This document shows, piece by piece, positions 1 to 32,963 of a stretch of 32,963 bases of DNA. Under the pieces are notes generated by a model, which was not told the DNA's origin, searched no databases, and was given only the letters and a program-made list of their open reading frames with translations. Every line of letters starts with the position of its first letter. Positions within the stretch are counted from its first letter, which is position 1. Both the position numbers and the translations under genes were made by a program. The stretch covers positions 1 through 32,963 of the forward strand of contig VGBZ01000029.1 in NCBI GenBank assembly GCA_016870275.1, read 5' to 3'. This stretch comes from Actinomycetota bacterium. Its GTDB lineage: Bacteria > Actinomycetota > Acidimicrobiia > Acidimicrobiales > Microtrichaceae.

Positions 1-41
1 CTCAGTAGCAGGACGGGCTGCATCTCCGCACGTTCGACCTG

Positions 42-1475
42 ATGGCCGCAACGGAAGGACAAGCACCCTTGAGGGACGTGATTCTGGACCGGATCCAGTT
101 CGGGCTCACGGCGAGCTTCCACTTCATCTTCCCGCCGTTGTCGCTCGGCGTCGGACTGATGTTGATGATCTTCGGCATCCAGTCGGTGCGGACCAAGGAC
201 CCGAAGTGGCGCCAGCTGTCGATGTTCTGGGTGCGGATCTACGGACTCATCTTCGCCATGGGTGTGGCGACCGGGATCGTCATGGAGTTCGAGTTCGGCA
301 CCAATTGGTCCGTGTACTCCCGTTACGTCGGCAATGTCTTCGGGAGCCTGCTCGCCGCTGAGGGGATCTTCGCATTCATGCTCGAAGGCGGCTTCCTCGG
401 GCTGATGCTCTTCGGGAGCTCTCGCTTGGGCAACAAGATGTGGCTGTTCGCCACGTCGATGGTCGTGATCGGCGCCCACTTCAGCGCCACCTGGATCATC
501 ATGGCCAACTCGTGGATGCAGACCCCCCGGGGCTACGAGATCACCCAGGGCCCCAACGGCCCCATGGCGGTGATGACCAACTTCTCGGAAGTCGTGTTCA
601 CGCCGTCATTCATCCCGCGTCTGTTGCACGTGATCGTCGCCAGCTGGATGCTCGGCGCAGCCATGGTCGCCAGCGTGAGCGCCTGGTACCTCCTCAAACA
701 ACGTCACGTCGAGATCGCCAAGACGATGATGCGCGTGTCGTTGCCGATCTTCTGCGTGCTCGCGGTCCTGCAGGTCTCCGTGTTCGGCGCTCAACAGGCG
801 ACGGTCGTCGCCAAGGAGCAGCCGGTCAAGCTGGCCTCCATGGAGGGGCTGTGGGAGACAAGGGACTGTGCGCCGCTCTACCTGTTCGGGTGGGTCGACA
901 CGGCGAACGAGACGACCTCCGGTGTCTCCATCCCCTGCATGTTGAGCATTCTGGTGGGGTTCACACCAGACACCGAGATTCAGGGCCTCAACGCATTCCC
1001 GGACGACGAGTACCCGAACATCAACCTCGTGTTCCAGGTGTACCACGCCATGATCGACCTCGGGATGCTGTTCGTCGGGGTCAGCGCCTTGGTGGCGTTC
1101 ATGGCGTGGCGGCGCAAGCTGTTCACCTCCAAGCTGGTCCTGCGGATCCTCGTGGTGAACGTGGGGCTCGTCTTCGCAGCGATCATCGCCGGTTGGTGGA
1201 CCGCAGAGTTCGGCCGTCAGCCGTGGATCGTCTGGGATCAGCTGCGCACCGCTGACGCCGCCTCGCCCAACCTGTCGATGACGACCGTCGCCATCTCACT
1301 GACGGGGTTCGTCATCGTCTACTCGGTGCTCCTCGTCGTGTTCTTCTGGCTGCTCAACCAGAAGATCCAAGCGGGGCCGCCGGATCCTCCCGACGCCGAG
1401 AAGATCGAGTCGCTCCCGGACTCCTTCGGGGAGATCTTCGCCCGCAAGCCGCGAGCATCGAGTCGGGTGGGCTGA
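42..1475 (+). CDS. cydA: Cytochrome bd oxidase subunit I
   Basis: Membrane quinol oxidase subunit carrying the haems b558, b595 and d; it oxidises quinol and reduces oxygen to water with high affinity. Read from ATG 42 it is 477 aa. The N-terminal helix holds the haem-ligand His27 (LTASFH), a second conserved His lies in IPRLLHVIVASWM, the candidate b558 Met is in YHAMIDLGM, and the family signature GRQPW follows AEF near the C-terminus. The loop between KLASMEGLWET and the next helix is short, so this is the short Q-loop type. It heads a cydABDC cluster, with cydB starting 3 nt after its stop. Start choice: ATG 42 has no ribosome site, whereas an in-frame TTG at 69 has GGAAGGA at 53-59 with ideal spacing, so the true start may be 69 (468 aa). 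The family call is certain; the start is not. Confidence 0.97.
   Translation: MAATEGQAPLRDVILDRIQFGLTASFHFIFPPLSLGVGLMLMIFGIQSVRTKDPKWRQLSMFWVRIYGLIFAMGVATGIVMEFEFGTNWSVYSRYVGNVFGSLLAAEGIFAFMLEGGFLGLMLFGSSRLGNKMWLFATSMVVIGAHFSATWIIMANSWMQTPRGYEITQGPNGPMAVMTNFSEVVFTPSFIPRLLHVIVASWMLGAAMVASVSAWYLLKQRHVEIAKTMMRVSLPIFCVLAVLQVSVFGAQQATVVAKEQPVKLASMEGLWETRDCAPLYLFGWVDTANETTSGVSIPCMLSILVGFTPDTEIQGLNAFPDDEYPNINLVFQVYHAMIDLGMLFVGVSALVAFMAWRRKLFTSKLVLRILVVNVGLVFAAIIAGWWTAEFGRQPWIVWDQLRTADAASPNLSMTTVAISLTGFVIVYSVLLVVFFWLLNQKIQAGPPDPPDAEKIESLPDSFGEIFARKPRASSRVG
53..59 (+). promoter_or_regulatory. Shine-Dalgarno favouring a TTG start of cydA at 69
   Basis: GGAAGGA lies 9 nt before an in-frame TTG at 69-71. 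No comparable site precedes ATG 42. Starting at TTG would remove nine non-conserved residues and leave an N-terminus similar in length to other CydA proteins. Confidence 0.6.
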
Positions 1476-1478
1476 ACG

Positions 1479-2498
1479 ATGTGGCTCAACCAACTCTGGT
1501 TCGTCCTCTACGTCGTGATCATCGCCGGCTACGTGATCCTGGACGGCTTCGATCTCGGTGTCGGGATGCTCTCGCCGATCATCGGGCGCTCCGATCACGA
1601 CAAGCGTGTGCTGCTCAACAGCATCGGGCCGGTGTGGGATGGCAACGAGGTGTGGCTCGTGCTCGGAGGCGGTGCGCTCTTCGCTGCGTTCCCGTTCGTC
1701 TACGCATCGTTGTTCTCCGGCTTCTACCTGGCCCTCATGGCGGTGCTGCTGGTGCTGATCATGCGGGCGGTGGCCATCGAGTTCCGCTCGAAACGCCCGA
1801 GTGCCCGTTGGCGCTCCACGTGGGACTGGTTCTTCACGATCTCATCCGCGGGGATTGCGTTCCTGCTCGGCGTGGCCCTCGGCAACATCCTGCGTGGTGT
1901 GCCGATCGACGATCAGGGCAACCTGACGGTCGACTTCTTCGGGCTCCTGTCGCCGTATGCTCTGCTGCTGGGCGTGGCCTCCGTGCTGATGCTGGCGCTG
2001 CACGGGGGGATCTACCTGACCATGAAGCTCTCCGACGAACTGCTCGAACGGGTGGAGCGGCTCGTCCCACGCCTGATGGCGGCCTTCTTCGTCGTGATGA
2101 CCGCCGTGATCGTCTGGACGCTGTTCCTCCCCGAGGACTTCGCCCAGAACTTCCGGGACCGGCCGTGGACCGCAGTGTTCCCGGCGGCAGCGTTCGTTGC
2201 GGTGCTGGTGGCGTGGCGGTCGATCGCTGCCGGCGCACACGGTCGCGCCTTTGTGGCGTCGGCAACGATGATCGGCCTGCTCATGGCCAGCGTCGCCGCT
2301 GCGCTCTACCCGGTCATGCTCCCCGCGTCGAACGACGCCGCCAACAGCCTCACCATCTACAACGCCGCATCCGAACAGGCGACGCTGACGGTCATGTTGG
2401 TGGTCGCCGTTGTCGGCATGCCGTTCGTGCTGCTCTACACCGCCGGCGTCTACTACTTCTTTCGCGGTCGGGTGCAGCTCGACGAGGACAGCTACTGA
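1479..2498 (+). CDS. cydB: Cytochrome bd oxidase subunit II
   Basis: Second core subunit of the bd quinol oxidase; it pairs with CydA in the membrane and stabilises the haem centres. The 339 aa protein is strongly hydrophobic, with about eight or nine predicted helices. It shows the family marks GYVILDGFDLGVGM near the N-terminus and GPVWDGNEVWLVLGGGALFAAFP in the second helix region (residues about 48-70), typical in place and spacing. The length matches the family (330-380 aa). The ATG comes 3 nt after the cydA stop, so the two are co-translated in one operon. The gene ends 10 nt before the likely GTG start of cydD. Nothing looks unusual. Confidence 0.97.
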   Translation: MWLNQLWFVLYVVIIAGYVILDGFDLGVGMLSPIIGRSDHDKRVLLNSIGPVWDGNEVWLVLGGGALFAAFPFVYASLFSGFYLALMAVLLVLIMRAVAIEFRSKRPSARWRSTWDWFFTISSAGIAFLLGVALGNILRGVPIDDQGNLTVDFFGLLSPYALLLGVASVLMLALHGGIYLTMKLSDELLERVERLVPRLMAAFFVVMTAVIVWTLFLPEDFAQNFRDRPWTAVFPAAAFVAVLVAWRSIAAGAHGRAFVASATMIGLLMASVAAALYPVMLPASNDAANSLTIYNAASEQATLTVMLVVAVVGMPFVLLYTAGVYYFFRGRVQLDEDSY

Positions 2499-2508
2499 GC
2501 CAGCCGAG

Positions 2509-4305
2509 GTGAGCAACCCCCGCACGACGCTCCGAGCGATCGCCACCGTCGAACCCGACGCCAGAGGGCCGCTGGTGCGATCGACCTGCGCCGAGGTGGC
2601 GTCTCTCGTGGCGCTGCTCAGCGCCCTCGTCCTGCTCGCCCGCTCGATCGACGACGTATTCGTGGGCGGCCGCTCGCTCAGTGACATCGGGTGGGCGCTG
2701 ACGGCCATCGTCGTCCTCGCTTCGCTGCGAGTGCTCGCCCAGCGACTCGCGGCTCACGGCTCGGCCACCGCCGCCGACCGCATTCGCCGTCGGGTTCGCC
2801 GCGATGTCCTCGAAGCCATCGTGCGACCGGTGCGACGACTCGGAACCGATCAACGACCATCGTCTGGTGAACTGCTCGGAGACCTCAGCGATGCCGTTGA
2901 CGCCATCGACGACTATGTGACGAAGTTCCGCCCGAGCGTCGTGCTCGCAGTGATCGGCCCGGCAATCGTGTTCGTCGCAGTCGTCCTGCTCGACCCGATC
3001 AGTTCACTCGTGCTGATCTTCGCCGGCCCCATGCTCGTGTTCCTGCTCGCAGTGATCGGGCAGCGCACCCGTGAGCTCACCGAGGTCCGTCTACTGGAGC
3101 TGTCCTGGCTGAACGGGTTCTTCCTCGACCTGCTCCGCGGCCTCGGGGCACTCAGCGCCTGCAACCGAGCATCCGACGCGGGCGGTCGCATCGAGGAGGT
3201 GAGTCGACGACACGGTGCCACCACGATGGAGGTCCTCCGAACGGCGTTCCAGACGTCGCTTGTGCTCGAGTGGGCAGCAACTGCAGCGACAGCGCTCGTG
3301 GCGGTCACGATCAGCTTTCGCATGATCGGCAGCGGGCTGCCCTTCGGAGTCGGCCTCACGGTGCTGGTGCTGGTGCCCGAGTTCTTCATGCCACTACGAC
3401 GGCTGGCGCTCGAGTACCACGCCGGTCAGTCCGCTCAGGCGGCGTGGCCCCGACTGGCCCGTTGGCTGACCGACCAGCCACCCGTCGTACCGGGGCGGCC
3501 ACCGGTCGGCGTGGCGCCGCTGGTCCTCGACTCGGTGACTGTCGAGCGGAGCGGACTCCAACGCCCGGCTCTCAACGATGTGACGCTGCGCATCGACCCC
3601 GGCGAGACCGTGGCGCTCGTCGGACCGAGCGGCGCTGGGAAGACCACCGTGTTGGAGTTGATCCTCGGACTCCTGCGGCCGGACAGCGGCTCGGTCAGTG
3701 CCGCCGGGGTGGATCTCTGCGACCTCGACCTTGAGAACTGGCGCCGAGAGGTGGCGTGGGTTCCGCAGTCGCCGACCATCGTTGCTGGGACCGTGGCCGA
3801 CAATGTCCGCCTCGGCCTACCCGACGCCGGTGACGACGAGGTTCGTCGGGCGCTTCGCGCCAGCGGAGCCGAATCGTTCGTGGAGTCCCTCCCTGGCGGT
3901 GAACACAGCGAACTCAGCGAGGACGGCGCCAACCTCAGTGGGGGTCAACGCCAGCGACTCGCCATTGCCCGGGCGTGGTTGCGCAACGCCCCACTCGTGG
4001 TGCTCGACGAATTCACCGCACACCTCGACACCGACACCGAGGACGCCGTGATCACCGCTGCCGGGGCCCTGCTCGCAGATCGCACCGCCGTCGTCGTGGC
4101 GCACCGACTACGCACCGCCCGCCTGGCCGATCGGATCGTCGTGCTCGATGGCGGCCGGATCGTCGGCTCCGGCACGCACGACGAACTGCTCGAGCGATGC
4201 GCCACCTACCGGCGACTCGTCGAACACCATCGCGACGGGCGACTGGGTGCATCCGCCGGATGGGCCACGGGTACCTCCGCCGAACCGACGGCGGCCAACT
4301 CGTGA
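2509..4305 (+). CDS. cydD: CydD half of the CydDC ABC exporter
   Basis: One half of the heterodimeric ABC exporter that moves thiols (cysteine, glutathione-like reductants) and possibly haem across the membrane, needed to assemble cytochrome bd. From GTG 2509 it is 598 aa: a membrane domain with six predicted helices over the first 330 residues, then an ATPase domain with Walker A GPSGAGKTT (about residue 372), signature LSGGQRQR (about 475) and Walker B LVVLDEF with TAHLD (about 497). The open frame continues back to 2410 inside cydB, but that part is non-homologous shadow sequence, so GTG 2509, 10 nt past the cydB stop, was chosen. The stop overlaps the cydC start as TGATG. The assignment as CydD rests on the cydABDC order. 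Confidence 0.93.
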   Translation: MSNPRTTLRAIATVEPDARGPLVRSTCAEVASLVALLSALVLLARSIDDVFVGGRSLSDIGWALTAIVVLASLRVLAQRLAAHGSATAADRIRRRVRRDVLEAIVRPVRRLGTDQRPSSGELLGDLSDAVDAIDDYVTKFRPSVVLAVIGPAIVFVAVVLLDPISSLVLIFAGPMLVFLLAVIGQRTRELTEVRLLELSWLNGFFLDLLRGLGALSACNRASDAGGRIEEVSRRHGATTMEVLRTAFQTSLVLEWAATAATALVAVTISFRMIGSGLPFGVGLTVLVLVPEFFMPLRRLALEYHAGQSAQAAWPRLARWLTDQPPVVPGRPPVGVAPLVLDSVTVERSGLQRPALNDVTLRIDPGETVALVGPSGAGKTTVLELILGLLRPDSGSVSAAGVDLCDLDLENWRREVAWVPQSPTIVAGTVADNVRLGLPDAGDDEVRRALRASGAESFVESLPGGEHSELSEDGANLSGGQRQRLAIARAWLRNAPLVVLDEFTAHLDTDTEDAVITAAGALLADRTAVVVAHRLRTARLADRIVVLDGGRIVGSGTHDELLERCATYRRLVEHHRDGRLGASAGWATGTSAEPTAANS

Positions 4306-5954
4306 TGCGCCGTCTGCTCACGATCATCGGCCCGGAGCGCCGATGGATCGGGGTGGCGGTGGCCTTCGCCGTGGTCACGACCACCTCGGGAGTGGCGTTG
4401 GTGGCCTCGGCCGCCTACCTCATCTCCCGCTCCGAGCTGGCCACCGCAGCCACCACGCTGGGCGTGGCCATCACGTTCGTCCGGCTGTTCGCCGCACTGC
4501 GCGCCACCGCCCGCTACGGCGAACGGTACGTCGGGCACCTCGGCACCTTCCGGATCACCACCCGGATCCGGACGTGGTGCTTCGACTCGATCGCACCGCT
4601 CGGTCCGGCGGCGCTCGAGCACCACCGACGCGGTGACGTGTTGGCACGGTTCGCCGACGATGTCGACGAACTCCAGGAGTTCTACCTGCGGGTGGTCGTT
4701 CCACCGCTCGCAGCCGGAGTGACCGCAGCGCTGGCCGTCGGGATCCTCGGTCGGCTGGATCCCGCCGCCGCTGCACTTCTCGCACTGTGTCTCGTGGCTG
4801 CGGGAGTGGCGGTTCCGGTGGCGGCGCAGCGCTGGGGACGGGCACCAGCCGAGGCGGTGATCGCCCGGCGTTCCGAGCTCCGAGCCGAACTCGCAGAACA
4901 CCTCGCCGGGATCGATGAACTGTGCGTCGCCGGCGCCACTGCACCCTTCGTCGAGGAGGTGGAACGACTCGATGCCCAACTCGGGACCGCTGAGCAACAA
5001 GCGTCGGCCGCTCGGAGTTGGGTCGTGGCTGCGCTCGGAGGACTCGGAATCCTGAGCGCCGCCGCTGCGCTCGCACTCGGAGCGGCGCTCGTCGAGCGGG
5101 GTCGACTCGACGGCGTACTGCTCGCAGTCCTCCCGCTGGTCGCTCTGGCAGCAGTGGAGGCCGTGGCCCCGGTGACGCTCGCCGCTGAGCACGCCGGCCG
5201 AACGCGCGCCGCAGCAGCCCGGGTGTTCGCCCTGACCGACCAACAACCTCTGGTCGTCGATGCAAACGACCCGATGCCGACCGTCGGCGCTGCGGTGGAG
5301 ATCAGTGACCTCCGGTTCACCTACACCCCGGAGGCACCGGCGGTGCTCGACGGTATGGACCTCCGGCTTCCCGAAGGGACGGTCGCCGTGCTCACCGGCC
5401 CGAGCGGATCAGGAAAATCCACCCTGGCCGACCTGCTCGTGCGGTTCCGCGACTACGACCACGGGAGCATCCGACTCGGTGGTGTCGAACTGCACCGGGT
5501 GGCGGTAGCCGAATCACGGAACCGAGTGGCACTCGTGGCTCAGCACGACCACCTGTTCGACACGACCGTGCGGGACAACCTTCTGCTCGCCGACCCGGAC
5601 GCCGATGACGACCGACTCCACCACGTGCTCGACGTCGCCGGAATCGACGAGTTGGTGGTCTCACTCCCCGACGGGCTCCACGAACGGGTGGGTGAGAACG
5701 GGAGCCGGTTCAGCGGTGGCGAACGTCAGCGACTCCTGGTGGCCCGGGCGTTGCTCCGGGACGCCGACATCCTGATCCTCGACGAGGCGACCGCCCACCT
5801 CGACCCACCCAGCGAGCAGGCGCTCCTCGAACGGGTTCTCGCCGAACGAGTCGGACGGACGACGCTCATCATCACCCACCATCGCGATCAGCTCGTGCAC
5901 GCAGACGCAGTGTTCGAGCTGACCAGCGGTCGGGTTCGGCAGATCTCCCGCTGA
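4305..5954 (+). CDS. cydC: CydC half of the CydDC ABC exporter
   Basis: Partner of CydD in the exporter that conditions the periplasm-side environment for cytochrome bd maturation. The ATG at 4305 overlaps the cydD stop (TGATG), giving 549 aa. The N-terminal half is a six-helix ABC exporter membrane domain (helix 1 roughly VAVAFAVVTTTSGVALVASAAY). The ATPase domain has Walker A GPSGSGKST near residue 365, signature FSGGERQR near 468 and Walker B ILILDEATAHLD near 489, followed by the switch His in LIITHHRD. All catalytic motifs are intact, so the pair should have two active ATP sites. It is the last gene of the operon; a hairpin follows the stop. Confidence 0.93.
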   Translation: MRRLLTIIGPERRWIGVAVAFAVVTTTSGVALVASAAYLISRSELATAATTLGVAITFVRLFAALRATARYGERYVGHLGTFRITTRIRTWCFDSIAPLGPAALEHHRRGDVLARFADDVDELQEFYLRVVVPPLAAGVTAALAVGILGRLDPAAAALLALCLVAAGVAVPVAAQRWGRAPAEAVIARRSELRAELAEHLAGIDELCVAGATAPFVEEVERLDAQLGTAEQQASAARSWVVAALGGLGILSAAAALALGAALVERGRLDGVLLAVLPLVALAAVEAVAPVTLAAEHAGRTRAAAARVFALTDQQPLVVDANDPMPTVGAAVEISDLRFTYTPEAPAVLDGMDLRLPEGTVAVLTGPSGSGKSTLADLLVRFRDYDHGSIRLGGVELHRVAVAESRNRVALVAQHDHLFDTTVRDNLLLADPDADDDRLHHVLDVAGIDELVVSLPDGLHERVGENGSRFSGGERQRLLVARALLRDADILILDEATAHLDPPSEQALLERVLAERVGRTTLIITHHRDQLVHADAVFELTSGRVRQISR

Positions 5955-5962
5955 GCGAGGCC

Positions 5963-5992
5963 GAGCCGAGCTGCGACGCAGCCCGTCGGCTC
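5963..5992. terminator. Hairpin between convergent cydC and the Lys-tail gene
   Basis: GAGCCGA (5963-5969) pairs with TCGGCTC (5986-5992), and inside it GCTGC pairs with GCAGC around GAC. It sits between two convergent stops, 9 nt after the cydC stop and overlapping the stop of the opposing gene. There is no T-tract, as is common in GC-rich actinobacteria, so a shared terminator is inferred from position and symmetry. Confidence 0.55.
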
Positions 5993-6479
5993 ACTCGGCC
6001 GGGGGCGCCGGGCTCTTCTTCTTAGCCGGGCTCTTCTTCTTGGCAGCGGCACTCTTGGCCGGGCTCTTCTTCTTGGCAGCGGCGCTCTTGGCCGGGCTCT
6101 TCTTCTTGGCCGGGCTCTTCTTTGCGGGGGTGTTCGCTCCTGTCACCGGCGGCTTGGCGGCGGCCTTGGCCGGGGCCACTGACGACTTGGTGGTCAGCCC
6201 GACCGCACCTCCGGCGCGCTGGGCCACGTCACCGGCGGACCCCGCAAGGTCACGCAGCCGGGCCTCGAGTTGCTTCCGCTGCTCCTCACCCCGGGCGCTG
6301 ACACGCTCGACCTCGCCGCTGACCCAGCCGAGGAGCTCCTCGAGCAGCTCCTGGAGGTTCTCCCAGTAGTCGCCGAGCACCTCCTCGGTGTTGCGGACCC
6401 CGCTCCGGATCTCGGATCGGAGCCTGTCGACCTCCCCGGCGGCTCGGCTGAGGAATTCGGGACGCTGCAGCTCGGGCAT
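5991..6479 (-). CDS. Coiled-coil protein with Lys/Pro/Ala-rich histone H1-like tail
   Basis: The 162 aa protein has two parts. Residues 1-95 are predicted helical and charged, with heptad-like stretches (EEVLGDYWENLQELLEEL; EEQRKQLEARLRDL). Residues 105-162 are a tail of repeated AKKKSPA and AKSAAA units, very rich in Lys, Ala and Pro. The start is firm: GGAGGA stands 4 nt before the ATG. This layout is shared by mycobacterial heparin-binding haemagglutinin (HBHA), by PhaF-type phasins that tether storage granules to DNA, and by H1-like proteins. The sequence alone does not decide among these. The tail would bind DNA, polyphosphate or acidic surfaces. No signal peptide is visible. It converges on cydC and is divergent from the glycosyltransferase gene. 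Confidence 0.8.
   Translation of the reverse strand: MPELQRPEFLSRAAGEVDRLRSEIRSGVRNTEEVLGDYWENLQELLEELLGWVSGEVERVSARGEEQRKQLEARLRDLAGSAGDVAQRAGGAVGLTTKSSVAPAKAAAKPPVTGANTPAKKSPAKKKSPAKSAAAKKKSPAKSAAAKKKSPAKKKSPAPPAE
6007..6125 (-). repeat. Tandem repeats coding the Lys/Ala/Pro tail
   Basis: Near-identical units of about 33 nt (plus strand GCCGGGCTCTTCTTCTTGG followed by CAGCGGC and a CTCTTG end) occur in tandem, with shorter 18-nt copies at each side. They encode AKKKSPA plus AKSAA. Copy number probably varies between strains by slippage; that is inference. Confidence 0.75.
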
Positions 6480-6629
6480 TTAGTCCTCCGTGACGTCGGT
6501 CGGTGCCCTCTGTTTCTACTCCAGTCGACGACCTCACGCCCGGCCGCGGATCGTCGAGTCCGCCGGCCGCTACCGTTGCTGCTCCGGCCTGCGTCGCCGG
6601 AACGCCGCTACGACCGACCCGGGGCGACT

Positions 6630-9365
6630 GTGGACCACGACACCTCTCCACCGCAGTCAGCGAGCGGTCTCGCCTCATGGTTGCGGAGTCTGGTCACCAC
6701 CGGCGTCTCCGAGATCGCTCTCCGACACGCCCCTCGTTTCGCCCTGCCCCGGGTCTACGCCGGCCACGCAGTCGGCCCGGACGTGGCCGCTGATCTGCTC
6801 ACCACGCTGGGCCACCTTCGCACCGGCGGAGTGACGGACGTGGCGAACGTTGCGATCGACGATGCAATCCAGACGGTGCTCACCGGGGTCGACGGCGCCC
6901 GCACCCACACGTTCTTCTCCTACCGGATCGCCGAGACGTTGTTCGAGTGGGGACCGTGGGACGCCAACTCGATGGTCGCCCGCCTCGACGACGCCGCACG
7001 GGCGCAGGTGGCGCTGGCGTGCGATTCGAGCGAGTGGATTCCGTTGCTCGACGAGAGAATCCTCCCGCAAAACTACGCCGCAGTTCTGGCGCGTTGTGAA
7101 CTCGCGCGGCTCCGCCTCGGACTGATCGATGACCCCGCTGCGGTCGACGACCTCACCGAACGCGTACGAACGCTCCTGTCGGTCAATCCCGGGCGTCATC
7201 TCGACGACTCTGTGCACGGCATCGGGCGCTATGACATCTACACCGCCGATGTGTGGCTGTTCACCGAACCGCTCGCCGACCGTCTGGGGCCGCTCTGGGT
7301 CGACGGGTTGCGAACCGCGGTCGAGTTGGTGGAGCGCACCATCTCCAGCGACGGCACCGCCGTGGCGTGGGGTCGGTCCACCGGTTCCCTGGGCGCAGCG
7401 CTCACCGTCGAACTCGCCGCCGCCGCCATCGAGCGGGGCCTAGGTGACAGCCCCGAGCGCTGGTTGGCACGGAGTCGACGGGCTGCGGGTCACCTCCCGG
7501 GGTGGTTCACCGGTGGCGTGGTCGATGCGCACCGGAACCGGTCGCCGTACGGCTACCGGGGTCCGTTCCGGCGTCTGCAGTTGACCCTCGACCTGTACGG
7601 CAAGTTGGCGTGGGCGGCGAACGTGCTCGACGACGCAGTTCCCGCTGCCGACATCGAGGCCGTGAGCGATGCGGCGCTCGACGAACCCAGGGAGGAACTG
7701 ATTCGACTCGAGGAGGGGACCGCCTCGGTGTGGTCCGTGTGCGGACCCGCAGGGACATTCGTGGTGCCGTTCGTCGGCGCCACGCGGAGCGACTACCTCC
7801 CCGCACCCCGGGCCCCGGGAACCTACGAGGTGCCGGTCGACTCCGAACTCGCATGCTGGGCCCCCGTGGCGGCGGTGGGCGATGAGCGGCACACCGTGTC
7901 GGGGCGACCGATCCGTGTCGAACATCGCTTGGGCAGCGATCGGGAGTCCAGTCGGGTCGTTGCGGTATGGGATGGCCTCCGTTGCGGCTCCGACCTCGAT
8001 GTCGAACACGGACCGGCCAGCCTGCCGGGCTCGGTGTCGGGTTCGTGGTGGACCGAGGGCCGCAGCCTCTGCGTGAGCTGGGACGTGTCGATCGACGACG
8101 GCCCGACGGCCATGTGGTGGAGCATTCCGGAGCGGCGGGACCGGCCGCTGGTGGTCGAGTGGACTGCAGGGCCGGGCACGACCGGCCGGGCCGACACCGT
8201 GGTCGTCGACGGCATCTCCGAGTGGCGGTCGTTCTGGTCGGAGGCGTCGCTGGTCCACCAGTTCGACGTCGAGCCGAGCACCCGTACACAGGTCACGATG
8301 CGTGTCACCCCGGCGTTGCGTGTCGCATCGACAGCGCACGGGCATCACTACGACCGGTCGCTGACCGCAGCGATGGGCAGGCACGTCGCTGGCTCAGCAA
8401 GCCCGTGGGGTCCGCTCGGTGACCGCTCGGTCGACCCGCAGGCAGTCGACCTGTTCCATCTCCACTGGCCCGAGTGGCTGGCGTTCGACGACATCGACGC
8501 CCATCGATCCATCGTGAACGACCTCGCCGATCGCAGCATCCCGGTGGTGTGGACCGCTCACAACATCACGCCGCACGAGCCGACCCCGACCGGCACACCG
8601 CAGAGCGCCTACGAACCGGCCTACCAACTCTGGGCCGATGCCGCAGACGCCGTCATCCACCACACCCACGGCGGCCGGGACCGTTTCACCGCCCGTTACG
8701 GACGGGGACGAGCTCGCCACGTGGTCCTCCCCCACGGCGACTTCTCCTCGCTGTGGTCCGATCTGCTCGTCGACCGCAGGACCGCCGAGGCCGCCCTCGA
8801 CCTTCCTCCGGCGCGCATTCGGATCGGACTGCTCGGAGCTCCCCGCACCGAGAAGCTCGTCGAGGAGTTCCTCGAGGGGGTGCGGCGAAGCCGTCGCGGC
8901 GACATCTCCGTGGTCAGCTGGTCCGAGCGGTCACTCGAGTCAGTTCCCGGCGGCCACGAACCGGCCGGAGCTCACATGGACCCACGCATTGCCGTGGCCG
9001 AGCCGTACCAGATGGTCGACGAGGCGACCTACGCACTCCGTCTGTCGGCCTGTGACGCCCTGGCGTTCCCGTTCGATCCGGACGGCGAGATGCAGGCCAC
9101 CGGGACCGTGGCCGATGCGATCGCCGCGGGGATTCCCGGTCTCTGCTCGACGTGGTGGTACCTGCACGAATCCCTTGGCGACGCCGCCATTACCGTCGGT
9201 CACCGGGCCGAGGAGGTGGCGACCGCCCTCGACGCCCTCGATGACGACACGTTCGAAGCCGCCCGCAACGCTGCGGTGGCCCGACGGGACCACACCCGAT
9301 GGTCCGACGTCGCAGCTCGGACGCTCACGCTGTACGAAGAGGTGCTCACCGCTTGCTGGCGGTGA
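6630..9365 (+). CDS. Two-domain protein: alpha-helical toroid-like half plus GT-B glycosyltransferase
   Basis: From GTG 6630 the protein has 911 aa. The first 320 residues carry motifs such as RYDIYTADVWLF and DGTAVAWGRSTGSLGAAL and resemble DUF2264-type (alpha/alpha toroid, heparinase-like) proteins; a beta-rich, Trp-rich stretch follows to about residue 560. From about residue 607 there is a GT4-like GT-B glycosyltransferase: DLFHLHWPEW, VVWTAHNITPHE, then ADAVIHHTHGG, a linker VVLPHGDF and a C-terminal donor-site-like region FPFDPDGEMQATGTVADAIAAGIPG. No signal peptide or membrane helix is seen, so it is likely cytosolic. The product may be a cell-surface or storage glycan enzyme joining glycan recognition or cleavage to synthesis; this is inference. 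The ORF extends upstream to 6270 antisense to the neighbouring gene, so a start within 6480-6630 is preferred; GTG 6630 has only a weak GGGG site. Confidence 0.75.
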   Translation: MDHDTSPPQSASGLASWLRSLVTTGVSEIALRHAPRFALPRVYAGHAVGPDVAADLLTTLGHLRTGGVTDVANVAIDDAIQTVLTGVDGARTHTFFSYRIAETLFEWGPWDANSMVARLDDAARAQVALACDSSEWIPLLDERILPQNYAAVLARCELARLRLGLIDDPAAVDDLTERVRTLLSVNPGRHLDDSVHGIGRYDIYTADVWLFTEPLADRLGPLWVDGLRTAVELVERTISSDGTAVAWGRSTGSLGAALTVELAAAAIERGLGDSPERWLARSRRAAGHLPGWFTGGVVDAHRNRSPYGYRGPFRRLQLTLDLYGKLAWAANVLDDAVPAADIEAVSDAALDEPREELIRLEEGTASVWSVCGPAGTFVVPFVGATRSDYLPAPRAPGTYEVPVDSELACWAPVAAVGDERHTVSGRPIRVEHRLGSDRESSRVVAVWDGLRCGSDLDVEHGPASLPGSVSGSWWTEGRSLCVSWDVSIDDGPTAMWWSIPERRDRPLVVEWTAGPGTTGRADTVVVDGISEWRSFWSEASLVHQFDVEPSTRTQVTMRVTPALRVASTAHGHHYDRSLTAAMGRHVAGSASPWGPLGDRSVDPQAVDLFHLHWPEWLAFDDIDAHRSIVNDLADRSIPVVWTAHNITPHEPTPTGTPQSAYEPAYQLWADAADAVIHHTHGGRDRFTARYGRGRARHVVLPHGDFSSLWSDLLVDRRTAEAALDLPPARIRIGLLGAPRTEKLVEEFLEGVRRSRRGDISVVSWSERSLESVPGGHEPAGAHMDPRIAVAEPYQMVDEATYALRLSACDALAFPFDPDGEMQATGTVADAIAAGIPGLCSTWWYLHESLGDAAITVGHRAEEVATALDALDDDTFEAARNAAVARRDHTRWSDVAARTLTLYEEVLTACWR

Positions 9366-9373
9366 CGTCACCG
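9360..9373. terminator. Perfect palindrome across two convergent stops
   Basis: CGGTGACGTCACCG is a perfect 14-bp palindrome containing the TGA stop of the glycosyltransferase (9363-9365) and the TGA stop (TCA on plus) of the isomerase (9368-9370). It could act as a weak bidirectional terminator or only reflect symmetric stop codons; no longer stem surrounds it. Confidence 0.3.
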
Positions 9374-10156
9374 GTCGAGGGACCGGCGCAGCGCAGCCAC
9401 CTCCGCCTCGAGCGCCGATGGGTCGTCGTCGGGGATGAACTCGAGGAGCGCTGCTGGTACGAGGCCGGCGGATCGCGCAACGCCGGTGACGCCTGCTGCA
9501 GCCCGCAGGCGTTCCGACCACGCCTCTTCCGCCGTACCCAGCTCCAGGCGTTCTCCGTCGTCGGTCCACACGTAGACGTCGACGTGGAGGAGTCGATCGC
9601 CGAAGGACGCCAGGTCCGTGAGCTCTGCGGAGCGGGACTGCGGCGACCAGTAGGGGACCTGCCACCCGGTGAAGAGGCCTTCGACGTCAGCGAGCAGGCG
9701 AACGACGTCGGTGGCCACAGCGGTGGCGGTCCCCCCGTGGAACTCGACGTAGACCGACACACCGACCCCTGCCGCCGCATCGACGGTGCGGCGGGCGGCA
9801 TCGACGAGCGGCGCCCACTCGTGATCGCTGCGGGCATCGCCGACGGGCGGCGCCCAGACACGCAACGCCGGTGCCCCGAGGGCGCACGTCGTGTCGAGAA
9901 CGGCGCCGAGCCGTCGTTCGAGGTGCTCGTCGAGGAACAGATAGGAGCCGTAGGACGCCACATTCAGTCCGGCATCGGCGCTGAGCGTCGCTGCGACGCG
10001 GGCGGCCCGCACATCGCCTTCGGGCACGTGGACGTCACCACCCCACTCGAGCGACTCGATGCCGGCAGCAGCGGCGCAGTCGACGACGGTTGCTGGGTCG
10101 AGTTGGCGGAACGTGACCGAGCACAACCCGACGGCGAACTCGCCGGTGTCACTCAT
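9368..10156 (-). CDS. Sugar phosphate isomerase/epimerase-like TIM-barrel protein
   Basis: The 262 aa protein belongs to the xylose isomerase-like TIM-barrel family (AP endonuclease family 2 fold), whose members isomerise or epimerise keto-sugars or dehydrate inositol derivatives using a divalent metal. Visible marks are the opening strand FAVGLCSVTFR, the second strand ESLEWGGD, a likely metal ligand Glu in VYVEFHGG and a metal/substrate His in LLHVDVYVW. The C-terminus is short but the barrel looks complete. The ATG overlaps the stop of the upstream dehydrogenase gene (ATGA), so the two are translationally coupled. Together they suggest a small catabolic or scavenging step on a sugar or sugar acid; the substrate cannot be read from the sequence. 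Confidence 0.85.
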   Translation of the reverse strand: MSDTGEFAVGLCSVTFRQLDPATVVDCAAAAGIESLEWGGDVHVPEGDVRAARVAATLSADAGLNVASYGSYLFLDEHLERRLGAVLDTTCALGAPALRVWAPPVGDARSDHEWAPLVDAARRTVDAAAGVGVSVYVEFHGGTATAVATDVVRLLADVEGLFTGWQVPYWSPQSRSAELTDLASFGDRLLHVDVYVWTDDGERLELGTAEEAWSERLRAAAGVTGVARSAGLVPAALLEFIPDDDPSALEAEVAALRRSLDR

Positions 10157-11154
10157 GCGATGCGATCCAGGTCCTCTCGTCGGACCGGATACCGGGCGGG
10201 CTCGCCGGCGGCGTAGCGGGCCACCTCGTCGATCGCCAGGTCAGCGAGCCGCACCAGTTCGCTGCCGACCGCACCTGCGATGTGCGGTGTCAGGAACACG
10301 TTCGGCAGGTGACGCAACTCGGAATCCTCTGGGAGCGGTTCCGGGTCGGTCACGTCGAGCACCGCTGCGATGCGACCAGTGCGCAGCTCAGCAACGAGGG
10401 CAGCGGTGTCGATCAGAGCGCCACGGGCGGTGTTGATCACGGTTACACCGTCGCGGAGCAACGCCAGTTGCGTCGGACCGATCATCCGGCGGGTCGACTC
10501 GATGTCAGGGGCGTGCAGGCTCAGGACGTCGCACCACGAACACAGCTCGTCGAGGTCCATGTGCCGGACTCCGAGCCGGGCGGCCTCGGAGTCGCTCAGG
10601 TACGGGTCGGCGATCGCCACCTGCACCGAGTGACGCGAGAGGAGACCAATCACGAGCCGACCGACATGGGACGCACCGACCAGTCCGATGCGGCGGCCGA
10701 CCAAGCCCATCCGGTCCAGCGGCAGCGGCACGGCCAACGACCGATCACGCTCGAGAGCGGCGAAGGAGAACGCTGACTTGGCTGCGAAGATGATCGTCGC
10801 CAGGGTGAACTCCGCCACGGGAACAGCGTTGGCCGCGGCTGCCGAGGTGACCAGGATCCCACGATCCCAGACGGCATCGGTGACCTGCCACTTGACGGTG
10901 CCGCCGGCGTAGATGAAGGCCTGCAGGTGTGGAGCGAGCTCGAGCGCCTCGGCGGTCAGCGTCGGACAACCCCAGTGGCCGACGAGGACCTCCGCTTGAG
11001 CGAGGAGCTGTTGCGCCCGCTCCCCTTCGAAACTCGACAACGGCTCGTCGTCGAGCAGTTCGGTCACCTCACGCAGCCGATCGAGCCGACCCTCGCCGAG
11101 AACACTCTCACAGAAGCCGTCGCTCATGCCCAGAAGCGTCAGCGGTCGCCGCAT
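10153..11154 (-). CDS. D-2-hydroxyacid dehydrogenase family protein
   Basis: NAD(P)-dependent reductase/dehydrogenase of 2-hydroxyacids, 333 aa. The catalytic triad is in place: Arg244 in INTARG, Glu272 in DVTDPEPLP and His291 in LTPHIAGA. The nucleotide-binding loop reads GLVGASHVG (157-165), where Ser stands in for the usual second Gly of GxGxxG, a change seen in some actinobacterial members. The acid residue after the loop (VAIADPYL) suggests NAD. It lies first in a two-gene unit, coupled by an ATGA overlap to a sugar isomerase-like gene. ATG 11154 gives the full frame; Met10 is an alternative. Upstream CAGGAT stands 6 nt before the ATG and might be a leaderless promoter, but its first base is not T. 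Confidence 0.88.
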   Translation of the reverse strand: MRRPLTLLGMSDGFCESVLGEGRLDRLREVTELLDDEPLSSFEGERAQQLLAQAEVLVGHWGCPTLTAEALELAPHLQAFIYAGGTVKWQVTDAVWDRGILVTSAAAANAVPVAEFTLATIIFAAKSAFSFAALERDRSLAVPLPLDRMGLVGRRIGLVGASHVGRLVIGLLSRHSVQVAIADPYLSDSEAARLGVRHMDLDELCSWCDVLSLHAPDIESTRRMIGPTQLALLRDGVTVINTARGALIDTAALVAELRTGRIAAVLDVTDPEPLPEDSELRHLPNVFLTPHIAGAVGSELVRLADLAIDEVARYAAGEPARYPVRREDLDRIA

Positions 11155-11212
11155 CGGGTCATCCTGTCACCCGCACCGCCGCCGGACCGACCACCGGCGC
11201 CGGGCTCGGGGG

Positions 11213-11218
11213 TAGCCT
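11213..11218 (+). promoter_or_regulatory. Candidate -10 box for the 11264 dehydrogenase
   Basis: TAGCCT matches the actinobacterial TANNNT -10 pattern. Transcription from about 11225 would give a leader of roughly 39 nt that carries the GAAGGGG ribosome site near 11250. No clear -35 is visible. Confidence 0.35.
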
Positions 11219-11263
11219 CCGGCCGGCGGCCATCGGGTCGACCACAGGACCGAAGGGGCCAAC

Positions 11264-12313
11264 ATGACGTACCGAGTCGTCCAATGGAGCACCGGCAACG
11301 TGGGTCTCCACGCCGTGCGCCTGATCGCCCGCCATCCGCATCTCGAACTGGTTGGACTCTGGGTCCACAGTCCCGACAAGGTCGGCCGTGACGCAGGTGA
11401 ACTCGTCGGCATCGAACCCCTCGGTGTTGCCGCCACCAACGACGTCGAGGAGATCCTGGCCCTCCGTCCGGACTGCGTCTGCTACACCGCCACTGCGGAT
11501 CTCCGGCCGGGTGAGGCCATTGCCGACATGGCGCAACTCCTCGCCGCCGGCATCAACGTCGTGTCGTCGTCGGTGGTTCCGCTCATCTACCCGCCGCACG
11601 TCGATCCCGAGATGCGACGTCCGCTCGAGGAGGCGTGCGCCGGCGGGGCGACCTCGTGCTTCACCTCCGGGATCGATCCGGGCTTCGCCAACGATCTGCT
11701 CCCGCTCGTGCTCGCTGGTACGTGTGAGTACGTCGACTCGCTGCGGGTCATGGAGATCGTGAACTACAACACCTACGCCCAACCTCAGGTGCTGTTCGAG
11801 ACAATGGGTTTCGGTCAGCCGCTCGATGCCACCCCGCTGCTGCTGATCCCCGGGGTGCTGAGCTTCGCCTGGGGCGGCGTCGTGCGGACGATCGCTGCGG
11901 GACTCGGAGTCGAGATCGACGAACTGCGTGAGTCCCACGAGCGTCGACCGGCTCCCGAGACGATCGACCTGGGTTTCGGCGTCGTGGAGGCCGGAACCAC
12001 GGCGGCCCTGCGGTTCGAGGTCGAAGGGCTCGTCGGCGGCGAGGCGGTGGTCGTCCTGGAGCACGTGACCCGTCTCGACGACTCCCTGGCGCCGGACTGG
12101 CCCCAGCCCGTCGGCCACTCGGGTTACCGCATCATCGTCAGCGGCAACCCCAACTACACCCTCGACCTGCAGATGATGGGCGACGACGGTGACCACAACA
12201 CCGCTGGACTGGTCGGGACGGCTGGGCGGATCGTCAACGCCATCCCAGCGGTCTGCGAGGCGGCACCGGGACTCCTCTCGGTCCACGATCTCCCGCTGGT
12301 CACGCTGCGCTGA
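11264..12313 (+). CDS. NAD(P)-dependent dehydrogenase, dihydrodipicolinate reductase-like
   Basis: The 349 aa protein opens with a Rossmann strand and loop VVQWSTGNVG typical of the actinobacterial amine-dehydrogenase-like group related to dihydrodipicolinate reductase and 2,4-diaminopentanoate dehydrogenase. Further marks are HPHLELVGLWVHSPDKVGRDAGEL, the mid-domain SGIDPGFANDLLP and the C-terminal AGRIVNAIPAVCEAAPGL. The family reduces or oxidises imine or amine intermediates, but the substrates of most members, including this one, are unknown. The ATG has a good ribosome site (GAAGGGG, 8 nt upstream). It is a single gene, divergent from the hydroxyacid dehydrogenase unit. Its stop TGA touches the opposing gene's stop to form TGATCA. 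Confidence 0.88.
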   Translation: MTYRVVQWSTGNVGLHAVRLIARHPHLELVGLWVHSPDKVGRDAGELVGIEPLGVAATNDVEEILALRPDCVCYTATADLRPGEAIADMAQLLAAGINVVSSSVVPLIYPPHVDPEMRRPLEEACAGGATSCFTSGIDPGFANDLLPLVLAGTCEYVDSLRVMEIVNYNTYAQPQVLFETMGFGQPLDATPLLLIPGVLSFAWGGVVRTIAAGLGVEIDELRESHERRPAPETIDLGFGVVEAGTTAALRFEVEGLVGGEAVVVLEHVTRLDDSLAPDWPQPVGHSGYRIIVSGNPNYTLDLQMMGDDGDHNTAGLVGTAGRIVNAIPAVCEAAPGLLSVHDLPLVTLR

Positions 12314-13663
12314 TCACTCGCCCTCAGCAGCGGCCGCCATGGAGTCCAGATGGTCGTCGGTGCTGGCGGAGTCCTCGCAGTCGTACCGGGTCACCGCAAC
12401 CTGCGGCAGGTCCGTCGGGACGGTGCCGTCACTGCGGTAGAGGCCTGCAGCACCGACCATCCAACCGCGGGCCGAGGCCCAGTGCGGCGCCCGGGTCCGG
12501 AACCGGAACAGGTGGAAACCGGCCCGGCCGGATTCGAGCGGGACCTCCCGGGAGGCGATGTGTTCGACTTCCGACGGCAGACAGCCCAACTCGCCGGGCC
12601 GGGACAACCATGCGACCAGGTCGGCCTCGGCTCGCATCACGCCGTCCCGACTGCGACCGGATCGGTCGAACACCGATCCGAGGAGGCCGATGCAGTCGAG
12701 TCGCTCCATCAGCACCGAACGGGACACCGGTTCGTGGGCCGCCATCCAGACACGGTCCCACGGCACGTCGGTGCCGCGGGCGGCGAGAGCGGCCACGGCC
12801 CAGGCGCCGACCACGGGGTCGGCCGAGCCGAGCGACCGGGTCAGCATCGACTCGACCGCTGGTGAGTCGATCGACTCCACCACGTCAAGAACGTGGCGGA
12901 CCCGGTGACGGGAGCGCCAGAGCCAGACGCTCGCCTCGCCGCCATTGCGACAGCCAATGGCCTCGTCACAGTGTTCGACCGTGGCGTCGAGCGCCGGCTC
13001 GAGCAGTTCGATGAGCTCCTCGACCGCACCCGCTCCCAGACCCACTTCCCGGGCCATCCGAGCGAGCAACCCGGAGGCGTGCGCCTCCCAACCGGGACGC
13101 AACAGGAGCGCACCAAGGATCGCAACGAGGTCCTCGACACCGGCGTGGCCGAGGACCTGGCTCAACAGGCCCGGTGTGGGGAGCGGCAGATGGTCCGTCC
13201 ACCCGGGGTCCCCGAGCACGTGGCGCAGAGTCAACAACCCGGCTGGATCCCGTCGGCGGGCCAGGAGGTCGAGCAGCGCCCGGCGGACCGGATCCCGAGC
13301 CAGCAGGTAGGCGGCCTCGACCTCCTCGAGGTCGGTCCAGTGCGGCGTTGCCCAGAGCACCTCCACCAGCGCCACGGCCGGGTCGACCTCATCGGCGTGG
13401 TCCGGGGGCGACACGTTGACCGCGGCAGTGAGGATCGCAGCGGCGGCAGCCTCGTCGTCCACTGAAACCCACGACGTGATGCAGTCGACCGCTACAGCCC
13501 GATCACCCGGCTGTCCACTGGCGAGGAGGCCCTGCACCCGGGCGACCGACTCGAGGCCGCAACGATTGCCTCGGGACAAACGCATCACCACGAGGGTGGA
13601 GCGCACGAGACGGCTGCGCAAGGCCGGCCGGTGGGCAAAACGTCCCAGAGGTAGGGTGGACAC
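12314..13663 (-). CDS. Hypothetical protein with HEAT-like helical repeats
   Basis: I do not recognise a named family. The 449 aa product is mainly alternating short helices with recurrent patterns such as [30 protein letters not shown] and [18 protein letters not shown], which look like degenerate HEAT or ARM repeats. The last 100 residues ([13 protein letters not shown] to the end) look like a separate mixed domain. No signal peptide or membrane helix is seen. The frame opens at a GTG (13663) directly against the msrA GTG on the other strand; no ribosome site is visible there, and Met27 (ATG 13585) is a reasonable alternative start. It may be a scaffold or protein-binding factor, which is inference. 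Confidence 0.72.
13652..13657 (+). promoter_or_regulatory. msrA: Candidate -10 box for leaderless msrA
   Basis: TAGGGT fits TANNNT, and exactly 6 nt (GGACAC) separate it from the GTG of msrA, so transcription would begin at the start codon. The same bases could also act as a weak ribosome site (AGGGTGG). Confidence 0.5.
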
Positions 13664-14347
13664 GTGTCGTGGTGGAAGTCAGCCGAAATGGTGAGTGAAT
13701 CCGACGCCCTCGCCGGACGTGAGCAGCCACTCCCCGTCCACGGCCTGCACCATGCGCTCGGGGTTCCGTTCACTCCTCCGTGGCCGGACGGTACCGAGGT
13801 CGCCGAGTTCGCGCTGGGGTGCTTCTGGGGCGCCGAACGGTGCTTCTGGCAGACCCCCGGCGTGGTCACGACCGCTGTTGGCTACTCCGGCGGCTTCACC
13901 CCCAACCCCACCTACCGGGAGGTCTGCTCCGGCAGGACCGGCCATGCCGAGTCGGTACTCGTCGTGTTCGATCCGCAACAGGTGAGCTACGCAGATCTCC
14001 TCGTGGTGTTCTGGGAGGCCCACGACCCCACGCAGGGGATGCGTCAGGGCAACGACGCCGGCACCCAGTACCGGTCGGCGATCTACACGCACTCCGGAGA
14101 ACAACTCCACCTCGCCCTCGCCAGCCGTGACGCATACGAACAGGCGCTCGCCCGCCGAGGACTGGGTCCGATCACCACCGAGATCCGGCCTGCAGGCCCG
14201 TTCTACTTCGCTGAGATGGACCACCAGCAGTACCTCTCCAAGATTCCGGGCGGCTACTGCGGGCTCGGCGGGACCGGCGTGGCGTGCCCGATGACCGGTG
14301 CTGCGGACCGGACTGCATCCATCAGCGAGGATCCCACCCCGATCTGA
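13664..14347 (+). CDS. msrA: Peptide-methionine (S)-S-oxide reductase
   Basis: Reduces methionine-S-sulfoxide in proteins and free methionine after oxidative damage, regenerated by thioredoxin; cytosolic. The 227 aa protein has the catalytic Cys53 in GCFWGAE, the GYSGG and NPTYREVC segments, [19 protein letters not shown], and resolving cysteines Cys199 (GYCGLGG) and Cys208. These positions match the long E. coli-type MsrA (Cys51, Cys198, Cys206) almost one for one. A tail of about 18 residues follows. The start is GTG 13664, which sits 6 nt after a TAGGGT box and directly abuts the frame of the opposite-strand gene. The next gene, the cyclase, has its own promoter-like box 17 nt after the stop, so they need not be co-transcribed. 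Confidence 0.95.
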
Positions 14348-14363
14348 GGGCCGCCACGGTCCC

Positions 14364-14369
14364 TACACT
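14364..14369 (+). promoter_or_regulatory. Candidate -10 box for the leaderless cyclase mRNA
   Basis: TACACT is a strong TANNNT match and lies 6 nt (CCGGAC) before GTG 14376. There is no ribosome site at that GTG, which supports a transcript that starts on the codon itself. Confidence 0.55.
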
Positions 14370-14375
14370 CCGGAC

Positions 14376-15953
14376 GTGGCGAGTGATTCCGAGCCGACCC
14401 GCAGCGGGCTGGGTGGACGGATTCGAGCGTTCCGCCAACGACAGGCCTCCGGCCCCAACCTCGTTCGGGCCAGATCGACCGTTCGCGGCGTCGTGCTGGT
14501 CCAACTCGCCGCCAACGGGCTCGGCGTGATCGTGATCCTGGCCTACTTCACGCTCCTGTTCCCCGATTCAGCCAGCGACGACCTGAGCAGCCTCGATCTC
14601 AACCTCACCGTGTTCGGGGTCTACCTGCTGGTCATGATCCTGTTGGGGCTCCCCGTCAATGCACTGGTCCTGCGTCGGGCAGTGGTCTGGGTCAAGGAGG
14701 GCACACCGCCGACAGACCGTCAGCGGAGACTCCTGTTCAGTCTTCCGGCGCTGGAGACCGCCAGCGCCCTGGTGTCGTGGTTCGGTGCGGCGTTGCTGTT
14801 CGGTGTGGTGAACCAGAACGTCCAACGGATCTCGGTGGGCATCGCCCTCGCCGGCGTGGTCACGTGCGCCCTGTTGTACCAGGTGCTCGAAGGACACTTC
14901 CGGCCCGTCTACGCCATGGCCCTGGCGCACGCCGATCTCCCAGCGGACCGGCGCGAGATCTTCCCGCGACTCATGCTGGCGTGGCTGCTCGGCAGCGCCG
15001 TGCCGCTGGTGGCGATCGGCCTCAGTCCGCTGATCTCACCGGAGCCGATCAGCGTGGCCCGCCTGGCGTGGGTCGCAGCGATCGGAGCGCTCGCCGGCGG
15101 CCTCGTCATGACGGTCGCAGCGGTGTCCGTGGCCCGACCCCTCAACCGGATTCGGGGAGCGTTGAGCCAGATCGAACAGGGAGACGCCGACGTCCACATC
15201 CCGATCGACGACCTCGGAGAGTTGGGCCGACTCGCCGAGGGAGTGAACGACCTCGCCGCAGGGATACGCGAGCGCGAGGAACTACGGGAGGTGTTCGGGC
15301 GTCAGGTCGGCCTGCCGGGTCTGGTGGACCTGGCACTCGAGGAGGGTGAGCCCACGGCGGTCGGTGAACGCCGGGAGGTCACCGTGTTGTTCGTCGACCT
15401 CCAGGGGTACACGCGGTTCTCCGAGCAGCACGATCCGGCCGAGGTGGTGGCGATGCTCAACCGTTTCTTCCGAATCGTCGTCGCCGTGGTCAACCGTGAG
15501 GGCGGGTGGATCAACAAGTTCGAGGGCGACGCTGCGTTGTGCCTGTTCGGAGCGCCACAATCCCAGCCCGATCACGCCGCACGCGCCCTGCGCGCCGCTG
15601 CGGCACTCCCCCGTGAGCTGCAACGGTCCGACGTGGAGCTCCGGGCCGGGGTGGGCGTGGCCACCGGCGAGGTCATCGCCGGCTTCGTCGGAACCGCCGA
15701 ACGCTTCGAGTACACCGTGATCGGCGATGTCGTGAACCTTGCGGCCCGGTTGAGCGACGCTGCCAAGGAAGATCGAGTCGGGGTGCTCGCCTCCGAGGCC
15801 ACCGTCTCGGAGGTGGCGGTCCCGGACGACCCGTGGCAGTTCTCAGGACGGCTGCAGATCAAGGGTCGACGGGACCGAGCCGGGGTCTATCGGCTCGTTC
15901 CGAACCGGCGCCGCTCCCGTTGGCGTACCGGGCTCCGGACGGGACGAACCTGA
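14376..15953 (+). CDS. Membrane adenylyl cyclase (six helices, HAMP, class III cyclase)
   Basis: Makes cAMP from ATP in response to a membrane or HAMP-transmitted signal. From GTG 14376 it is 525 aa: six predicted membrane helices (residues about 30-255), a HAMP segment starting ARPLNRIRGALSQIEQGD and ending DLAAGIREREEL, then a class III catalytic domain. Metal-binding Asp residues lie in LFVDLQGYTRF and FEGDAALCLFGAP, the ATP-selecting Lys precedes the latter (NKFEGD) and the matching Asp is in VIGDVVN, with the transition-state Asn and Arg in VNLAAR. This is the same layout as mycobacterial Rv3645 and Rv1318c-1320c. The frame extends upstream to 14298, but GTG 14376 sits ideally after a TACACT box. 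The last 67 nt overlap the opposing metallohydrolase gene. Confidence 0.92.
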   Translation: MASDSEPTRSGLGGRIRAFRQRQASGPNLVRARSTVRGVVLVQLAANGLGVIVILAYFTLLFPDSASDDLSSLDLNLTVFGVYLLVMILLGLPVNALVLRRAVVWVKEGTPPTDRQRRLLFSLPALETASALVSWFGAALLFGVVNQNVQRISVGIALAGVVTCALLYQVLEGHFRPVYAMALAHADLPADRREIFPRLMLAWLLGSAVPLVAIGLSPLISPEPISVARLAWVAAIGALAGGLVMTVAAVSVARPLNRIRGALSQIEQGDADVHIPIDDLGELGRLAEGVNDLAAGIREREELREVFGRQVGLPGLVDLALEEGEPTAVGERREVTVLFVDLQGYTRFSEQHDPAEVVAMLNRFFRIVVAVVNREGGWINKFEGDAALCLFGAPQSQPDHAARALRAAAALPRELQRSDVELRAGVGVATGEVIAGFVGTAERFEYTVIGDVVNLAARLSDAAKEDRVGVLASEATVSEVAVPDDPWQFSGRLQIKGRRDRAGVYRLVPNRRRSRWRTGLRTGRT

Positions 15954-16432
15954 TCGCCGAGCGCACACCGGAGTGCGCCGTCGAGCGCAGCCCAGGCGAA
16001 CACTCCGAGATGTCGGCGCCACAACTCCGAGAGCGCAGCGATGAAGTGGGCATCGTGAGCGCCCCGGTCACCCAGACCGCTGCGGGCCGCCACGTGGGCG
16101 AGTTCGTGGATGACAGTGACGGCGTCGAATGACCCACGACGGATGAAGATCACCGCCTCGCCCGACGGCGAGAGGTGGGCCGCCGAGAACGTGGCGGACC
16201 GGGACCGCACCCGGAGGTCCACAGCACACGGCGCCCATGGGAACGTCTCGTTCCACCACGGATCCGAGGTGACCCGGTCCACGTAGGCCCGCATCTCGAC
16301 AGCGGTCGGGAACTGGCGCCCACCGCCCGGGAGTGCTGCATCCTCGGCCCGCTGCACGGCGAGACCCGTGTGGTCGCCGGCGCCCGGTTGACGCAGCGAA
16401 CCCCGATGATCGATGGGGTCCGAGGCACTCAC
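15887..16432 (-). CDS. Putative zinc metallohydrolase, TIGR04338-like
   Basis: The 181 aa protein has a zincin-type HELAH motif (His109, Glu110, His113) followed by GAHDAHFIAAL, which may supply the third ligand. The segment FPTAVEMRAYVDRV precedes a beta-rich stretch ending in AVIFIRRGSFDAV. This order matches the actinobacterial TIGR04338 family, a small group of predicted metallohydrolases of unknown substrate. The GTG start overlaps the stop of the DUF2786 gene (GTGA), so it is translationally coupled to it; these two families commonly sit together. The 3' end overlaps the cyclase gene on the other strand by 67 nt. The basic C-terminal tail lies entirely in the overlap. Confidence 0.82.
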   Translation of the reverse strand: MSASDPIDHRGSLRQPGAGDHTGLAVQRAEDAALPGGGRQFPTAVEMRAYVDRVTSDPWWNETFPWAPCAVDLRVRSRSATFSAAHLSPSGEAVIFIRRGSFDAVTVIHELAHVAARSGLGDRGAHDAHFIAALSELWRRHLGVFAWAALDGALRCALGDQVRPVRSPVRQRERRRFGTSR

Positions 16433-17244
16433 GAGCCGGAACCGAGCGCTCGGGTCCGGCCGACCGCGCCCCGGGCCAGTGACGCCTCGTTGCCGGCCCG
16501 GCGGCCGGCATCGGCTCCGGATCGCGACGATCCAGACGACGTCCAGGATGAGCGGATGCGGGGGAACCGACGGCGGAACTCATCGGCGACGATCTGGTCG
16601 CGTTCGAGCAGCACCAGTGCGACGGAAGGAGCGGCTGGGGAAGCCGACGAATCCGTTGCCGCACCTCGGGCGCACGCCTGCCGGTCGGCGTCGAGCCGGG
16701 TTCTGACGGCGTCGGCGAAACCGACGATGAAGCTCCGGCGCCAGCCTGCCGACGCCGCCGGCGTGACACCCTTCGGTGCCCCAGCGAGCATGGCTGTGGT
16801 CAACTGCAGCAGCAGGCTCGTCACGAGCGTCTCCACCCACTGCAGATCGCTCGGGTAGCCGACCACCGAGACCTGTTCCTTCCCCGTGCCCGGCCGCTGC
16901 CCGAGTCGAACGGCCCGACAGCCCTGCGCCCGGGCCACGGCATCGACGAGGACCGCCTTCTGCGACAGATACGGAGCGAGCAGCACGAGCCGCAGCTCCG
17001 ATGGATCCTCCGCCCGGTCGAGCGCCCACAGGAGTGCGTCGTCGATGGCGTATCGGGCGATGAGCTCCGAGGCCTTGTCGGTGAACGCCTGCGCCTCTTC
17101 CGGGTACTCGCTGGCCTCTGCCTTGGCGAGCAGCGCCCGGACCAGGCTCAGCCGATGGTCGTCGGGGTGCACACCGACATCCTCGCACGAGCGGACGACA
17201 GCATCGACGGGTCGGAGGGCCCGGTCGGGACGCATCCGTTCCAC
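16429..17244 (-). CDS. DUF2786 domain protein
   Basis: The 271 aa protein carries a DUF2786 domain near residues 28-70, with the typical pattern VRALLAKAEASEYPEEAQAFTDKASELIARYAID. Residues 70-180 form a second conserved region with the stretch VLVDAVARAQGCRAVRLGQ and LQWVETLVTSLLLQLTTAM. The C-terminal part is Arg-rich and of low conservation. The function is unknown; the domain is found beside metallohydrolase-like genes in actinobacteria and in phages. It starts at GTG 17244, right after the CHAD stop (TGAGTG), or at ATG 17235, and is coupled to the next gene by a GTGA overlap, so CHAD, DUF2786 and TIGR04338 form one unit. Confidence 0.85.
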   Translation of the reverse strand: MERMRPDRALRPVDAVVRSCEDVGVHPDDHRLSLVRALLAKAEASEYPEEAQAFTDKASELIARYAIDDALLWALDRAEDPSELRLVLLAPYLSQKAVLVDAVARAQGCRAVRLGQRPGTGKEQVSVVGYPSDLQWVETLVTSLLLQLTTAMLAGAPKGVTPAASAGWRRSFIVGFADAVRTRLDADRQACARGAATDSSASPAAPSVALVLLERDQIVADEFRRRFPRIRSSWTSSGSSRSGADAGRRAGNEASLARGAVGRTRALGSGS

Positions 17245-18198
17245 TCACCTCGACGTGGGCATCTCCGTTCGCAACCGTTCACCCAGCTGGGACCGTCCGA
17301 GGTGTCGCCACGTCGATGCGCACTTCCAGTGGACCCGCTCGACGTCACGGTGCAGCCGGTCGGCGATCGCACCGGCGAGCAACGCTGCTTCCCCGCCGGC
17401 GGACACGCCGAGGCGTCCGATGAGTTCCGCCTGGACGTGGTGGTCCTGCAGTCGTCCGAGGACATCTTGGATCTTCGGGATGTTCCGACGCACGGAGCTG
17501 AACGCTTCCGGAGGGTAGAGCGGGGCGAGCAATCCGATGACGTAGCGGAACTGCTTGAGGGCCTTGCGAAGATCGTGCCAGTCCTCGAGATCATCGCTGT
17601 GGCGGGCGTTCCGACCGATCCGTCGCAACCGCCGCTCCGAGGACACGATTGCCTCATCGGCCACCGTCCCGGCGGATCGGCGGGAGGCGGGGGGCGCCTC
17701 ACCCCCGATGAGGTACACCCGTGCCGTCAGGTGCCACAGGCGAACCAGTTCGGCGTATCGCTGGGACCCCAGCCCGTCCTCGAGGCGGGCAGCGACCACG
17801 ATTCGCTCCCGAGTGAGCGCCTCGTTGAGCGACTGCACTCCGCCGTGCAACTCCGGCTGCACCCCGGCGACCAGGCCGTCGAGGTCGTCGGCGAGGACGT
17901 CGAGGTCCCGGACGGGCGAGGTCAGGTCCCCGAGCCAGCGCAGTTCGTGACGCAGGCGGAGCCGTTCCCGCTCGGGAAGCACGCCCCGGGTCACCCGGAG
18001 CAGCGACCGGGTCCGGCGGATCGCCACCCGGTAGTCGTGGAGTTCCTCGGGGTCCTCTTCGGCGAGCACTCCCGCCTCGTGGGCGCTGGCCTCAGCGAGG
18101 AGCGACTCGAGCAGGATCGCAAACACGCGACCGGCTGGCTGGGAGCGGTCGGCTTCACCCAGTGGCGGGCTGCGCTCAGGTCCCTGATCACCGTCCAC
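17245..18198 (-). CDS. CHAD domain protein (predicted polyphosphate binder)
   Basis: CHAD domains are helical bundles rich in conserved His, Lys and Arg that bind inorganic polyphosphate on a basic surface. This 317 aa protein has both half-repeats: HDYRVAIRRTRSLLR (His54) and WHDLRKALKQFRYV (His207), each with the conserved His-x-x-Arg-Lys/Arg pattern, plus VRDLDVLADDL and the matching IQDVLGRLQDHH. No CYTH/triphosphatase domain is attached. The likely role is to sit on polyphosphate granules or to sense polyphosphate. GTG 18198 has a GGAAGAA ribosome site about 7 nt upstream. It lies 50 bp downstream of hppA in the same direction, so a shared link to pyrophosphate and polyphosphate handling is plausible. 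Confidence 0.9.
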   Translation of the reverse strand: MDGDQGPERSPPLGEADRSQPAGRVFAILLESLLAEASAHEAGVLAEEDPEELHDYRVAIRRTRSLLRVTRGVLPERERLRLRHELRWLGDLTSPVRDLDVLADDLDGLVAGVQPELHGGVQSLNEALTRERIVVAARLEDGLGSQRYAELVRLWHLTARVYLIGGEAPPASRRSAGTVADEAIVSSERRLRRIGRNARHSDDLEDWHDLRKALKQFRYVIGLLAPLYPPEAFSSVRRNIPKIQDVLGRLQDHHVQAELIGRLGVSAGGEAALLAGAIADRLHRDVERVHWKCASTWRHLGRSQLGERLRTEMPTSR

Positions 18199-18248
18199 CG
18201 GGGGATTCTTCCAGTCCGCCCGTGAGCGTTCGAACAGCAGCGATGAAC

Positions 18249-20621
18249 TCAGGCCTCGGCGGACTCGGGGATCTCGCCGTCGGCACTGGCGTCGTCACCG
18301 AACGACGTGGCTTGCTGCTTGGAGTAGATCACCGAACCCAGGACGATCAGTGCGGCAACTCCTGCGACGCCGTAACGCACCCACCGCTCGGTCTCGAGCG
18401 CGATGATCGCCGGCAGGATGAGCAGCGCCACCAGGTTCATGACCTTGATCAGTGGATTGATCGCCGGGCCGGCCGTGTCCTTGAACGGGTCACCAACGGT
18501 GTCACCGATGACGACGGCCTTGTGGACCTCGGAACCCTTGCCGCCCAAGTGCCCCTCTTCTATGTACTTCTTACCGTTGTCCCAGGCGCCGCCGGCGTTG
18601 GACAGGAAGTTCGCCATGAGGGCGCCGACGATGATGGTGGCTGCGAGGAATCCACCGAGGGCGTACTTGCCCAGGCCGAACCCGACGACGACCGGCATCA
18701 ACACGGCGAGGACCGCTGGGGTCGTGAGCTCGCGGAGTGCCGCACCGGTGCAGATGTCGATCACGGGCCCATAGTCGGGCTTCTCCGTGTAGTCCATGAT
18801 CCCCGGCTTCTCACGGAACTGACGTCGAACCTCCTGGACAACGGTCCCGGCGGTTCGTCCCACAGCGAGGATGGCCAATGACGAGAAAAGGAAGACGACC
18901 GCCCCACCGATCAGAGCCCCGGCAAATGTGCGAGGGTCCGCGATGTTGATGGCCACGGAGTTGAAGGCACCCTCGATGTCGATCTCGGCGAACGCTGCGC
19001 CAACTTCGGTCACCCTGGTCGAGGCGATCGTCTCACGGAACGAGGCGAACAGCGCCACGGCGGCAATCACCGCCGAGCCGATGGCGAATCCCTTGGTGAC
19101 CGCCTTGGTCGTGTTGCCCACCGTGTCCAGACCGTCGAGGATGGTCTCGGTCTCACCCTCGAGTTCATCGGACATCTCGGCGATTCCCTGCGCGTTGTCG
19201 GCAATGGGTCCGAACGTGTCCTCAGCGACCACGATCCCGGTCGTCGAGAGCATTCCAATGCCCGTCAGGGCGACGAGGTAGAAGGCGAACAGCAGGTTGC
19301 CTCCGCCGAGAATGAGTCCGGCGAGAATGGCGGCGCCAATCGACACCACGGCCCACACTGCGGACTCCATTCCGGAGGAGATTCCCGAGAGCACCACGGT
19401 CGCCGGGCCTGTGCGACCCGACTCGGCGATGTCACGGACCGGCTTGAACTGACTCGACGTGTAGTACTGAGTGATGCGGCTCACCACCTGACCGAGCACC
19501 ACACCGATCACGACGGCAACGAACATCCGCAGGCCGACGCTGGAGACCTCGGCGCCCGCCGGGTTGCCCACGTAAACGAACGCAACGACCGCTGCTCCCA
19601 CCAGAGCGATCAGCGATGCCAGATTGAGGCCCCGGTTGATCGGCTTGAGGGCATCGGTCTCCCCTGCCTTGGCCTTGACGGCGAAGATCGCCACCAGGGA
19701 TGCCAGCAGGCCGATCGCCATCATTGCGAGCGGGAAGATCAGACCCTTCGCCGCATTCGCTCCTTCGACTCCGATTGCTCGGAACGCCGTGACTCCCAGG
19801 ATGATGTTGGCCACCAGCACCACACCGAAGGACTCGAACAGATCCGATGCCATGCCGGCGCAGTCGCCGACGTTGTCGCCGACGTTGTCGGCGATCGTGG
19901 CGGGGTTCCGGGCGTCGTCCTCCGGGATGCCCGCCTCAACCTTGCCGACCAGATCCGCACCGACGTCAGCGGCCTTGGTGAAGATTCCACCACCCACCCG
20001 GAGGAACAGCGCCAGGAGCGAACCGCCGAACCCGAAACCGACGAGGATCGATGACGCCGTGTTCTGGAACACCGCCACGATCACGGTGGCCCCGAGCAGA
20101 CCGAGACCAGCGGTGAACAGACCGATCGTTCCACCAGCGCGGAACGCCACCTGCAGTGCTGCGTCCATGCTCCCACTCTTGGCCGCTGCAGCGGTGCGGA
20201 CGTTGGCTCGGGTGGCGAGCCACATGCCGATGAACCCGATGAGCCCACTGAAGAGAGCACCTGCGAGGAACGCCAGGGTCCGGAACATTCCGGACTGAAC
20301 CCGGGAGAGACCCTCAGCGGGGTTCAGGGGATTGATCACTTCAGTGGACGTCACGAACACCACCACGGCGAGCGGCACGACGATGATCAGGATCGTGCGG
20401 AACTGGCGCTTGATGTACGCCATCGCCCCTTCCTGCACCGCACTGGCGATCTCGCCCATCTTCTCCGTGCCGGCGTCCTGAGCCAGAACCGAACGCATGA
20501 GGATCAACCCGACGATCACGGCGATCACCGCCACGACGCCTGAGAAACCCAGCCAGATCCACTCCGATCCGGTCAACTCAAACAGCTGGTAACCACCCTC
20601 GGCGGCGAAAACATTCGGCAT
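18249..20621 (-). CDS. hppA: K+-independent H+-translocating pyrophosphatase
   Basis: Membrane pyrophosphatase that couples hydrolysis of PPi to proton export; 790 aa with about 16 helices, a usual size for actinobacterial forms. The PPi-binding segment DVGADLVGKVE is at 219-229, followed by GIPEDDARNPATIADNVGDN and, near the end, the second Asp-rich site DTVGDPFKDTAGP. At the cation switch the sequence is GNTTKAVTKG with Lys506 and Thr509, which marks the K+-independent H+ class (K+-dependent forms have Ala at the first place). ATG 20621 follows GTGAGGATCGAG; the frame runs on to 20852 but that extension is shadow sequence across the intergenic palindromes and dedA. It would also keep cytosolic PPi low for biosynthesis. 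Confidence 0.96.
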   Translation of the reverse strand: MPNVFAAEGGYQLFELTGSEWIWLGFSGVVAVIAVIVGLILMRSVLAQDAGTEKMGEIASAVQEGAMAYIKRQFRTILIIVVPLAVVVFVTSTEVINPLNPAEGLSRVQSGMFRTLAFLAGALFSGLIGFIGMWLATRANVRTAAAAKSGSMDAALQVAFRAGGTIGLFTAGLGLLGATVIVAVFQNTASSILVGFGFGGSLLALFLRVGGGIFTKAADVGADLVGKVEAGIPEDDARNPATIADNVGDNVGDCAGMASDLFESFGVVLVANIILGVTAFRAIGVEGANAAKGLIFPLAMMAIGLLASLVAIFAVKAKAGETDALKPINRGLNLASLIALVGAAVVAFVYVGNPAGAEVSSVGLRMFVAVVIGVVLGQVVSRITQYYTSSQFKPVRDIAESGRTGPATVVLSGISSGMESAVWAVVSIGAAILAGLILGGGNLLFAFYLVALTGIGMLSTTGIVVAEDTFGPIADNAQGIAEMSDELEGETETILDGLDTVGNTTKAVTKGFAIGSAVIAAVALFASFRETIASTRVTEVGAAFAEIDIEGAFNSVAINIADPRTFAGALIGGAVVFLFSSLAILAVGRTAGTVVQEVRRQFREKPGIMDYTEKPDYGPVIDICTGAALRELTTPAVLAVLMPVVVGFGLGKYALGGFLAATIIVGALMANFLSNAGGAWDNGKKYIEEGHLGGKGSEVHKAVVIGDTVGDPFKDTAGPAINPLIKVMNLVALLILPAIIALETERWVRYGVAGVAALIVLGSVIYSKQQATSFGDDASADGEIPESAEA

Positions 20622-20645
20622 CTCGATCCTCACACCTCTCGACGG

Positions 20646-20661
20646 ACCCGGAAATCCGGGT
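20646..20661. promoter_or_regulatory. Inverted repeat ACCCGG-AAAT-CCGGGT before hppA
   Basis: A perfect 6-bp-arm inverted repeat with a 4-nt loop, 25 nt upstream of the hppA start. A second perfect palindrome follows at 20668-20681. GGACCCG at 20644-20650 can pair instead with CGGGTCC at 20685-20691. The structure could be the terminator of the upstream gene or a leader hairpin controlling hppA; the sequence does not decide. Confidence 0.5.
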
Positions 20662-20667
20662 TCAGGC

Positions 20668-20681
20668 GCGCTGCGCAGCGC
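20668..20681. promoter_or_regulatory. 14-bp perfect palindrome upstream of hppA
   Basis: GCGCTGCGCAGCGC reads the same on both strands. With the neighbouring inverted repeat it fills most of the 100-bp gap between the dedA remnant and hppA. It could be an operator or part of a leader structure. Its role is unknown. Confidence 0.45.
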
Positions 20682-20721
20682 CCACGGGTCCGGGTAGTTC
20701 AGTCCCGGCCGGGTGCTGGGG

Positions 20722-21249
20722 TCAAACCGGCTCGGGTTGGTCCTCGCAACCGCTGCGCCGACGTGACCGGACGACCTCCACGGCGATCGGAAGGGCCGAG
20801 ACCGCCACGACCATGAGAATGGCGATCTCGAAGTTGTTCTTGACCACGTCAATCCCGCCGAGGAAGTAGCCGAGCAGGGTCACTCCGACACCCCAGAGCA
20901 TCCCGCCCACGATGTTGTACCGAGTGAACACCGCCCGGTCCATGCGTCCGACACCGGCGACGATGGGACAGAACGTGCGGATGATCGGCACGGACCGGGC
21001 GAGCACGATCGCCTTGGGCCCGTGCCGGTCGAAGAACCCCTGCGCCTTCACCACGTGCTCGTGCTTGAAGAACTGCGAGTCGGGTCGACGGAACAGCGCC
21101 GGCCCGACACGGCTCCCGAACTGGTAGCCGACCTGGTCACCGGTGACTGCGGCCACGAAGATGCCGAGTACCAGGAACCAGATGTTGAACTGGACATTCA
21201 GGAGCTTCCCGGCAAATGCGCCCCCGGCGAACATCCCGGCGGTGAACAA
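20722..21249 (-). pseudogene. 5'-truncated DedA family membrane protein
   Basis: From LFTAGMFAGG to the C-terminus this frame (175 aa) is a clear DedA/SNARE-associated membrane protein, with GDQVGYQFGSRVG, the paired FFDRHGPKAIVLARSVPIIRTFCPIVAGVGRM core and YNIVGGMLWGVGVTLLGY. DedA proteins act in lipid flipping and membrane homeostasis. The expected N-terminal 40-50 residues (first helix and the ExGL..PGDSLL segment) are missing. In the next frame immediately upstream, GVMIPNSDSL is still readable (21252-21279), so at least one frameshift separates it from FTAGM, and further upstream no hydrophobic helix appears. The only available start is TTG 21249 with no ribosome site. It is therefore a probable pseudogene or a sequencing/assembly error, since the rest is well preserved. 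Confidence 0.75.
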
Positions 21250-21349
21250 GCGAATCGCTGTTGGGGATCATCACACCTGACGGTACTCCGGGCGGCGAAT
21301 CACCAGTGACTCAGACGAGCGGAGGTCCACAGCGCTGCCGGGATCCCGT

Positions 21350-24322
21350 TCATCCGGGTGGCGAGGGCGTCGTGCCGCTGGCGACCAGTTGGTCATTCGC
21401 CTGCCGCACCAGGTTCCTGGCGGCTTCGACCGCCTCCTCGTAACCGGCGAGATCACCCTCCCGGAGGCGGTCCTCGGCAGCGTTGAACTGCTGATCGGCC
21501 TGGGCGAGCAGATCGGTCGGCGAATCCGTCGGTGTAGGCGCCGCACCATCAGGCACGGTGGTCGTCGTCGGCTCGAGGTCGGTCGTTTCGCCGTCGGAAG
21601 CGTCCGGTTTCGTGTCGAGCAGGTCGGCGACCGCTCGTTCCACGTTGTCGCCAAAGCCAACCCGGTCTCCTGAACTGACGACCACTCGGGTGAGGTTGAA
21701 GCGTCCGCTCTGCTCCTGTTTGGCGTAGACGGGCCTCAGGTACAACAGCGAATCCCCGAACGGGAGCGTCAGCAGGTTGCCGAACTGCACCCGGGACCCG
21801 GCCCGACCGACGAGCGCCTGATACTCCGAGACCGGCTGGTAGGTGACCATTTTCTGGTTGGCTCGCAACGGTCCGTCGACGCGGTTGTTGGGCTCGAGCT
21901 CGCCGTCGGCCCTCCGCTGGCTCATCACCACCTGAGTGAGTCGGCCGTAGTTGCTCTGGTCGTTGGCAGCGATCATGACCGCTGTCAGGTTGCGGGCGCT
22001 GTCGTCACTCGACGCCAGCACGTACGGCCGGGTGAGGACGAACTGCGGTTCCTGCCCCGGCTGCAACTGCATGAGTTGGAAGTAGGGCTCGATCCGGTCG
22101 AGTTGCCCGGCGGGCTGCGCCGGGTCGATCTCGTCGATCGTGGCGCCGCCGGCGGTGTTCGGCGGCTGCTGGGCGATGTCCCATCGATCGGAGTTGTTGA
22201 AGAAGGTGGCCGGATCGTTCTGGTGGTAGCGACCCCACGCCAGAGTCTGGGTCTTGAACAACAGCTCCGGGTAACGGAAGTGCGCCCGGATCGACTCGGG
22301 GATGTCGGTCACGAACAGTCCGGGAAACGCCTTCACGTAGGCCCGGATGATCGGGTCCTCAGCGCCGTAGAGCGTGTCGGTGAGGTAGAGGGTCACCGTT
22401 CCGTCGTAGGCATCGACCACAGCCTTGACGCTGTTTCGCAGGTAGTTGAACGCTCCGCGCTGGGTCTCCGACACTGCGGCGGCGTCGAGGGACTCCGCAT
22501 ACGGGTACGACGACGATGCGGTGTAGCCGTCGATGATGTACTTGACGCGGCCGTCGAGGAACACCGGATACGGGTCCTCATCGAGGGTGAGGAACGGCGC
22601 CACCGCCCTGACCCGCTCGCGGATGTCACGGATGAAGATGACCTTTGAGTCGCCGGTGAGGCTCCCGGAGATCAAGGGCTCGATCTCACCGAAACGCAGC
22701 GCAAAGGCCGCACGACGAACGGTGCTCCCCATGCCGACACCGGACTGCCCCGAGTAGGTGGTGGTCAGCTGATCGGAGGTGAGCTCGGTCTGCTTGGTCC
22801 CGACGATCGCATAACCGCCCATGTCCTCGCCGTGGTACAGCTCCGGCCGCTCGAGCGGGGGGACCCCGTCGTAGGTGGCTGGGATCCCGGACACCAGGAA
22901 CTCCGGCTCCCCTCTCCCGTTTGCGGTGTTGGAAGGGGCGAGAGCGCCGGCGTATCCGTGGGTGAACACGAGGTGCAGCTTCTCCCACGACGGCGCCGAG
23001 ATCCCTTGGGTGTTGAGTTCCCGGGTGGAGATGATCACGGGCTCGCGCACCGGCGCCTCATCGCCTCGCTGAACCACGTAACGGTCCACGTCGACGTCAC
23101 GGAAGGCGTAGAACTCGCGACCGAACTCGAGGTCCTGGATCGTCGGACGCATGACGCTCGGGTCGAGGACCCGTGCGTTGTCCAGGTTGCCCTGCTGGGA
23201 TGCGACCTTCTCCGCTGTGAGGTCAGAGGAGTAGACGAAGTCGACCGTCTCGACATCTGCGAGACCGACCGCTGTGCGGGTGGCGCTGATATTCCGCTCG
23301 ATGAACGGGCGCTCCTTGGCCAGTTCGGCCGGACCGACCTGGAAGCGCTGCACGAACGATGGGTAGAGGCTGCCGGCGACGATCGACAACAGCAGCCACA
23401 GGGCCACGACGATCGACGGGAGGACCCAACCTCGTCGCCAGATGTTGACGATCAGGACTATGGCCACCGCAATCGAGATCAACATCAGCATCTGAATGGC
23501 CGGGAGTCGGGCGTTCAGGTCGGTGAACCCCGCTCCGTCGAACGCCTGCCCGTCCACGGTCAGCAGCTCGAACCGCTGCAGGTAGTAGTCGAGCGCCTTG
23601 ACCAGGGCAGCGAACGCCAGAATCAACGACAGGTGGGCCTTGGCGTTGGGGGTGACGCGCTCCCCCATGGCCTGAAGGCGGATCGCACCGTTGAGGTAGT
23701 GGACGATGGCCACGACGATCGCCGTCACCAGCAGGAATCCGAAGACCCAGTCGACGACCTGGGAGAGGAACGGGAGCTTGAAGACGTAGAAGCCCAGATC
23801 CACGCCGAACTCAGGGTCGATCTCCCCGAAGGAACCGCCGAATCGGAACAACAGCCATTGCGACCACTGCGATGACACGCTGACGCCGGGGAGGATGGCC
23901 ACGAGCAACGCCAGCACGACCTCCACGAGTCGCTGCCGGCCCGAGACGAACTCGCGGTAGCGAATCAGGACCTCGTCGTCCTGGCCGGAGACCGGCAGGA
24001 AACGAGGTGCCAGACGGTCAGCGACCACCAGATTGACCCAGAGGATGGCGAAGAACACGATGGTCGCCACGGCGCCCAAGGTCACTTTGGCCGAGAGCAG
24101 CTTGCGCCAGACCGAACCGAGCCCGAGCGAGTCGAACCAGAGAATGTCGGTCCAGAAGGTGGCGATCGCCCTCAGCGACAACACCAGGACGACGAAACCG
24201 ACCAGGGACACGGCGAGAAGGATTCGCCCCCGATTGGTATGTGCACCCTTCTCACGCTCACGCCGCTTGCTCTTGCGAGCGGGCTGCGGTGGCTGATCAG
24301 GATCATCGCTCGGATAGCGCAC
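21350..24322 (-). CDS. UPF0182 family membrane protein
   Basis: A 990 aa protein of the UPF0182 family (like mycobacterial Rv3193c and Rv0064), with about seven N-terminal membrane helices (residues about 30-330; TFWTDILWFDSLGLGSVW is a family mark) and a large extracytoplasmic domain (REFYAFRDVDVDRYVV, SWEKLHLVFTHGYAG, RDIRERVRAVAPFLTLDEDPYPV, LPFGDSLLYLRPVY). Its function is unknown. The C-terminus has a Thr/Pro/Asp-rich linker and a helical segment around LLAQADQQFNAAEDRL. The start was set at GTG 24322 rather than upstream, because the upstream frame overlaps the preceding gene and a TAACCT box lies 7 nt before this GTG. In mycobacteria this family neighbours a PDZ/Lon-like protease; here that protease is two genes upstream. 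Confidence 0.93.
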   Translation of the reverse strand: MRYPSDDPDQPPQPARKSKRREREKGAHTNRGRILLAVSLVGFVVLVLSLRAIATFWTDILWFDSLGLGSVWRKLLSAKVTLGAVATIVFFAILWVNLVVADRLAPRFLPVSGQDDEVLIRYREFVSGRQRLVEVVLALLVAILPGVSVSSQWSQWLLFRFGGSFGEIDPEFGVDLGFYVFKLPFLSQVVDWVFGFLLVTAIVVAIVHYLNGAIRLQAMGERVTPNAKAHLSLILAFAALVKALDYYLQRFELLTVDGQAFDGAGFTDLNARLPAIQMLMLISIAVAIVLIVNIWRRGWVLPSIVVALWLLLSIVAGSLYPSFVQRFQVGPAELAKERPFIERNISATRTAVGLADVETVDFVYSSDLTAEKVASQQGNLDNARVLDPSVMRPTIQDLEFGREFYAFRDVDVDRYVVQRGDEAPVREPVIISTRELNTQGISAPSWEKLHLVFTHGYAGALAPSNTANGRGEPEFLVSGIPATYDGVPPLERPELYHGEDMGGYAIVGTKQTELTSDQLTTTYSGQSGVGMGSTVRRAAFALRFGEIEPLISGSLTGDSKVIFIRDIRERVRAVAPFLTLDEDPYPVFLDGRVKYIIDGYTASSSYPYAESLDAAAVSETQRGAFNYLRNSVKAVVDAYDGTVTLYLTDTLYGAEDPIIRAYVKAFPGLFVTDIPESIRAHFRYPELLFKTQTLAWGRYHQNDPATFFNNSDRWDIAQQPPNTAGGATIDEIDPAQPAGQLDRIEPYFQLMQLQPGQEPQFVLTRPYVLASSDDSARNLTAVMIAANDQSNYGRLTQVVMSQRRADGELEPNNRVDGPLRANQKMVTYQPVSEYQALVGRAGSRVQFGNLLTLPFGDSLLYLRPVYAKQEQSGRFNLTRVVVSSGDRVGFGDNVERAVADLLDTKPDASDGETTDLEPTTTTVPDGAAPTPTDSPTDLLAQADQQFNAAEDRLREGDLAGYEEAVEAARNLVRQANDQLVASGTTPSPPG

Positions 24323-24329
24323 GGCGCTG

Positions 24330-24335
24330 AGGTTA
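24330..24335 (-). promoter_or_regulatory. Candidate -10 box of leaderless UPF0182 mRNA, overlapping a stop codon
   Basis: Read on the minus strand, TAACCT lies 7 nt before GTG 24322. Its TAA is also the stop codon of the upstream coiled-coil gene. There is no ribosome site in the 10-nt gap, so either a leaderless internal promoter or reinitiation must serve the GTG. Confidence 0.45.
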
Positions 24336-26369
24336 CCGAGGAGAGGGAATGAGGATGCATCGGCATCCGGAGTGTGCCGGTGGCAACCGATCACCGGTCG
24401 GGAATGGATTCCCGACACTGACCGGACCAGCGAGCGCATTGTCCTCGGCATCGGCGCAGGGGAGGCCACCGTTGTCGACCACCCAGCACCACCGGGCGTC
24501 CGGACGGGCGGCGGCCTCCATGCCGATGGCGAACCCGGCCGCTGCGAGGTCACCGGCGGCGCCCTCGCTCTGCCCTGATCGCCACTCCCGGTAGGCCCCG
24601 CGCACCTTGCTCTGCACGCCGCTCAGGTCGAGTCCGCTCTCTGCGGCCTCATCGAGCACACGAGCGAGGTGCGCCCGCCGATGGCCCAGGAGTTCCTCGA
24701 CCTGTCGGTACAGGGAGCCGTCGTCGTCGACTGCGACTTCGACTGCGGCTGCTGGATCACTGTGAGGATCCTCGGCGGACTCGATGGACCAGAACTCCGC
24801 ACCGGCACGGGCTGCGGAGCGGAGGTCACCGAGCAGATGCCCGAGGTAGCGGGACACATCATCGACGTCACCGAGGAGCGCCTCCAATGACGGAACCTGG
24901 CGTCGGGCTCGACGGAGTTGATCGAGAACCTCGTTCTGTTCGTCGGACACAGCCCGCTTGAGCGACCGGGCGAGCGCCTCACCAATCGGGTCGAGCAGCA
25001 GGTCCCGACGATCGAGCACGCTGTCGGGGGCGTCATCGGGAGCGGAATCCTCGGGGTCGGCGGCATCCTCAGGGTCTGCGCCGGTCTCAGCGGTGGTGTC
25101 CTCGGTGGCGGCACGCACCCGCTCGAAGAGGTCGTGCACGGTTGCGTCGTCGCTGGGACCATCGGGGGCGGCCTCGGCGGTCGGGAGCGCAACGATCGGA
25201 GCCACCTCGTCGACGAGGCCGATGATCCGACGATCGAGCACCGCCTCCTCCCGGGTGATGTCGCCGTCGACAGGCAGTTCCGCCACAGCGGACGAGCTCG
25301 GGTCTTCGGTCTCGGCCTCGGTCTCGGGAGCGGTCTCGGGAGCGGTCTCGTCGGTCTCGGAGACCGGAGTTGCTGTCGGGTCCGCCACACCCGGGTCGAC
25401 GGGCGAACCACCGATCTGCGGCACCGGCCGAAGCTCGGTGGCGGCCCGGGTGATGAACTCCTCGACGCTCACGTGGGGCTGCGGTTCGAACACATCGTCG
25501 CTGTTCGACAGATCATCGACGGTGACATCGAGGGTGCTTCCGACATCACGGATCGCCGCCACGATCCGGTCCCGCTCGGCCCGAGCGGCGTCAATCCTCC
25601 TGTTGGCCTCCTGATGCCGGGCAGCGAGGCTCCGGAGGAGTTGCTCGCGGTACTCCTGAGCCTCGGCGACCATCGCCCGGCCCTCCTCGATGGCACTCTG
25701 GATCACCTCGGCTGCAGCGGTCTGCGCCTCGGACCGGATCCGCTCGGACTCGGACAGCGCAGCATTTCGTTCGACCTCGGCGGTCTCACGGATGGCCGAC
25801 GCTGCTGCTTCGGCCTCGGTGGTGCGCTCGGCCAGAATGCTCTCCGCGGCACTGAGCAGCTCGGACCGGCGAGCCTCCGCTGCGTTCCGGGTCACCTCGG
25901 AGAACTCCTCGGCCTCTCGCCGGAGGTCAGCTGCTTCGAGCGTCACCTCGGTACGGAGCCGCTTCGCCTCGGACCGGGCCGACTCGAGTTCCTCCTGCGC
26001 CGTCCGACGCGATTCCTCAGCGGCGGCGTCCGCTTCCTCCACCACCTGCGCCGCAGTGCGAGAGGCCTCCTCTCGGATCGATACCCCCGCTTCACGGGCC
26101 ACCGAGATGATCCGAGCCGTCTCCTCGCCGAGCGCCGCTGTGATCTTGGCCTCGTCGACCTCGAGAGCATCGTCAAGGTCGGCTGAAAGAGACGTCACTC
26201 GTTCCCAGAGCCGACGGTCGCGTTCCTGCCAGGTACGCAGAGCATCCGCCGCTCGACCGAGCAGCGACGTGACCTCGACCGGGTCGTACCCACGTTTGGA
26301 CCGCGAGAGGTGTTCGGCGGTCAACTGCTCCGGTCCCACGTCCGGCGGATCCGGGATCTGATCGACCAT
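24333..26369 (-). CDS. DivIVA-like coiled-coil protein with Mu gpF-like C-terminal tail
   Basis: 678 aa in four parts. Residues 15-45 (LTAEHLSRSKRGYDPVEVTSLL) resemble the DivIVA/GpsB membrane-targeting head. Residues about 50-290 are a long Glu/Ala/Arg coiled coil. A Pro/Glu/Thr/Asp linker spans about 320-450. Residues 450-678 are mostly helical and end in WCWVVDNGGLPCADAEDN, FPTG and PPAHSGCRC (Cys628, Cys638, His666, Cys669, Cys671), very like the C-terminal metal-binding motif of phage Mu gpF/SPP1 gp7 head proteins. No capsid or terminase genes are nearby, so it appears to be a cellular protein that has taken up or kept this tail. A role in cell-pole or division scaffolding is inferred from the head. 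The ATG lies 6 nt after a TAGCAT box. Confidence 0.8.
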   Translation of the reverse strand: MVDQIPDPPDVGPEQLTAEHLSRSKRGYDPVEVTSLLGRAADALRTWQERDRRLWERVTSLSADLDDALEVDEAKITAALGEETARIISVAREAGVSIREEASRTAAQVVEEADAAAEESRRTAQEELESARSEAKRLRTEVTLEAADLRREAEEFSEVTRNAAEARRSELLSAAESILAERTTEAEAAASAIRETAEVERNAALSESERIRSEAQTAAAEVIQSAIEEGRAMVAEAQEYREQLLRSLAARHQEANRRIDAARAERDRIVAAIRDVGSTLDVTVDDLSNSDDVFEPQPHVSVEEFITRAATELRPVPQIGGSPVDPGVADPTATPVSETDETAPETAPETEAETEDPSSSAVAELPVDGDITREEAVLDRRIIGLVDEVAPIVALPTAEAAPDGPSDDATVHDLFERVRAATEDTTAETGADPEDAADPEDSAPDDAPDSVLDRRDLLLDPIGEALARSLKRAVSDEQNEVLDQLRRARRQVPSLEALLGDVDDVSRYLGHLLGDLRSAARAGAEFWSIESAEDPHSDPAAAVEVAVDDDGSLYRQVEELLGHRRAHLARVLDEAAESGLDLSGVQSKVRGAYREWRSGQSEGAAGDLAAAGFAIGMEAAARPDARWCWVVDNGGLPCADAEDNALAGPVSVGNPFPTGDRLPPAHSGCRCILIPSPR

Positions 26370-26375
26370 ACGCCG

Positions 26376-26381
26376 ATGCTA
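26376..26381 (-). promoter_or_regulatory. Candidate -10 box of leaderless DivIVA-like gene
   Basis: On the minus strand TAGCAT is followed by 6 nt (CGGCGT) and then ATG 26369. No ribosome site is present. The box lies in the 52-bp gap after the protease stop. Confidence 0.55.
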
Positions 26382-26421
26382 CGGAACTGTCCGGGGCGAG
26401 CGGCGGACCTAAACGGCCTCG

Positions 26422-27534
26422 TCAGGCGGTGGGCGCCCGCACCCCTCCCGGATGCAGGAACTCGATGGCATCGTTGAGCGTCTCGACGGGGACCAGTTGG
26501 AGTTCGTCGCCGGCGATCTCCTCGATGGCAGAGCGCTCGGCCGGGGGCGTGGACGCCGGATAGATGAACACCTCGACCCCCGCCCGCTTGACCGCTGCCA
26601 CCTTCTGGGCGATTCCTCCGATCGCTCCGACGGTGCCGTCGGCGAGGATCTCACCCGTCACGGCCACGTCACGACCTTCAGTCAGCGACGGCTTCACGAG
26701 TCGATCGATCACCGCCAACGCCCAGGCCAGCCCGGCCGACGGCCCCGTCACCTCACCCGAGTCGATCTCCACCTGCACGGGCGAGTCGATCCTCGGATCG
26801 GCGACGTCGACGTTCACACCGAGCACCGGGCGGTTCGGGTCGTCCGGGGCCGCACCGAGACGCACCGTGACCGTGCGCTGTGCACCCGTCGGGTCGGTCA
26901 GCCCCACCGCCACATCCTCACCGGGTCGGCGATCACCGAGGATGACGGCGATGTCATCAGGCAGGCGGACCTCGGCGCCGTCGACGCTGGTGATCACGTC
27001 GCCGGCGCTGATCAGTCCCGATGAGGGAGACGGCTCCGCCAGTCCGAGTACGCGGGCTCCCGACCCGGTGAGCATCGCCGGGTAGCCGAGGTACTCGAGG
27101 GCGACCTTGGTGGCCACGAGTTTGGACAGGTCCATGCGCTGCTGGTTGGCCTCACGATTTCCGTCGCGGCCTTCTCGCCCGTACACCTCCTCCTCGGTAC
27201 GCACTTCAATGGCGTCGTCGAGTGCGCCGCGGAGCAACAGGCCCAGTGTGGCCTGATCGATGTAGACCGTCGTGAACAGCACCTCGCCTGGATGATCGAA
27301 CGTCGGAGCGCCCGTGATCTCGACCTTTGGTTCGGCCGGCCGCAGTGAACCCGGCTGCAGGAGGAAGTACGGGAGCGGGATCAACAGCACCCCGGCGAGG
27401 ATCGCCGTCACCACGGCGAGCCCGGCCACGATCCACCAGATCCGGCGGCCCTTTCGCCGACGGCTGATCTGTGGCACCAAACGATCAGAGTCTCCGAGTG
27501 GCTCCGGCGAACTCGTTACGATGTCGTCTGTCAT
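26422..27534 (-). CDS. PDZ domain, Lon-like serine protease (YlbL type)
   Basis: A membrane-anchored protease without an ATPase, as in B. subtilis YlbL and mycobacterial Rv3194c. The 370 aa protein has a basic cytosolic start, one membrane helix (IVAGLAVVTAILAGVLLIP, about 32-50), a PDZ domain (about 160-230; SSGLISAGDVITSVDGAEV) and a Lon-type S16 domain. The catalytic Ser is in EVTGPSAGLAWAL and the catalytic Lys in GGIAQKVAAVKRAGV. The start was set at ATG 27534; the frame extends to 27846, but that part is antisense to a real small gene. The substrate is unknown. In mycobacteria it lies directly next to UPF0182, so the coiled-coil gene between them is an insertion relative to that order. 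Confidence 0.92.
   Translation of the reverse strand: MTDDIVTSSPEPLGDSDRLVPQISRRRKGRRIWWIVAGLAVVTAILAGVLLIPLPYFLLQPGSLRPAEPKVEITGAPTFDHPGEVLFTTVYIDQATLGLLLRGALDDAIEVRTEEEVYGREGRDGNREANQQRMDLSKLVATKVALEYLGYPAMLTGSGARVLGLAEPSPSSGLISAGDVITSVDGAEVRLPDDIAVILGDRRPGEDVAVGLTDPTGAQRTVTVRLGAAPDDPNRPVLGVNVDVADPRIDSPVQVEIDSGEVTGPSAGLAWALAVIDRLVKPSLTEGRDVAVTGEILADGTVGAIGGIAQKVAAVKRAGVEVFIYPASTPPAERSAIEEIAGDELQLVPVETLNDAIEFLHPGGVRAPTA
27517..27522 (+). promoter_or_regulatory. Candidate -10 box for the small membrane protein gene
   Basis: TACGAT fits TANNNT and ends 10 nt before ATG 27533, so the transcript would have a leader of only a few bases. It lies inside the 5' end of the divergent protease gene. 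Confidence 0.35.
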
Positions 27535-27829
27535 GGTCGCAGTGCTCGCCGGTGTCCTCGTGGTGCTCGTCGCCGCAATTGCTCTGGGGGTCGCAGTGTT
27601 CGGACGAACTCCCGTCCCCCAGCCTGCCACGGGATCACCACCGGCCACCGAAGCGTCTGTGACGGCACCCAGCAAGCGAGGATCCTCAGACTCTGGGTCG
27701 GTGACCATCCCGACCGCAGTGCGCGTTCGTTCCGGGCTGTTGTTGCTCCTCGCCGCGTTGGCCATCGCCGGCTTCGTGGGCGTCGTCGGCAGCGTCCTCG
27801 TGGTCGGACTCGGGCTGCTCATCGGCTGA
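27533..27829 (+). CDS. Small two-helix membrane protein, unknown function
   Basis: A 98 aa protein with an N-terminal membrane helix (residues 2-24, VAVLAGVLVVLVAAIALGVAVF), a Pro/Ser/Thr-rich loop of about 40 residues and a second helix at the C-terminus (LLLLLAALAIAGFVGVVGSVLVVGLGLL). Codons are strongly GC-ending, unlike the opposite strand here, which supports a real gene. The ATG overlaps the ATG of the PDZ protease head to head (CATG). I do not recognise a family. Its divergent start and membrane location make it a possible partner or substrate of the protease; this is inference. Confidence 0.65.
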   Translation: MVAVLAGVLVVLVAAIALGVAVFGRTPVPQPATGSPPATEASVTAPSKRGSSDSGSVTIPTAVRVRSGLLLLLAALAIAGFVGVVGSVLVVGLGLLIG

Positions 27830-27918
27830 CAGAGCCACGAGACCATCGCTGGCGTCGACTGCGTCGTGCGAGACGGATGCGGAGTTCTCGACCGCTGCTC
27901 ACAGATGAGTTCTCACGA

Positions 27919-27933
27919 GCGGGTGACACCCGC
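27919..27933. terminator. Weak hairpin in the gap between convergent genes
   Basis: GCGGGT pairs with ACCCGC around GAC. It sits in the 118-bp gap between the convergent stops at 27829 and 27948. The stem is short and has no T-tract, so a terminator role is tentative. Nothing else recognisable is in this gap. Confidence 0.35.
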
Positions 27934-27947
27934 CGGGATGGGATGCC

Positions 27948-28463
27948 TCAGCGGCCGAACAAGCCCCGACGCGCCGGCTTCTCGTCTGCAGCCGGCTCAG
28001 CGGGCGCAGGCGCAGGCGCAGGCGCCGGCGCAGGCGCAGGCGCAGGCGCAGACGCCGGCGCGCTGAACGCTGGGGAGGGAGCAGGAGCTGCCGCCGGAGC
28101 AGGAGCTGGAGCCGGTGCTGGAGCAGGAGCTGGAGCCGGTGCTGGAGCCGGTGCCGGTGCAGCTGCCGGAGCCGGTGCCGGTGCAGCTGCCGGAGCCGGT
28201 GCCGGAGCAGCTGCCGGAGCCGGTGCCGGAGCAGCTGCCGGTGCCGGTGCCGGGCGAGATGCTCCCGGGTTCAGGGCCTGCAATTCGACCTTGTAGACGG
28301 TGCGAATGTCGAACTTGATCTCCTCGAGAGCAAAGAGGCGCGTGTTGTCGACCCCCTGCTCGTTGCGGAGCTTCTCCACGAACGAAACCGCCTCCGCCAA
28401 GGAATTGAACTGGTTGTAGCCGGGGCTGCCCCCAGGGGTCTGGAAAATCACCATGTGCGACAC
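27948..28463 (-). CDS. Small protein with N-terminal domain and long Pro-Ala rod
   Basis: 171 aa. Residues 1-69 (MVIFQTPGGSPGYNQFNSL, then EAVSFVEKLRNEQGVDN and RLFALEEIKFDIRTVYKVE) look like a compact mixed domain of unknown family. Residues 70 to about 155 are almost only alternating Pro and Ala, which forms a stiff extended rod. The end is EPAADEKPARRGLFGR, a short basic, Gly/Phe tail. GTG 28463 has a strong AGGAGG 5 nt upstream, and a TACACT -10 box sits further up; the frame beyond is shadow. No signal peptide is seen, so it is probably cytosolic. The rod may act as a spacer linking the small domain to a partner bound by the tail; this is inference. Confidence 0.75.
   Translation of the reverse strand: MSHMVIFQTPGGSPGYNQFNSLAEAVSFVEKLRNEQGVDNTRLFALEEIKFDIRTVYKVELQALNPGASRPAPAPAAAPAPAPAAAPAPAPAAAPAPAPAAAPAPAPAPAPAPAPAPAPAPAPAAAPAPSPAFSAPASAPAPAPAPAPAPAPAPAEPAADEKPARRGLFGR
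28005..28250 (-). repeat. Tandem repeats coding the Pro-Ala rod
   Basis: Two repeat types lie side by side: 6-nt GCAGGC-type steps (plus strand, 28005-28060) and 24-nt units of the GCCGGTGCCGGTGCAGCTG type, about four copies between 28145 and 28250, encoding APAPAPAA. Such tracts slip easily in replication, so rod length probably varies between strains. Confidence 0.75.
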
Positions 28464-28468
28464 GAGGT

Positions 28469-28474
28469 CCTCCT
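28469..28474 (-). promoter_or_regulatory. Shine-Dalgarno AGGAGG fixing the GTG start at 28463
   Basis: A consensus AGGAGG on the minus strand, 5 nt before GTG 28463. It decides this start over the longer frame that begins at 28526. Confidence 0.8.
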
Positions 28475-28494
28475 GCCTGTTCGACGTGGGCCAC

Positions 28495-28500
28495 AGTGTA
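28495..28500 (-). promoter_or_regulatory. Candidate -10 box of the Pro-Ala rod gene
   Basis: On the minus strand TACACT, the same hexamer as before the cyclase gene, would start a transcript near 28488 with a leader of about 25 nt that contains the AGGAGG site. No clear -35 is seen at 17 nt. Confidence 0.45.
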
Positions 28501-28525
28501 GGCGTGCGGTTCGGAGTGAATGCCA

Positions 28526-29233
28526 ATGACTGACGAACCGAGCGGTCGGGTCCGGCGGGCTCGGGTCGTCTTCAGCGGCCACCTCGGTGACGTCGTGACC
28601 GTCCGATCATCGCTGGAGGACCCGGATCCAGTGGTTCGTGGATCGGCGCTCGGTGCGGCGGCCCGAATCGGGATCCTCGCGCCGGCCGACCTCGCTCGGG
28701 GACTGCGCGACAGCGATCCGGACGTCAGGACCAGAGCGTGCCGGATCGCAGCGGCTCACCCCGGAGAACTCGGTGAGTCCCACACGGCGCTCGTGGAGCG
28801 GCTCGACGATACCGACCCTGTGGCAGAGGTCGCCTGCTTCGCCTGCGGCGAGCGAACGGACCTCAACGACACCGGAACCCGTCGACTCATCGAGATCGCC
28901 AACACACACGGCGATCCTCTCGTCCGCGAGGCGGCCGTGGCGGCAATCGGGTCGCTGGCGGGACTCGGGGTCCTCGATCGGCACGGCCTGACCGCCGCCG
29001 GCTGCGACGCCGTCATCGCCGGCGGCTCCGACATCGCCCCGGTTCGCCGCCGGGCTGCGGTGGCCGCAGCAGCGTTCGAGGGTCCGACTGTGGACCAACT
29101 GCTCGACCGGCTGGTCACCGATCGGGACCAACAGGTTCGCCAGATCGCCGAGGATCTACGAGCGATCGAGTCGCCAGTGGCGTGGATGGATCGGCCCCGT
29201 CCCGGCAGTGGTGATGCGCCGGGACGGGGCTGA
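28526..29233 (+). CDS. HEAT-repeat protein
   Basis: The 235 aa protein consists of about six HEAT-like helical repeats, such as LEDPDPVVRGSALGAAARIG, LRDSDPDVRTRACRIAAAHP and HGDPLVREAAVAAIGSLAG, each with the Asp-Pro-x-Val-Arg turn. PBS-lyase-type HEAT proteins use this fold to bind proteins or as scaffolds; no catalytic motif is seen. ATG 28526 has GGAG 9 nt upstream, whereas ATG 28520 has only 3 nt, so 28526 was chosen. The 3' end carries a strong hairpin that is also translated (RPRPGSGDAPGRG). It is a single gene, divergent from the Pro-Ala rod gene. The partner is unknown. Confidence 0.85.
   Translation: MTDEPSGRVRRARVVFSGHLGDVVTVRSSLEDPDPVVRGSALGAAARIGILAPADLARGLRDSDPDVRTRACRIAAAHPGELGESHTALVERLDDTDPVAEVACFACGERTDLNDTGTRRLIEIANTHGDPLVREAAVAAIGSLAGLGVLDRHGLTAAGCDAVIAGGSDIAPVRRRAAVAAAAFEGPTVDQLLDRLVTDRDQQVRQIAEDLRAIESPVAWMDRPRPGSGDAPGRG
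29194..29230. terminator. Strong hairpin at the 3' end of the HEAT gene
   Basis: GCCCCGTCCCGGC (29194-29206) and GCCGGGACGGGGC (29218-29230) form a perfect 13-bp stem with an 11-nt loop, ending directly before the stop of the HEAT gene. It also faces the end of the liv operon 26 bp away, so it may stop transcription from both sides. Confidence 0.75.
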
Positions 29234-29258
29234 CCCGCCAGGTCCGAGCGAAGAGGAC

Positions 29259-30617
29259 TCAGCCGCCACCCTGATCAGCGAGCTGCCCGCTGTAGTTGGT
29301 GAGCTCGCCCTGGGGAACCCACTTGCCGCCGGTCCTGGTGACGAACTGGAGTTGCTCGTAACCGAACGGATCCTCGGCGCCGTTGGTGGTCCACTCGATG
29401 CCCTCGAGGTTCATGCCGAAGTTCACTCCGGACTGGGAGTAGGCCGTGTTCATGACTGCGGCCCGGTCCAACTCGGGTGAGGCCTTGAGCAGCTGCACGA
29501 GGTAGGCGCCGAGGTTCCATCCAGCAGCGACGTTGAGGTCGTCGAGATCCTCCGGCGCGAGCCCGTACTTGGGTCCCTCGGTCCGGAACTGCTGGACACT
29601 CGGCTCGGAGGCGCTGCCGGGATCGGACGGGTCGTAGGTGGCCCGGGTGCTGATCGTTCCCTCGGCGGCGTCACCGGCAATGTCCATGAGGATCTTCGAT
29701 GAACACGTGAGCGTCACGTAGAGACTGACGGGCTTCCATCCGGAGTCCTTGATGGACTTGAGTGCCGTCGGACATGGAACCGAGGTCACCCCGAGCAGCA
29801 GCGCATCCGCACCAGAGCTCGCCAAGCTGGTCACCTGACCCTGCGGGTTGGACTCAGATCGCGGGTCGAAGGTCTGCTCACCGACGACGGTGATCTCCGT
29901 CCCCTCGATCGCCTTCTTGAACGCACTCACGTACGACTCGCCGAAGGAGTCGTTCTGAGAGAGCAGCGCCACCTTGGCCTGGGGCTGGTTCTGCTTCAGG
30001 TAGTCGACAAAAGCCACGGACTCGAGTCCGTAGTTGGGCAGGCCGTTGATGATCCAGGGGTCGTTGGTCGGATCACCGAAACCGGGGAACCCGGTGGCCA
30101 CGCCGAGGTTGGGCACGCACTGCTGCGTCTCAGCGAAGTACTGCTGGATCTGCTTGTTGTTCTCAGTGCCCACGTTGCCGAGCAACGCAAAGACCCCGTC
30201 GGTCTGCGTGAGGGTCTCAGCGTTGGCCCGCGAACGCTCTGGCAGATAGGCGTCGTCGAGGGAGATCAACTCGAGTTGCTTGCTCTGCACCCCACCGCCG
30301 GCATTGGCGAAGCCGAAGTAGGCGGTGATGCCGACCTTCACCTTCTCGAAGACCTTGAACGTGCCCGACTGCGGGAGGGTCTGTCCGATCTTGATCGTGG
30401 CGCCATCGGCACCGGTCGTCCCTGCGTAGTTGGGGCAGTCAGCCGGGTTGGCCACCTGAGTCGCTGCGGGCGTCGTGGTGGTCGAGTCACCACCGCCCGA
30501 ACCGCCTCCGGACTCCTCACGGCCGCCGCACGCCGCAGCGAGGAGCGCAACGACGGCACACGCGGGTACGAGCCACCTTCGCTGCACGGATCGTGGCGTG
30601 TGTGTTCGGGACTTCAT
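29259..30617 (-). CDS. Branched-chain amino-acid-type ABC transporter substrate-binding lipoprotein
   Basis: Extracellular binding component of a LIV-type uptake system, 452 aa. The N-terminus has basic residues, a hydrophobic stretch and a lipoprotein cleavage site before Cys30 (ALLAAAC), then a Gly/Ser/Thr-rich linker. The mature part follows the periplasmic-binding type I pattern: IKIGQTLPQSGTFK, then FANAGGGVQSKQLELISLDDAY, GVFALLGNVGTENNKQ and KVALLSQNDSFGESY. The ligand may be an amino acid, amide or aromatic acid; this cannot be read from the sequence. The ATG has GGAGG 6 nt upstream. It is the last gene of the operon, 33 bp after livM, an unusual order since the binding protein often comes first, and it has its own strong ribosome site. 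Confidence 0.92.
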   Translation of the reverse strand: MKSRTHTPRSVQRRWLVPACAVVALLAAACGGREESGGGSGGGDSTTTTPAATQVANPADCPNYAGTTGADGATIKIGQTLPQSGTFKVFEKVKVGITAYFGFANAGGGVQSKQLELISLDDAYLPERSRANAETLTQTDGVFALLGNVGTENNKQIQQYFAETQQCVPNLGVATGFPGFGDPTNDPWIINGLPNYGLESVAFVDYLKQNQPQAKVALLSQNDSFGESYVSAFKKAIEGTEITVVGEQTFDPRSESNPQGQVTSLASSGADALLLGVTSVPCPTALKSIKDSGWKPVSLYVTLTCSSKILMDIAGDAAEGTISTRATYDPSDPGSASEPSVQQFRTEGPKYGLAPEDLDDLNVAAGWNLGAYLVQLLKASPELDRAAVMNTAYSQSGVNFGMNLEGIEWTTNGAEDPFGYEQLQFVTRTGGKWVPQGELTNYSGQLADQGGG

Positions 30618-30650
30618 CTCATGCCTCCTACTGGGGTGTTTGGAGCGTGG

Positions 30651-31748
30651 TCAGTGAGCTTGGGGTGACTCAACAGAAGCCATCGGCTCGGCTGTCTCTC
30701 GGGGTGGCGTGCCACCGGACGATCGAGAGGCTAGCCAACGCCGGCGCAGATTCGCCTCACCACGGCGATACAGGCCGACGATGCCCCCCGGGGCGACGAG
30801 CATCACAACGATGAGCACGACGCCGAGGATCACCTGGGAGAAGCGCTGCTGCTCCGCCGGGACGGACTCCCGGAGGATCACCACCAGTGCGGCGCCGACC
30901 AGCGGGCCGACGATGCTCGCAGCTCCCCCGAGCACTGCGACGACGAGCAGGGTGATCGACAGCGTGATCGTGAAGGAGGTGGGCGAGACGCCGCTGTTCA
31001 ACACTGCGAACATCCAGCCGGCGAGCGACGCAATCGCTGCGGACACACCGAACGTGGTCACCTTGGCGTGAGCCACACGAACCCCGGCCACCTCGGCTGC
31101 GGTCTCGTTGTCCCTGATCGCCACCAGGCTCCGGCCGACCCTCGAGCGCGTGAGGTTGCGCACCAACAGGAACGCCACCACTGCGAGCACTGCGAACACG
31201 TAGAAGCGCCACTGATCGTCGGCCAGCCCGGTCCACGCCGGCGCCTTGAATCCAGCCTGGGCCAGGAAGCGTCGCTGGCCGAGTTCCTCCAGCAGCGCGG
31301 CATCGCCGTAGCCGGGTCTCGGCAGCAGCTGTCTGCCGACAGTTCCCCCGGTGATGTCGCCGAGCCGCACGACGAGCTGCGGAAACAACACGGCGAGACC
31401 GAGCGTGACCAGCGCCAGGTAGACGCCGGTGATGCGCAGCGCCGGGAGCCCGACCGCCAGGCCGATTGCGAACGCCCCGACCACGGCGACGATGCCCGCC
31501 ACGGCGAACGAGACGCCGTAGTCCACGGTGAGGACCATGGTGGTGTAGGCACCGAACCCGACGAACGCCCCGTGGCCGAGGGAGATCTGGCCGTTGAACC
31601 CAGTGAGGAGGGCCAGGCCGAGCGCTGCGGTCGCCACCCAGACGACCTCGCTCATCCGGTTGACGAACGTGTCCGCCATCAACTGCGGGAGCGCGGCACC
31701 GATTGCCAGAACCAGAGCGAAGATGACCCAGCGCAGTTTGGTGCTCAT
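30651..31748 (-). CDS. livM: LivM-type ABC transporter permease
   Basis: Inner-membrane permease of the LIV-type system, 365 aa with about nine to ten helices. Typical marks are LLTGFNGQISLGHGAFVGFGAY in the first third, GLPALRITGVYLALVTLGLAVLF, and the cytoplasmic coupling loop SRVGRSLVAIRDNETAAEVAGV, followed by VAPGGIVGLYRR near the end. ATG 31748 overlaps the livH stop (ATGA), so it is translationally coupled; the longer frame to 32057 is shadow of livH. The C-terminal tail after the last helix is longer than usual (about 40 mostly hydrophilic residues), which may be natural variation. Confidence 0.93.
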   Translation of the reverse strand: MSTKLRWVIFALVLAIGAALPQLMADTFVNRMSEVVWVATAALGLALLTGFNGQISLGHGAFVGFGAYTTMVLTVDYGVSFAVAGIVAVVGAFAIGLAVGLPALRITGVYLALVTLGLAVLFPQLVVRLGDITGGTVGRQLLPRPGYGDAALLEELGQRRFLAQAGFKAPAWTGLADDQWRFYVFAVLAVVAFLLVRNLTRSRVGRSLVAIRDNETAAEVAGVRVAHAKVTTFGVSAAIASLAGWMFAVLNSGVSPTSFTITLSITLLVVAVLGGAASIVGPLVGAALVVILRESVPAEQQRFSQVILGVVLIVVMLVAPGGIVGLYRRGEANLRRRWLASRSSGGTPPRETAEPMASVESPQAH

Positions 31749-32635
31749 GCTCTCGTCACCTGGGCCGAGCCGAACAGCCCCTGCGGACGCACGAGCAGAA
31801 CCACCAGCACGAGCAGGAACCCGGGCAGCAGGCGGAGGTCCGGACCGATGATGTCGACGTAGCCGACGACGAGTTCGGACACCAAGCCGATGATGAGTCC
31901 GCCGACCACCGCTCCGAGAGGACTGTCGAAGCCCCCCAGTGTCGCTGCGGCGAACGCATAGATCAGCGCCACCTGCATCATGTTCGTGTCGACGCTTGCG
32001 TTCTGAGAAGCAGTGAATGTCCCGGCGAGCGCTCCGATCGCCGAGGCGAGGCCCCAACCGATCATCAGGGTCGTCATGACCTTGATCCCGGCCAGACCGG
32101 CTGATTCCTGATTGGAGGTGACCGCTCGCAACGCCAGTCCGAGTTTGGTGCGACTGAACAGCAGTCCGAACCCGACGACGAGCACGGCGAGCACGGCGAG
32201 CAGGCCGAGGACCTGCACGGAGATGCCCGCTCCGAGGATCTCGACCCGGCCTTCACCGAAGACCCTCGGAACCTTGGCCGGGTTGGAGCCCCAGATGATC
32301 CCGGCTCCGTCGTTGAGTATCAGGAACAGGCCGATCGTCACGATCACGATCGCCAACGGGTTACCCGCTGGTCCACCGAGACGGACGATCAACAGCCGGT
32401 AGAGGACCGCTCCGATGGCGAAGCCCACGACCGCCGACAGAATCGTGGCCGCCCACCACGGGACGCCGGCGTCGAGGAACGTCCACGCAATGAACGTCGT
32501 GAACATCGCCAGTTCACCCTGGGCGAAGTTCAACAGGCCCGACGCCCGGAAGATCACCACGATCGCCAGCGCCAGGATGGCGTAGATCACCCCGGCCTGG
32601 AGACCGTCGAAGACTCGCTGGATGAACAACTGCAC
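31745..32635 (-). CDS. livH: LivH-type ABC transporter permease
   Basis: Second permease of the LIV-type uptake complex, 296 aa, eight or so predicted helices. Family marks are FDGLQAGVIYAILALAIVVIFRASGLLNFAQGE at the start, LGLALRAVTSNQESAGLAGI as the coupling loop to the ATPase and FAAATLGGFDSPLGAVVGG before the last helices, with RPQGLFG at the end. GTG 32635 has GGGAG 8 nt upstream and begins 3 nt after the livF stop. It overlaps livM by 4 nt. The gene order livF, livH, livM and binding protein differs from the E. coli livKHMGF order. Confidence 0.94.
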   Translation of the reverse strand: MQLFIQRVFDGLQAGVIYAILALAIVVIFRASGLLNFAQGELAMFTTFIAWTFLDAGVPWWAATILSAVVGFAIGAVLYRLLIVRLGGPAGNPLAIVIVTIGLFLILNDGAGIIWGSNPAKVPRVFGEGRVEILGAGISVQVLGLLAVLAVLVVGFGLLFSRTKLGLALRAVTSNQESAGLAGIKVMTTLMIGWGLASAIGALAGTFTASQNASVDTNMMQVALIYAFAAATLGGFDSPLGAVVGGLIIGLVSELVVGYVDIIGPDLRLLPGFLLVLVVLLVRPQGLFGSAQVTRA

Positions 32636-32638
32636 TGA

Positions 32639-32963
32639 TCAGACTCCCAGGTATGCCCGGCGGATCGAGTCGTCGGCCGACAGCTCCGCAGCGGTTCCGC
32701 TCGACACGATCGAACCCGTCTCGAGCACGTAGCCGCGGTCGGCGATCTGGAGTGCGAGGTTGGCGTTCTGCTCGACCACCAGCACTCCCGTACCGAGCTC
32801 GGCGACGACGCTCTGGATCGAGGCGAACACGTCCGCAGTGACGAGCGGGGCGAGTCCGAGCGATGGCTCGTCGAGCAACAGCAGGCTCGGTCGGCTCATG
32901 AGAGCCCGGGCGATTGCGAGCATCTGCTGCTCACCTCCGCTCATGCTGCCGGCCCGCTGCTCA
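32639..32963 (-). CDS. livF: LivF-type ABC transporter ATPase, partial
   Basis: Only the last 108 codons lie in the window; the 5' part runs off the right edge. The visible part contains the ABC signature [19 protein letters not shown], Walker [14 protein letters not shown] and the switch region [24 protein letters not shown], all specific for LivF-type subunits. The reading frame stays open upstream of the Met in the signature (EQRAGS), so that Met is not the start. A LivG subunit and the operon promoter are expected beyond the edge. Confidence 0.93.

Follow-up and report, generated by a model that had tools for sequence, protein, structure and literature searches.

DivIVA is reported to seek negative curvature and to act as a cue for partners (PMC8872289). 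GpsB, FilP, Scy and PolyDIV are likewise DivIVA-superfamily scaffolds with altered C-terminal parts, and the alterations described in the accessible text of that account are coiled-coil changes or repeats of the DivIVA domain, with no phage-derived globular domain among them (PMC9858780). The function of the MuF domain was stated as unknown by Jamet and co-workers, in whose account gp7 of phage SPP1 is the MuF protein studied most (PMC5576092). SPP1 gp7 is reported to bind the portal and to be carried into the procapsid; particles are still formed in its absence, of which only about 25% are infectious (PMC6316719). A literature search, with subscription papers and preprints outside its scope, returned no described fusion of DivIVA and MuF, and the texts found on DivIVA in Acidimicrobiia, on DivIVA with head morphogenesis and on domesticated head proteins described no such case. 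DivIVA scaffolds and MuF domains are each known; an inherited core gene in which the two are fused appears to be new. Encapsulins are a further case of a phage head protein that now has a permanent role in the cell; they have the shell-forming capsid fold, whereas the case described here would be that of a minor head protein joined to a scaffold of the cytoskeleton.

The window (the whole stretch of 32,963 nucleotides analysed, contig VGBZ01000029.1) contains a complete reading frame for such a protein, here termed DivIVA-MuF; its parts and its two neighbours are summarized in Table 1. We regard this architecture, a DivIVA head and coiled coil joined by a linker to a MuF-fold domain, as almost certain.

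Table 1. Coordinates of DivIVA-MuF, its predicted parts and its neighbouring genes in the window
Feature	Position	Strand	Basis or remark
UPF0182 membrane protein	21350..24322	-	PF03699, 760 bits; next downstream of DivIVA-MuF gene
DivIVA-MuF gene, 678 aa	24333..26369	-	Open frame, ATG at 26369 to TAA at 24335-24333
DivIVA head, residues 1-68	26166..26369	-	PF05103; solved DivIVA and Wag31 heads matched
Long coiled-coil helix, residues 82-287	25509..26126	-	One helix in full-length model, pLDDT mostly 70-85
Acidic linker, residues 288-447, disordered for the most part by prediction	25029..25508	-	pLDDT <50; charge
Conserved short linker helix, residues 408-424	25098..25148	-	Model, pLDDT about 75; motif V-x-x-L-F-[AE]-[RK]-[LIV]-[RK]
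MuF-fold domain (predicted), residues about 448-678	24336..25028	-	AlphaFold2, viral fold matches, phrog_2662, hhalign
Cys/His tail, residues 629-678	24336..24485	-	Candidate metal ligands C638, H666, C669, C671
PDZ-Lon protease	26422..27846	-	PF05362 and PF13180; 52 nt upstream of DivIVA-MuF gene

A DivIVA-like head had been proposed in an earlier reading made from the letters of the window (hereafter the sequence-only reading), and is upheld by profile searches. Residues 13-142 of the window protein match PF05103 (DivIVA) at 29.5 bits against a curated cut-off of 28, and a profile built from 34 heads of the family (33 from a motif search of 38 loci, and the window) finds the solved heads of DivIVA (2WUJ, E 1.7e-12) and Wag31 (6LFA, E 5e-9); PF05103 is matched by all of these 34 chosen heads at E up to 0.01. 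Among the five loci without a head in the motif search, a head is visible by eye in two (L068, L080), one (L022) aligns to the window protein from residue 1, one (L069) is cut by a contig end, and in one (L073) no head was seen. The genome of the window also encodes a separate DivIVA protein adjoining a SepF-like gene (SepF by eye), so that DivIVA-MuF is a second scaffold and not the sole DivIVA of the genome.

As in DivIVA and Wag31 (PF05103), the conserved N-terminal head is followed by a long coiled coil, a trait of the DivIVA superfamily; the coil had been put at 240 residues, and is present at a modelled length of about 206. Unlike DivIVA and Wag31, DivIVA-MuF has a further domain, of about 230 residues and with a predicted MuF fold, at the end of a long acidic linker, and its gene is placed in a cluster with the genes for UPF0182 and the PDZ-Lon protease. 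The full-length model (45 sequences) has a mean pLDDT of 74.8 and a pTM of 0.44, values in keeping with separate parts that are joined by a floppy linker. Residues 286-407 and 427-441 have pLDDT below 50, and the net charge of residues 286-455 is -36. Of 45 members of full length, 33 have the motif of the short linker helix; a narrower form of this motif reads V-x-x-L-F-A-[RK]-[LI]-[RK]. A DNA pattern written strictly for the motif, to which the window's own version does not conform, is found at 12 places in 11 of the 61 nearest genomes, 11 of these places lying inside the DivIVA-MuF family and the twelfth at G040:C111; the reversed pattern, taken as control, gave 2 matches. This conserved helix is a second candidate docking site.

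For the C-terminal part, AlphaFold2 gave a compact model of residues 456-678 (80 sequences; pLDDT 92.8, pTM 0.89), with which Foldseek returned 63 viral matches at E up to 1e-3 (best E 1e-6). The named viral neighbours among the 50 listed of these matches are mostly portal, head-morphogenesis and minor-capsid proteins, the exceptions being a zeta-toxin protein, an ADP-ribosyltransferase, a capsid maturation protease and two uncharacterised proteins. TM-scores by query length range from 0.27 to 0.75 and rmsd from 4 to 17 among the 50 listed; the highest TM-score belongs to an unnamed entry and the best portal protein among the matches listed reaches 0.69, predicted structures being compared with predicted structures throughout. 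With the full-length model as query, the viral neighbours were again mostly of these kinds. Sequence and fold searches of the PDB returned designed, ribosomal or generic helical proteins and no MuF entry, although one may exist there.

At the level of sequence, PHROGs returned no head-protein match with the whole 678-residue protein; the signal appears with the domain alone as query, i.e. a match to phrog_2662 (phage portal) with the last 95 residues (E 2.9e-5) and with the last 222 residues (E 1.9e-7). The same family is matched by all 26 members of the family alignment at E up to 1 (best 1.8e-15), and PF04233 by nine of the 26 at E up to 1 (best 3.6e-5); the window protein, searched whole, has no match to PF04233 and hence none at the Pfam gathering score. 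Aligned by hhalign, the cell family and 19 MuF sequences from viral contigs match with a probability of 99.4% over 130 columns, a test that is biased because these viral loci were fetched with patterns from the tail; with the tail removed, the probability falls to 27% (P 6.7e-4). The fold search is independent of the tail patterns. A tblastn search of phage records with two family domains led to a portal protein at E 0.1 for one and to no record for the other. A match to PF16859 (TetR_C_11; 18.4 bits, cut-off 32), below cut-off and seen in one of the 26 members, was set aside as a helical-bundle artefact. Across the 61 nearest genomes one match to PF04233 lies above cut-off (G048:C61), and the family genes of that genome are located elsewhere (C33, C164). 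In another relative, a portal-MuF-like frame without a match to the DivIVA head (L237, G060:C73) is possibly a real prophage gene.

The weakness of the sequence signal without the tail, and the generic helical bundles returned by a second fold search of the PDB (best Z 7.2), would also be compatible with chance or convergence, in which only a short Cys/His knuckle is MuF-like and the rest is an unrelated helical bundle. We consider this quite improbable, as the fold matches span 228 to 332 alignment columns (gaps included) for a domain of 223 residues, with TM-scores of up to 0.75 among the matches listed; as six of 25 tail-trimmed members (the 26 without L035, which was mis-trimmed; the window protein is not among the six) still match the portal-MuF family phrog_2662, the best at 3.5e-5; and as the match of the window protein with its last 222 residues covers residues 82-220 of that fragment (83-221 of the domain in the search with the family members) and so reaches beyond the tail. 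From the models we conclude that residues about 448-678 form a predicted MuF-fold domain. The relationship to phage MuF that had been judged by eye is therefore borne out by phrog_2662, hhalign and fold matches; the tail does resemble MuF as had been noted, with the correction that derivation from phage applies to the entire C-terminal domain, some 230 residues long. The protein is termed MuF-derived, and not a phage MuF protein, because the window protein lacks a PF04233 match and has no phage context.

Compared with phage MuF proteins (PF04233; SPP1 gp7, Mu gpF) and portal-MuF fusions (phrog_2662), DivIVA-MuF shares the predicted fold of the whole domain and R, W, C and PPAH-GC-C residues (part of this motif having itself served to pick the phage set); a Glu that hardly varies in the phage set (E134) does not belong to the positions conserved in the cell set. 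Unlike phage MuF, DivIVA-MuF is fused to DivIVA, acidic, and located outside phage, without a recognised portal gene beside it. In contrast to the MuF polymorphic toxins, no toxin domain follows the MuF domain, and the protein stops seven residues past its last Cys. The net charge of the whole MuF domain of the window protein is -14.

A domain of phage origin on a polar scaffold could in principle have kept a phage DNA-binding activity, such that a single polypeptide would bridge the pole membrane and the chromosome, as the RacA-DivIVA and ParB-DivIVA pairs do. A head with a long coil fits a tether; the title of one cited paper names SPP1 gp7 as a DNA-binding protein, DivIVA is reported to tether the origin region in Corynebacterium and to interact with ParB (PMC8872289), and RacA is reported as a DNA-membrane anchor. 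The cell domain is acidic, which lowers the likelihood that it binds DNA directly: the last 140 residues have a median net charge of -9 in the cell family (-15 to 3, 80 members) against 0 in phage (-14 to 7, n=19), although a local basic patch is possible. A DNA tether is rated lower for this reason, and is in our view unlikely.

The Cys/His tail had been read as a possible metal-binding module with candidate ligands Cys628, Cys638, Cys669, Cys671 and His666. All but one of these positions are conserved, the exception being Cys628 (conserved in just 18 of 143 domains). Equivalents of C669 and C671 are present in every one of the 143 distinct domains extending to the profile end, and all five candidate ligands of the family in 103 (100 counted, and three with C-x3-C spacing recounted by eye). 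Exactly one ligand is missing in the other 40, i.e. the second Cys in 27 (the window included), the first Cys in eight and the His in five, and no domain lacks two. This pattern would suit a four-ligand zinc site. The absence of double losses has a P of about 0.06 under independent losses, with relatedness ignored and the eight tail-lost or degenerate loci left out; it is not relied on here because the domain set was chosen to reach the profile end.

The tail is absent in seven loci of six genomes (G191, G233 with two loci, G400, G058, G048, G036), where the protein keeps head and MuF body and ends after the helical body, and it is degenerate in G008, with only the last two cysteines kept. A tail hidden by a frameshift was looked for in these eight loci, in all three forward frames over a stretch that starts 150 nt ahead of the stop codon and runs to 450 nt beyond it; the only tail-like stretch found was G008's own degenerate one. 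The candidate metal site, judged from its occurrence across the family, is common but dispensable, and metal binding is not taken as the core function since the tail is missing in several lineages; the candidate ligands of the sequence-only reading, Cys628 excepted, are widespread, and metal binding as the point of the protein is weakened. The tail-less scaffolds include L221 and L236 (G036:C67), with head, linker motif and MuF body, located between PDZ-Lon and UPF0182, and both complete clusters of genome G233 (L229, L230).

The same losses bear on the idea of a metal or redox sensor, in which zinc or oxidation would be sensed at the Cys/His site and a signal passed on to the scaffold or a neighbouring histidine kinase. 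The two last cysteines of every tail-bearing domain, the absence of domains that have lost two ligands, and a kinase upstream in 27 loci are in its favour, but tails are absent or degenerate in eight loci with none hidden in the forward frames, the double-loss pattern (P about 0.06) ignores relatedness and leaves out these eight loci, and a structural zinc site explains the ligand pattern equally well. A sensor is therefore considered slightly less probable than a DNA tether.

Some part of the protein is matched in 54 of the 61 nearest genomes (head or coil only in G028, G033, G041 and G060). In a sample of the phylum, searched with a profile that includes diverged members, the family was found in 67 of 396 genomes, comprising 38 of 40 in the order, all 11 in the rest of the class (49 of 51 for the class) and 18 of 345 elsewhere in the phylum; three genomes in the class carry diverged copies for which the wider profile was needed. 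Two further candidates (G384, G417) were rejected as members, their frames being glycosyltransferase-like and not among the wider-profile matches. The carriers among named genomes (the best 80 of 337 matches) are mostly bins named Acidimicrobiales, Acidimicrobiaceae, Acidimicrobiia or plainly Actinomycetota, Actinomycetes or Actinobacteria, and also Acidiferrimicrobium sp. IK and Aciditerrimonas ferrireducens MV1; two of these best 80 are titled Acidobacteria, and one of the two is a contig already represented by G012, which belongs to the window's own family. The class is inferred to be Acidimicrobiia.

In a maximum-likelihood tree, 30 cell sequences are separated from 19 phage MuF sequences with support 97/92. 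If the phage side is taken as outside (the root is not fixed), the cell sequences from outside the class branch first, which is the pattern that vertical descent would give, although L066 and L068, which come from other orders of this class, are placed within the order at modest support (86/79). The sequence-only reading had noted the absence of phage genes nearby, and ten other proteins of the window compared with PHROGs did indeed match no head, tail or packaging family; two of them match PHROGs of unknown function (a DedA-like protein and the Lon protein).

A prophage remnant recently fused to a DivIVA gene has in its favour that, in one survey, 96% of the muf genes in bacterial genomes were tied to prophages or their remnants (PMC5576092). 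This explanation is rejected on synteny, descent and neighbours and retains next to no credibility: the architecture and its place are the same across the class and in other classes, the cell sequences form one clade in the tree, and no structural phage family was found among the ten window proteins scanned. The architecture recurs at the same place in relatives, as an old chromosomal gene in nearly the whole class with a constant UPF0182 neighbour; far from being an insertion confined to this genome, it is the standing arrangement of the class. DivIVA-MuF, as far as its distribution and phylogeny indicate, is an inherited chromosomal gene and not prophage debris, and a single ancient domestication of the MuF domain is very probable.

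Such a distribution is also relevant to an anti-phage decoy, in which MuF domains held at the membrane would capture the portal proteins of an incoming phage and so disturb the assembly of virions. The fold match to portal-region proteins would allow for it, and defence by blocking virion assembly has been reported (PMC10884400). Defence genes, however, are usually patchy in distribution, unlike this near-universal and inherited gene with its conserved place among envelope genes, and we consider a decoy highly improbable.

In the window, UPF0182 starts 10 nt after the DivIVA-MuF stop codon if the GTG at 24322 is its start, as seems likely. UPF0182 is encoded on the same strand within 1.5 kb downstream in all 77 judgeable loci of named genomes (80 loci, the best 80 of 337), next downstream within about 1.1 kb in 19 of 20 loci (the 20th meets a contig end), and downstream in all 18 real loci of a further set. 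On the upstream side, 63 of the named loci (from the best 80 of 337) could be judged, and 47 of these have a PDZ-Lon gene at a distance of no more than 600 nt. UPF0182 is far commoner than the scaffold (258 against 67 of the 396 phylum genomes) and hence does not need it in most of the phylum. The sequence-only reading had described the gene as splitting a pair that is adjacent in mycobacteria; DivIVA-MuF was not found in 17 UPF0182 stretches from elsewhere in the phylum, and in five of these 17 the PDZ-Lon frame abuts UPF0182 without it. Genome G233, related at class level, contains the PDZ-Lon/DivIVA-MuF/UPF0182 cluster twice, on different contigs (L229, L230) and with scaffolds 57% identical, which speaks for a functional unit. 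For UPF0182, no function was found in the titles and abstract openings covered by the literature search.

A membrane histidine kinase is encoded upstream of, or between genes at, 27 loci (e.g. L033:10324-12921, L075:1320-4238, and 25 more), and in 14 of the 62 loci with at least 3.5 kb of upstream sequence. HAMP, PAS, HisKA and HATPase domains were found in the six kinases examined; a receiver protein accompanies the kinase in six loci, and the domains of two receivers were examined as well. In the four loci of the window's genus that show both genes (the window, L021, L022, L023) PDZ-Lon comes directly, with no kinase.

For the role of DivIVA-MuF we propose that a MuF domain was captured once, long ago, from a tailed phage onto a DivIVA-superfamily membrane-curvature scaffold. 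The head would settle on curved membrane at the pole or septum, the protein would dimerise or oligomerise through its coil, and the MuF body would serve as an end for protein docking, at which the UPF0182/PDZ-Lon envelope proteins are brought together and, where a kinase is encoded beside the gene, possibly the membrane histidine kinase as well; the metal tail may stabilise the docking domain, yet would be dispensable. A transfer of docking is the simplest reading because the MuF protein of phage SPP1 sits on the portal ring and because the presumed partners are encoded next door. The gene order shows linkage and not contact, and a function as adaptor for UPF0182/PDZ-Lon is put forward tentatively, as somewhat short of an even chance. 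The explanation as a whole (a curvature scaffold of the DivIVA superfamily whose MuF end was captured once from a tailed phage and docks UPF0182/PDZ-Lon) we judge to be evenly balanced between right and wrong. The same even weighing applies to its historical form, in which a portal-docking MuF domain of a phage and DivIVA would have been joined before the class split from its sisters and have become part of the core envelope machinery of Acidimicrobiia and of some related classes, together with UPF0182/PDZ-Lon.

MuF has so far been read as a property of phage, and is encountered here in a near-universal inherited gene of a bacterial class, on a polarity scaffold. If the explanation is true, this would be a permanent use of MuF that is neither toxin nor virion and a new route from phage head parts to cell architecture, and a minor head protein would join the small number of structural components of phages that have become permanent machinery of the cell. 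UPF0182 gains a candidate partner, and the compact domain offers itself for learning what the MuF fold does.

Adjoining PDZ-Lon in the window, a further frame (27948-28526, minus strand) encodes a small protein without a Pfam match at E up to 0.001; its head, about 75 residues long, is conserved and is followed by an extended tail of Pro-Ala repeats, and this head recurs beside the cluster in several relatives.
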